Notes under the pieces: generated by a model
What the model saw: only the letters and a program-made list of their open reading frames with translations
Database searches by the model: none
What the model was told of the DNA's origin: nothing
Translations under genes and position numbers: made by a program
In this document: piece by piece, positions 1 through 48,479 of the stretch
How positions within the stretch are numbered: position 1 is the stretch's first letter
How the letters are laid out: every line of letters starts with the position of its first letter
Origin: Methanococci archaeon
GTDB lineage: Archaea > AGJL01 > Methanococci > Methanococcales > Methanocaldococcaceae
DNA length: 48,479 nucleotides
Direction: 5' to 3'
Assembly: GCA_013153845.1 (NCBI GenBank)
Contig: JAADDS010000005.1
Coordinates: forward strand, 1-48,479

Positions 1-656
1 TCTTTTAAAATTTCTCCCGCTTTTAATGCCTCTGGAACTTCTTCTCCTGTTGCTATAATGGTTAAGTCCTCTCCCTCAACTAAAACCTTTCCCTTTCCTA
101 TTTCAAATGTTGCTTCCTCTTCATTTTCATAGATTATCTCAGTATCTCTTCTTGGCATTCTTACATAAACAGGGGCTTTATAATCAGCTATAACTCTAAT
201 AACATTTTTTGTGTGATAGTAATCAGTTGGAGCGATAACAACCATATTAGGGATAGCCCTCATTATAGCTATGTCTTCACACATTTGGTGAGATGCCCCA
301 TCCTCTCCAACTGTAATTCCAGCATGAGTGGCAACAACTTTAACATTCAACTTCGGATATGCAACTAAATTCCTTATTATCTCCCATGCTCTTCCACTTG
401 CAAACATTGCAAATGATGATGCAAAGACAATTTTACCAGTTGTTGCCAAGCCAGCAGCCATTCCAATCATGTTCTGCTCTGCAACTCCTGCATTGAAAAA
501 TCTCTCTGGAAATTCTTTGGCAAACATTGCTGTCTGTGTAGAGCCAGATAGATCAGCATCTAAAACTACCAAATTCTCATATTTTTTTCCCAACTCTACC
601 AATGTTTCTCCATATCCCTTTCTCATTCCTTTATAAATTCCACTCAACTTAACCAT
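1..656 (-). CDS. Transketolase, C-terminal subunit (partial)
   Basis: This is the pyrimidine-binding plus C-terminal half of transketolase, made as a separate protein as in many archaea. It would pair with the N-terminal subunit at 1650-2477 to move two-carbon units between sugar phosphates. The protein starts [17 protein letters not shown] at 656. The stretches [17 protein letters not shown] and [14 protein letters not shown] are typical of the Pyr domain, with the conserved Glu in AEQN that activates thiamine diphosphate. The 3' end of the gene runs off the window edge, so about 218 codons are visible. A GGTGAAAT ribosome binding site precedes the ATG, and the epimerase gene ends 8 bases upstream, so the two are probably cotranscribed. 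Confidence 0.93.
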
Positions 657-664
657 AATTTCAC

Positions 665-1378
665 CTATTTTTTACTGTTTAAATTGATCTCTTCATTTAA
701 GAAATTTTCAGGATTTTTTATATTTAATGCCTTTAAAGCTGAGTCCCTTAAATTTTTAACTGCTGTTTTAACATCCTCTTTACCAAATATTGCAGATGCT
801 GCAATTAAAACATCCGCTCCTGCTTTAACTGCTAACGGAGCTGTTTCGACATTTATTCCTCCATCAACAAAGATCTTTGTATCATATCCATTTTCAACGA
901 TCATGCTCTTTAACTTTCTAATCTTCTTTGTCATCACTGGAATAAACTTCTGTCCTGAAAATCCGGGCTCAACGGTCATTATTAGAACTGCATAAACCTC
1001 ATCTAAAATATACTCTATCTCATCCAAAGGTGTTGCAGGATTTAAAGCGACTATTGGCTTAGCCCCGATATTTTTTATTTTATTTATAATTCTGAATGGG
1101 AATTTAACCGCCTCTATGTGAAATGTAATATAATCCATCTCCTCAAATTCGTTAATAAACAGATCTACATTTTCAACCATTAAATGAACATCAACAGGCA
1201 GATCTGTTAGCTTTTTAACATGTTTCGCTATCCCAATCCCCATACTTATATTTGGAACAAAGTGCCCATCCATCATATCAACGTGGAAGAAATCAACTCC
1301 TGCCTCCTCTGCTCTTTTAATCTCTTCCTTTAAATGTCCAAAATCAGCAGATAATATCGAAGCTCCAATTTTAATCAT
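665..1378 (-). CDS. rpe: Ribulose-phosphate 3-epimerase
   Basis: The enzyme interconverts ribulose 5-phosphate and xylulose 5-phosphate in the non-oxidative pentose phosphate pathway. The 237-residue TIM barrel shows the family signatures: [11 protein letters not shown] at the N-terminus, the metal-binding [18 protein letters not shown], and [10 protein letters not shown] followed by FVDGGIN. The start is an ATG with GGTGATTTAG upstream. The gene lies between the two transketolase subunit genes, which use its product, so the cluster is functionally coherent. The last roughly 20 residues ([16 protein letters not shown]) are a polar tail beyond the barrel. Confidence 0.95.
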
Positions 1379-1393
1379 CTAAATCACCAGGTT

Positions 1394-1480
1394 TTAATTC
1401 ATCAGCTTTTCTCTAACAATTTTAACTGCCACGTTGAGAAGACAGTTTGTATCATTTGTGTCTAAGATTATCACTTTCAT
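1394..1480 (-). pseudogene. Possible PIN-domain toxin remnant (28 codons)
   Basis: A short open frame starts with MKVIILDTNDTN, resembling the first strand of PIN-domain toxins (consensus V-x-D-T-N), and then stops after only 28 residues. A real PIN toxin has about 130 residues. It begins inside the end of the antitoxin-like remnant at 1452-1592, the overlap typical of toxin-antitoxin pairs. There is no room for the rest of the domain before rpe. This is best read as a decayed toxin, but the match is short and could be chance. Confidence 0.4.
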
Positions 1481-1592
1481 AATATTTCGACTCCTCTAAG
1501 TCATAATTTAAATGGATGCCTCTTTTTCTTAATTCATATAAAAACTCTTTTATGCTGATATTGGATATTTCTGATGCTTTTCCCAAACTTAC
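1452..1592 (-). pseudogene. UPF0175-type antitoxin remnant, N-terminus lost
   Basis: Reading the minus strand gives 46 codons, beginning about VSLGKASEISNISIKEF and continuing LYELRKRGIHLNYDLEE. This matches the C-terminal half of UPF0175/VapB-like antitoxins: an ALG-A-E-A-G-S-EF helix followed by a GI-hNYDLEE tail. Upstream the same frame is closed by two stop codons, at about 1598-1615, and no start codon is available. The usual N-terminal DNA-binding half is missing or frameshifted. Together with the adjacent PIN-like stub it looks like a dead toxin-antitoxin locus between rpe and the transketolase N-terminal gene. Confidence 0.6.
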
Positions 1593-1649
1593 TTGTTTTT
1601 AAAATATGTTTTATTTCTCTGGGAAATTAACTAAAACTGCAAAATAATC

Positions 1650-2477
1650 TTATTCATATTTTAGCTCTTCTAATGCCTGCTTTAACTGCTCTTCATTAGG
1701 AGCTTTTCCATGGAATGCTACATTATTCTCCATAAATGAAACTCCCTTACCTTTTACTGTATAGGCAATGATCATCTTTGGCTTACCATTTTTCATGCTC
1801 TTGGCTTTCTCAACAGTATTTATGATCTCTTCAAAGTTATGCCCATCTATTTCAAAGACATCCCATCCAAATGCCTCAAATTTAGCTTTTATATCTCCCA
1901 AGCTCATAACATCCTCTGTATGTCCATCTATTTGCAGTTTATTTCTATCAATAAAGGCAATTAAGTTATCTAATTTATAGTGGGCTGCTGCCATTGCTGC
2001 TTCCCAAACTATACCTTCTTGACATTCCCCATCTCCCAACAAAACATAAACGTAGTTGTTTAACTTATCTAACCTACATCCTAAGGCAATTCCAACACTT
2101 GCTGAAAATCCTTGCCCCAATGAGCCAGTGCAGATCTCAACTCCTGGCGTGTCCATTGAAGGATGTCCTTGCAACTTCCCTTCTAATCTTCTCAATTTCC
2201 ATAACTCCTCCTCTTCTATTATCCCCAATTCAGATAAGACAGCATATAATGCTGGAGCTGCATGTCCCTTACTTAAAACAAACCTATCTCTATCTTTTTT
2301 ATATGGATCATCTGGAGAGTAGTTCATTATTTTGAAATATAAAGCTACAATAATATCAGTTGCTGATAAACTTCCACCTGGATGTCCTGATTTTGCTAAA
2401 CCAACCATTTTGACAATTTTATACCTTACTCTTTTTGCAATTTTTTCCAAGTCCTTAATTTCTAAGTTATTGGTCAT
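1650..2477 (-). CDS. Transketolase, N-terminal (thiamine-diphosphate-binding) subunit
   Basis: This 275-residue protein is the PP-binding half of a split transketolase. The thiamine diphosphate and metal motif is [20 protein letters not shown]...NLIAFIDRN, and the phosphate-sensing features [13 protein letters not shown] and [14 protein letters not shown] are present. It would form a heterotetramer with the C-terminal subunit at 1-656. The ATG is preceded by AGGTGAAACT. The gene is separated from rpe by about 270 bases that hold the broken toxin-antitoxin remnants, which suggests a later insertion into what was a compact tkt-rpe-tkt operon. Confidence 0.95.
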
Positions 2478-2728
2478 AGTTTCACCTCAAAGTGTTAATT
2501 TTAAAAAATAAGTTCTTTATCTTTTAAGAAATGTTTCTATAAAAAAGAAGATCCTTTTAATTTCTTTATCCCTTCCAAAATTTCTTATGCTAAGATACTC
2601 ATTAGTGATATTTATAACTTTCACAGGTTTAATATATGAGCACATCTTTATACAAGAATTGATATAAAAGAAATTTATATATTAAAATTTAAAAGGTAGA
2701 GATAAAATGAAACAAAAATAGCATTAAT

Positions 2729-5700
2729 TTATCCTTTAATAACTCCTAACGGCTTCATCCTTGCAACTTTTAATGATATTCCTGCTTTGTGGCAGGTATC
2801 TGCAACTAAATCAACACTCTTATATGCTTCGGGAGCTTCTTCTGCCATAACTGCTTTTGAATCACTCATTGCTATAATTCCCATTTCTGCCAATCTTTTC
2901 TGTATCTCTTTACCTTTCCATAATTTTAATGCCTTAGCCCTACTTAACTTTCTTCCTGCTCCATGAGCAGTTGAACCAAACGTCTCTTTCATAGCTATCT
3001 CTGTCCCTCTCATTAAATAGGAAGCGGTTCCCATATCTCCTGGAATGATAACTGGTTGTCCAATATCTTTATATTCTTTTGGTATTTGTGGATGTTTTGG
3101 TGGAAATGCCCTTGTAGCTCCCTTTCTATGGACTATAACCTTTACCTTTCTTCCATCTACCATATGTTCCTCTTTCTTAGCTATGTTATGGGCTACATCA
3201 TAGACAATACTCATCTCTAAATCTTCGGCATGTATTTTAAACACTTCCTCAAAGCTCTCTCTAACCCAGTGTGTAATCATCTGTCTATTTGCCCATGCGT
3301 AGTTTGCTCCGCAACACATTGCTTTAAAGTAACTCTGCCCCTCCTCTGATTCAAATGGAGCACACGCCAACTGTCTATCTGGCAATTTTATTCCGTAGTT
3401 TTTAGCTGCTTTCTCCATAATTCTTAAATAGTCGGTGCAGATTTGATGTCCTAAACCTCTTGAACCGGTATGTACTAAAACAACAACTTGATTCTCTTCA
3501 ATGCCATAAATCTCTGCTGCTTCCTCATCAAACACTTTTTCAACATACTGAACCTCTAAGAAGTGGTTTCCACTTCCCAAGCTACCAAGTTGAACTCTTC
3601 CTCTCTCTTTTGCTTTATCTGAAACATAGGAAGCGTCTGCATCCTCCATACATCCATTTTCTTCAATAAACTCCAAGTCCTCCTTCCATCCATAGCCCTC
3701 TTTAACAGCCCATCTAACTCCTTCCTCTAACACATCATCCATAACACTTTTGCTGAACTTTACAATTCCCTTACTTCCCAAACCAGAAGGGACATTTTTA
3801 AATAGTGTTTTTATAAGCTCTTTTATCTTTGGTTGGACTTCTTCTTTTGTTAAATTTGTTCTTATGAGCCGAACTCCACAGTTATGGACAACTATGTTAT
3901 TTGCTATGAAGTTGTGTTCTTTGCTTACTATTCCAACATCATACAATTTTGAATCATAAGGAATTTCTTCAATCTCCTTTATTTTGTCTATTACAAAGCC
4001 ACCTCTAACTCCATATTTTTTAATAAACTCTTCTAATGTTTCAAAATTATTTGCAAAAGTTTTATTTTGTTCTACTTTTGAAATCCCTTCTTTGTTTATA
4101 TTTTCCCATGTAATTAATTTCCTCCTTAGATATTCTGTAATTAATAAAATTTTCTCATCATTACAATATGCATACCCAATTTTAGAGAGATAATTATAAA
4201 GTTCTTTATTGTTTGGACTTATATACAACCTATACATAACCTTTCCATCATACTCTCTAACTTTGTAGATGTTTGCATTTATATCAAATTCTTTTAACAT
4301 TTCTACTAATTCATTTAAATAGTTTATAAGTTCATTTTCAATATCCTTTGTCTTTGAGATTGTTAAAGATATTGAGCTTATGGTATATTTGTGGTTTTTA
4401 GTCATTGATATTGGCTTACTTCCATCTGCTCCAAACAATCCTGCTAAGAAATTTGCTTTTACCCATTTTGGAGATTTCTTTATCCACTCAGGAACTTTTG
4501 GAATTTGACATATTTTTTTACCAATTGGCATTCCCAATTTATGCATGAACAGTGCAAACGCTTTGGAAGCTATTTTTATAAAGTTGTCTTCGCATAAACT
4601 TGTGTATTCATCTCCCCATGCATTTTTTATTTTAACTTCTCTCTTCCTTGAATATATTTTTGAAGATTTTATTCCTAATTTTTCCAAATCTTCTCTAATT
4701 TTAATAAGTGTCTCTTTTTTTCCATAAAATGCTACATACAACCTCTTTCTATCTCCATTTTCTTTAACTATACTTCCATCTCCATAAGCAAATCCTAACA
4801 ACCTTGCAATAATCCCAATATTTTTGTTGTTCATTTTTAGTGGCAATAAATTCCTTTCTTTTAAGTATCTTACTATTTGTACATCATACTCTGCAAAATC
4901 ATTCTCATCCAATATCATCTCATCTGATGGCTCTTCATACTCAACTCCTTCATAAGGATAAACTATAATTTCATCTCCTTCTTTTAGCATACCCATTGGA
5001 ACATAGCCATTTAATGTTAAAACTGGGTGGTCTTTACTTCCTTCTAAAATCCTTCCTGACTCTGTTTTTATCCTTATTATTCTCTCATTTGCATCTCTTT
5101 CAGAGACAAATAATATAGTTGAGTTCTTTTCTCCTTCATCTGGATTATAAATCTTAACATGCAAATCCAATTTTTCTTTTAGTTTTTCTAATTTTATGTA
5201 ATATCTATCGTCTGTTAATATTTTTGAGTTTGACGTGAGACATGATATATCAAATCCCACTCCTCCAGGACATATAACTCCTTCTCTTTGGTCAAAAGCC
5301 GCTACTCCTCCGATACAGTTTGAAACTAAAAAGCTATCTGCTATAAAGTTATGGTCTTTGTGATTTATTGTGAAATCATAAACTTCATCTATATCAACTT
5401 CCTCTATACTTTCAATCTCATCCCAAACTAATCCATCCCCAACCTTTCTTTCTTCAATAAAATCTTCATAGCTCGGGAAGTTTGAAGGAACCCTTATCTC
5501 TTTAATCTCTTTTCCATTCTTTAACTTATACCAAATATCTTTAACAAATCTTTCATCTTCCTTGTTTATATTTAGCAATCTTATAATCTCTGATGGTTTT
5601 TTACCTTCTTCAAACAATTCTTTAACTTTTTCAGCAAGTGCTTTTCTTCTATTTATCTCTTTTTCCCTATACTTTAAAAATGCCACTGCGTAGCATCCAA

Positions 5701-7012
5701 ATTCCTGCCTCTCTCTGTTGTATTCATAACCAATCTTTGCCCATAAGTTTATTAAGTTCTTGGACGTGCCAATTATTGTTAAAACATATTTAACTGTCTC
5801 TGCCCCATCATTTCTTTTGTGAGTTGAGTTTCTTTTTGTAATTGTTGTCTCCACACCAAACTCATTTAATAATTTAACAATATTTTCTAAGAATTTTAAT
5901 GCATCCTCTTTAATCTTTATATCTTTAGCCATCTCTAATGTTGGGAATGTGAATAATGCCTTTCTATCTTTTCTTGGATATGGCTTTCTTAATTCAGCTC
6001 CAAAGAATGATGCTAAGAACAACCTCTTCTGCCACAATTTGCAGTTGAATATCCACTCTGGGAAGTTGTATTTCTTTAACGTCTTGTTTCCAATTGGAAC
6101 GCCCAATGCATATAACAAAACAACTAAACTTGATGCATTTACATAAAATCTATAACATCCCTTTTTATCACCATAGATCCTTGATGGAGTATAGCCAATC
6201 TTTTTAATATCTTCTCTAATTCCTTCTAAATCTTCTAAGTGTTTTGATGAGAAGTGTATAATGCCATCTCCTCTTTTCCCAATAAAGTTCATTGAGCCAT
6301 CTCCAAAGACAAATCCCATAATTTTTAACAAGTAAGGAAGTTTTTTATGGTTGTAGGTTAATGGAATTAAATTTCTCTCTTTTAGTTTTCTTAAGATGAT
6401 TTCTTTACTCTTCTTGGTTAGGTTTAGTTTTCTCATGCATTCAATTATATCATTTTCATTTATAATAACATCATTTGGTGGTTCTTCATATTCAACTCCT
6501 TCATAAGGATAGATAGCAACCCTATCATTTACTTTTAAGTTTTTAAGCTCAACCATTCCGTTTGGTGTATAAAATGGGTGGTCTTCTGTTGCTATCGTCT
6601 CATATCCAAGCTTTGTTCTAACTCTATAGATTTTGCAGTATGGTTTTAATTTAAAGAACTTTTTAACTTCACTTGCTTCTATTTTTTTATCTTCTGTATT
6701 GAATACATTAACTTTTTCATCTTTTAGGCTCTCATAATCTTTTATTCTATAGTAGAATCCATGCTCAGTTAAAACCTTTGCATCTGGGTGGAGACAAAAG
6801 CCATAACCGTAATGTACATCAGGCATGGCTATAGAATACTTGTAAATCCCCGGCAGGCATGCAACATTCGCTATCTGCTCTAAAACCTCTGATTCTAACT
6901 CATCTAATAGGATTTCGTTTAAGTATATCCTCCCCGGAACTCTCATACAATCTTTGTAATCTTTTGGAAGTTCCCATACAACTTCAGAGACCCTTTTTAA
7001 AATATCTTTCAT
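2729..7012 (-). CDS. rtcB: RNA-splicing ligase RtcB containing two inteins
   Basis: RtcB joins 2',3'-cyclic phosphate and 5'-OH RNA ends, using GTP and Mn2+, in archaeal tRNA splicing and RNA repair. The 1427-residue precursor is three extein pieces (residues 1-72, 566-590 and 1045-1427; 480 residues in all, a normal RtcB length) interrupted by inteins at 73-565 and 591-1044. In spliced numbering the active-site residues are visible: Asp95 and Cys98 of GFDISC, the His of SGNHFLE, of [12 protein letters not shown] and of [12 protein letters not shown], and the guanylylated His in [12 protein letters not shown]. The ATG has AGGTGATACT upstream. A TATA-like GTTTATATG about 45 bases upstream suggests its own promoter. 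The ligase should be inactive until both inteins leave, because Cys98 is itself a splice-junction residue. Confidence 0.97.
3881..5242 (-). mobile_element. RtcB intein at the Cys98 site, with intact-looking LAGLIDADG endonuclease
   Basis: This intein occupies residues 591-1044 of the precursor (454 residues). Block A starts [10 protein letters not shown], block B is GSKDHPVLT, and the end is [14 protein letters not shown] followed by the extein Cys, so the standard His-Asn dipeptide is present. Two dodecapeptide motifs, [10 protein letters not shown] and [11 protein letters not shown], both keep their acidic residue, so the homing endonuclease may be active. The insertion point falls at the Mn2+-binding Cys98 of RtcB. 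From memory this is the same point as the single M. jannaschii RtcB intein. Confidence 0.95.
5318..6796 (-). mobile_element. Second RtcB intein, at the Cys73 site, with altered splice and endonuclease motifs
   Basis: This intein occupies residues 73-565 of the precursor (493 residues). Block A is [10 protein letters not shown], block B is ATEDHPFYT, and the C-terminal block ends [13 protein letters not shown] followed by the extein Cys. The penultimate residue is Ser rather than the usual His. The first endonuclease motif, [10 protein letters not shown], is canonical, but the second reads [11 protein letters not shown], with Glu in place of the catalytic Asp and no closing Gly. The endonuclease may therefore be weakened. 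It shares the stretch [11 protein letters not shown] with the other RtcB intein, so the two are related. Confidence 0.95.
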
Positions 7013-7096
7013 AGTATCACCTAATTATTCCTATTTACTATCCCAAATTATTGGCATATAAACCTACAAAATTTATTGAATTACACGTTTAGTTTA

Positions 7097-8116
7097 TTAA
7101 ATTTTTAACTTTATAAATTCGTTAAATGCCTCTCTCGTTGTTCCTACAACCAATCTTAAATATCTATTATTTCCTTCTATAACTTCTTCTAATTTACCTC
7201 TTGCAATGAATTCCTCTCCTTTGAAACATTGTCCAGCGTAAGTATGTGTAAAAGAAACCACTTCTTTTATGTCGGGGTTTGTATAACACTCTACCCTGTA
7301 AGTGGCTGGATTATCAAAGGCATAATCATCATTTAATATTTTCCCTTCTATTTCAATAAAACCTAAGTTGTTATATTTTTTATCCCCATATTCTTCGTTA
7401 ATTTCATTCCACTCTCTTGTAAACAGTAGATCAAACATAGTTCCGTCTACGAGCCCTCTATTGTATTTTCTTTTTTCATAAAATACAAACTCTTCATAGG
7501 TTAGTGTTCCATCTTTGATTCTTTTTTGATAGGCAATTTTCCAGAAATCTTCTGAAAGTGGAGTTAATTTTTTATCTTCAAACGCTTGTTTTAGTGATTC
7601 TCTTGCTTTTTTGTGATTTTCTTTCCCATAGATAACGAAGTCAATATCTGAGTTTTCATTGTTAAGTTTCAGGAGGAGAGATCCGCTAACTCCCATATTT
7701 TTAAGTGAAACTCCGTAATCTTCAAGTATTATAGCCAGTTTTCTACATTTTTTATCTAATTCGTTAAGATCTTGATCTTCATTAACAATCTCATTTAGAC
7801 GTTCTTTTGGCTTTAAAATTCTTTTAATGTCTTCTTTTGGAATAGAATGCATTAATACACTATTTACTTCATCATAAAATAAGTATTTTGGGAATTTTTT
7901 TTCTAAGAATTTATATGCAAGAGATGTATCTGCAATCTTTACGTATTTTCTTCCATCTATTTTCCTAATATTATTTATCGGGATTTCAAAGTCAATATAC
8001 TCGTAGGGAACATATCTTAAAAAAGCGAAAAATCTATCTTTTGGATGAGAATAGGTGTTTACTGCAAAATACAATCCTTCTGTTGTTTCTATAAAGTCCC
8101 TAATTCTAACTTTCAT
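7097..8116 (-). CDS. Polymerase-beta-superfamily nucleotidyltransferase, function unknown
   Basis: This 339-residue protein has a central nucleotidyltransferase core: Gly-Ser at residues 145-146 (MGVSGSLLLK), the DID carboxylates at 157-159 (NSDIDFVIYG), and a probable third Asp at 229 (GTMFDLLFTR). About 130 residues precede the core, and an apparently beta-rich region of about 80 residues follows it (VSFTHTYAGQCFKGEEF). This matches what I remember as the archaeal COG1665-type predicted nucleotidyltransferases; the substrate is unknown. The ATG overlaps the stop of the upstream nuclease-fold gene by four bases, so the two are translationally coupled. rtcB starts 84 bases downstream on the same strand, which makes an RNA substrate attractive but unproven. 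Confidence 0.75.
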   Translation of the reverse strand: MKVRIRDFIETTEGLYFAVNTYSHPKDRFFAFLRYVPYEYIDFEIPINNIRKIDGRKYVKIADTSLAYKFLEKKFPKYLFYDEVNSVLMHSIPKEDIKRILKPKERLNEIVNEDQDLNELDKKCRKLAIILEDYGVSLKNMGVSGSLLLKLNNENSDIDFVIYGKENHKKARESLKQAFEDKKLTPLSEDFWKIAYQKRIKDGTLTYEEFVFYEKRKYNRGLVDGTMFDLLFTREWNEINEEYGDKKYNNLGFIEIEGKILNDDYAFDNPATYRVECYTNPDIKEVVSFTHTYAGQCFKGEEFIARGKLEEVIEGNNRYLRLVVGTTREAFNEFIKLKI

Positions 8117-9639
8117 GCTACCACGTCTGATTTTATCTTTTCTATTCGTTTTGTAACTACTTCGGTATAGAGTTTCCTTAATAGTTCAATATCTAAATTA
8201 ATTTCTCCGTTTTCTATAATAAAAGGTATTATGTGGTTTTTCATGTTTTTATATGATAAGTTATGATCGCTGGTTTCCATTATGTAATCTTTAAATGAAG
8301 CGTTGCTAATTACCAATGCTCCAAAATTTTTTATGTATTCGATTATTAATCTATACGCATCATTTTTCGAGTTTAAAACTTTCATTTCACATTCTTTTAA
8401 TAGCATTTTACAGATCTCTTTCTCTTTTATTTTGTAGTATGTTGCAGTATCCATCACCACAATAATATTTTTAAATCCTGCGTTTTTAATTTTTTTGATT
8501 AAATTACTGATCGCCTGTTCAGATATATTATGTGGATTATTTAAAACGCTGATGGCATCTATGACAACAATCCTTCTTGAGGGTTTTGGAGGATACACCC
8601 TCTTAAAAACTTTTTTCTCTTTCATATATTCTCCAAGGTATGATATTATCTCGCTATTTTCAAGATAGTGCTCTAAATCATCGATAGTTGTAAATTTCGT
8701 AGAGTACCATGGTGGAGATGTTGAATTTGAAAGTTTATTTAGCATATCTTTTTTTATCTTCATAAGTCGCTCTTTTTCTTTTAGTATGTTGTATAATTTA
8801 TTTAGGGTTATTTCTTCATCAATATTCAGATTTGTTAAAACATTTAATAAGTATCCTTCTTCAAATGTCTCTAATCTGAAATTTTCACAGATCTCTTTTA
8901 ATTTTAAATACTCTTCAAGTTCTTTTTTACTACTAACTCCTACGGCTCTTGCTATTCTATACTCTTCCGCTGTTTTAAATCCCCTACTCAATGCATCGTT
9001 ATATTCATAGGCATCTTTAAATCCTCTTTTTAGTGCATCTCTGTATTCATTAGCATCTCCAAAGAAAAATTTTAATGCATTAGTTAACTCTTCAAAGTTC
9101 TTGAATCCTTTGCTCATTGCAAATTTATAAAGATCTACATCTCTTGAAAACGCATGCTCTTCTAAGATTCCGTAGTATAAATATTCAATTATATATTTAT
9201 CATCTATCTTTTTGGCAATCCCTTCTTCCTCAAGTTTTTTAAGTCCTCCTATAAAACCAAGTTCTTTCGCTTTTTTATATTCTTCTATTGACTCAAAGCC
9301 AGAGTTTTTATATTTTTTATACTCTTCAATATCTCCAAAGTGGAGATATTCATAATATTCCTTTGCATTTAATCCTAATGATTTTGCATCTATCATGTCT
9401 TCCAATGTTTTAAATCCTTCTGAGGGTATGTAAAATATCACTCCGTTATCTACAAAAAAGAAAATACTTTCATTATTATCTCTGTATCTGCAAATTACAT
9501 GTTTTCCTAAAACCTTATGTGCTTCTAAAAACTCTTCTATGTTTTTAACTTTAACTTTCGGAAGATCTTCTATTTCATCTACATCAACATATTTCACTAA
9601 CCCAAGCATAATTTTTAAAATATTCGCATCTTTGCACAT
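8113..9639 (-). CDS. Repeat protein with C-terminal NYN/Zc3h12a-like nuclease fold
   Basis: This protein has about 508 residues. Residue numbers here count from an in-frame GTG nine bases upstream of the chosen ATG. The N-terminal half contains tandem helical repeats of about 18-20 residues of the form GF-x-[ST]-x2-EY-x2-A (GFKTLEDMIDAKSLG, GFESIEEYKKAKELG, GFKDAYEYNDALSRG, GFKTAEEYRIARAVG). A charged helical linker follows. From about residue 358 a PIN/NYN-type fold appears: RRIVVIDAISVL, then NIIVVMDTATYYK, SKNDAYRLI and ALVISNASFKDY. This resembles Zc3h12a-like ribonucleases, but some usual acidic or polar positions differ (Ser for Asn after the first Asp, Ala for Asp in ISNAS). I chose the ATG at 9639 because GTGAT sits just upstream. 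It is the first gene of a pair with the nucleotidyltransferase. Confidence 0.7.
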   Translation of the reverse strand: MCKDANILKIMLGLVKYVDVDEIEDLPKVKVKNIEEFLEAHKVLGKHVICRYRDNNESIFFFVDNGVIFYIPSEGFKTLEDMIDAKSLGLNAKEYYEYLHFGDIEEYKKYKNSGFESIEEYKKAKELGFIGGLKKLEEEGIAKKIDDKYIIEYLYYGILEEHAFSRDVDLYKFAMSKGFKNFEELTNALKFFFGDANEYRDALKRGFKDAYEYNDALSRGFKTAEEYRIARAVGVSSKKELEEYLKLKEICENFRLETFEEGYLLNVLTNLNIDEEITLNKLYNILKEKERLMKIKKDMLNKLSNSTSPPWYSTKFTTIDDLEHYLENSEIISYLGEYMKEKKVFKRVYPPKPSRRIVVIDAISVLNNPHNISEQAISNLIKKIKNAGFKNIIVVMDTATYYKIKEKEICKMLLKECEMKVLNSKNDAYRLIIEYIKNFGALVISNASFKDYIMETSDHNLSYKNMKNHIIPFIIENGEINLDIELLRKLYTEVVTKRIEKIKSDVVA

Positions 9640-10006
9640 ATTTATCACTTGTATCTTCCAATTTTTAAATTTTTTAATATTTTTGATACTGTATAGGTGT
9701 AAATAATTGCTAAATAATTATCATTTAAAATATTATTTGAGAATATTCAATTATAAACGCTTTTCTTTAATCTAATGATTAAAAAAAAGAAATATTGACG
9801 TTTAACGATGGAATCTTTTTTTATTGCCTTTTTTATAATTTTTTATTTTGAATTAAACAGATTAGGAGTTTTTTAAAATAAAAGATGTGATCTCTCATTG
9901 AAAATAGGGATATAAGGGCAGATAAAAAAGCAACATAAAAAATTAAAAATATTAAAAATAATTAAAATTAAACTAATCTCAAAAATATCTTAAAATTGCA
10001 AAAGAT
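9640..10006. other. AT-rich intergenic region
   Basis: About 370 bases between the repeat/nuclease-fold gene and eS27. It holds no convincing reading frame and no GC-rich island of the kind that marks structural RNA genes in this AT-rich genome. It should contain the promoter of the gene at 8113-9639 and the 3' untranslated region of the eS27 transcript. Confidence 0.5.
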
Positions 10007-10192
10007 TTAACCTAATATCTCTAATATTTTAGCTTTTACTTTACCTTTTCCACTTCTTGGCTCTACTAAGACCTTTCCACAGGTAAGGCACTTAACTATT
10101 GTAGCCGGGCTTCCAAATACAACTTGCTCGTTGTTGCATTCTGGACATTGAACTTTTAAAAATTTTGTTCTTGGTTGTGGGATCAGTTCCAT
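10007..10192 (-). CDS. rps27e: Ribosomal protein eS27
   Basis: A small-subunit zinc-ribbon protein of 61 residues. The zinc ligands are two CxxC pairs, VQCPECNN and VKCLTCGK, separated by 14 residues, in a beta-rich fold ending [12 protein letters not shown]. Length and sequence match archaeal eS27. The start has GGGGAGACA upstream. It lies downstream of eL44, GINS and PCNA on the same strand, though a 137-base gap to eL44 leaves room for a separate promoter. Confidence 0.95.
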
Positions 10193-10329
10193 TGTCTCCC
10201 CTCTCTATTTCTATTTTTTAGTTTTTATGTGTTTGAATTTGATTTTTCATATTAAAAAAGATTGGTTATATTTTATATGATGGTGTTTTATATATGGCGT
10301 ATTTTGTGTTTCGTTAATTTATTTTGAAA

Positions 10330-10614
10330 TTATTTCTCTACAAATTCAAATCTACCAGATCTAAAGCATCCGTTTGCCTTTGTATGCATCTTTCCACATT
10401 CAGTACATTTAAATCTCAAATCGATTCTTTTAACTGGTTTTGACCTGTCTGGTAAAGGTCTTGGGAACCCTCCGTATCCTGAGGTAACTCTTCTGAACTG
10501 TCTTTGACCCCAAGTTAACTCACTTGGTTTCCCTTTTTTTGCCTTTTCTACTGTATGAATTGTATGTTTCTTACAGTATGGACAGTATCTTTTAACTTTT
10601 TTCGGCATTTTCAT
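10330..10614 (-). CDS. rpl44e: Ribosomal protein eL44
   Basis: A large-subunit zinc-binding protein of 94 residues near the ribosomal E site. Zinc ligands are YCPYCKKH near the N-terminus and [10 protein letters not shown] near the C-terminus, with the basic [18 protein letters not shown] loop between them. An upstream in-frame GTG at 10623 would add three residues, but the ATG at 10614 has AGGTG at good spacing and gives the usual [11 protein letters not shown] start. It begins inside the last 23 bases of the GINS gene, so the two are probably translationally coupled. Confidence 0.93.
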
Positions 10615-11104
10615 AACTTTCACCTATTCTTGAGACGATTCTGTGTTTTTCTAAAATACTGGCTATCCTTCTATCCAATGAGAGAACATCATTTTTGTTT
10701 AGGGTGTATATATAACTGCCGTCTGTAAATGATGGAAAGTTTTTATCGACCTTTACAACATCAATATCGTTTATTGTATATATAGATTTTGGTATCTCGA
10801 TCTCATTGGGTTGTGATGATTCTTCAATTTTCAAGTCAATGGAAATATTTTCAATAGCAGTTATAATATCTAATTCTTCTAAAAGCAGATTTTCCCTCTC
10901 ATCATCTAAGTAAAGGGCTTTATAAATCCTAAGTTTTCTGAGTTCTTTGAAATAGTATTTAATTCTTTCTTTTTCTTCGTCTTCGGCCGTAATTATGTAC
11001 TCCCTAACCTCATCATAAAAGTTTTCTGGAAGTTTTAAAAGTTTATCATTTTTTATCTCTTCAACAAAATATTTTTTTAGAGAAGAATAGAGGGATGAAT
11101 CCAT
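10592..11104 (-). CDS. DNA replication complex GINS subunit (Gins51-like)
   Basis: GINS links the MCM helicase to the rest of the archaeal replisome. The protein is 170 residues. The N-terminal part is the helical A-domain ([35 protein letters not shown]) and the C-terminal part a small beta B-domain ([29 protein letters not shown]). This A-then-B order is that of Sld5/Psf1-type (Gins51/Gins15) subunits. It sits directly downstream of PCNA with a 28-base gap, a replication pairing that supports the call. The start has AAGTGATACA upstream. Confidence 0.85.
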
Positions 11105-11132
11105 TGTATCACTTGTTTTCCATCATATATAT

Positions 11133-11876
11133 TTATCCTTCAATTCTTGGGGCTAAGAGGAATGTTAGATTAACTCCTGCTAAGGAATATTCCATTTTCA
11201 GAGGCATGTCATTTCCAAGATATATTTTAATAATATCTCCTGAACTAACTCCTTTAACCATATCCATTAAATAATCCAAATTAAATGCACTTTTTGCCTC
11301 TTCTCCAACCTCCAAATTCACAATTGCAGCGTCATCTTTCTCAAATTCTGCACTAAAATCGTTTAGATCCCCCTTAGCTTGAATTAAAAATTTATCATTT
11401 TCAACTTTTAGTATTACATAATCACTAAAAAGATCTGCGTCTTTTAGTGCTTCTTTAAACGCTTCTCCTTTAATAACCACCACGTTGGGGTATTCAATTT
11501 CAGGAACTTTAACTGACGAGGCAGATAGATCCAACAAAGCCAAACTAAATTTCCTCTTACCGGTATTTTCAAATATGATATTCAATTTGTTTTTTTCTTC
11601 ATCCAACTCTAAGATCAATTTATCTTTTGATTTTGCCCTGTTCATCACTTTTTTAAATGCCTCTAAATCAATACCGATCTCATGTTCATCAGCAGTGAAC
11701 TCTTCAAAAGCCAAACTTGGGATCTCTAAGCTAACCAGAGCAACATGACTGGGATCCATTGCACTTGCTTTTATCCCTTCCTCATTAACCTCAAAGCAGA
11801 TCTCATCTAAAAGCGTTGAGATAGTATCAACAACTTTTTTAAATTCCTTTGCGCTCTCCATAACACCCTTAAACAT
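11133..11876 (-). CDS. pcn: DNA polymerase sliding clamp PCNA
   Basis: The trimeric clamp encircles DNA and tethers polymerases, FEN1 and ligase. The 247-residue length is normal. Typical features are [21 protein letters not shown] at the start, the [14 protein letters not shown] strand-loop, [16 protein letters not shown] around the interdomain connector, and a C-terminal [35 protein letters not shown] precedes the ATG. It heads a minus-strand run with GINS and eL44 and is divergent from the chorismate mutase gene. Confidence 0.97.
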
Positions 11877-12281
11877 CTATTATCACCAAGTTAATTTTAT
11901 TAAATTTTTTTATTAAATTTATTGGTTTTATTAAATTATTTGGAAAATATAGGCCGTATTTTTCATACTTTTATTGTTAAAATATTGATGAATGCTATTT
12001 GATAATTTCATTGTTATTTAAATACCACCTATTTTTATTTATACCTTATTGCTTTATAATTTGTTAATTATTTCTCGTAATGTTTATTTATATAGAATGT
12101 ATAAAAACGTTTTTATATAAAAATCCATTTTAATAGCTTATATTCTTTCCGTTTTATTTGACAAAATAATATAAGAATTTGAGTAAAAAAATAATAAGAT
12201 AGAATATAACAAAAATAAAAAATATTAAAAACTGTTAGATATTTTTGCCTTCATTGACAAATTAGTATCTTCGTGATTGCA
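11877..12281. other. Divergent AT-rich promoter region between PCNA and chorismate mutase
   Basis: About 400 bases that are almost entirely A/T. No reading frame of credible composition and no GC-rich structured segment is visible. The region must hold outward-facing promoters for pcn on the minus strand and for chorismate mutase and eS17 on the plus strand. TATA-like runs are so common here that I cannot choose one. Confidence 0.5.
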
Positions 12282-12569
12282 ATGACAGAGGAACTAAATG
12301 AAATAAGAAAAAAAATAGATGAGATCGATAGCAAGATCTTAGAGTTAATCGCTAAGAGAAACAGTTTGGCTAAGGATGTGGCAGAAATAAAAAGCAAGAT
12401 GGGCATTCCAATTAATGATGAGGAGAGAGAAAAATATATATACGATAGGATAAGAAAACTTTGTAGAGAACATAATGTAGATGAAAATATCGGAGTTCAA
12501 ATATTCAAAATACTTATTGAGCATAACAAACATCTACAAAAGCAGTATTTAAGTGAAACACAAAGATAG
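12282..12569 (+). CDS. Chorismate mutase (AroQ class)
   Basis: Converts chorismate to prephenate on the route to phenylalanine and tyrosine. It is a short, all-helical AroQ-type protein of about 95 residues: LNEIRKKIDEIDSKILELIAKRNSLAKDVAEIK forms the long first helix with the conserved Arg and Lys, followed by GIPINDEEREKYIYDRIR and the third helix IGVQIFKILIEHNKHLQ. A GTG nine bases upstream is possible, but GTGAT spaced before the ATG at 12282 favours that start. eS17 follows 80 bases later. Confidence 0.93.
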   Translation: MTEELNEIRKKIDEIDSKILELIAKRNSLAKDVAEIKSKMGIPINDEEREKYIYDRIRKLCREHNVDENIGVQIFKILIEHNKHLQKQYLSETQR

Positions 12570-12649
12570 ATTCATTTCAAATATAAATAGAATAAAAAAT
12601 AATAAAGAGTTAAAAAAATTAATCGGCTAAAAATTAAGAAGGTGATAGA

Positions 12650-12838
12650 ATGGGAAGGATTAGGCAAACATTAATAAAAAGAACATCGTTAGAATTGATT
12701 AAAAAATACAGAGATCTGTTTACTACCGACTTTGAAACCAACAAGAGAGTTTTAGAGCAAGTTGCCCAAATATCTACAAAAAGATTAAGAAATAGAATTG
12801 CAGGATACATAACCCACAAGATGAGACAGCTTCAATAA
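12650..12838 (+). CDS. rps17e: Ribosomal protein eS17
   Basis: A 62-residue small-subunit protein starting MGRIRQTLIKRTSLELIKKY, with the conserved FETNKRVLEQVA and IAGYITHKM segments. Length matches archaeal eS17. GAAGGTGATAGA is a strong ribosome binding site. dapA starts 12 bases after its stop, so eS17, dapA and the GatC-like gene form one transcription unit. Confidence 0.96.
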   Translation: MGRIRQTLIKRTSLELIKKYRDLFTTDFETNKRVLEQVAQISTKRLRNRIAGYITHKMRQLQ

Positions 12839-12850
12839 AGGTGACGTTAA

Positions 12851-13717
12851 ATGTTTAAAGGGGTCTATCCCGCCATTATAACTCCTTTTAAAAATGGAGA
12901 CGTGGATTTTGAGGGATTGGAAGATCATCTAAACTTTCTAATTGAAAATGGAGTGAGTGGAGTTGTAGCCGTTGGAACCACTGGAGAAAGTCCAACATTA
13001 TCACATGAAGAGCATAAAAAAGTTATCGAAAAAGTGGTGGATATAGCAAACGGTAAGATTCAGGTTATTGCAGGAGCAGGTTCAAACTGCACAAGAGAGG
13101 CGGTAGAACTTTCTATTTTTGCTGAAGATGTTGGAGCAGATGCCATATTATCAATAACGCCCTATTACAACAAACCAACCCAGGAAGGGTTAAAAAAACA
13201 TTTTGAAAAGATCGCTCAATCAGTAAACATTCCTATTGTTTTATATAATGTCCCATCAAGAACTGCCTTAAACTTAGAACCGAGAACAGTTAAAATATTA
13301 TCTGAGGAATATAGCAACATATCAGCAGTTAAAGAAGCAAATCCTAATCTATCCCAAGTTTCAGAGTTAATCCAAAATGGAATAACAGTTCTCTCAGGAA
13401 ATGACGAGTTAACTCTCCCAATAATCTCTTTAGGAGGACAGGGAGTAGTTAGTGTGGTAGCGAATATTGTTCCGAAAGAGTTCGTTGAGATGGTTGATTC
13501 AGCATTAAAAGGAGATTTTGAAAAAGCGAGGGAGATTCATTATAAATTATTCCCTCTAATGAAGGCAATGTTCATAGAGACCAATCCAATTCCAGTTAAA
13601 ACTGCATTAAATATGATGGGAAGACCAGCGGGAGAGTTGAGATTGCCACTATGTGAGATGAGTAGTGAACATAAACAAGTGTTAGAAAAGATATTAAAAG
13701 ACCTTGGTTTAATCTAA
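12851..13717 (+). CDS. dapA: 4-hydroxy-tetrahydrodipicolinate synthase
   Basis: Condenses pyruvate with aspartate semialdehyde, the first committed step of lysine synthesis. The 288-residue TIM barrel has the Schiff-base lysine at position 161 (ISAVKEANPN), the GTTGESPTL motif that binds the substrate carboxylate, and the catalytic Tyr in VLYNVPSRT. Length and residue numbering agree with bacterial DapA. The ATG has AAGGTGACG upstream. The GatC-like gene follows directly. Confidence 0.96.
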   Translation: MFKGVYPAIITPFKNGDVDFEGLEDHLNFLIENGVSGVVAVGTTGESPTLSHEEHKKVIEKVVDIANGKIQVIAGAGSNCTREAVELSIFAEDVGADAILSITPYYNKPTQEGLKKHFEKIAQSVNIPIVLYNVPSRTALNLEPRTVKILSEEYSNISAVKEANPNLSQVSELIQNGITVLSGNDELTLPIISLGGQGVVSVVANIVPKEFVEMVDSALKGDFEKAREIHYKLFPLMKAMFIETNPIPVKTALNMMGRPAGELRLPLCEMSSEHKQVLEKILKDLGLI

Positions 13718-13729
13718 ATGGTGATCCTG

Positions 13730-13978
13730 TTGAATGAAAGGCAGATTGAAAAGATAAAAAAAGAAGCTGAAGAAATTGTTGAAAAGTTTAGCAAAGTTTT
13801 GGAAGAGTTCAACTTAGAGATGGAAGAAAGTTATTATATAATTGAAAGTAGAAATGTATTAAGAGAGGATAACGCAGTAGAGGCAGATCCAAATTTCAGG
13901 GAGAAATTTTTAAAAATCGCTCCTAAGGTCAATAAGGAAGGATATATTGTTGTGGAGAAAGGTAGTTGGCTAAAATAA
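13730..13978 (+). CDS. GatC-like protein (Asp-tRNA(Asn) amidotransferase subunit C family)
   Basis: The protein has about 82 residues. The N-terminal part is helical (ERQIEKIKKEAEEIVEKFSKVLEEF). The C-terminal part matches the GatC tail: LREDNAVEADPNFREKFLKIAPKVNKEGYIVVEKGSW aligns with the LRED...R-E-L-N-AP...GYFVVPK pattern of bacterial GatC. GatC stabilises the GatA-GatB amidotransferase that makes Asn-tRNA. The start is uncertain: an ATG at 13718 is adjacent to the dapA stop, but GGTGAT at 13720-13725 is correctly placed for the TTG at 13730. No gatA or gatB is in the window. Confidence 0.72.
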   Translation: MNERQIEKIKKEAEEIVEKFSKVLEEFNLEMEESYYIIESRNVLREDNAVEADPNFREKFLKIAPKVNKEGYIVVEKGSWLK

Positions 13979-14055
13979 CAAGACCAAAAAGTTTAAGTAA
14001 TTGTTATACATTATTTGAAGTAAACATTTAAAAATAAAAGAACGAGGGTGATACC

Positions 14056-14163
14056 ATAAAGAGGAGTTCAAGAAGATGGAAGAAAAAAGGAAGAATGAGA
14101 TGGAAGTGGTATAAAAAGAGATTAAGAAGGTTAAAAAGAGAGAGAAAAAGAGCAAGAGCTTAA
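14056..14163 (+). CDS. rpl41e: Ribosomal protein eL41, with no ordinary start codon
   Basis: A 35-codon frame encodes an extremely basic helix, [17 protein letters not shown], then [17 protein letters not shown], which is eL41, the smallest ribosomal protein. The frame has no upstream ATG, GTG or TTG: codons before KRSSRR read GGT GAT ACC ATA AAG. GAGGGTGAT at 14044-14052 is a strong ribosome binding site, so initiation at the ATA (14056) is possible. Alternatively one base has been lost between a GTG-ATA-CC start and the body of the gene. The protein itself is well conserved and unlikely to be dead. Confidence 0.82.
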
Positions 14164-14401
14164 ATATATTATTATAAAATTACAAAAATGTATGCAAATT
14201 CTTTATTATTTATTATTTATTTAGTTATTATTTATTTAATGACCTAAAACACTTCTTCGTTTTTTAGTTAATTAATAATTTTATAATTATTCATTTCTAT
14301 TCTTTATTAAATTAAAAAAATAAAATAAAACTATCCCTATATCCTCACAATATCTGTGAATTTAAATCTTTTCAATATATGATAAACGTGATTGTGATAC
14401 T

Positions 14402-14839
14402 ATGAAAGTTAGTGGTTTAACCAAAAAGATCATGGAGCATTTAAAAGAGCCCACAACAACAAAAGACCTTGCAAAACAATTAAACATACATCCGAAAAAT
14501 ATCGATGCAAAAATTAGGGTTTTAAGAGACCTTGGCCTTGTTGAAACAAAAAAAGGTAGAAATGGTGGAATTAAATTAACGAAGGAAGGTTTAATTTTAC
14601 TGGAAAAAGGGGAAATATCTCTAAGTGCTTTAAAACTACAAATAGTTGCAAAGGATAGAATAGGCCTATTAGCCGATATTTCATCAAGAATATCAAAAAT
14701 TGGAGGGAATATCACATCAACAGTTCTTGAAAGGGAAGGAGATAGGGTTGTTATATATCTTGTTATAGATGGTGTAGGGGAAAAAGAAATAAATAATGCG
14801 TTAAAGGGATTAGTAGACAAGATTTCAGTTATATGGTGA
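14402..14839 (+). CDS. HTH-ACT domain transcriptional regulator
   Basis: The protein is 145 residues. Residues 1-70 form a winged helix (TTKDLAKQLNIHPKNIDAKIRVLRDLGLVETKKGRNGGIKLTKEG). Residues 78-145 form an ACT domain starting LQIVAKDRIGLLADISSRISKIGGNI, the usual amino-acid-sensing fold. It is probably a DNA-binding regulator responding to a small molecule, target unknown. The ATG has GTGATACT upstream. The CYTH-domain gene follows after 4 bases, so they share a transcript. Confidence 0.8.
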   Translation: MKVSGLTKKIMEHLKEPTTTKDLAKQLNIHPKNIDAKIRVLRDLGLVETKKGRNGGIKLTKEGLILLEKGEISLSALKLQIVAKDRIGLLADISSRISKIGGNITSTVLEREGDRVVIYLVIDGVGEKEINNALKGLVDKISVIW

Positions 14840-14843
14840 TAAA

Positions 14844-15374
14844 ATGATCGAAGTTGAGATAAAAGTAAAAATTAACAATAAAGAAGAAATTTCAAAAAAA
14901 TTAGAAGAACTTGGATTTAAATACATCAAAAGAAAATTTCAAGAGGATATATATTTCAATGGAATAGATCGGGACTTTAAAAAAACTGATGAAGCTTTAA
15001 GGATCAGAGATGAAGATGGAAATTTCTTTATCACATATAAAGGACCAAAACTTGATAACATATCAAAAACAAGAGAGGAAATTGAAGTCAAAATTGAAGA
15101 TAAAGAAAAAATGAGAAAAATTCTAAAAAAACTTGGATTTAAAGAAGTCCCTCCGATTAGAAAAATTAGGGAGATTTATAAAAAGGGAGATATTGAAGCA
15201 AGTATTGATGAAGTAGATTCACTTGGAATATTTTTAGAATTAGAAAAATCAGTAAAAAGTATGGAAGAGAAAGATAACGCATTGGCAGAGATCTTAAACA
15301 TACTGAAAGCTTTAAATATAAGTAATGACAATATTATTAGAAAATCATACTTGGAGCTAAGGGGGTCGCAATGA
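14844..15374 (+). CDS. CYTH-domain protein (CyaB/thiamine-triphosphatase family)
   Basis: The protein is 176 residues. The CYTH signature ExExK is visible at the start (IEVEIKVKI), followed by the other acidic and basic tunnel residues: ALRIRDEDG, FITYKGPK, KTREEIEVKI, KIREIYKKGDIEASIDEVDSLGIFLELE. The fold binds triphosphates and metal. Members include class IV adenylate cyclase and inorganic or thiamine triphosphatases; I cannot choose among these from sequence. It lies between the HTH-ACT regulator and a one-helix peptide, overlapping the latter's ATG by four bases. Confidence 0.88.
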   Translation: MIEVEIKVKINNKEEISKKLEELGFKYIKRKFQEDIYFNGIDRDFKKTDEALRIRDEDGNFFITYKGPKLDNISKTREEIEVKIEDKEKMRKILKKLGFKEVPPIRKIREIYKKGDIEASIDEVDSLGIFLELEKSVKSMEEKDNALAEILNILKALNISNDNIIRKSYLELRGSQ

Positions 15375-15475
15375 AAACAGCAAAATTAAGATTAAGTAAA
15401 AGGCAGTTATTAGCAATATTTGTAGCCATACTGATGATGCTCTCGATAATTCCAGTTTTCTTAATGGGTATTTAA
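15371..15475 (+). CDS. Small single-pass membrane peptide (34 residues)
   Basis: A 34-codon frame begins at the ATGA overlap with the CYTH gene stop. It reads a basic N-terminus (MKTAKLRLSKRQ) followed by one hydrophobic helix (LLAIFVAILMMLSIIPVFLMG). The ribosome binding site GGGGGTCGCA and the translational coupling argue that it is real. I do not recognise a family. It could be a small integral membrane subunit or regulator. Confidence 0.6.
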   Translation: MKTAKLRLSKRQLLAIFVAILMMLSIIPVFLMGI

Positions 15476-15729
15476 AAAAAGAGTTTTTTATTTAAAAGTT
15501 TTATACTAAAAAAGTTATATAAATTCTTTATTGTTTTTTATCTTTATTATTGTTTTTCATTAAGCCCACTATTTTTAATCAAAATTAATTTTTTAGCTGA
15601 TAGAGTTTTATACATTTTTAACTTTTTTAAACTTAACATTTAATAAACAGCATAAACATTAAAACCTATTAAATTTAAAAATTTTCTAAAAATAAATAAA
15701 AACAAAAAACAAAAATACGGTGAGAGATC

Positions 15730-17016
15730 TTGTTAGTGGTAAATACAACCAACAGATTAGAAGGGAGAGTCAAAGCCCCGCCATCAAAATCATACACGCA
15801 TAGGGCAGTTATTGGTGCCTCATTGGCTGATGGAATTAGCAAGGTCATAAACCCTCTCTGGGGAGCGGATTGTTTATCATCTGTTCATGGATGTAAAATG
15901 TTAGGAGCGGAGATTGAACTAAAAAAAGATGAAGATGAATGGATCATTAAAGGAGGAGAACTAAAAACGCCCGATAATGTTATTGATATAGGAAACAGTG
16001 GAACAACTTTAAGAATTTTAACTTCTATCGCTTCACAGATTCCCCGAGGATATGCAGTTTTAACAGGAGATGACTCAATTAGAAAGAGACCAATGCAACC
16101 TTTGTTAGATGCTTTAAAGCAATTAAATATTAAAGCATTTTCATCGAAATTAGACGGAACCGCCCCAATAATAGTTAAAAGTGGAAAAATTGATGGAAAT
16201 ATGGTAAAGATTAGAGGAGATATTAGCTCTCAATTTATAACCTCCTTGATGATGTTCCTTCCATTTAATAAAGAAGATACTGAGATTATTTTAACATCTC
16301 CTTTAAAATCAAAACCCTATATAGATATAACGATAGATATTCTAAATACATTCGGTATAAAAATCGAAGAAACAGAAAACGGATTCTTGGTCTATGGAAA
16401 TCAAAAGTATAAAGCAATTGACTATATTGTTGAAGGAGATTATTCCTCAGCGTCTTATTTAATTGCTGCTGGAGTTTTAATAAACTCAAATATAACTATT
16501 GAAAATCTATTTGCCAATTCAAAACAAGGAGATAAGGCAATAATAAATATTGTAAAAAAAATGGGAGCTGATATTAAAGTTAAAAAGGATAAAGTAATTA
16601 TAGAGGGAGAATACAACTTAGAGGGAATAGATGTTGATGTTAGAGATATTCCTGACTTAGTTCCAACAATTGCAGTTCTTGGATGCTTTGCAGAAGGAAA
16701 GACAGAGATTTACAACGGAGAGCATGTTAGATTAAAAGAATGCGATAGGTTGAATGCCTGTGCAACCGAATTAAAAAAGATGGGTGCTGAGATTAAAGAA
16801 AAACAGGATGGTTTAATTATAAGAGGAGTTAAAAAATTAAGAGGAGCTAAACTAAACACTTACCATGATCATAGGTTAGTTATGGCATTCACAGTAGCAG
16901 GATTAAAGGCAGAAGGAAAAACAATAATTGAAGGGGAAGAGGCAGTAAAAATATCCTTCCCAAACTTTGTTAATGTTATGAAGAGCTTAGGGGCTAAAAT
17001 TGAGGTAATAAAATGA
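15730..17016 (+). CDS. aroA: 3-phosphoshikimate 1-carboxyvinyltransferase (EPSP synthase)
   Basis: Transfers the enolpyruvyl group of PEP to shikimate 3-phosphate in aromatic amino acid synthesis. The 428-residue protein has the substrate motifs APPSKSYTHRAVI, the hinge-side IDIGNSGTTLRIL, DDSIRKRPMQPLLDAL, RGDISSQFITSLM, and the late HVRLKECDRLNACATEL and TYHDHRLVMAF. The start is a TTG preceded by GGTGAGA. A small membrane protein gene overlaps its stop by four bases. The chorismate mutase at 12282 acts two steps further on in the same pathway. Confidence 0.97.
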   Translation: MLVVNTTNRLEGRVKAPPSKSYTHRAVIGASLADGISKVINPLWGADCLSSVHGCKMLGAEIELKKDEDEWIIKGGELKTPDNVIDIGNSGTTLRILTSIASQIPRGYAVLTGDDSIRKRPMQPLLDALKQLNIKAFSSKLDGTAPIIVKSGKIDGNMVKIRGDISSQFITSLMMFLPFNKEDTEIILTSPLKSKPYIDITIDILNTFGIKIEETENGFLVYGNQKYKAIDYIVEGDYSSASYLIAAGVLINSNITIENLFANSKQGDKAIINIVKKMGADIKVKKDKVIIEGEYNLEGIDVDVRDIPDLVPTIAVLGCFAEGKTEIYNGEHVRLKECDRLNACATELKKMGAEIKEKQDGLIIRGVKKLRGAKLNTYHDHRLVMAFTVAGLKAEGKTIIEGEEAVKISFPNFVNVMKSLGAKIEVIK

Positions 17017-17234
17017 AGATTTATAAAGAGGGACTTGAAAAATATCCTCTTACCCATATTATTGGGCAGAACATATTCCTATTAATTTATTTTTGGATTG
17101 GCATTATAGGAATGCTACCATTAAAAATTTATGGATTTCCAATTATTTCTGTTATTTATGGACTATTGGATGATGGATTTTTTAATTCTTGGAATTTTTA
17201 TTATTATGAGTGGATTAAATTTTTTAATTCATAA
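17013..17234 (+). CDS. Small membrane protein, unknown function
   Basis: A 73-residue protein whose ATG overlaps the aroA stop (ATGA), so it is translationally coupled. After a polar start (MKIYKEGLEKYPLTH) come two hydrophobic stretches, IIGQNIFLLIYFWIGIIGMLPL and IYGFPIISVIYGLL, then an aromatic-rich tail with NSWNFYYYEWIKFF. I do not recognise a family. It ends close to a tiny cysteine-rich frame at 17239-17286. Confidence 0.55.
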   Translation: MKIYKEGLEKYPLTHIIGQNIFLLIYFWIGIIGMLPLKIYGFPIISVIYGLLDDGFFNSWNFYYYEWIKFFNS

Positions 17235-17238
17235 TAGG

Positions 17239-17286
17239 ATGTGTAAGAAGTGTAAGATGAAATTTATTTGTAATAGTAAAGAGTAA
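17239..17286 (+). other. 15-codon cysteine-rich frame, possible micropeptide or gene remnant
   Basis: Directly after the small membrane protein an ATG opens MCKKCKMKFICNSKE. It has a CxxC pair plus a third Cys. It is too short to call a gene. It could be the tail of a once longer protein broken by frameshift, or chance. Only a weak AATAGG precedes it. Confidence 0.2.
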
Positions 17287-17336
17287 ATAACCTTACCAAT
17301 ATTAAATTCTGATGATAGATTATTATGGTGGTGCTT

Positions 17337-18545
17337 ATGGATTTCTTATTTGAGAATAGTTGGAAAGCTATCTGCCCATACAATCCAAAATTAGATTTAA
17401 AAGATATTTACATTTACGACACAACTCTAAGAGATGGAGAACAAACCCCAGGAGTTTGCTTTACAAAAGAACAAAAATTAGAGATAGCGAGAAAGTTGGA
17501 TGAGCTTGGGTTAAAGCAGATTGAGGCAGGTTTTCCAATCGTCTCTGAAAGGGAGGCAGATATTGTCAAAACAATAGCTAATGAAGGTTTAAATGCTGAT
17601 ATATTAGCTCTATGTAGGGCTTTAAAGAAAGATATTGACAAAGCAATAGAATGTGATGTAGATGGAATTATTACATTTATAGCAACATCTCCTCTACATT
17701 TAAAGTATAAATTCAACAACAAGAGTTTAGATGAAATATTAGAGATGGGTGTTAGTGCAGTTGAATATGCGAAAGAGCATGGTTTATTCGTTGCCTTCTC
17801 TGCGGAAGATGCGACAAGAACACCAATAGAGGATTTGATTAAAGTGCATAAAGCCGCTGAAGAAGCAGGCGCTGATAGAGTTCATATAGCAGATACAACT
17901 GGTTGTGCAACTCCACAAAGTATGGAATTTATCTGCAAAACATTAAAAGAAAATTTAAAAAAATCCCATATAGGAGTGCATTGCCATAACGACTTTGGAT
18001 TTGCTGTTATAAATTCAATATACGGGTTAATTGGTGGGGCTAAGGCGGTCTCAACAACAGTTAACGGTATAGGAGAAAGAGCAGGAAACGCATCATTAGA
18101 AGAGTTGATTATGGCTTTAACTGTATTATATGATGTTGATTTGGGATTAAATTTAGAGGTTTTGCCAGAGTTGTGTAGGATGGTTGAAGATTATTCAGGG
18201 ATAAAGATGCCAAAAAACAAACCAATAGTTGGAGAGCTTGTATTCGCTCATGAAAGTGGGATCCACGTTGATGCAGTTATAGAAAATCCTCTAACATATG
18301 AACCATTCCTTCCGGAAAAAATCGGTCTTAAAAGAAATATTTTGTTAGGAAAACATTCGGGGTGTAGGGCTGTTGCATATAAGTTAAAACTTATGGGTAT
18401 AGATTACGATAAAGAAATGTTATGCGAGATTGTTAAAAAGGTTAAAGAGATCAGAGAAGAGGGAAAATTTATAACCGATGAAATATTCAAAAATATTGTT
18501 GAGGAGGTTTTAAATAGGAAAAACTCCCAACTCAAAATGAAATAA
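17337..18545 (+). CDS. aksA: Homocitrate synthase AksA (coenzyme B pathway)
   Basis: Condenses acetyl-CoA with 2-oxoglutarate and its longer homologues, leading to the 7-carbon acid of coenzyme B. The protein is about 402 residues and belongs to the DRE-TIM metallolyase family. Signatures are YDTTLRDGEQTPGVCF with the DRDG-type catalytic site, HIADTTGCATP, the metal-binding VHCHNDFGFAV, TVNGIGERAGNASLEEL and ESGIHVDAV. An ATG at 17325 is possible, but GGTGGTG before the ATG at 17337 fits better. Isopropylmalate synthase and citramalate synthase are close relatives; I choose AksA from its position after aroA as recalled in M. jannaschii. Confidence 0.85.
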   Translation: MDFLFENSWKAICPYNPKLDLKDIYIYDTTLRDGEQTPGVCFTKEQKLEIARKLDELGLKQIEAGFPIVSEREADIVKTIANEGLNADILALCRALKKDIDKAIECDVDGIITFIATSPLHLKYKFNNKSLDEILEMGVSAVEYAKEHGLFVAFSAEDATRTPIEDLIKVHKAAEEAGADRVHIADTTGCATPQSMEFICKTLKENLKKSHIGVHCHNDFGFAVINSIYGLIGGAKAVSTTVNGIGERAGNASLEELIMALTVLYDVDLGLNLEVLPELCRMVEDYSGIKMPKNKPIVGELVFAHESGIHVDAVIENPLTYEPFLPEKIGLKRNILLGKHSGCRAVAYKLKLMGIDYDKEMLCEIVKKVKEIREEGKFITDEIFKNIVEEVLNRKNSQLKMK

Positions 18546-18736
18546 AATATAAACAATAAATATTATTTATAGCCATTCCTATCTAAGTCAAAAAATGGTT
18601 TATTGTTAAATCCGCAATCAATATAAAACGAAAACATTATTAAAGTCCTAATAGTTAAAATATTACAATAATTATTTAATTCTATAAATCGTAAATTTAA
18701 AAACTTGGATTAAAAACTTGTATGTTGGGAGATACT

Positions 18737-19315
18737 ATGAAACTCTTTGAGTATCCAGGAGTTCAAAACACTGATGAAACATTAAAAATAGCCATAGAGA
18801 GGACTAAGAAGGGAGATATAAAAAGTATAGTCGTTGCCTCATCAACTGGAGAAACGGCTAAAAAATTACTTGATTTGTTAGAAAAGGAGAACTTAAACCT
18901 AAATGTTGTTGTTATTACATATCATCAAGGATTCCATGGAGAGGATATAATATCGATGGATAAAGATGTTGAGGAAGAGTTAAAGAAACGCGGAGCTAAG
19001 GTATTTAGAGGCAGTCATGCTTTGAGTGGTGTTGAGAGAGGAATATCCAACAAATTGGGAGGTTATGGGCCAGTTCAAGTTATTGCTGAAACGTTAAGAA
19101 CATTTGGACAGGGAGTTAAAGTTTGTTATGAGATAACAATTATGGCATGTGATGCTGGCTTAATAAAAGCAAGAGAAGAGGTTATTGCTATTGGAGGAAC
19201 TTCAAAAGGAGCGGACACAGCAATGGTTATAAAACCAGCAAATATGAATACCTTTTTTAATATAGAAGCAAGAGAGATCTTATGTATGCCAAGAAAAAAG
19301 AAAAAATGTGAATAA
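18737..19315 (+). CDS. Pyruvate-kinase C-terminal-domain-like protein (COG1751 type)
   Basis: The protein is about 192 residues and has an alpha/beta fold resembling the C-terminal domain of pyruvate kinase, but without the catalytic barrel: GDIKSIVVASSTGETAKKLLDLL, VVVITYHQGFHGED, VFRGSHALSGVERGI and the late EVIAIGGTSKGADTAMVI. It is conserved in archaea but without an assigned reaction that I know. The chosen ATG at 18737 has GGAGATACT upstream; an earlier ATG at 18722 would add five residues. The deacetylase-like gene starts 2 bases after its stop. Confidence 0.75.
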   Translation: MKLFEYPGVQNTDETLKIAIERTKKGDIKSIVVASSTGETAKKLLDLLEKENLNLNVVVITYHQGFHGEDIISMDKDVEEELKKRGAKVFRGSHALSGVERGISNKLGGYGPVQVIAETLRTFGQGVKVCYEITIMACDAGLIKAREEVIAIGGTSKGADTAMVIKPANMNTFFNIEAREILCMPRKKKKCE

Positions 19316-19317
19316 TA

Positions 19318-20079
19318 ATGAAAAATAAACGATTTAAAAAGTTTTATTTTTATCCAATTTTGATTTTGTTTTTGATTTTAATGATGTTTCTTTTTTCTTC
19401 TCCTTTCGAACAAAAAAATATTGGAGATAAAAATGATGAAAAGCCAATAATCTTAATACATGATGTTTCACCAGTTTATTTTAAAGATCTAAAAGAGATT
19501 GTAAGGATTATAGATAAACATCATTTTCAGAACAGAACTTATTTATTTATCATTGTTAACCATGCAAATAACCATAACCTAAAAAATTATCCAAAATTTG
19601 TAAACTACTTACACGAATTAGAAAAAGAGGGTTATCATATCGAATTTCATGCATATAACCATATTGGAGATGAATTTAATTGCAATAAAACAGTGGCAGA
19701 GGAGAAGTTAAATCTATCCTTTAAAATCATGAAAGAGTGTAAATTTAACGTTAGTAAAATTAAATACTTCATACCTCCAAGATATAAGATCTCAAAAGAT
19801 GCAGAAGAGGTGTTTTTGAACAGAAATATCTCAATAATATTAAAAACAACGTTAATCACTCCAAAAAATGAATCTATAATCGAATACAATATTGTAAATA
19901 GAGAATATACCTGGTATTTACCAAAAACTCTTTTAATCATAGTTGAACCAATTTCTATAATCGATTACAAAATTTGCACAATGGAGGGAAAGAGATATTT
20001 TCTTTCCATTCATCCAAAAGCAATTAACTACGGAGGGGGCTTGGAGTTTTTAGATCACTTTCTAAACGAAACACGTTAA
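19318..20079 (+). CDS. Membrane-anchored polysaccharide-deacetylase-like protein (DUF2334 type)
   Basis: The protein is 253 residues. A basic start (MKNKRFKKFYFYP) is followed by one hydrophobic helix (residues 13-30), a signal anchor placing the rest outside the cell. The external domain begins ILIHDVSPVYFKDL, with the catalytic Asp of a NodB-like fold, then HIEFHAYNHIGDEF with the metal-binding HxxxH, and a late FLSIHPKAINYGG. This fits the DUF2334 branch of polysaccharide deacetylases. The substrate may be a surface glycan; that is inference. Confidence 0.75.
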   Translation: MKNKRFKKFYFYPILILFLILMMFLFSSPFEQKNIGDKNDEKPIILIHDVSPVYFKDLKEIVRIIDKHHFQNRTYLFIIVNHANNHNLKNYPKFVNYLHELEKEGYHIEFHAYNHIGDEFNCNKTVAEEKLNLSFKIMKECKFNVSKIKYFIPPRYKISKDAEEVFLNRNISIILKTTLITPKNESIIEYNIVNREYTWYLPKTLLIIVEPISIIDYKICTMEGKRYFLSIHPKAINYGGGLEFLDHFLNETR

Positions 20080-20149
20080 CGATTTAAAATTAAATAAAAA
20101 TTAAACAATTTATAAAAATCATGGAAGTTTATATAGTAAGCAAAATAGT

Positions 20150-20740
20150 TTAGATTAACTCAACAAAGTTTTCTATAAGCTTTAATCCTATTTTTCCACT
20201 TTTCTCAGGATGAAATTGAGTAGCAAATATGTTATCTTTATTTACAACGCTCGGAAACTCTAATCCATATGTTGTTTTACCCACAACGCAGTTTTCGTCG
20301 GGGTTTACGTAATATGAGTGAACAAAGTAAAAATAGCTATTATCTAAGATGCCCTCGAACAGTGGACAGTCATTAACAATTTTTACATTATTCCATCCCA
20401 TATGAGGCAATTTTTCAACATTTTTAAATCTAATAACTTTTCCTTTTATAAGACCAAGACCTTTGATTCCTTCTTTTTCCTCACTTTCATTGAATAGAAC
20501 TTGCATTCCTAAACATATTCCTAAAAATGGAATTTTCTCAGATATGATTGTATTGATTGTATTTACAAGAGGGGAGAGGTTTTTCATTGCAGTTCCGAAA
20601 TTTCCAACTCCCGGTAAAACCACTTTATCACAAGAAAGCAGATCTTCTTCATTTTTTGTTATTATTGCTTTATCGTATAATTCAATGGCTTTTTCTATAC
20701 TTCTTAGATTTCCAGCGTTGTAGTCGATAATGCCAATCAT
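20150..20740 (-). CDS. hisH: Imidazole glycerol phosphate synthase, glutaminase subunit
   Basis: Class I glutamine amidotransferase that feeds ammonia to HisF in histidine synthesis. About 196 residues. The nucleophile Cys76 lies in IPFLGICLGMQVLF, the oxyanion-strand Gly-rich PGVGNFG is present, and the catalytic His-Glu are in FATQFHPEKSG near the C-terminus. The ATG at 20740 has GTGATAAGC upstream; a GTG nine bases earlier is less likely. It follows the TBP gene with only a few bases between, so they are probably cotranscribed. hisF is not in the window. Confidence 0.93.
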   Translation of the reverse strand: MIGIIDYNAGNLRSIEKAIELYDKAIITKNEEDLLSCDKVVLPGVGNFGTAMKNLSPLVNTINTIISEKIPFLGICLGMQVLFNESEEKEGIKGLGLIKGKVIRFKNVEKLPHMGWNNVKIVNDCPLFEGILDNSYFYFVHSYYVNPDENCVVGKTTYGLEFPSVVNKDNIFATQFHPEKSGKIGLKLIENFVELI

Positions 20741-20749
20741 GCTTATCAC

Positions 20750-21292
20750 TTACAACTCTTGAACTTCTTTTATTGTTTCTAATATTTTGTTTAATGCCCT
20801 TTTAGCGTCTTCTTCACTTTTTAAACCTGTTATAACAACTTTTCCACTGCCAAAAATCAAAACCACGACTTTTGGATCGTCTAACCTATAAACAAGTCCG
20901 GGGAATTGCTCTGGCTCATATTCGGTTCCTTCTACCATTAATGCAATATCGTCTAAGTTTGGTTCAATCCCTAAATCAGCAGTTGCGACCATATTTTGGA
21001 TCTTTATTTCGGGATTTTCAATAACATCAATTCCCGCGTCTTTCAACTCTTTTATTATCTTTTTAATTGCTATTTCTGCCTCTTCTTTACTTTTTGCACC
21101 GGTGCAATTTACTTTTCCACTTCTAAATATTAATAAAGCAACTTTTGGCACGCTTAATCTACAAACAAGTCCGGGGAATTGCTCTGGCTCATATTCTGCG
21201 TTTTCTAATATTAGTGCTACCTCTTCTAAGTCGATATTATCTCCTATTTTAGTTGAGACGACAACGTTAACAATTTTAATTTCTGGTTCCAT
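20750..21292 (-). CDS. tbp: TATA-box-binding protein
   Basis: The archaeal general transcription factor that bends promoter DNA. It has two imperfect direct repeats of about 90 residues, the saddle halves, each with the YEPEQFPGLV motif (AEYEPEQFPGLVCRL and TEYEPEQFPGLVYRL) and a LIFRSGK/LIFGSGK strand. 180 residues from MEPEIKIVNVVVST. The frame extends further upstream with a hydrophobic stretch, but GGTGAAACT before the ATG at 21292 fixes the start. The two halves even share a 34-base identical DNA segment (20890-20923 and 21163-21196). Confidence 0.97.
   Translation of the reverse strand: MEPEIKIVNVVVSTKIGDNIDLEEVALILENAEYEPEQFPGLVCRLSVPKVALLIFRSGKVNCTGAKSKEEAEIAIKKIIKELKDAGIDVIENPEIKIQNMVATADLGIEPNLDDIALMVEGTEYEPEQFPGLVYRLDDPKVVVLIFGSGKVVITGLKSEEDAKRALNKILETIKEVQEL
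20890..20923. repeat. 34-base direct repeat, copy 1, inside tbp
   Basis: Identical to 21163-21196. It encodes the YEPEQFPGLV stretch in the second half of TBP. Identity over 34 bases at the DNA level, between halves that differ elsewhere, points to local gene conversion or strong codon constraint. Confidence 0.85.
21163..21196. repeat. 34-base direct repeat, copy 2, inside tbp
   Basis: Identical to 20890-20923, in the first structural half of TBP. Confidence 0.85.
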
Positions 21293-21428
21293 AGTTTCAC
21301 CACAACCTATGATGAATATTATATAAAAATATAAATAAAGGTATATAAATGCTTTCAAAGGAATCTTATAAACTATATATTTAGTTTAACCAATTAATAG
21401 GTCTATAAAAATAAAATAGGTAGAAGAT

Positions 21429-21737
21429 TTATCCGAATAAAGCAGCCAATCCTGCAACTGCTGCTCCTGTGTCTTCTTCTTTCTTCTCTTCCTCTTTTTT
21501 CTCTTCTTCTTTTGTCTCTTCTGCTGCTGGAGCTGCGGCAACTGGAGCAGCTGCGACAGGCATTGCAGCGTTTGCAATTGCCTCCTCAATATCTACTCCT
21601 TCTAAACCTGCAACTAATGCTTTAACTCTTGCCTCATCTACATCTACACCAGCAGCTGATAAAACTGCTTTAATTGCATCTTCTGTGATTTCTTTTCCTG
21701 CACTGTGTAATAATAAAGCTGCATATATGTATTCCAT
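21429..21737 (-). CDS. rpl12: Ribosomal protein P1 (archaeal L12)
   Basis: Acidic stalk protein that recruits translation GTPases. 102 residues: N-terminal dimerisation helices ([26 protein letters not shown]), an Ala-rich hinge, and a charged [12 protein letters not shown] tail ending AGLAALFG. The ATG has the full GGAGGTG binding site, as expected for a stalk protein made in several copies per ribosome. Last gene of the L1-L10-L12 operon. Its tail DNA is identical over 63 bases to that of L10. Confidence 0.97.
21460..21522. repeat. 63-base perfect direct repeat, copy in L12
   Basis: Identical to 21935-21997. It encodes the shared acidic tail of the stalk proteins ([12 protein letters not shown]...TGAA). 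The identity extends through synonymous positions. Confidence 0.9.
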
Positions 21738-21912
21738 AATCTACACCTCCCAAAGTATTTATTTTTCTTTTAATTTTTTTAATTTTAATTTTCTTTTATC
21801 TCTTTTTTATTTATGTGTTTTGTTTTTATCATATTTCACATTGAAAGTTATAAGGTTTAAATGTTAAGGGCTTGCAATTCACTATTTATTATAAGTTATT
21901 TATATTTTTCGG

Positions 21913-22929
21913 TTAGAACAGTAGAGCTAATCCAGCTGCTCCTGTGTCTTCTTCTTTCTTCTCTTCCTCTTTTTTCTCTTCTTCTTTTGTCTCTTCTACT
22001 GTTGGAGCTGAAGATACCGCAACTGAGGATATTTTTTCTTTAATTTCTTCATCTATTGCATCTTCAGGTAATTTGGAAGCCAATGCCAATGCTTGAGATT
22101 GTGCCTTTGCTAATATATCTCCAGCTGTTTCTTTGGTTATAAATGCCGTCTCTATTGATAAAGCTCTTGCATCCATAAATGCCTTCTGTATCAAGAATGG
22201 CAAGACCTCTTTTGCTGGATAGGCAGTGTTAAATGCTAAATTAAACGCGTTTTGGTAAGCTGTTTGAATATCTGCCAATAGTTTGTCTTCATCAACCTTT
22301 AAAACATCTGGCGTGTAAATAATTCCATCTTCATAAACAGCCAATACGTTTAAACCTACTTTTACCGGCTTAATTCCCAACCTATCTAAAACCGCTGCTA
22401 ATTTTGGAGAAACAACCTCTCCTTTTTTGACAACAACTTTATCCTCTTTGATAGCAATTTTACCTTTCTCTATTGCAGCAGGAATGCCAACACTTTTAAG
22501 TTCCCCTAAGAAAGGCCCAGGAGGCATTCCTGTAGAGCCCTTCTCAACTTTAATATCACAAGGAGCGATCTGTCCTCCTCTTACAGGAGCAGGGCTTTTG
22601 TTCTCCTCTAACATCTTATACAATCTAAACGGATTCATATCTGTAACTAATATCGCTGCCCCTCTCTCAACGTAGTTTGCTAACTCAGCTAATTTTGGAT
22701 TGTTCAACTCTTCTGCAACTTCATTCAAAGCCCTTACAATCAATGTATTTCTTGACATTCTCAATTTAACTTTATCTCTGATTTTATCTCTAATTTCTTG
22801 TAATTGAGGGGCAGGAACATCCATCATATCTACAATAGCAACTACTGGCTTACTTTTAATAAGCCCCTTGAGTGTTTTAACTTCTTCCAATTTCCACGGG
22901 GCTACGTGTGCTTGCACTTTTGTTTCCAT
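21913..22929 (-). CDS. rpl10: Ribosomal protein uL10 (P0)
   Basis: Stalk base protein that anchors L12 dimers to 23S rRNA. 338 residues: rRNA-binding N-terminal domain ([35 protein letters not shown]), an inserted domain ([21 protein letters not shown]), helical L12-docking spine, and the same acidic tail as L12 ending [22 protein letters not shown] precedes the ATG. Lies between L1 and L12. Confidence 0.97.
21935..21997. repeat. 63-base perfect direct repeat, copy in L10
   Basis: Identical to 21460-21522 in the L12 gene. Mismatches resume immediately on both sides, which suggests a recent conversion tract or strong selection on both tails. Confidence 0.9.
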
Positions 22930-22992
22930 TTTTATCCCCTTTGCATTTTATTTTTATATATCTCACATCTCTTATACTTCATATTTTGTGTT

Positions 22993-23652
22993 TTATTTCT
23001 TTTTTGCTTTTTCTTTTCTAACTTTTACAGCAGGTCCCATGGTTAACTTAACGTATGCGTCTTTTAAATGATAGAGACCTTTTTCATACTTCTTAGCAAC
23101 TACGTTTAAAATTGCTTCAATGTTATCAACTACTTGTTCATCAGTCATCTTTTCATTTCCTACTAAGACCTGGAAATATGGTTTGTCTCTCGTGTTTATA
23201 ACAACTGTTTTCTTTAATCTTTCAACTAATGGTTTTATGTTCGCATTTGCTGGAACTGGTTTTGGCATCTTTCCTCTTGGACCTAAGATAACCCCCATAT
23301 ATCTTCCAATAAGAGGCATTAAATCTGCCTGAGCAATAAAGAAGTCGTGAGCGTTAGCTATTTTTCTTAATTTTCTTTTATTTTTACCTAATTCTTCGAT
23401 TTCTTCTTTTCTAATTACTGTTAATCCCAATTCTTCTGCCTGTTTTGCAAGATCTCCAGTTCCGATGACTGCTATTTTTGCTTCTTTTCCTCTACCGTGT
23501 GGTAAAACAACTTCTTCTTTTATTCTATTTTCTGGTTTTCTCATGTCGATTTCTTTTAGTGTTGCTATAAATTCGAAGGACTGTGTGAAGTTCCTCGGCT
23601 TCGCGAGTTCGCGAGCCTCCTTCACCGCTTGTAGTAGTGCTTCTCTATCCAT
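22993..23652 (-). CDS. rpl1: Ribosomal protein uL1
   Basis: L1 stalk protein, an rRNA-binding protein and translational repressor of its own operon. 219 residues: [33 protein letters not shown], the central [23 protein letters not shown] signature and the final [28 protein letters not shown] precedes the ATG. Codons 10-23 use GC-rich codons (CGC, CTC, GCG, CCG) unlike the rest of the gene, because they overlap an L1-binding RNA hairpin. First gene of the L1-L10-L12 operon. Confidence 0.97.
23584..23626 (-). promoter_or_regulatory. L1 autoregulatory RNA element inside the L1 coding sequence
   Basis: On the mRNA, GGTGAAG pairs with CTTCACA to close a hairpin whose interior holds GGCTCGCG and CGCGAAGCC, pairing above an asymmetric purine loop. 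It begins 27 bases after the start codon A. In Methanococcus vannielii, L1 is known to repress its operon by binding an rRNA-like site about 30 bases downstream of the ATG; this is the same arrangement. The segment is strikingly GC-rich against its surroundings. Confidence 0.85.
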
Positions 23653-23702
23653 GCTTATCCTCCTTTCTTTTTTATATTACGATGTAAAACAAAAGCACCC
23701 AT

Positions 23703-23730
23703 AATATATGGAATCTGATATAAATATTTT
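23703..23730 (-). promoter_or_regulatory. Candidate promoter of the L1-L10-L12 operon
   Basis: Reading the minus strand, an AATATTTATATC TATA-like element lies at about 23717-23725 and a second ATATATTA at about 23703-23710. Either would start transcription roughly 30-45 bases before the L1 ATG. I cannot choose between them by eye. Confidence 0.4.
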
Positions 23731-23870
23731 GCCCAGTTAAAAAAGTCGAGATAGTTTGTTCGGTTATTTGTCAGAATATTTAATAGAAAATATTTTATAT
23801 GCTAAAAATACCCTAAAACATATATAAAATTTTCGGTCTTTCATCAATACGATAATAATGTAGATGTTAT

Positions 23871-24395
23871 TCATTTAACGTGATTTTTGATAAAATCGTC
23901 AATATCTCTGTCATAGGTTAAATAAATCCTCTTCTTAAATGAAATATGTTTTCTTCCAAATATCTTCTTATCCTCGAAGGCCACTGCAAAAAACTCCCCT
24001 TCTTTTTTAACATCTACAACCTCTGTCCAGCGGATAATCATATTCATATAGTATATTCCCTCATCACATAAATAAACAGAAATTTTATCGTTGAATGATT
24101 TTAAGACAATAAATAATAATAAAATTGCACAAATCGTCAATATTTCCGATGTTATTGATAAATGTGGATATAATAAAATATCAAGTAGGATCAACACTCC
24201 CACTAAGAAAATAAATACAATAGGTATTAATTTTTTATCAATCTCTGCTTTTTTTCCTTCAATCAAATTAAGATAAGGGATTTTAATTTCCTTAAAAATT
24301 TTATTTTCGCTGAGGTTTGGTTTAATCTTTTTTCTTAGTTTGAATATAACGAGGTTGGTTAGTAAAAACACAAGAGTAAGTAATAGGAGGTTCAT
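23871..24395 (-). CDS. Archaeal membrane protein of unknown function (DUF5673-like)
   Basis: The protein is 174 residues. One N-terminal hydrophobic helix (LLLLTLVFLLTNLVIF) is followed by a basic loop, then two more hydrophobic helices (IPIVFIFLVGVLILLDILL and ILTICAILLLFIVL). The C-terminal 75 residues form a beta-rich soluble domain: YLCDEGIYYMNMIIRWTEVVDVKKEGEFFAV, ending in DRDIDDFIKNHVK. The same layout and C-terminal pattern occur in the broken gene at 34835-35333, so they are paralogues. The DUF5673 name is from memory and uncertain. AAGGGGAAACT precedes the ATG. Confidence 0.55.
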   Translation of the reverse strand: MNLLLLTLVFLLTNLVIFKLRKKIKPNLSENKIFKEIKIPYLNLIEGKKAEIDKKLIPIVFIFLVGVLILLDILLYPHLSITSEILTICAILLLFIVLKSFNDKISVYLCDEGIYYMNMIIRWTEVVDVKKEGEFFAVAFEDKKIFGRKHISFKKRIYLTYDRDIDDFIKNHVK

Positions 24396-24487
24396 AGTTT
24401 CCCCTTGGTTTATATAATATTATAAATCGAAACACAAAAACCCTAAAAAATTAAATTAAAAATTTAATTATCAATTAATTTATTATT

Positions 24488-25318
<831 letters not shown>

Positions 25319-25460
25319 TTATTTTTGATAATTAATTTCAATATTATTTTCAAGGTTTGATTTTTATAGGTTTTGGAAATTTAAATTACTAAATTAAATT
25401 ATGAAATATTCGATAATTCAGTTTTACGTTTTTCGTTTATATTCAATCTAATAGATCTAA

Positions 25461-26333
25461 TTAAAATTCATAATTTAAGATTAGAAGTTCATAAATATTT
25501 GATCTTCTACTTCCTTTGCAGTTTATCATTCTCTTAGCAACAACCTTTTTTATATTAAAACCTTCATAAAGCTTTTCGAAGAATTCAATATTATATGAAT
25601 TGCTTAACATCAATTTAGACCCTCTTTTATCTAATTTTCTATAAAACTCTGCTAATTTTATTTGATCATTGTCGTTAAAGTCATACTTTGTATAGGATGT
25701 AAAATAGGATGTTTTATTCAACGGCTTATATGGTGGATCAAAATAGACAAAACTCCTGTCATCAACAAACTCTTCTATAATCTCAAAATCTCCTTGGAGA
25801 ATTTTAACATTTTTTAATATTTTTGAAACGTTTTTTAAATTTTCCTCATTAAAAATTTTTGGATTTTTGTATCTTCCATAAGGAACATTAAAATTTCCTT
25901 TTTTGTTAACTCTATATAATCCATTATAACACGTTTTATTTAAAAATATAAACTGTGAAACTCTTTTAACTTCGTCAAAATTATTTTTGTTTTTATTAAA
26001 CTCATCTCTAACTTTATAATAAAAATCTTTTCTTTTCTCTTCATTTAACAACAAAAACTCTTCCCTTAACGATGATAGTTCTTCAATTAAACTATTAACA
26101 TCGTTTTTAATAACTTTATAGCATAATATTAAATCCTCATTAATATCATTGATGACAACTTCTTTAAATCCATATTTTTGTAAAAGGTAAAATAAAACTG
26201 CTCCTCCACCTACGAACGGTTCGATATATTTTTTAATTTTTCCTTCTTTTAAATCATTTGGTAAATTCTCTTCTATTTGTCTTAAAATTTGTGTTTTTCC
26301 TCCTGCCCACTTTAAAAATGGTTTGGCATCCAT
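25461..26333 (-). CDS. D12-class DNA adenine-N6 methyltransferase, apparently orphan
   Basis: The protein is 290 residues. The SAM-binding start is PFLKWAGGKTQIL, then YIEPFVGGGAVLFYL, and the catalytic DPPY at 199-202 (FVYFDPPYKP). The motif order and the FLNKTCYNGLYRVNKKGNFNVPYG block are those of Dam and DpnM, so the likely target is GATC. M. jannaschii has a similar enzyme (MjaIII) next to a restriction gene as I recall, but no endonuclease gene adjoins this one: upstream is the HcgA-like gene and downstream is Thi4. It may therefore serve regulation, repair or protection rather than restriction. Confidence 0.9.
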   Translation of the reverse strand: MDAKPFLKWAGGKTQILRQIEENLPNDLKEGKIKKYIEPFVGGGAVLFYLLQKYGFKEVVINDINEDLILCYKVIKNDVNSLIEELSSLREEFLLLNEEKRKDFYYKVRDEFNKNKNNFDEVKRVSQFIFLNKTCYNGLYRVNKKGNFNVPYGRYKNPKIFNEENLKNVSKILKNVKILQGDFEIIEEFVDDRSFVYFDPPYKPLNKTSYFTSYTKYDFNDNDQIKLAEFYRKLDKRGSKLMLSNSYNIEFFEKLYEGFNIKKVVAKRMINCKGSRRSNIYELLILNYEF

Positions 26334-26351
26334 TTTATCCCAAAAATTAGA

Positions 26352-27404
26352 TTAATTAGCTTTAATCTTCTTTAAAACTTTAAGAATATAACTTTCTATT
26401 TTTTCATTTATCTTTTCTTCGAGATTTTCAATCTTTTTAATATTCTCACTGCTTATATTTATCTCCTCCTCAATATAAGGAGTTTTTTCTAACGTTTTTT
26501 TTCCAACTAAAACATCCACATCTGTAAATGTTCCCAATAGTTCCTTTCCTGTTGATCTAATTTCTTTTTCTATCCAATGTGCTTCTTTTGTTCCAAAAAC
26601 AGAGAATAATGGAAATTTTGTTATTACGTTTGAACCGCTCATGATCAGTGGACTTATCATTGGAATTTTATCAACCCAAACTCCGGTTATTATTTTAATA
26701 TCTGGAAAGTTTAATCTAACCGAAGATACCCATTGCATATACTCTATTGTAGAGACAGAGGGTTTATTTTCATATATCGTCCCTTTTTGAGGATTTAATG
26801 AATAAAAGGTTATTTTATTTAAATCTAACTCCTCTATTAAATTTAACAATTTCTCAATATCCTCTTCCGTCTCTCCAAGCCCTAAAATTATGGTTATTCC
26901 TGTTTTCAAACCCATGTCCTTAGCTTTTAGTAAGTTATCTATAATTTTATCCAGTGGTTTTCCGGGGCAGATACTATCTCTGTTCTTACTAACTGTTTCC
27001 ACTGCCCCTACAACTCCTTCTATTACATCCAAATTGATGTTATCTAAATCCACAACTCCAACGTTTAGATACTGTTTACACTTTTGAGTATAGGCGATCA
27101 TCTCTGCAATGTTGTTTATTTCCTTTGATGTGTATCCATACCCTCCAGATATAAATTCTAATTTCCAGCCAATTCTCTTCATTAAAATTGCCTCAGCCAA
27201 AATACTTTCCAATCTTCTCCTTGCCTTTTTTGGATCCTTTATTTTATCCTTTTGAGTGGACATATAACAAAATTTACATGGTTCTTTTAAATTACAGTGC
27301 CATCCTAAAAACAATGCCCTCTCAAAACTAACTGTGTTTCCAAAATGTTTTTTTGTTATCTTAAATGCTTTTTTTGCATTTTCTAAAACTTCTTCAATGT
27401 CCAT
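26352..27404 (-). CDS. HcgA-like radical SAM protein
   Basis: The protein is 350 residues. The cluster-binding cysteines are C37, C43 and C46 (GWHCNLKEPCKFCYM), a CX5CX2C spacing instead of the common CX3CX2C. That spacing is known for HcgA, involved in the guanylylpyridinol cofactor of [Fe]-hydrogenase. BioB-like features follow: EFISGGYG, ILGLGETEEDI, FYSLNPQKGT. No hmd or other hcg genes are in the window, so it may be a paralogue with another role. The gene overlaps the preceding small gene by 11 bases. Confidence 0.7.
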   Translation of the reverse strand: MDIEEVLENAKKAFKITKKHFGNTVSFERALFLGWHCNLKEPCKFCYMSTQKDKIKDPKKARRRLESILAEAILMKRIGWKLEFISGGYGYTSKEINNIAEMIAYTQKCKQYLNVGVVDLDNINLDVIEGVVGAVETVSKNRDSICPGKPLDKIIDNLLKAKDMGLKTGITIILGLGETEEDIEKLLNLIEELDLNKITFYSLNPQKGTIYENKPSVSTIEYMQWVSSVRLNFPDIKIITGVWVDKIPMISPLIMSGSNVITKFPLFSVFGTKEAHWIEKEIRSTGKELLGTFTDVDVLVGKKTLEKTPYIEEEINISSENIKKIENLEEKINEKIESYILKVLKKIKAN

Positions 27405-27819
27405 TTTCCCTCTCCTTTTCTATGTATTTTTCAATTACTTTCGGAGAGATTCTCGTTTGAATTCCCAATCTTTCAAGTATTATTCCATTTAATAAAATTT
27501 TAAGAATTTCTTTTCCTTCTTTTGACGTTGTTATTTCATTTAGTTTTCTTGTAGTTGCAGGGGACTTTAATTTTTTTAACGCCTCTATTATATCTTCTTC
27601 TTTTATTCTTCCTTTTTTCTTTGGAAATATCTCGTCTGCAATGATATTCAGCTTTTCAATATCAAAGGGAAGATACTCTGGTATTTTATTTAAAACTGTT
27701 TCATCTATCGATGCCAGTAATCTTGCGATCTCTATATTCTCTACATTCTCATCTATTTTTAATTTTTTCACTGTGAACCATTTTCCATGCTTTGCAATAA
27801 ATTCTATTTTATCCTCCAT
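27394..27819 (-). CDS. Conserved hypothetical protein, upstream of HcgA-like gene
   Basis: A 141-residue, charged, mostly helical protein (IEIARLLASIDETVLNKIPEYLPFDIEKL, EEDIIEALKKLKSPATTRKLNEITTSKEGKEILKILLNG). No metal-binding or catalytic motif is evident. It overlaps the HcgA-like gene by 11 bases, so the two are translated together. The middle could be a small winged-helix-like bundle, but I do not recognise a family. Confidence 0.6.
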   Translation of the reverse strand: MEDKIEFIAKHGKWFTVKKLKIDENVENIEIARLLASIDETVLNKIPEYLPFDIEKLNIIADEIFPKKKGRIKEEDIIEALKKLKSPATTRKLNEITTSKEGKEILKILLNGIILERLGIQTRISPKVIEKYIEKERENGH

Positions 27820-28026
27820 ATCCTCTCACCTGCAAATTGGAAGAGTTAAATTTGCTTTAATATTAATTGTTTATTTGCTTTAAATTTCATTTTTATTTTA
27901 ATTAATTAAAACTAAAATAGAGTTTTTATATTTATTTTTATCTATATTATATGTTAAAACTATCTAAGATAAAATCATCAAACCACCATACGTAAAAAAT
28001 AAAAAATAAACATAAAAATAGCCAAA

Positions 28027-28257
28027 TTAAGCAGCTACAATCTTCTTTAATACAGGATCTGTAACCTCTTCAGGAGAGATTTCTTCAACATTTAATATTT
28101 TTATTCTACTTCTTTTAACTTTATATCTTCCTCCAAATTCTGAATATAGAATTTCTAATGCATCCTCTGGTTTTAATGCCTTATATTCTTTTTTAAAATA
28201 AAGTGGATCTTTACCTTTTTTGCTCATTATTCCAGTTATTCTAAATATCTTTGCCAA
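28027..28257 (-). CDS. rplX: Ribosomal protein eL20/LX (eL18a family)
   Basis: A 76-residue large-subunit protein, the short archaeal form of eL18a/eL20: FRITGIMSKKGKDPLYFKKEYKALKPEDALE followed by GGRYKVKRSRIKILNVEEI. The start codon is TTG, with a perfect GAGGAGGTGGTACT binding site before it. It follows the Pcc1 gene after 12 bases at the end of the translation gene cluster. Confidence 0.92.
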   Translation of the reverse strand: MAKIFRITGIMSKKGKDPLYFKKEYKALKPEDALEILYSEFGGRYKVKRSRIKILNVEEISPEEVTDPVLKKIVAA

Positions 28258-28269
28258 AGTACCACCTCC

Positions 28270-28512
28270 TCAACTCTTACAGATCTCGTATGTGTTTTTT
28301 GCAACACCTATCCACCTAAGGTATGAGTAGATAGATGCCTTTAATATTGAAAGGTCTTCTGCCTTAACATTTATAGTTATTGTATTTTTATGTATTTCCA
28401 TTGTAGCAGAGGATCGTATCTGTGAAGATTTATGCTCCAAAAGTATTGCTTTATAAATAACCTCTGCCTCTTCTTCACTATCGAAGGATATTTTTAACTC
28501 AAATGAGTTCAT
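28270..28512 (-). CDS. pcc1: KEOPS complex subunit Pcc1
   Basis: Dimerisation subunit of KEOPS, which makes the t6A base in tRNA. 80 residues with the Pcc1 alpha/beta fold: FELKISFDSEEEAEVIYKAILLEHK, then TMEIHKNTITINVKAEDLSILKASIYSYLRWI. It lies between the Brix-domain gene and LX with short gaps, in a run of RNA-related genes. AGGGATTTTA precedes the ATG. Confidence 0.85.
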   Translation of the reverse strand: MNSFELKISFDSEEEAEVIYKAILLEHKSSQIRSSATMEIHKNTITINVKAEDLSILKASIYSYLRWIGVAKNTYEICKS

Positions 28513-28520
28513 TAAAATCC

Positions 28521-29024
28521 CTATACTAAACTATCAAATAATTTTATGGACTTTATTCGAATTAAAGGACCTATTTTTACCCTTCCTTTATAAAACTGTA
28601 TAGAAAATAAATATTTTGGATCCTTTTCCAATTTTAAGATAATGTTGCTCTCTTCATTTACATTAAGATGTTGGAACAGGAATTTGTCAAAAAGATCTAT
28701 ATAAGGTAGTGTTTCTTCATCAATCTCTTTGTCTATTTTTATCCTAATTCCATTTTTGTTTTCTATTTTTTCTCCACATATCTCTTTTTGTAATTTTACA
28801 GAAATAAAACTCGATAGTGTTTTCTCATTTTCAACATCATAGATCATCAAACTTCCCGGATTTCCTTTAAATTCTCCTATTAACAATATATGATCGTCGA
28901 TTTTAAACAGTTCTTTTAGAGGAGTTTTTCCTCTTTGAATGTAGGGGATGTTTAATGTTCTTTCTAAATCTCGAGCAAAACTTCTCGTTCTTTGAGAAGG
29001 TTTCCTTGATGTTGTTATTATCAT
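28521..29024 (-). CDS. Brix-domain ribosome biogenesis protein
   Basis: The 167-residue protein starts [39 protein letters not shown], the diagnostic start of the archaeal Brix/IMP4-like family, followed by a split alpha/beta core and a final basic strand [16 protein letters not shown]. Eukaryotic relatives work in rRNA processing. The ATG directly follows the stop of rpoP (TAAATG), so it is translationally coupled. Confidence 0.88.
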
Positions 29025-29165
29025 TTATCTCGCCTTTACATGCTTAACTACATTTGGTCTTAATTTGACGAGGATTTTATAACTACAATGAGGGCATCTT
29101 GCCCTCTTGCCAAGTTCTTCCATTCTTATTATCTTTTTGCAGTTCAAACATTTGTATTCAACCAT
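29025..29165 (-). CDS. rpoP: DNA-directed RNA polymerase subunit P (Rpo12)
   Basis: A 46-residue zinc-binding RNA polymerase subunit: MVEYKCLNCKKIIRMEE, then RARCPHCSYKILVKLRP. The two CxxC pairs form the zinc site and the length is usual. It is immediately followed by the Brix-domain gene without a spacer. Confidence 0.92.
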   Translation of the reverse strand: MVEYKCLNCKKIIRMEELGKRARCPHCSYKILVKLRPNVVKHVKAR

Positions 29166-29246
29166 CTTATCCCCAACATTTGATATTTTTAGAGTTTATG
29201 TCATATTGGTAGATAAAATCTTAAAAAGATTTAATATAAAAAAGAT

Positions 29247-29525
29247 TTATTCTTCTTTTCTCTCAACTATTCTTCTTATTGCCTTAGTAACTGCTTTTCC
29301 TGCTCCTGTTTCTGGGGTGTATGCCCCTCCTGCTATCTTAGCTCCACATTTACCACATACCCAGATTGATGTTGAAACTCTTTTTAACTTAGGAAATCCA
29401 CAAACAGGGCATTTGTATTTTTTCTTAGCTTTTATTTCAACGTCTCTAACTCTAACTCTTATTTTTAAACCATATCTCGCACCAAATCTTCCTGTTGGTC
29501 CTACTTTTTTTGTATGACTAAACAT
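29247..29525 (-). CDS. rpl37ae: Ribosomal protein eL43 (L37Ae)
   Basis: A 92-residue large-subunit zinc-finger protein: [19 protein letters not shown], then [33 protein letters not shown], with a CxxC...CxxC ligand set. The ATG has AGGTGAAACT upstream, and the gene lies 28 bases after SBDS. Confidence 0.95.
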
Positions 29526-29553
29526 AGTTTCACCTCACCTTGTTATTTTGAAT

Positions 29554-30261
29554 TTAACCACTGTATTTTTTAACTACTTTTGTTTGAACATTTCCTTTTG
29601 TTATCTTGTTGAGATGAGCATAAAATTCTGATTCTATCCCACTGGGAATTTCAATCAATACTATTAATGAACCATCTGGGAGCCATTCCTCTTGCTTAAC
29701 TGCTCCAAATTGATAGAGTGTTGGGTATGCCTTAGATGCAAATTCAGGAGGGACTTTAACTGCAATATCTCTTTTTTCAAATCTAATGGGTAATACTCTT
29801 TTAAGTTTTTTAACGATTTCCGGAACCTGTTCTTCTGCACTTTTATATATGTCAATATTTATTTTTAACTCATCCATTGCTTTTTCTATCCTATTGGGAG
29901 GATGAGGAGTGTCTGTTTGAGGATTTATTGTGTTTCTACTAATTATATTTATAATTTGCCTTTTTTTCTGCTCTTTTATTTCTTCTCTCTGTTTAGCAGT
30001 TAATTGAACTTGACCTTTTAATATTATCTTCTTAGCAATTTCTTTAATATCGGTGGTTCCGAAGACCTTAGACAAAACTTCTTCCGGAACCTTTTCTCCT
30101 TTACTTGCATCTTTAAACACAACTTCAATTGCCAAAAGCTCATCAAAATCAACGTTTTGCCCTTCTTTAAGCTTAGCAGCCAAGTAGGGATCAACTAAAA
30201 TTTCAAATCGCTCTCCGTGAGAGGTATATCTTGCGATAACTGCCTCTTCTAAGGACACCAT
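29554..30261 (-). CDS. Ribosome maturation protein SBDS homologue
   Basis: Archaeal SBDS, which in eukaryotes releases eIF6 from the 60S subunit. 235 residues: an N-terminal FYSH domain ([25 protein letters not shown]), a central helical domain ([44 protein letters not shown]) and a C-terminal ferredoxin-like domain ([18 protein letters not shown]). A TTG 15 bases upstream also opens the frame, but GGGAGGGATATT favours the ATG at 30261. Confidence 0.95.
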
Positions 30262-30488
30262 AATATCCCTCCCCAAATTATATAAATGTTTCGGAGGTTT
30301 TGTATTGTTATATATTTTTATCGATAACCTTATCGAGTTCTCTAATTTATTTTTATTTATCTTGTTGAATTAATTGGACTATTTTACCGAGTAGTTATTA
30401 TTCAGTTCAAAAATAAAGAAGGTAAAAAGTAATAGTTCTAAAACAAAACAGTTTTTAGTAAATTCCAATTTTTGTTTTTATTTATGTT

Positions 30489-31262
30489 TTATTCCTCGTT
30501 CTCTTTTTTCTGCTCTTCGTTCTCATCTGTTTTCTGTTTCAATTTGCTTTTAACTTCTTCAATGAGTTTTTTAACTTCTTCTGGATCTACCCTCTTAAAT
30601 TGAGCATCTTTTACTGTAATTACACAAACATCAACATTCTCAGGGTTTATATCTTCATTTGCTTTTGCTAATGACTTTATAGCCAATTCTAAACCTTTAT
30701 CTAATGATATGTCATCGTGATACTCTTTTTCAAGTAGCTCCATCACAACTGGTCTTCCGCTACCTATTGCAGTTGCCCTATACTCTATAAGAGCACCACT
30801 TGGATCTGTCTCGAATAATCTCGCTTCGTTTCGATCGATTCCTGCAATTAGCAGGGAGACACCAAAAGGTCTTACTCCTCCATGTTGTGTATATGCCTGT
30901 TTAATATCACAGATCTTTTTTGCTAACATCTCAATTGATATTTCCTCTCCATAAGTTAATCTGTAAATTTGTGCCTCTAATCTTGCCCTATCTATTAAAA
31001 CTCTCGCATCAGCTACTAATCCAGATGTAGCAGCAGCAACATGCTCATCTATTTGAAATATCTTTTCAATTGACCTGATCTTTACTAATTTGCTTGTTAT
31101 TCTTCTATCAACTGCTAAAACAACTCCATCTTTACATGTGATCCCTACGGCTGTTGTTCCTCTTCTCACTGCTTCCCTTGCATATTCCACTTGATATAAT
31201 CTTCCTTCTGGACTGAATACTGTAATTGCCCTATCATAAGCACTTGGAGGGACTACTTGCAT
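30489..31262 (-). CDS. psmA: Proteasome alpha subunit
   Basis: Forms the outer gated rings of the 20S proteasome. 257 residues with the N-terminal gate [27 protein letters not shown], the [16 protein letters not shown] strand and the [13 protein letters not shown] motif. The C-terminus is a long charged tail ([16 protein letters not shown]). The start has GTGGTGATAAAGT. A 210-base gap separates it from SBDS. Confidence 0.97.
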
Positions 31263-31694
31263 ACTTTATCACCACGTATTAAGGATTATAAGATTTGTAG
31301 ATTATAATTTATTATATATTAATACTGTTTTTAAGAATGTTTTTATTTTTCAATTTTTAAATATGATTGAGTTATCTCTCGATAACAGGAAAAATATTAA
31401 GGGGAATATTCAAAAGTAAAATATTTAGGTGTTATGTTTTTATGATTTTTTTAATTATTTTAATATTATTTTTAATTAGATTTTTATTTTTATAATTTAC
31501 TTGGTTTATTCTATTTTATCTTTCATTATTTCCTATTCTATATCATTTATTTTATATAATTTACTATAATTTGTATAAATTGTTATTTTTACTCCTTTTT
31601 ATTCTTTTTTGTTTAAAACATTAGTTGTGTTTAGTATTGCCACAACCATAAATTATTTATATGAGTTTTCTAAAAGTATGTAGTGGTGATAAAA
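31263..31694. other. AT-rich divergent promoter region between psmA and the selenoprotein gene
   Basis: About 430 bases with no credible reading frame and no GC-rich island. On the plus strand AAATTATTTATATG at about 31652-31665 is a likely TATA box for the selenoprotein gene, which would give a leader of only about 10-20 bases. Confidence 0.5.
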
Positions 31695-31982
31695 ATGAAG
31701 AGGGTTAATATATCAGAAGAGGCAAAGAGGTTTATTCTCGAGAAATTAAAAAAAGCAGGTAGGAATGAAGTTGTTATATACTTTGAAGGATTTGCATGAG
31801 GAGGTCCAAAGTTTGGAATTGCAATTGCCCACCCCAGTGAAAAAGATAAATTAATCTATGATGGAGAATTTAAACTCTATATCGACCCTATTGCAGATCA
31901 GTGGCTTGATGAAGTCGATATATCATTAAAAAGATCAATATTTGGGAAGTATGTAAAGATAAGAGGGAGTAGTAGTTGCTAA
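31695..31982 (+). CDS. HesB/IscA-like selenoprotein, with in-frame UGA read as selenocysteine
   Basis: The 95-codon frame contains TGA at codon 35 (31797-31799) and continues in frame to TAA. Around the UGA the protein reads IYFEGFA-U-GGPKFGIAIAHP, matching the first conserved Cys region of HesB/IscA iron-sulfur carriers with Sec in place of Cys. It ends RGSSSC, where family members carry the last Cys. HesB-like selenoproteins are known from methanococci. The GGTGATAAAA binding site and a good TATA box show it is expressed. It would accept or carry Fe-S clusters or a related redox function; the exact role is unknown. Confidence 0.88.
31797..31799 (+). other. UGA recoded as selenocysteine
   Basis: Codon 35 of the HesB-like gene. 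Strong protein similarity resumes directly after it and the frame stays open for another 60 codons. No obvious archaeal SECIS (a stem with a GAA/A internal loop) is visible in the 25 bases before the convergent gene or in the short leader. Confidence 0.85.
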
Positions 31983-32007
31983 AAAGTAAAAAATCTATAA
32001 CAAATAT

Positions 32008-32715
32008 TTATAACAAATATTCCAATATCTCTTTTGGGTGTTTTAGCACTACGACATCTTCTAATTCCATCAACCTTTTTGTATTTTCTGCATCTACTTT
32101 TCTAACTCTCATTTTAATTTCTTTTCCTTCAATTATGGCTCCATTTGGACATGCTCTTTTACACTCTCCACAACCCAGACATTTAGACAAAACTATCTCA
32201 GGAAACTTGCCCCTTAAAATTATTGCACCGTTTGGACATGCTTCAACGCATTTTAAACAACAAATACACTTTTTTTTATCAATAGAATAGGGAAGTTTGG
32301 TAATAACAACTCCTGCCTCGTAATCCACAGGAACAATTAAAGATCTAACAAACCCCTTCCCTGCCTGGGCTATTGCATTAGTTATTAGCGTATCTGCTAT
32401 CCCTCTAACAACTTTTGCAACAGTATTTCCAGTAGTTGGAGAACTTATTAAATAATCGTATTTTCCTAAGCTTAAACGGCCAGTTATTGGTGAAGAATAG
32501 GGATGTTCTCTTTCTAAAACTATTTCTTCGTAATAACCTCCTCCTGAAATATAATTTAACTCTCCAAATAAACCATACATTTTAATAACTTCCTCTCCTG
32601 CCTTAGAAATTAAAGTAGTAATTTTTACATCCTTCTCTTCCTTTAACTCTCTCATAATTTGGAAACTCTCCCTCAATAAATGACCAGCCCCAGTAATACA
32701 CCAAACTATCCTCAT
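32008..32715 (-). CDS. Archaeoflavoprotein with two [4Fe-4S] ferredoxin motifs (MJ0208 family)
   Basis: The protein is about 235 residues. The N-terminal two thirds is a flavin-binding fold (IVWCITGAGHLLRESFQIM, ISSPTTGNTVAKVVRGIADTLITNAIAQAGKG). The C-terminal third has two CxxCxxCxxxCP clusters: CICCLKCVEACPNGAI and CLGCGECKRACPNGAI. It probably passes electrons from ferredoxin to a flavin; relatives include dihydromethanopterin reductase-like proteins. AAAGGAGATGAAT favours the ATG at 32715 over the one at 32721. Phosphopantothenate synthetase precedes it. Confidence 0.82.
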   Translation of the reverse strand: MRIVWCITGAGHLLRESFQIMRELKEEKDVKITTLISKAGEEVIKMYGLFGELNYISGGGYYEEIVLEREHPYSSPITGRLSLGKYDYLISSPTTGNTVAKVVRGIADTLITNAIAQAGKGFVRSLIVPVDYEAGVVITKLPYSIDKKKCICCLKCVEACPNGAIILRGKFPEIVLSKCLGCGECKRACPNGAIIEGKEIKMRVRKVDAENTKRLMELEDVVVLKHPKEILEYLL

Positions 32716-32727
32716 ATTCATCTCCTT

Positions 32728-33504
32728 TTACTCAAAGTCCATATTTTTTAATCTTTCAACAATATATTCAATTGTTTCTTTTAAATTTTTTTTGTTATCA
32801 AAGTTCTCAACGATTTTTAAGAGATCTTCTCTATTTTTCTTTTTAAAGTCCCTAACATACTTAATCAATAGAGGCAAAGCCCTTGTTAACTCATCAACTA
32901 TTGTTATTGTCGATCTTTTTGCAGTTCTCGATAATGGGTTTAGATCTATCGCAATAACCTTTTTGCCCATATTAACCAATGCCTCAGCCCTATCTCCATC
33001 CTCTAATGGAACCAAAACCACGTCCGCAGAGAAGATTCCCTCTTTTGAGACCTTTCCTCTCAAACTGTCTAAATTCGGGATCTGCTCAGTGGCATCATCA
33101 ATTCCTAAAATTATTATCTTTCCCTCCTTTATATCGTTCCCAAATTTCTCTTCGAAAAGGTTTTTTATAGATAATTCCCTCTCCTTAGTTCTATAAAACA
33201 AGTTAACTTCTATTTTTCCATTCAACTCTTTTGCAAGTTGAACAGTATCATCAAGTGCCAGTGCAACAGTATTTCCATTAACACTTATCACTGGATTTTT
33301 GGACAATACAAGTGTCGCAGCCGCCGCTTCTATCGCTCTTAATGCAGGCGGTATTGTTCTCTCCCCAATTAAGTAATCAAACATCTCTCCTCTCCCGTGA
33401 GCGATCAATCCTGCTTTCGCTAAAATTCCTTTATCTAATGCCTCAATTATCTTTTCTCTCTTCATTAATGATTCATATCTTGGATGTGTTTTTGGAATCT
33501 TCAT
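32728..33504 (-). CDS. 4-phosphopantoate--beta-alanine ligase (archaeal phosphopantothenate synthetase)
   Basis: Archaeal enzyme joining 4-phosphopantoate and beta-alanine in coenzyme A synthesis. 258 residues: [43 protein letters not shown], then [69 protein letters not shown]. These match the COG1701 family. The start has GTGGTGATGAATT. It is cotranscribed with the archaeoflavoprotein and divergent from sucC. Confidence 0.9.
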
Positions 33505-33595
33505 AATTCATCACCACATAGAGAGAGTTGTAATCTCCCAAAGTATAACTTTAATTTACCCTCCGAGTATGAGCGAAAAGGTAATTAGTTTTGAT

Positions 33596-33614
33596 GAAAC
33601 TTTCTTAAAGTTTC
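33596..33614. promoter_or_regulatory. Perfect inverted repeat upstream of the sucC promoter
   Basis: GAAACTTT-CTT-AAAGTTTC: 8-base arms with a 3-base centre. It lies about 13 bases upstream of the TTATATG TATA-like element at 33627-33633 and between the divergent phosphopantothenate synthetase and sucC genes. The position suits an operator for a dimeric regulator. Function is inference. Confidence 0.4.
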
Positions 33615-33686
33615 TTACCAAATTTTTTATATGATAATTTTATTAAAAATTTAGCATTGAAGATTTTAAGGTCAGAAGGTGATAAA

Positions 33687-34781
33687 ATGAAATTGCATGA
33701 GTATGAGGCAAAAAACATATTTAAAGAGTGTGGCATCCCTGTCCCAGAGAGTTTTTTAGTATCTAAGGAAGATGATTTAACCAATATAGATCTTAATAAA
33801 GACGTTGTTTTAAAAGCTCAGGTTTTAGTTGGAGGAAGAGGAAAAGCAGGAGGGATTTTATTCGCATCAAACAAGGAAGAATTTATAAAAAAGGCGGAAG
33901 AGTTATTTAATAAAGAGATTAAAGGAGAGAAAGTAGAAAAAATCTTAGTTGAAGAAAAACTACCAATAGAAAAAGAATATTATGTTTCAATTATTGTTGA
34001 TAGAGATGCTAAAAAACCATTAATTATTTTCTCAACTGAAGGGGGAGTGGATATTGAAGAAGTCGCTGAAAAGAATCCAGAGAAGATTATAAAATACCAT
34101 GTAGATATTAAAAAGCCATTTTTGCCATATATTGCGAGATGGATAGTTAAAGAGGCAAAACTGCCAAGTAATGAGATTGGAAAAGTGGCAGATATTATTT
34201 ATAAATTATACAAAATCTTTAAAGAGTTAGATGCCACAATGGTTGAAATCAATCCATTGATTATAACGAAAAATGGAGATGTTTATGCCGCTGATGCAGT
34301 TATCCATTTAGATGACGATGCAGCATTTAAACATAACTACGAGGGCTTTGAGGAATACAAAAATAAAGAAAAACTACCATTTGCCTACGTTGAGTTGGAT
34401 GGAGATATTGCTGTTATAGGTAATGGGGCTGGCTTAACATTGGCAAGTATGGATGTTATAAATAACCTTGGCAGAAAGCCAGCTTGCTTCTTAGACATTG
34501 GAGGAGGAGCTGAGGCGGAAACAGTAAAATTAGCTTTGAAAAAAGTTTTAGAAAATAAAAATGTTAAGGGAATATTTATCAATATTTTGGGGGGAATAAC
34601 AAGGTGTGATGAAGTTGCCAAAGGAATAGTTGATGTCTTGAAAGAACATCCAAATATAAAATTTGCAGTTAGGATGATGGGAACTAATGAAGAGATTGGA
34701 AGGAAGATATTAGAGGAGCATGGAATTCCTTATGAGACATCAATGGAAGAAGCAGGAAGAAAATTGATTGAGCAGTTATAA
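33687..34781 (+). CDS. sucC: Succinate--CoA ligase (ADP-forming), beta subunit
   Basis: The ATP-grasp beta subunit, which interconverts succinyl-CoA and succinate with ADP. 364 residues: MKLHEYEAKNIFKECGIPVPES, LKAQVLVGGRGKAGGI, MVEINPLIITKNGDVYAADAVI with the metal ligands, then GAGLTLASMDVINNLGRKPACFLDIGGGA and NILGGITRCDEVAKG. GGTGATAAA before the ATG at 33687 decides the start over an upstream TTG. The alpha subunit gene is not in the window. In methanogens it belongs to the incomplete reductive TCA route. Confidence 0.95.
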   Translation: MKLHEYEAKNIFKECGIPVPESFLVSKEDDLTNIDLNKDVVLKAQVLVGGRGKAGGILFASNKEEFIKKAEELFNKEIKGEKVEKILVEEKLPIEKEYYVSIIVDRDAKKPLIIFSTEGGVDIEEVAEKNPEKIIKYHVDIKKPFLPYIARWIVKEAKLPSNEIGKVADIIYKLYKIFKELDATMVEINPLIITKNGDVYAADAVIHLDDDAAFKHNYEGFEEYKNKEKLPFAYVELDGDIAVIGNGAGLTLASMDVINNLGRKPACFLDIGGGAEAETVKLALKKVLENKNVKGIFINILGGITRCDEVAKGIVDVLKEHPNIKFAVRMMGTNEEIGRKILEEHGIPYETSMEEAGRKLIEQL

Positions 34782-34834
34782 AATTTTTAATTTTTTATTT
34801 TCCATAATTTTTTAATTTTAATAAGGTGGATTTT

Positions 34835-35333
34835 ATGAACATCCCAACAATGGATTTAATAATGATCGTTATAGCCATAATTATAACAATTGGTAGTTTT
34901 TTATTCATAACCTATTTAATTTTCAAATATTTAAAAATAAAGAAACAAGTTAAGATAATAGGAGAGGTTAGAATAAATCTACCTAAGATGTTAAAGATTA
35001 ATATGATTAAGAATTCTTTTTTGATTATTTCATTATTAGGTTTTTACCTTGGAATACTATATATTACAGGAGAACTTGCAATATCCAATATATTATTTAT
35101 TGCAATATGTTGGATTGTGGTATTCTTATACATTATTATAAAAAGAGAAACTAAAGGATTTATTTGTGAAGAGGGATTGTTAGTAAGTGGGGCTCTTTAT
35201 TCGTGGAAGGAGTTTAAAGATTGTTAAAATAGAAAACAACTACATAATTCTATCAACTCCAATGCATAAGATAGTTATTAAAAAAGAAAAAGATATTGAA
35301 AGTTTATTAAAAAATTACTTAAAAAGGAATTGA
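34835..35333 (+). pseudogene. Frameshifted membrane protein, paralogue of the gene at 23871-24395
   Basis: From the ATG at 34835 the frame gives two hydrophobic helix regions (LIMIVIAIIITIGSFLFITYLIF and FLIISLLGFYLGILYI...ILFIAICWIVVFLYIII), then FICEEGLLVSGALYSWKEFKD, and stops at 35225-35227. The adjacent frame from about 35220 continues IVKIENNYIILSTPMHKIVIKKEKDIESLLKNYLKRN to 35333. This continuation aligns with the C-terminal domain of the paralogue (CDEGIYYMN...RWTEVVDVKKEGEFFAV...DRDIDDFIKNHVK). A single +1-type shift near 35219 therefore breaks the gene, unless it is a sequencing error or programmed shift. Confidence 0.65.
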
Positions 35334-35350
35334 AAATTTTTGGTGAGAAA

Positions 35351-36265
35351 ATGATCTTAGTTACTGGAGGAGCTGGCTTTATTGGTAGCCATATAGTAGA
35401 TAAACTTATTGAAAATACCCATGATGTGATTATCTTAGATAATTTAACAACTGGGAATAAAAATAACATAAATCCAAAGGCAGAGTTTGTAAATGCAGAT
35501 ATTAGAGACAAAGATTTAAATGAAAAAATCAACTTTAAAGATGTTGAAGTTATTATACACCAAGCCGCTCAAATAAATGTTAGAAGTTCCGTTGAAAATC
35601 CAATGCATGATGCTAATATCAATGTATTAGGGACAATAAATATTTTGGAGATGATGAGAAAATATGACATAAATAAAATCGTATTTGCATCATCTGGTGG
35701 AGCAGTTTATGGAGAACCAAATTATTTGCCAGTTGATGAAGATCATCCAATAACGCCATTATCTCCCTACGGATTAAGTAAGTATGTTGGAGAAGAGTAT
35801 ATCAAACTCTACAATCGATTATATGGGATTGAGTATGCTATTTTAAGATACTCAAACGTTTACGGAGAGAGACAAGATCCCAGGGGAGAGGCAGGGGTTA
35901 TAAGTATATTTATCGATAAAATGTTAAAAAATCAAAGCCCAATTATTTTTGGAGATGGAAATCAAACAAGGGACTTTGTCTATGTCGGAGATGTAGCAAA
36001 AGCCAACTTAATGGCTTTAAATTGGAAAAATGAAGTTGTTAATATTGGAACCGGTAAAGAAACTTCCGTTAATGAATTATATAAAATAATAGCTAATGAA
36101 TTAAACTATAAAAATGAACCAATATATGATAAACCCAGAGAGGGAGAAGTATATCGAATATTTTTAGATATAAAAAAAGCACAAAATCTTGGTTGGATTC
36201 CAGATGTGGATTTAAAAGAAGGTATAAAAAAAGTGATCAATTGGATGAGAACCATCAAAAAATAA
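35351..36265 (+). CDS. NAD-dependent NDP-sugar epimerase/dehydratase (UDP-glucose 4-epimerase type)
   Basis: Extended short-chain dehydrogenase acting on nucleotide sugars. 304 residues: N-terminal NAD site MILVTGGAGFIGSHIVDKL, ILDNLTTG, HQAAQINVRSS, the Ser and Tyr-x3-Lys catalytic residues (FASSGGAVYGEP and SPYGLSKYVGEEY), and RYSNVYGERQDPRGEAGVISIF. The ATG has GGTGAGAAA upstream. Whether it acts on UDP-glucose or UDP-GlcNAc cannot be read from sequence. It probably feeds surface glycan synthesis. Confidence 0.9.
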   Translation: MILVTGGAGFIGSHIVDKLIENTHDVIILDNLTTGNKNNINPKAEFVNADIRDKDLNEKINFKDVEVIIHQAAQINVRSSVENPMHDANINVLGTINILEMMRKYDINKIVFASSGGAVYGEPNYLPVDEDHPITPLSPYGLSKYVGEEYIKLYNRLYGIEYAILRYSNVYGERQDPRGEAGVISIFIDKMLKNQSPIIFGDGNQTRDFVYVGDVAKANLMALNWKNEVVNIGTGKETSVNELYKIIANELNYKNEPIYDKPREGEVYRIFLDIKKAQNLGWIPDVDLKEGIKKVINWMRTIKK

Positions 36266-36388
36266 AAAATATAAATAGGAGGATCAATTATTTATGCCAT
36301 ACATCAAATACATACAACTGACTTTAATTATACATCAATAACTAACAACAACCAATAACAAAAACCAATGAAGAGATAGGTTGGGAAC

Positions 36389-36652
36389 ATGGACAATGTT
36401 GTATTAGTTGGAAGAAAACCAGTAATGAACTATGTTGTAGCAGTTTTAACTCAGTTAACCAATAATGATGAAGTGATAATAAAAGCAAGAGGCAGAGCGA
36501 TAAACAAGGCAGTTGACGTTGCAGAGATGATAAGAAACAGATTTATAAAGGATATAAAAATTAAAAAAATAGAAATAGGGACTGACAAGGTAAAGAATCC
36601 TGACGGAAGGGAAGTTAATGTTTCGACAATAGAGATCGTTCTTGCCAAATAA
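36389..36652 (+). CDS. albA: DNA/RNA-binding protein Alba
   Basis: Small dimeric archaeal chromatin protein. 87 residues: [21 protein letters not shown] with the conserved lysine, then [26 protein letters not shown] and the hairpin [18 protein letters not shown]. The leader is fairly long and its ribosome binding site (AGGTTGGGAAC) is unusual. It lies between the epimerase and a COG1325-type RNA-binding protein. Confidence 0.95.
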
Positions 36653-36807
36653 TCAATAAACATAAAATCTACATTTCTTCTTTAAATCTTATTTAAATCT
36701 TATCTTTATCAATTCCAATCTTTTTTAAATATATTTATTATTAAATATTTTATCTAACAACATAAACAGGGAACAGTTAAAGATTCCATTTTTAGAAGGG
36801 TGTTAAT

Positions 36808-37263
36808 ATGCTAAACTCAGTTAAAATCAGTGCAATAGCCCACGCTACCGAAGATGAAGAAAAAGTATTAGAGGCAATAGAGTATTTTATTCCGGAGGAC
36901 ATAGATGAAGAAAAAATAGATTTAGAAGTTATAGAAACGCAAGGATATTTTGGAAATCCAATTAAATTAATAACTGCAAGTGTTGAAGGTAAAGAAGCTA
37001 AAAAAGTTTTTAGACATATTTTTGATTTAATAAAGTCCGATGAAAGAAACATTAACAAGTTAAAAAAAGATTTAAATTTAAGAATTGAAGATAACAAATT
37101 TTACATTAGGTTTGATAAACAGAAGGCATACTTGGGTAGTTGCAAAGTGATGGACGGAGATGATGTAATAAGAGTTATGTTCAACTTTAAAATATTTTCA
37201 CCAAAAAATAAAGAGGAAAAAGTTAGAGAAATTATAGAAAAAGAGTTAGAAAGCGGAAAGTGA
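36808..37263 (+). CDS. RNA-binding protein, COG1325/exosome-associated type
   Basis: The 151-residue protein starts VKISAIAHATEDEEKVLEAIEYFIPE, then the ETQGYFGNPIKLITASV motif and FYIRFDKQKAYLGSCKV...DDVIRVMFNFKIF. This matches the archaeal family that I recall as a predicted exosome-associated RNA-binding protein. hypA begins directly after its stop, with the binding site formed by the end of this gene, so they are coupled. Confidence 0.78.
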   Translation: MLNSVKISAIAHATEDEEKVLEAIEYFIPEDIDEEKIDLEVIETQGYFGNPIKLITASVEGKEAKKVFRHIFDLIKSDERNINKLKKDLNLRIEDNKFYIRFDKQKAYLGSCKVMDGDDVIRVMFNFKIFSPKNKEEKVREIIEKELESGK

Positions 37264-37268
37264 TTATT

Positions 37269-37646
37269 ATGCACGAATTATCTTACGCCACTGCAATGCT
37301 TGATGCAATTCTAAACAGCGTAAAAAAAGAGGAGGAAAAAGGCAAAAAAATAAAAAAAGTTAGTGAAATTAACTTAGAAGTTGGAGAACTAACATTTATT
37401 AATGTTGAGCAGTTAAAATTTGCATTCGAAGTTATTGCTGAGGGAACGGTTTGTGAAGGGGCTAAAATAAATGTTGAATTTATAAAACCAAAATGTAAAT
37501 GCTTGGATTGCGGATACGAAGGAGAACCAGAGATTTTAGATGAATTTGAGGTCTATTGCCCAAAGTGCAAAGGTCTGAGATTAAAACTCTCTGGAGGGAA
37601 GGAGTTTAATATAAAAAATGCTACTGTTGAGTATGAAGGTGAATAA
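37269..37646 (+). CDS. hypA: Hydrogenase nickel incorporation protein HypA
   Basis: Delivers nickel to [NiFe]-hydrogenase precursors. 125 residues: the Ni-binding MHELSYA start (His2 and Glu3), and the zinc ribbon CKCLDCGYEGEPEILDEFEVYCPKCKGLRLKLSGGKEF. The ATG at 37269 is chosen because the family always starts Met-His-Glu. GTGATTATT lies upstream. A dead ATPase gene follows. Confidence 0.95.
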   Translation: MHELSYATAMLDAILNSVKKEEEKGKKIKKVSEINLEVGELTFINVEQLKFAFEVIAEGTVCEGAKINVEFIKPKCKCLDCGYEGEPEILDEFEVYCPKCKGLRLKLSGGKEFNIKNATVEYEGE

Positions 37647-37648
37647 AA

Positions 37649-38703
37649 ATGAAATTTTTTGATAGGGATAAAGAAATTAAAGAAATATTAAGCATATTAG
37701 AATTAGAACCAAAATAGAATCAATTTTATTTATGGACCTATAAACTGTGGAAAAACCACACTAATAAAACATATAGTTGAAAACGAACTAAACAAAGATG
37801 AATACATGGTTTTTTATATTAATCTCAGAGAGCATTTTATATCAAGATATGATGATTTTATAAAGGTCTTATTCGATATTAGAGAAGAAAGCAAACTAAA
37901 AACCTTCCTAAGTGCATTTTTAAAAGATATTCCAAATAATTTATATGGCATTCCAATCCCAAAGAACATTTTAAATGAATATCTTAAAGGAGAAGATACA
38001 AAAGATATATTTACATATATCTCTAATTTTCTTGAAGAAATTAATAAAAAAAGAAAAAGCCAGTTTTAATAATAGATGAACTCCAAAAAATTGGAGATTT
38101 AAAAATTAACAGCTCTATCTTATATATGAACTTTTTAATTTTTTCGTAGATTTAACCAAAGAGAAACATTTATGCCATGTATTATGTTTAAGTTCAGATA
38201 GCTTGTTTATAGAAAAGAGTTATAATGAGGCAATGCTTGAAGGAAGATGCAGATATATATTAGTTGATGATTTTGATAAAGAGACAGCTTTAAAGTTTAT
38301 GGATTTTTTAGCTGAAGATATTCTAGGAAGGAAACTTTCTAATGAAGATAAAGAACTTATCTATAGCTATGTGGGAGGGAAAATAGTTGATATTATTTTA
38401 GTAATTGAAGAATTAAGAATAAAAGAATTAAAAACAATCTTAGAGGAGCTATTAACAGAAAAAACCAACAAACTTATGTATTTACTTTATGATATTAAAG
38501 AGGAAGATGAAAACTTTTATAATAAAATCATGAATGCATTAAAATTATTTAAAAATAGTTATGAGGTAGTATATTGCCAAATTTCAAAAAGAATCGTAGA
38601 ATTTTTAGTTAAAAAGAATATATTATTTTTAAATCCACAAAAAGGAACTTTAAAACCACAAAGTTATCTAATATGGAACGCAATAAAAAGATTATTGAAA
38701 TAA
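37649..38703 (+). pseudogene. Archaeal-type AAA ATPase, broken by three frameshifts
   Basis: Four segments in changing frames add up to one protein. About 37649-37717: MKFFDRDKEIKEILSILELEP. About 37712-38069: INFIYGPINCGKTTLIKHI (Walker A) and INLREHFISRYDDFIKVLF. About 38060-38145: PVLIIDELQKIGDL (Walker B). About 38127-38703: [37 protein letters not shown], then a C-terminal helical region to AIKRLLK. This is the archaeal ATPase family common in methanococci. It has a ribosome binding site (GGTGAATAAAA), so it was probably a working gene recently. Confidence 0.8.
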
Positions 38704-38726
38704 ATTAGAGCATTTCATTGATCTCT

Positions 38727-40139
38727 TCATTCTTTTGTCTGTAATTTCTTTCTGTATTTTGGATGATACTTCTCAATTAATTCTCTATCAACTCTCTTCA
38801 ACTCTTCTTCAGGCAATATAGCCAACAACTCCCACAACAAGTCGAGAGTTTCTTCAATACTTCTATCCTCATCCTTTCCTTGTCTAACAAACTTATCTTC
38901 AAACTCATCTGCAAACTTCAAGTAAGCCCTATCCCTATCTGTCAATGCCTCTTCCCCAACGACAGCAACTAAGTCCCTTAAACTTCTACCCTCTGCATAG
39001 GCAGCATAGGCCTGATTAATTACTTTCTTGTGATCTTCTCTTGTTTTTCCTGGACCTTGCCCGTTTCCAGCCAATCGCGATAATGATGGCAAAACATCGA
39101 CAGGAGGATAAATACCCTTTCTATGCAACTCTCTTGATAAAACGATCTGTCCCTCTGTAATATAACCGGTTAAATCAGGAATTGGGTGAGTAATATCGTC
39201 ATCTGGCATTGTTAAGATTGGAATTTGGGTTATTGTTCCTATTCTTCCTTTAACTCTTCCTGCCCTCTCATAGATTGTAGCCAAGTCAGTATACATATAA
39301 CCAGGATAACCCCTTCTTCCCGGAACCTCGTTTCTTGCTGCTGAGATCTCCCTTAACGCCTCACAGTAGTTAGTCATATCTGTTAAGATAACGAGGACGT
39401 GCATATCTTTTTCATAAGCCAAGTATTCAGCAACAGTTAAAGCAAGTCGTGGAGTTAATATCCTTTCAATTGCTGGATCATCTGCCAAGTTGATAAAGAC
39501 AACTGCCCTCTCTAAAGCCCCTGTCTTTCTAAACTCTTCCATGAAGAAGTTTGCCTCTTCTGATGTAATACCCATTGCTGCAAAGACAACAGCGAATTTC
39601 TCTCCTTCTCCTCTAACCTTTGCTTGTCTTGCAATCTGTGCAGCTAACTGGTTGTGTGGCAAACCAGAACCTGAGAATATTGGCAGTTTCTGTCCTCTAA
39701 CTAGTGTGTTCATCCCGTCAATTGTTGAAATACCTGTTTGGATGAAATCACTTGGAACCTTTCTTGAAACAGGGTTTAATGGATAACCGTTAATATCTAA
39801 CTCCTTCTCAGGAACAATTTCTGGCCCTCCATCAATTGGCCTCCCTGCTCCGTTGAATATCCTCCCAAGCATTTCCATTGAGACGCCAATTTTAGCAGTT
39901 CTTCCTGTAAATCTAACTCTTGTTTGGTTTGTGCTTAATCCTGTTGTTCCTTCAAATACCTGAACAACTGCTAAACCCTCTCTTGCTTCTAAAACCTGTC
40001 CCATTCTCTTTTCTCCATCTGGACAGATAACTTCAACGATCTCTCCATAAGCCGCTCCTTCAACTCCCTCAACGATTAATAAAGGTCCTGCGATACTCTT
40101 TACTGATGAATATTCAATTGCTGATGTAGCCATTGCCAT
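38727..40139 (-). CDS. atpB: A-type ATP synthase subunit B
   Basis: Non-catalytic nucleotide-binding subunit of the A1 head, alternating with A. About 470 residues: [23 protein letters not shown], a modified P-loop region [45 protein letters not shown] and [27 protein letters not shown] before the ATG at 40139 favours that start over one nine bases earlier. It is the last gene of the H-I-K-E-C-F-A-B run. Confidence 0.96.
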
Positions 40140-40227
40140 TATGATCACCTCTTCAACTATATGTGATGTTAAAATTGAGATTTTTCAAAAATTTAATTTT
40201 TAAAGAGCAGAAGTTAAACAGAGGAGT

Positions 40228-41991
40228 TTAGTTTAATGATCCAAGCTCATTTTTAATTTTTTCCATTATTTCTTTTGATTTAACATTTATGAATTCATCG
40301 TGTGGAATGTATTTCATTCTTGCAATATCTTGCTTAACTGAGACCTTTAAAATCTTTGCTGGCTCAACTCCTCTTTCAACTGCTTTCAATGCCTCTTGAT
40401 AGAATGTCATAATTATCTTTAACATTAAATATTGCTTCATTGGTGGACAGTATGTATCTACTTCATCAAACGCATCTTGCTGTAAGAAATCCTCCCTCAA
40501 CATTCTTGCAACTTCTAAGATAACTCTCTCCCTATCTGGCAATGCATCAGGTCCAACTAATTGAACGATCTCTTGTAATTCTGCCTCTTTTTGTAATAGA
40601 CCCATTGCTTCATCTCTTAACTGCCTCCAATCTGGTCCAGTGTTTGTGAGCCACCAATCTGTAACATCATCAATATATAGCGAATAACTCTGCAACCAGT
40701 TGATAGCTGGGAAGTGTCTTCTTCTTGCCAAGTTTGCATCTAACGCCCAGAAGACCTTAACAATTCTTAGTGTGTTTGATGTAACTGGTTCTGAGAAGTC
40801 CCCTCCAGGTGGAGAAACAGCTCCAACGATACAAACGAATCCTTGTCTATCATCTTTTCCTAAGGTTATAACTCTTCCTGCCCTTTCATAGAATTGGGCT
40901 AATCTTGAAGCTAAATATGCAGGATAACCTTCTTCCCCTGGCATCTCTTCTAATCTACCTGAAATTTCTCTCATTGCCTCTGCCCATCTTGATGTTGAAT
41001 CCGCTGTTAACAAAACCCCATAACCCATATCTCTGAAGTATTCTGCAATTGTAATTCCTGTATAGACAGACGCTTCTCTCGCAGCGACAGGCATGTTTGA
41101 TGTGTTTGCAATTAACACAGTTCTATCCATCAATTTGTTTCCAGTTCTAATATCTTCTAAGTGTGGGAACTCTTCAATAACCTCTGTCATCTCGTTTCCT
41201 CTTTCTCCGCATCCAATATAAACGACAACATCAGCGTCAGACCACTTTGCCAACTGATGCTGAGTAACTGTTTTTCCTGAACCGAAAGGTCCTGGAATTG
41301 CTGCTGTTCCTCCTTTTGCTAATGTGAAGAACGTGTCTTCAACTCTTTGCCCAGTGATTAATGGAATTTTTGGAGGTAGTTTTTCTTTGTATGGTCTTGG
41401 TTTTCTTACTGGCCATTTTTGCATCATAATAATATCTCTTCTTTCTCCATTTTCCATTTCAACAACTGCAACTGTCTCTTCAACTGTAAATTTCCCTTCT
41501 TTTATCTCAACGATTTTTCCTTTAACACCAATTGGAACCAAGATCTTGTGAACGATTGATGGGGTTTCTTCAACAGTTCCGATTATATCTCCTTCTTCAA
41601 CAAAGTCCCCTTCGCTTACTGTTGGTTTAAATTCCCATTTTACATCTCTTGGTAATGCAGGAACATCTACCCCCCTTGGAATAAAGATTGAGCCAGTTTT
41701 CTCTTCAATTGCTGTTAAAGGCCTCTGAATACCGTCATACATAGCCCTTAACATTCCAGGTCCTAACTCAACTGATAACGGAGCTCCTGTTCCAACGACT
41801 GGCTCCCCCGGTTTAATCCCTGATGTTTCTTCATAAACCTGAATAACTGCTTTATCGTCATGCAACTGAATGATTTCTCCAGTTAATTTTTCTTCTCCTA
41901 CTTTAACAACTTCATACATCTGAGCTCCTTTCATACCTTCTGCAACTACGACAGGCCCTGCAATCTTGATAATCTTACCAACAACTGGCAT
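40228..41991 (-). CDS. atpA: A-type ATP synthase catalytic subunit A
   Basis: Catalytic subunit of the A1 head. 587 residues: [16 protein letters not shown], the A-specific insertion (about 115-190), the P-loop GPFGSGKT at 234-241, [18 protein letters not shown] with the catalytic Glu-Arg pair, and [28 protein letters not shown]. No intein is present. It is preceded by subunit F and followed by B after about 90 bases. The start has GAGGTTGAGAAC. Confidence 0.97.
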
Positions 41992-42072
41992 GTTCTCAAC
42001 CTCTCCTTTAATTTTTAATCCAACTTTTGTTTTATTTTGTTCCTTTATTTATTATTAATTTCATTTTTATTT

Positions 42073-42369
42073 TTATTTCATCGTGACTCCGATTGCTTTT
42101 CTTATCAACTCTTTTACTGGATCGATTCTTTCGAGTTTACCTTTCTTGTCTGGAATTTCAACTAAAACCTTATTTATGTTTTTTAGATTATCTTTTATGC
42201 TTTCAGCAATTCTTTCAGTTATAATGATAAAGGCAATGTTTTCATTATTATCAAGCTCATTAATCGCCTTTATTGCTTCTTCCTCATTTTTAACTTCATA
42301 AACGTCAGTTAAACCAGCCAATCTGAAACCGATTGCTGTTTCTCTATCTCCTACAACACCGATTTTCAT
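42073..42369 (-). CDS. atpF: A-type ATP synthase subunit F
   Basis: Small regulatory subunit of the central stalk. 98 residues with a CheY-like fold: KIGVVGDRETAIGFRLAGLTDVYEV, then NIAFIIITERIAESI and VLVEIPDKKGKLERIDPVKELIRKAIGV. The start has AGGTGAGATAAA and lies 10 bases after subunit C. Confidence 0.93.
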   Translation of the reverse strand: MKIGVVGDRETAIGFRLAGLTDVYEVKNEEEAIKAINELDNNENIAFIIITERIAESIKDNLKNINKVLVEIPDKKGKLERIDPVKELIRKAIGVTMK

Positions 42370-42379
42370 TTTATCTCAC

Positions 42380-43579
42380 CTATGATGATATAAGAAGAGA
42401 TCTTATATCTTCTGGTTTTAAGTTTTCTATTTTACCTTTAATAATTGCTTTAAGGTTTTTAACTTCAAGTTCTTTACTAACAATTAAGCCAATTATTGGT
42501 CCAACTCCAAATGGCTTTCTTGTTGATAGTTTTTTTCCTTTCTCTAATACATATTTATCTAATGCTTTTTCAAATGCATATATTGATTTTGTTCTCTCGA
42601 ACTCTTCCATTGCCTCAGTTAAAATCTCTGCATAACTTGTCCCTTCTAATCCACTTAAAACTCCTTCGATCCCTCCTGCACTAATTAAGTCCTTTAATTT
42701 CCATTCAGCCAACTCATAACCCTCCAAAGTAATATACTTGCCGAGCTCTTCTGCTGATAAACCATCTGCTTTACCTTTTAATATAACTTTTAGGTTTTCA
42801 ACATCAATTATTGTCCCTACGAATTCTCTAAATAGGTCTTCTTCTTTACCTTCGGTCATTATTGTTTTTCTTAAACTTTCTAAGTAGTATTTATCCAAGG
42901 CCAGTTCAAAAACTAAAATGTCAGAGGTTTGATCGTAGTTTGAGAGTTCATCTTGCAATATTTTAAAGTATTCTGTTCCATCCAAACCTCTAATGACTTC
43001 TTCCACGGTTTTAACTTCTGAAAGTTCTTTTAATTTTTCTGGTGGGATATTTCCTAATGGAATAAGGAGTTTGTATGTTTCCTCAGCATCTAATCCTACA
43101 AACTTCGCTCTTATTAATGTTTTAATATTTTTTATATCAAATTTTTTTGTAAAGACCTTTAATACCTTTTTTGCTCCATCGGGAGATATTCTATATATTA
43201 ACGCATATAGATCTGCTAAATACATATCTAACGCTTTTTCGACGGCAATTGGATCTCTTAATTCATTCATTACCTCTGCAACATACTGCCCATAGTCCGT
43301 ATCTTCCAACAATCCAACCAATTCTTCCAAACTTCCTGACTCTATTAATTCATTTAATTTTGCATCATCCAAGAGTTTTGCTTCTTTACTTCTTATTCTT
43401 GCGTTAACATAGGCATATGGTGCTAAATCCATGACCATTTTTGTAATCCAGACGATCACAATGAGAACAATGATTATAGTTGCTATAACAATGAGTAGTG
43501 TAAAGGGATTGTCAAAATATGTCATCATGGCAGAGTATAGTTTGTCTATGTTTAACAGTGTTTCTACATCTATCGCCAT
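42380..43579 (-). CDS. atpC: A-type ATP synthase subunit C (AC39/d type)
   Basis: Socket that couples the central stalk to the membrane K ring. 399 residues. Here an N-terminal hydrophobic helix (PFTLLIVIATIIIVLIVIVWI) precedes the usual three-fold helical repeats, visible as YAYVNARIRSKEAKLL, then repeated blocks such as LEELVGLLEDTDYGQYV, VIRGLDGTEYFKIL and VLSGLEGTSYAEIL. AGGTGATGCCTA precedes the ATG. The N-terminal membrane helix is an addition relative to many C subunits. Confidence 0.92.
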   Translation of the reverse strand: MAIDVETLLNIDKLYSAMMTYFDNPFTLLIVIATIIIVLIVIVWITKMVMDLAPYAYVNARIRSKEAKLLDDAKLNELIESGSLEELVGLLEDTDYGQYVAEVMNELRDPIAVEKALDMYLADLYALIYRISPDGAKKVLKVFTKKFDIKNIKTLIRAKFVGLDAEETYKLLIPLGNIPPEKLKELSEVKTVEEVIRGLDGTEYFKILQDELSNYDQTSDILVFELALDKYYLESLRKTIMTEGKEEDLFREFVGTIIDVENLKVILKGKADGLSAEELGKYITLEGYELAEWKLKDLISAGGIEGVLSGLEGTSYAEILTEAMEEFERTKSIYAFEKALDKYVLEKGKKLSTRKPFGVGPIIGLIVSKELEVKNLKAIIKGKIENLKPEDIRSLLISS

Positions 43580-43668
43580 TAGGCATCACCTAAATGATCT
43601 TCCTTATTCTTCTCTTTTATTCTTTGGGCTCTTTTCCTGTAAAAAATGGGTTTTCTGTCATCAAATAA

Positions 43669-44280
43669 TTAGAAGAGTTTCTCAGTGATTTTTGCTCTTA
43701 TCACATTTAAGTTTCTGTTGAATATTGCTTCTAAACTGTTATCTAATGATTTTAATCCATCTGCGGTTTCTATAATACACCCACCTATTATTTCTACTGG
43801 TTCTCCTTTTTTAAGCACGGTTACCTTTTTAGTTTGTGCTTCAACTTCTTTTTCTAAGTTCCAGAGTATTGAATCATCAATAAGCTCTAAGTCCCTTTTA
43901 TTTAATCTAACTATTAACTCTCCTCCTCCTAAGGAAATTGCCCCTTCTTTTATTAGTTTAATAAGTTTATCTTTATAGTCGGGCTGTTCAGGTAGTTTTA
44001 CGAGTTCTTCTTTTAATTTATTTATTGCCATTTCGATGATTTCTTCTTTGGCTTTTAAGAGTTTCTTTTTTGCTTCCAATTTTGCTTCTGATATGATTCT
44101 ACTCTTTGTAAGTTCTGCTTCTTTTTCTCCTTTTTTCAGTATCTCTGCCTTTCTTTTCTCCGCTTCTTCTTTCGCTTTCTCTAATATTTTAGCTTTTTCT
44201 TCCTCTGCTTCTGATATTATTTTACTTGCTTCTGTTTTAGCATCTTCCAATATCTTTGATTTTATCTTATCAACACCCAT
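43669..44280 (-). CDS. atpE: A-type ATP synthase subunit E
   Basis: Peripheral stalk subunit that pairs with H. About 203 residues: a long charged N-terminal coiled coil ([40 protein letters not shown]) and a C-terminal globular domain ([41 protein letters not shown]). GGTGAAACTG before the ATG at 44280 decides the start over an upstream GTG. Confidence 0.93.
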
Positions 44281-44393
44281 CAGTTTCACCTATCGAATAT
44301 CCAATTATTAATAAAAAGTTAAAAGGAAAAGGCAAAAAATCCCTCTTAAAGTTTGGTATTTCTTATTTTTTAATCCTTTTACGTATTTTATTT

Positions 44394-45056
44394 TTATTTT
44401 ATCATAAGCATGATTAATATAGCGATTAACAAACCAAAGATAGCGAATGTTTCTGGCATAACAGCCAAGACAAGACCTTTACCCATAGCATCTGGATCTC
44501 TTGCTGTGGCTCCAATAGCTCCTGCTGCTGTAATACCTTGCCCAATACCAGAAAGTCCTGCAAAACCAACTGCAAACCCTGCCCCTAAAGCAGCAACGGT
44601 CTCAGCTCCTGCGTTTCCTTTAAAGACACCAACTAACAGCAAGATAGCAATTAACAAACCGTAGATTGCCTGTGTCTCTGGAAGGACAGAGAAGACCATT
44701 GCCTTACCGAATATACTGTTATCCTCAGCAACAGCCCCTAAACCAGCTGAAGCAGCTATCCCTTGACCAATTGCAGATAAACCAGCTAAACCTGCCGCTA
44801 AACCTGCTGCGAACATTGCCCAAGGTGAAACTGTTTTAAAGACGAAGAGGATCAAGATGGCGACTAAAAACCCATATAAACCTTGGGTTTGAGGCAATGC
44901 TTGGAAGACAATTGCAGTCCCGAATTTGTTTGGATCTTCTGCAACAACTCCTGCTCCACTTGCTCCTGTAATTCCTGCTCCAATTCCAGAACCTAAACCT
45001 GCAATACCTACTGCTAAACCTGCTCCAATTGCTCCGATTATCAAAGGATCTACCAT
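44394..45056 (-). CDS. atpK: A-type ATP synthase subunit K, triplicated proteolipid
   Basis: Rotor-ring subunit carrying the ion-binding carboxylates. 220 residues forming three tandem two-helix hairpins instead of one. The second-helix motif is PQTQGLYG in hairpin 1, PETQAIYG in hairpin 2 (Glu127) and PETFAIFG in hairpin 3 (Glu202), so hairpin 1 lacks the carboxylate (Gln56). Hairpins 2 and 3 also carry IGQGI in helix 1. A Gln there, with Glu-Thr in helix 2, resembles Na+-binding sites. A triplicated K with one missing carboxylate is known in M. jannaschii. CGAGGTGGTTAGTT precedes the ATG. Confidence 0.95.
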   Translation of the reverse strand: MVDPLIIGAIGAGLAVGIAGLGSGIGAGITGASGAGVVAEDPNKFGTAIVFQALPQTQGLYGFLVAILILFVFKTVSPWAMFAAGLAAGLAGLSAIGQGIAASAGLGAVAEDNSIFGKAMVFSVLPETQAIYGLLIAILLLVGVFKGNAGAETVAALGAGFAVGFAGLSGIGQGITAAGAIGATARDPDAMGKGLVLAVMPETFAIFGLLIAILIMLMIK

Positions 45057-45173
45057 AACTAACCACCTCGATTTTTCTAAGTTTATTAGTTTTACTTTGC
45101 ATATTTCTTTTTATACTTTATTGTTTTTAGTTGAGTGAGTTAAAAAGATTATTTAAAGGGCTATTATGTTGAA

Positions 45174-47255
45174 TTAAGCGGTTGTGGTGTATTCTCTATT
45201 TGCTTTAAATGGATTAAATCTTCTACCTCCTCCTTCATAAAATTGGCTGAAGAATTCAACGTAGTGCAATCTTAGGGAGTGTATAAATGCCCCCAAACCA
45301 TTCATTACAAAGTTGAACATATGTCCTACAATTAATATCAGGATAGCGATTATGATTCCAACTATTGGAACGGATTCATTGACAAGTTTTGCCATTATGT
45401 TTACAGCCATTGCCAAACCACCAGTTGCTAAACAGAGAGCCAATAATCTTGCATAGGATAAAACGTTTCCTAAGAATCCGGTTATATCCATTGCTCCAAG
45501 TATTGACTCCATTATTCCTCCGCTTTTATAACCCTTATACATTGAAGCTAAGATCGCTAATAATACAAAGATTCCAATTATTCCTCCTGCTACCAATGAA
45601 CTTGCTCCTGCAAACATCAACCCAATTCCCACAAATATTGAGAGAATTAAAAGTATCCATATTCCTTGATTGATAAATGCATCTCCAACATTTCCTCTAC
45701 TGATATTCTCCTTAAATCCAACACATAATCCAACCAATAAGTGAACCAATCCTATGAATATGGAAAATACAAGTATTGCCATTGGCCCGTTAGTTACGCT
45801 TATACCTCCGAGAGAGAATAGGGCATGTTTGCTATTTATGTAAAAGCTTTCTCCAAGTGGGTTAACAAGTGCAAAAGGTGTTTGTGTTATGTCAAATCCG
45901 AAGAATTCATAGGTAAAGTCCCCTAAATAACCTCCTGTTATAATACCCATTATTATCGTTGCAATTCCTGCTAATGTTAAAATATAACCGAGTTTACTTG
46001 CTCCTTCATTGACTTTTCCAATTTTTTTCCAAACGAATAATCCTATTAAGGTTAGGAATAACCCATAAACTGCATCGGTTAGCATAATTCCATAGAACAA
46101 GAGGAAACCTGGAACTAATAACAATGTTGGATCAACTTCGTTGTATTTTGGAAGGGCATACATTTCTGTGAGCATCTCAAATGGTTTAATTGGTTTTGGA
46201 TTATCTAATAAGACAGGTATCTTTTCCTCTGGCTCGTCTGGTTCACTTACCTCAACAAATGCAAAGCCCTCAGCAGAACTTTCGATAATATTTTTTGCTT
46301 TTTCAGCATCTCTTGCTGGGACGTATGCTTCTAAGTAGTATGTCCTTTTTGTTTTACCAAATTGTGAATAAGCATCTCCTCTCGCTTTTTCTATTGATAA
46401 CAATTCATAGACAGCTAATAGTTCTTTTTCCCATTTTTCAGCTAATGATTTTAATTTTTCTATTAAACTATTTCTCTCTGCGTCGATAGATTTTAATTCA
46501 CTTTCAATTTTTGATAGTGCCTCTGTTGGAGTTCCTTCCACTCCACTTATATCGTATTTTTCAAATTCAAATTTTCTGAGTTCAGATAAAACATCTTCGA
46601 GTTTTTCTTTTAGAGTAATAACTACCAATGGAACTCTAATTTTTTTATCTTTTTCAAATTCTGAGCCAAAAAATACATCTACATATCCATCTGCAACCTT
46701 CTCAAGTTCCTCTTTTAAATGTGCAGTTTTTTCTTTTGGAACGCTTCCTGTCCCTATAAATACATAAGGTCCAATTCCCAAGTATTTGAGATCAAATTCT
46801 AAGCCGTTTAGATAGGATATTTGTTCTTTTAGTTGTAGTAGTTTTGATTTTTTGTTATCGAGTTCTGCAAGTTTTTCAGCTGGCTCATCAACCTCTGAAC
46901 TTACTTTACTGAGAATATCTTCAACATAATTTATAACTTCCTCATAACTTCTAAATGAAACCTTCTTTTTTTCAATTGGTTTGGGGTTTAAAAGATCTTT
47001 TATGCTCGTTTCTTTTTTATTAACGCTTGAAAACATATCCAGAATTCTTCCTGCTTTAATCATTAGTGAGGTAACATTTCTAACATAATCAGCCGATGGT
47101 GAAGGAGATAACAGTGTCTTCCACTCTACATTTTCTAATTTTTCAGAGAGATCGCAGATCTCTACGATCCCCTCTTCATGCAAACTTCTTACAACACTGT
47201 CAATTTTTTCATCCAATATCACCGCTTTTAACTTCTTCATCCTTACGGGTCTCAC
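45174..47255 (-). CDS. atpI: A-type ATP synthase subunit I (a subunit)
   Basis: Stator membrane subunit that forms the ion half-channels. About 693 residues: a soluble N-terminal half with coiled coil (MKKLKAVILDEKIDSVVRSLHEEG, ending near PKYNEVDPT) and a C-terminal half with about seven or eight hydrophobic helices, including GLCVGFKENISRGN, SYARLLALCLATGGLAMAVN with the conserved Arg, and HMFNFVMNGLGAFIHSLRLHYVEFFSQFYEGGGRRF. The likely start is the GTG at 47255, preceded by AGGTGATTTTA. Confidence 0.93.
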   Translation of the reverse strand: MRPVRMKKLKAVILDEKIDSVVRSLHEEGIVEICDLSEKLENVEWKTLLSPSPSADYVRNVTSLMIKAGRILDMFSSVNKKETSIKDLLNPKPIEKKKVSFRSYEEVINYVEDILSKVSSEVDEPAEKLAELDNKKSKLLQLKEQISYLNGLEFDLKYLGIGPYVFIGTGSVPKEKTAHLKEELEKVADGYVDVFFGSEFEKDKKIRVPLVVITLKEKLEDVLSELRKFEFEKYDISGVEGTPTEALSKIESELKSIDAERNSLIEKLKSLAEKWEKELLAVYELLSIEKARGDAYSQFGKTKRTYYLEAYVPARDAEKAKNIIESSAEGFAFVEVSEPDEPEEKIPVLLDNPKPIKPFEMLTEMYALPKYNEVDPTLLLVPGFLLFYGIMLTDAVYGLFLTLIGLFVWKKIGKVNEGASKLGYILTLAGIATIIMGIITGGYLGDFTYEFFGFDITQTPFALVNPLGESFYINSKHALFSLGGISVTNGPMAILVFSIFIGLVHLLVGLCVGFKENISRGNVGDAFINQGIWILLILSIFVGIGLMFAGASSLVAGGIIGIFVLLAILASMYKGYKSGGIMESILGAMDITGFLGNVLSYARLLALCLATGGLAMAVNIMAKLVNESVPIVGIIIAILILIVGHMFNFVMNGLGAFIHSLRLHYVEFFSQFYEGGGRRFNPFKANREYTTTA

Positions 47256-47272
47256 TAAAATCACCTTTTTAA

Positions 47273-47587
47273 TTAAATTTCAAGGATCTCTGATAATTTC
47301 AATGATAGTATTTTAACCTTTGCAATGGACATTATTTCCTTTATCTCCTTCTCAGTTTCAGCAATTATTCTCTCTGCTTCTTTTTTTGCTTCCTCTTCTG
47401 CCTTTTTAATCATCTCCTCTACAAGTTTTTTTGCCTCTTCTTCAACTTCTGAGATCAATTTTTTTGCTTCTTCTATTGCCTCTGATTTTATTTGCTCTGC
47501 TCTAATCTTTGCCTCTTCAATTTCTTTAACTGCTTCCTCTTCAGCTAACTTCACTTCCTTTATTGCTTCCATAACACTAACGCTCAT
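47273..47587 (-). CDS. ahaH: A-type ATP synthase subunit H
   Basis: Peripheral stalk subunit, almost wholly a charged coiled coil: [41 protein letters not shown], then [24 protein letters not shown]. 104 residues. Pairs with E. First gene of the ATP synthase run, with AGGTGGAATC before the ATG. The operon promoter should lie in 47588-47734. Confidence 0.88.
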
Positions 47588-47734
47588 GATTCCACCTAAC
47601 GGTTATATTGTATTATTTTAAAATAGGTTGAGTATATAAAATTTTTTATTTTAATTTTTATTTCGTCAATTAATTATTAGTTTTTATCAAGTTCTTGCTC
47701 ACTTTCTTATCTGACTTTTTTGCATTTATTACTT

Positions 47735-48253
47735 CTAACTTTTTAATTGTAATTGTGTAATGGTGTGTATCTTGGCAGGGATTGCTCCGATCGCTGTGCA
47801 TGTCTCTAATGAAACATTTTTTTCTGTTATATCAAGATGATAAACTGAGGTTTTCATAATATCTTTAGGAAGACCATGTCGTCCAAGACCGACATAAATC
47901 CCAACAGGTTTTTTATTAAGCAAGTTTGCAACATCTTGAGGAGAAATCTTCTTTTTTGCTTCTGGTTTAGATGTGGAGGCGATTGGAATCCCAAATTGAG
48001 GAAGAAACTTATCTACTATAAAAAATCTATTTTCATTTATAAGTTGTTCCAAGTATTTTCCTGAGCTTCCAATAGTTGTTTTTATATTTAAAATATCTTC
48101 CATACTACATGGAAAGTCCATTATAGCCATGTTGCAGTCGTATGCATAACATATTGGTGCTGCTCTTGCTATTGCCCTTTTGTGTGCTTCATGCCATCTA
48201 AGTTTATCATATGAGTTATATAATATAAGCGTCATCCGTTTAAGTTTTTTCAT
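47735..48253 (-). CDS. DUF531/SPOUT-like protein, unknown function
   Basis: The 172-residue protein begins MTLILYNSYDKLRWHEAHKRAIARAAPICYAYDCNMAIMDFP. The C-terminal part, VGIYVGLGRHGLPKDIMKTSVYHLDITEKNVSLETCTAIGAIPAKI, has the Gly-rich loop plus knot-like end of SPOUT methyltransferases, in line with the archaeal DUF531 family as I recall it. The target is unknown. GAGGTAGATC precedes the ATG and a TATA box lies at 48285-48292. It has no operon partner visible; the ATP synthase operon follows downstream on the same strand. Confidence 0.65.
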   Translation of the reverse strand: MKKLKRMTLILYNSYDKLRWHEAHKRAIARAAPICYAYDCNMAIMDFPCSMEDILNIKTTIGSSGKYLEQLINENRFFIVDKFLPQFGIPIASTSKPEAKKKISPQDVANLLNKKPVGIYVGLGRHGLPKDIMKTSVYHLDITEKNVSLETCTAIGAIPAKIHTITQLQLKS

Positions 48254-48284
48254 GATCTACCTCGAGACGGAAACAACTTTCCCA

Positions 48285-48292
48285 TATATATA
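48285..48292 (-). promoter_or_regulatory. TATA box of the DUF531-like gene
   Basis: TATATATA, with ATAAATCC upstream as a BRE-like element, centred about 36 bases before the ATG at 48253. The predicted leader is about 10 bases. Confidence 0.5.
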
Positions 48293-48354
48293 GGATTTAT
48301 AATTTATGAGGGAACTTATTAATATATATTTAACCTTTGCACTAAACCGAAAAG

Positions 48355-48362
48355 TATATATA
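48355..48362 (+). promoter_or_regulatory. TATA box of the tRNA-Leu gene
   Basis: CCGAAAAG-TATATATA: a clear BRE plus TATA box centred about 37 bases before the tRNA 5' end, the usual archaeal spacing with a short leader. Confidence 0.65.
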
Positions 48363-48394
48363 GTAGTTTTCCCATTCTATAATTCGCTTGCGGT

Positions 48395-48479
48395 GCAGGG
48401 GTCGCCAAGCCTGGCCAAAGGCGCCGGACTTAAGATCCGGTCCCGAAGGGGTTCGGGGGTTCAAATCCCCTCCCCTGCA
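48395..48479 (+). tRNA. tRNA-Leu, anticodon UAA
   Basis: The acceptor stem GCAGGGG pairs with CCCCTGC, followed by discriminator A at 48479, the last base of the window. The anticodon stem-loop is CCGGACTTAAGATCCGG, with anticodon TAA at 48431-48433, reading UUA. The long variable arm (CCCGAAGGGG...CGG) is that of a class II tRNA, as expected for Leu. The T loop is TTCAAAT. CCA is not seen because the window ends. The GC-rich gene stands out sharply from the AT-rich flanks. Confidence 0.95.

Follow-up and report, generated by a model that had tools for sequence, protein, structure and literature searches.

The rtcB gene of this Methanococci archaeon encodes a precursor of the tRNA-splicing ligase RtcB carrying two distantly related inteins, here designated a and b, which probably home and splice independently of one another, were acquired stepwise, and leave the precursor in no obligatory order. 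The gene lies in the window, the whole 48,479-nucleotide stretch of contig JAADDS010000005.1 that was analyzed, and its parts are listed in Table 1. A first-pass annotation had placed inteins at Cys73 and Cys98 of the spliced protein, each with Cys at +1, and separated by a middle extein of 25 residues; its coordinates and numbering are correct as judged from the open reading frame, from the NCBIfam intein N- and C-terminal splicing regions (TIGR01445 and TIGR01443, each matched in two stretches of the precursor), and from alignment with Pyrococcus horikoshii RtcB (1uc2), and the lengths of the parts agree with it. The match to the Pfam RtcB family, PF01139, is broken into three, and between the fragments lie matches to PF14890 (Intein_splicing) and LAGLIDADG_3; the GC content is 31% in intein a and 29% in intein b, as against 38–44% in the exteins.

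Table 1. Parts of the RtcB precursor gene (positions in the window; residue numbers of RtcB are those of the spliced protein)
Feature	Position	Strand	Length and basis
RtcB precursor ORF	2729-7012	(-)	1427 aa; one frame without stop
RtcB N-extein, residues 1-72, ending ...DVHYGYGF	6797..7012	(-)	72 aa; PF01139 match 1-28
Intein a, before Cys73	5318..6796	(-)	493 aa; splicing-motif matches and confident fold model
Middle extein, residues 73-97	5243..5317	(-)	25 aa; metal ligand Asp95; alignment to 1uc2
Intein b, before Cys98	3881..5242	(-)	454 aa; splicing and endonuclease motifs
Intein b segment of about aa 246-400, second endonuclease half, G030 type	4043..4507	(-)	sequence-type comparison
RtcB C-extein, residues 98-480 and stop, first residue Cys98	2729..3880	(-)	383 aa

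Removal of both inteins leaves a 480-residue RtcB that is collinear with 1uc2 from residue 5 to the end, with a full-length PF01139 match and with the metal and GMP ligands present; Asp95, Cys98, His203, His234, His329, and His404, the ligands listed in PMC10630183, are all in place. Both inserts are absent from homologues, and the alternative that the annotation had named, an extra 493-residue block devoid of intein motifs or belonging to the mature protein in relatives, failed: the motifs are present, and intein-free relatives lack both blocks. In the alignment, residue 98 corresponds to Cys98, a Mn2+ ligand as had been claimed (PMC10630183), and ligase activity would be expected to depend on splicing, as was also proposed. 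Residue 73 is Cys here and Pro73 in P. horikoshii. Within the middle extein, residue 88 is Cys (TGT) here and Ser (AGC or AGT) in all other genomes compared, and residue 97 is Ser here and in G030, a genome of another family, and Asn in the others compared; the Cys at 88 and the Asn97Ser replacement near site b could affect the splicing of b. Directly upstream of rtcB on the same strand (7097-9648) are a gene with a PF01909 nucleotidyltransferase domain and, overlapping it by 4 nt, one with a PF11977 Zc3h12a-like NYN RNase domain, which are possible RNA-related neighbors of the ligase.

The junctions read C...FLVSN/CIGG for intein a and C...VVHN/CGVR for intein b, so that both have Cys1, a C-terminal Asn, and Cys at +1, the terminal residues of class 1 inteins (in which +1 is Cys, Ser, or Thr). 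The block B motif TxxH is TEDH in a and SKDH in b, with Thr replaced by Ser and the His retained. The penultimate residue is His in b and Ser in a, the latter in every orthologue seen. A penultimate His aids the splicing reaction and is common in inteins without being essential; because a lacks it, a is perhaps the slower of the two, and we would bet, from this residue, on a mild kinetic preference for the excision of b before a. Splicing without a penultimate His is on record in works cited by PMC4031507. The two inteins are about 34–36% identical to each other, and each combines two acidic DOD motifs with the fold of a LAGLIDADG homing endonuclease. In b the motifs are GDG and ADG, with a match to PF14528; in a the acids are Asp166 and Glu268, and the fold is assigned from matches to PI-PfuI and I-DmoI. 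A dead endonuclease in a was considered from its second motif, GAEL, but this reading was rejected as unsafe since Glu is an accepted catalytic acid, as in E117 of I-DmoI, a residue that also appears in a PDB title. Modeled alone, intein a has a HINT plus LAGLIDADG fold (pLDDT 92.3, pTM 0.90), and in the PDB it is matched best by TliVMA and PI-PfuI, two inteins with an endonuclease, and by I-DmoI in the endonuclease part. The TM-scores to the whole TliVMA and PI-PfuI inteins are low overall, which reflects a different domain arrangement or uncertain superposition, and the domain-level matches are the safer evidence. In a model of precursor residues 1-1200, built from a shallow alignment, the two intein domains have mostly pLDDT 70–92, the exteins are poor, and the pTM of 0.47 makes the model too poor for judging contacts between the inteins.

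In a comparison of 36 genomes of the order, of which the present one is G000, strong matches to intein a occur in eight, all in RtcB and at the same site. Inteins a and b occur together in G000 and G004, and at the same sites, together with a third intein, c, in G008, G009, G013, and G016; a alone is found in G011 and G012, and b alone in G001, G003, G006, G007, G010, G015, and G030 (the gene of the last being split over two contigs), and RtcB is free of inteins in G005 and most of the second family. The three-intein genes (L040, L041, L045, and L047, respectively) have open frames of 1932–1941 residues; their third insertion, at site c, falls between His234 and Thr235, and intein c, like a, ends in Ser-Asn. 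A Mn2+ ligand thus stands next to both site b and site c. G007 is presumably M. jannaschii, and its possession of b only agrees with the annotation, which gave RtcB of this species a single intein, at Cys98. In the RtcB of a Woesearchaeota (DPANN) contig (L084:6001-7503), site a is the only one occupied; its intein is about 45% identical to the present intein a and ends Leu-Val-Ser-Asn before Cys, and site b is empty. A search of viral contigs for intein a found none. In the intein-free rtcB of G002 (L035, about 1536-1550), the frame is broken by one additional C (GGATTTCGACATAAAT), which lies upstream of site b at a distance of about 10 nt; sequencing error, mutation at an endonuclease target, and frameshifting are alternative explanations. 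Residue 73 is Cys in all carriers of intein a, whereas in Methanocaldococcus without it this residue is Pro (G002, G003, G005), Ala (G001, G006, G007), or Cys (G010); in the second family it is Cys in nearly all genes and Pro in G015. Intein a thus requires Cys73, but RtcB as such does not conserve it, in contrast to Cys98. No paper on a multi-intein RtcB was found in the open-licence literature, although InBase, GenBank annotation, or subscription papers may hold a description; the inteins of sites a and c, for which there are sequence records, may thus be new to the literature.

This distribution bears directly on the order of splicing. On the preferred reading, both inteins consist of a HINT domain that is complete for splicing and has a LAGLIDADG endonuclease nested within it; they were gained separately, at two of the three insertion sites around the metal-binding active site, and each would excise itself after translation, beginning with an acyl shift at Cys1 and proceeding by transfer to the +1 Cys and cyclization of Asn, to give the 480-residue RtcB. 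Whichever intein left first, the remaining precursor would resemble the natural single-intein RtcB of a sister species. No obligatory order is expected because the half-spliced intermediates match the natural a-only and b-only forms, and neither intein is likely to need the other for splicing at its own site; independence within the double precursor is inferred from these single-intein relatives, and the two inteins may be in contact with each other. The annotation had taken the close spacing as unusual and as raising a problem of splicing order, and in both respects it went too far. The small subunit of replication factor C (RFC) in the same genome (L093, G000:C26) has three inteins, the first two of which are exactly 25 residues apart, as they are in G007 (the second was taken to start before Ser, a choice that makes ELNASDERG the sequence of the ligated product), which rules out the RtcB spacing as a record; and in sister species either intein is found singly at its site. 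It is thus quite unlikely that one intein must fold or leave first because the 25-residue middle extein ties two HINT domains together. The nearness of the inteins and the possibly slow splicing of a, with Ser in place of the penultimate His, speak for such a constraint, but each intein occurs alone at its site in sister species, RFC has equal spacing, and in G010, G011, and others neither intein has been lost or kept jointly with the other. Other multi-intein genes of this genome are those of a DNA polymerase, apparently with three (L094, G000:C49), and a PEP synthase-like protein with two (L095, G000:C27).

The preferred reading, two inteins acquired stepwise, is also consistent with the separate histories of a and b. 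The closest relative of the exteins is G011 (96.7% identical in amino acids and 92.5% in nucleotides), which has a without b. Intein a shares 89.0% identity with its counterpart in G016, a genome of another family whose exteins are only 77.5% identical, and 79–81% with those of G004, G008, G009, and G013 of the same genus. This inversion, with intein a of G016 closer than its extein, points to lateral movement of a. In the intein a tree a Methanocaldococcus clade is not rejected (AU p 0.3), and in the extein tree the grouping of G016 with G000, G011, and G012 is weakly rejected (p 0.02); because these tree tests do not prove transfer, the case for it rests on the identity inversion and not on topology. 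Intein b is a mosaic: at informative positions, residues 1-220 and 401-454 are of the Methanocaldococcus type (42 versus 8), and residues 246-400, the second endonuclease half including the second DOD motif, are of the G030 type (60 versus 7). A Fisher test with nearly the same boundaries, which were picked after the data had been seen, gives p ~2e-16. Together with the identity inversion of a, this mosaic is an indirect sign of homing. The codons before site b are ATA TCA (Ile-Ser) only in this genome and G030 among the genomes compared, the others having Asn at −1. From these comparisons, the likeliest course is that an a-only ancestor later gained b by homing, with the mosaic either already in the donor or formed by recombination. 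More tentatively, and with less than even probability, the RtcB locus of the order may be the site of a natural competition in which three positions at the active site are invaded time and again by three homing inteins, genes with Pro or Ala at residue 73 are resistant to a, and recombination with a b of another family has given the present b a different second endonuclease half. If so, the exchange may have changed target recognition, perhaps in step with the −1 Ser codon, which among the sampled carriers of b is common only to this genome and the G030-family allele.

It is very unlikely that the inteins are regulatory, with conditional splicing in response, for example, to redox state or metals setting the time at which the RNA ligase becomes active. 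All three RtcB sites are at the active site, the active-site cysteine of RtcB is sensitive to oxidation (PMC10630183), and inteins of DnaB and RadA splice conditionally (PMC6195587, PMC5790916); however, the presence of the RtcB inteins is patchy among close relatives, both keep endonuclease motifs, as expected of mobile elements, and insertion at an active site is usual for inteins. It is scarcely credible that metagenome assembly created the arrangement artificially, or even just the mosaic b, even though the assembly is a draft of 74 contigs and b has blocks in common with two sequence types. The frame is open throughout, a and b recur together in G004 and with c in four other genomes, some of them on chromosome-sized contigs, and this b has no exact DNA match longer than 26 nt in G030 or longer than 63 nt in G007, so that the sampled sequences are not the joined parts, although unsampled ones could be.

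The precursor can be compared with several known systems. The single-intein RtcB (NCBIfam NF038162; P. horikoshii PH1602, junction at Cys98, PMC4150793) is the same host protein with a homologous intein at the same site b, but the present gene has a further intein 25 residues upstream of that site, and its b differs in type in the second endonuclease half. In the RFC small subunits of G000 and G007, too, two neighboring inteins lie exactly 25 residues apart, in another host protein, at other insertion sites, and with three inteins in all. In haloarchaeal MCM, the neighboring inteins MCM-a and MCM-d home independently within one gene, and Pro at +1 marks uninvaded alleles (PMC10643990); homing was measured there and is inferred here, and uninvaded genes at RtcB site a have Ala as well as Pro at +1. 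DnaB of Mycobacterium smegmatis likewise contains two inteins, whose rates were measured and differ (PMC6195587), but one of these is a mini-intein and their mechanisms differ, whereas each of the RtcB inteins is large, contains an endonuclease, and has class 1-like termini.

The RtcB precursor is a real but ordinary object, a multi-intein gene in an intein-rich genus, and it leaves the picture of RtcB and of protein splicing unchanged; what makes it useful is its place in a complete natural series. The relatives, with no intein, a, b, a and b, or all three, form a ready-made set for the study of interference between neighboring inteins in splicing and in homing, for which the RFC precursor provides a control of equal spacing, and the series hints at a way in which the +1 residue can determine the alleles that are open to an intein.

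Follow-up and report, generated by a model that had tools for sequence, protein, structure and literature searches.

How is an in-frame UGA codon read when the gene that carries it lacks the SECIS hairpin found at its relatives? The question is raised by a hesB-like gene in the window (the whole 48,479-nucleotide stretch of DNA analysed here, from the genome that we denote G000). A preliminary description had proposed that this gene forms one frame with a TGA at codon 35 and a normal stop after it, and translation together with comparison to homologues confirms this: the frame reads MKRVNISEEAKRFILEKLKKAGRNEVVIYFEGFA*GGPKFGIAIAHPSEKDKLIYDGEFKLYIDPIADQWLDEVDISLKRSIFGKYVKIRGSSSC*, with a single internal TGA followed by 60 conserved codons and a closing TAA at 31980-31982 (Table 1). 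Archaeal Sec insertion is thought to be SECIS-dependent, and the factor that binds the SECIS is still unknown (PMC2933860, PMC9622424). The same description had assumed that Sec is inserted here in the ordinary way; the usual route finds no support at this locus, where the SECIS of 30 of 33 relatives is absent.

Table 1. Features at and around the hesB-like gene, in window coordinates.
Feature	Position	Strand	Remarks
psmA, proteasome alpha subunit, divergent upstream neighbour	30489..31262	-	TIGR03633, 372.2 bits; synteny with relatives
Promoter-proximal palindrome GTTGTGTTTAGTATTGCCACAACCATAA	31624..31651	+	Just upstream of the hesB TATA-like box
hesB-like selenoprotein gene	31695..31982	+	95 codons and TAA; translation, profile, fold
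In-frame TGA, codon 35	31797..31799	+	At the position of IscA Cys35
Frame past the UGA, residues 36-95	31800..31979	+	Apparent purifying selection; ends in the conserved C-terminal Cys
SECIS site of relatives, hairpin missing	31978..32080	+	AT-rich here, TAAAAAGTAAAAAATCTATAACAAATATTT, versus TAACCGGGAACCCAATTTTGGGACCGGTTAGC in G004/G001
dmrX/MJ0208-type dihydromethanopterin reductase, convergent neighbour	32008..32721	-	TIGR02700, 384.7 bits; ends about 26 nt from the stop of hesB

The hesB-like gene and its product

Homologues of the gene are found in 33 of the 36 genomes of the order, each with a single TGA, including exactly one internal TGA in all 14 genomes of the genus (Methanocaldococcus); none of the 33 has a Cys codon at this position. 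Because the TGA recurs in every homologue, it is not a chance feature of the window. Nor does it reflect a generally raised use of UGA, as TGA ends 8 of the 44 main open reading frames of the window and is thus an ordinary stop here. Reinitiation of translation past the UGA was also considered and rejected, since no in-frame ATG, GTG or TTG follows soon after it. A second hesB copy bearing a SECIS was sought in G000 and in its sister genome, G013, and neither has one.

The product matches the HesB-like selenoprotein profile TIGR01911 over residues 1-89 with 112.8 bits (cut-off 66.35), and the UGA lies in the UxGP motif (FA-U-GGP, codons 33-38); the match to the Pfam family Fe-S_biosyn (PF01521) is weak, at 17 bits against a gathering cut-off of 26.3. 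Structure prediction from 20 aligned relatives returned an A-type carrier fold with a mean pLDDT of 93.6, the best PDB matches of which are IscA 1x0g and SufA 2d2a (Foldseek E 1.1e-5, probability 1.00; TM 0.71-0.74 by query length), with 1r94 likewise among the matches at probability 1.00. In a family profile alignment to 1s98/1r94, codon 35 aligns with Cys35 of E. coli IscA. The earlier proposals that the TGA occupies the first conserved Cys of HesB/IscA proteins and that the product belongs to the HesB-like selenoproteins are therefore borne out by the profile alignment, the TIGR01911 score and the fold match. The further statement that proteins of this type are rare holds only in part: almost every Methanococcales genome searched encodes one (33 of 36), and the type has already been catalogued. 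The M. maripaludis member has been listed (PMC2933860) and identified through mutagenesis and 75Se labelling (PMC11097638), and the family has been tabulated with TIGR01911 and the UxGP motif (PMC13188914).

Compared with the known Methanococcales HesB-like selenoprotein (TIGR01911; M. maripaludis MMJJ_08070), the window gene is alike in sequence family, UxGP motif, position of the UGA codon, C-terminal Cys, A-type carrier fold and, as in most Methanocaldococcus, psmA upstream, but it differs in having no SECIS at the stop codon and a replaced downstream neighbour. With the IscA/SufA/ErpA A-type Fe-S carriers (PF01521) it shares the predicted fold and the position of the first ligand; unlike them, it has a Sec codon for the first Cys and one C-terminal Cys instead of CGC. 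The three-ligand Cys set of IscA (C35, C99, C101, with its CGC end) is thus not present; the window gene has just Sec codon 35 and one C-terminal Cys, Cys95, which is invariant across the 20-row alignment. In the draft genome G009 (L013), the last hesB residue is Tyr (GSGEY) where the others have Cys. We regard the window gene as a probable orthologue of the Methanococcales HesB-like selenoprotein, encoding an A-type (IscA/SufA-fold) carrier with a predicted Fe-S or metal role; this assessment is made jointly with that of the whole explanation given below.

Absence of the SECIS and its date

An archaeal SECIS of the GAA/A kink-turn type is found at the stop codon or within about 20 nt of it in 30 of the 33 hesB genes. 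Among the 14 members of the genus, 11 have a hairpin that begins at the hesB stop codon itself (e.g. TAACCGGGAACCCAATTTTGGGACCGGTTAGC in G004/G001): a stem of 7 bp leads to GAA facing A, then to a C-G stem of 3 bp that ends in a short loop. In the alignment of these elements three pairs have changed on both sides, and every pair is maintained in every sequence. In all 19 homologues outside the genus the element lies 0-20 nt past the stop, the AAA/A form of G017 included. The three exceptions are G000, G013 and G007. Comparison with relatives leaves no trace of the element in G000 or G013. In G007 (L006) the apex is deleted at the hesB stop, leaving the remnant TAACTGGAAAGTTAGC, in which GGAA caps a short stem, and both the UGA and the frame are kept. 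The missing element lies at and after the stop codon, just outside the interval 31695-31982 to which the preliminary description was confined.

Measured against the archaeal SECIS as described (a GAA/A kink-turn hairpin; PMC9622424, PMC11881835), the element is thus present at 30 of 33 relatives and absent at the window gene, which also departs from the canonical archaeal selenoprotein gene with a GAA/A SECIS in its 3' or 5' untranslated region. A parallel in a different gene is M. voltae fdhA, which appears to be without its 5'-UTR SECIS (PMC11881835) and is likewise a selenoprotein-family gene missing an expected element. The loss at hesB goes unmentioned in the main text of the papers searched. 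The gene family is old and catalogued; what is new is that the window gene and its G013 counterpart have no SECIS.

The surroundings of the gene help to date the loss. Of the 14 genus genomes, 11 have psmA upstream of hesB. On the downstream side, gene F5 is found in nine of these psmA-sharing relatives, whereas G000 and G013 have a dmrX/MJ0208-type gene that ends about 26-33 nt away from the hesB stop. The 3' flanks of the two genes align through into this shared neighbour, and a tree places G000 and G013 as sisters with support 1.0 and G007 elsewhere, beside G004. Because the new downstream gene is common to G000 and G013, the SECIS loss would predate their split. The dmrX-type neighbour is, as far as synteny tells, the mark of the rearrangement by which this lineage lost the SECIS side. 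Most simply, the element would have been lost once by rearrangement, ahead of the G000/G013 split, and independently in G007 through an internal deletion. Elsewhere in the window, positions 2729-7012 on the minus strand encode a 1427-residue intein-containing RtcB-family protein (NF038162, 2112.6 bits in three stretches) that also matches the intein N-terminal splicing region.

Searches for a signal elsewhere used a covariance model, R2, built on 15 elements taken from several selenoprotein genes, as a model from the hesB SECIS alone (R1) is too narrow. R2 recovers 2-7 SECIS per genome, each with at least 24.8 bits, but nothing near hesB in G000, G013 or G007; its matches in the latter two are far from hesB. 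Run without filters across the 48-kb window, L004 and L006 (G007), it gives a top score of only 10.6 bits. A relaxed scan tolerated any first base in the NAA motif, either A or G facing it, and apical stems of 2-4 bp. On the strand of hesB its scores stayed at null level, and it returned no SECIS in the 48-kb window or near hesB in G013 and G007. As a positive control, the same scan picks up the weak SECIS tctgcCAAcctGTAAaggAgcagg 5' of fdhA in G013 (L104, 1396, +), a CAA/A variant. Such a variant has been reported for M. vulcanius fdhA1 (PMC11881835), and the likeness suggests that G013 may be M. vulcanius. Rfam at permissive E-values gave no SECIS family match near hesB, and folding of hesB with its flanks gave no fold with a notable z-score.

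Several candidate signals were set aside. For a bacterial-type signal or stable fold past the UGA, z-scores are near zero or positive. A GAA/A-like arrangement enclosing the UGA at 31782-31811 has a score of 13, no better than the null level (random 2.36-kb sequence gives a median of 13.5); its 5' arm would sit within the ribosome during decoding of the UGA, and relatives that include G004 and G007 have T in place of the opposing A. The conserved YID...VDI coding accounts for a 9-bp inverted repeat, TATATCGAC...GTCGATATA (31878-31922), which yields a score on the minus strand alone.

Selection past the UGA, promoter and Sec machinery

The stretch past the UGA differs between G000 and G013 at 7 of 180 bases, and all seven differences are synonymous; ahead of the UGA there are six synonymous and three nonsynonymous changes. 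If the stretch past the UGA were untranslated, seven silent changes out of seven would have P of about 1e-5 to 9e-5, varying with transition bias. Divergence is 3.9% past the UGA versus 22.9%, with many gaps, in the upstream intergenic DNA. This estimate, which comprises seven substitutions between two genomes, supports purifying selection on the downstream frame and hence its use past the UGA. On the G007 branch most changes past the UGA are silent; the two replacements, V74I and S77T, are conservative.

The promoter region is likewise conserved. The last 100 nt ahead of the hesB ATG diverge by 5% from G013, and the palindrome GTTGTGTTTAGTATTGCCACAACCATAA occurs once per genome in seven of the 14 Methanocaldococcus genomes, each time upstream of hesB, where it looks like a gene-specific operator. 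This conservation indicates that hesB keeps its own promoter. Its 5' leader is probably very short, because no more than some 30-45 nt separate the TATA-like box from the ATG.

The Sec machinery is intact in both genomes as regards the three components searched for: G000 and G013 each encode tRNA-Sec, SepSecS and selenophosphate synthetase (SPS), the last with its own in-frame TGA and a strong SECIS. The fwuB-, vhuU- and vhuD-type genes and fdhA of G013 all retain a SECIS, as does the vhuD-type gene of G000 (names in the vhu/fwu cluster follow our reading of the sequences). Of those examined in these two genomes, hesB is the sole selenoprotein gene without a SECIS.

How the UGA may be decoded

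The SECIS is gone and yet selection appears to act past the UGA, so the codon would have to be read by some non-standard route, and production of a full-length protein seems to proceed with no recognisable SECIS. Residue 35 probably has to be Sec and not Cys, because none of the 33 genomes has swapped the UGA for a Cys codon, though one base change would be enough; we infer that residue 35 is Sec. The explanation that we favour, and consider fairly probable as a whole, is that in the ancestor of G000 and G013 a rearrangement right past the hesB stop exchanged the gene downstream and eliminated the SECIS, as the comparison with relatives indicates; that cells would still make and need the full-length protein, to judge from the selection on the downstream frame; and that the UGA is most likely still decoded as Sec by way of tRNA-Sec and SelB. 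A low yield of protein may suffice for a small carrier. Within this explanation, basal, low-rate insertion of Sec with no SECIS at all is a tentative proposal, somewhat likelier than insertion through a signal unlike the known archaeal SECIS. UGA reporters without a SECIS in M. maripaludis gave 20-65 mU/mg versus about 350 with one, an output above background and below 1% of that of the UGA-free gene (PMC9622424). The residue inserted at such low readthrough could be an amino acid other than Sec. Counting against the favoured explanation, changes to the GAA/A motif abolished or strongly cut Sec insertion (PMC9622424, PMC11881835), so that a severe effect would be expected where the entire hairpin is lost.

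The likelier of the competing ideas, though on balance we doubt it, is that efficient Sec insertion is driven by a non-canonical or relocated SECIS, in the coding region, in the 3' region, far along the transcript or in trans. This is also the second branch of the favoured explanation, and its weight is counted there. The seeming indispensability of Sec, with no Cys form in 33 genomes, speaks for it, as do the 5'-UTR SECIS of fdhA, which shows that the element can lie there, and unknown trans factors, which have been named as a possibility (both PMC11881835). The searches speak against it: R2 without filters matched nothing in 48 kb, the relaxed scan did not rise above null level on the strand of hesB, no z-score from folding stood out, and the genome-wide matches in G013 and G007 are far from hesB; a 5' location would also have to fit a leader that is probably very short. 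With only two sequences compared, a conserved signal of a form that we do not recognise is possible.

Two further readings are each improbable. Low-level suppression of the UGA by a standard amino acid, for example through a near-cognate tRNA, would leave the protein as a minor, Sec-free form; basal SECIS-independent suppression does occur in M. maripaludis (PMC9622424), but a sense codon one base away would lift the yield greatly, and yet G000, G013 and G007 all keep the UGA. Alternatively, the UGA might simply be a stop, with the conserved frame behind it a remnant awaiting erosion. The gene has lost its SECIS in two separate lineages, the M. maripaludis homologue mutant is viable and fixes nitrogen (PMC11097638), and a pseudo-SECIS is described for M. 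voltae, according to a reference listed in PMC2933860. A relic of this kind, however, fits the substitution pattern poorly, as all seven changes past the UGA since the shared loss are synonymous, there are no indels, divergence is far below that of the intergenic DNA, and the promoter is retained; decay may apply to G007, whose loss carries no date. An assembly or sequencing error as the cause of the missing SECIS is very improbable: G000 is indeed fragmented (74 contigs, 86.87% completeness), but G013, 99% complete in three contigs, has the same arrangement and no SECIS.

These genes are a natural case in which the SECIS was lost in two lineages and the UGA kept, in one of them together with selection past the UGA. 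Genes such as the window hesB are missed by SECIS-based searches, and they offer a direct test of how strict the need for the SECIS is and of whether there are other signals. It is conceivable, and to us a little short of an even chance, that Methanocaldococcus has inserted Sec at a specific UGA without a canonical mRNA SECIS ever since G000 and G013 diverged, through either basal decoding by SelB and tRNA-Sec or a new kind of signal.
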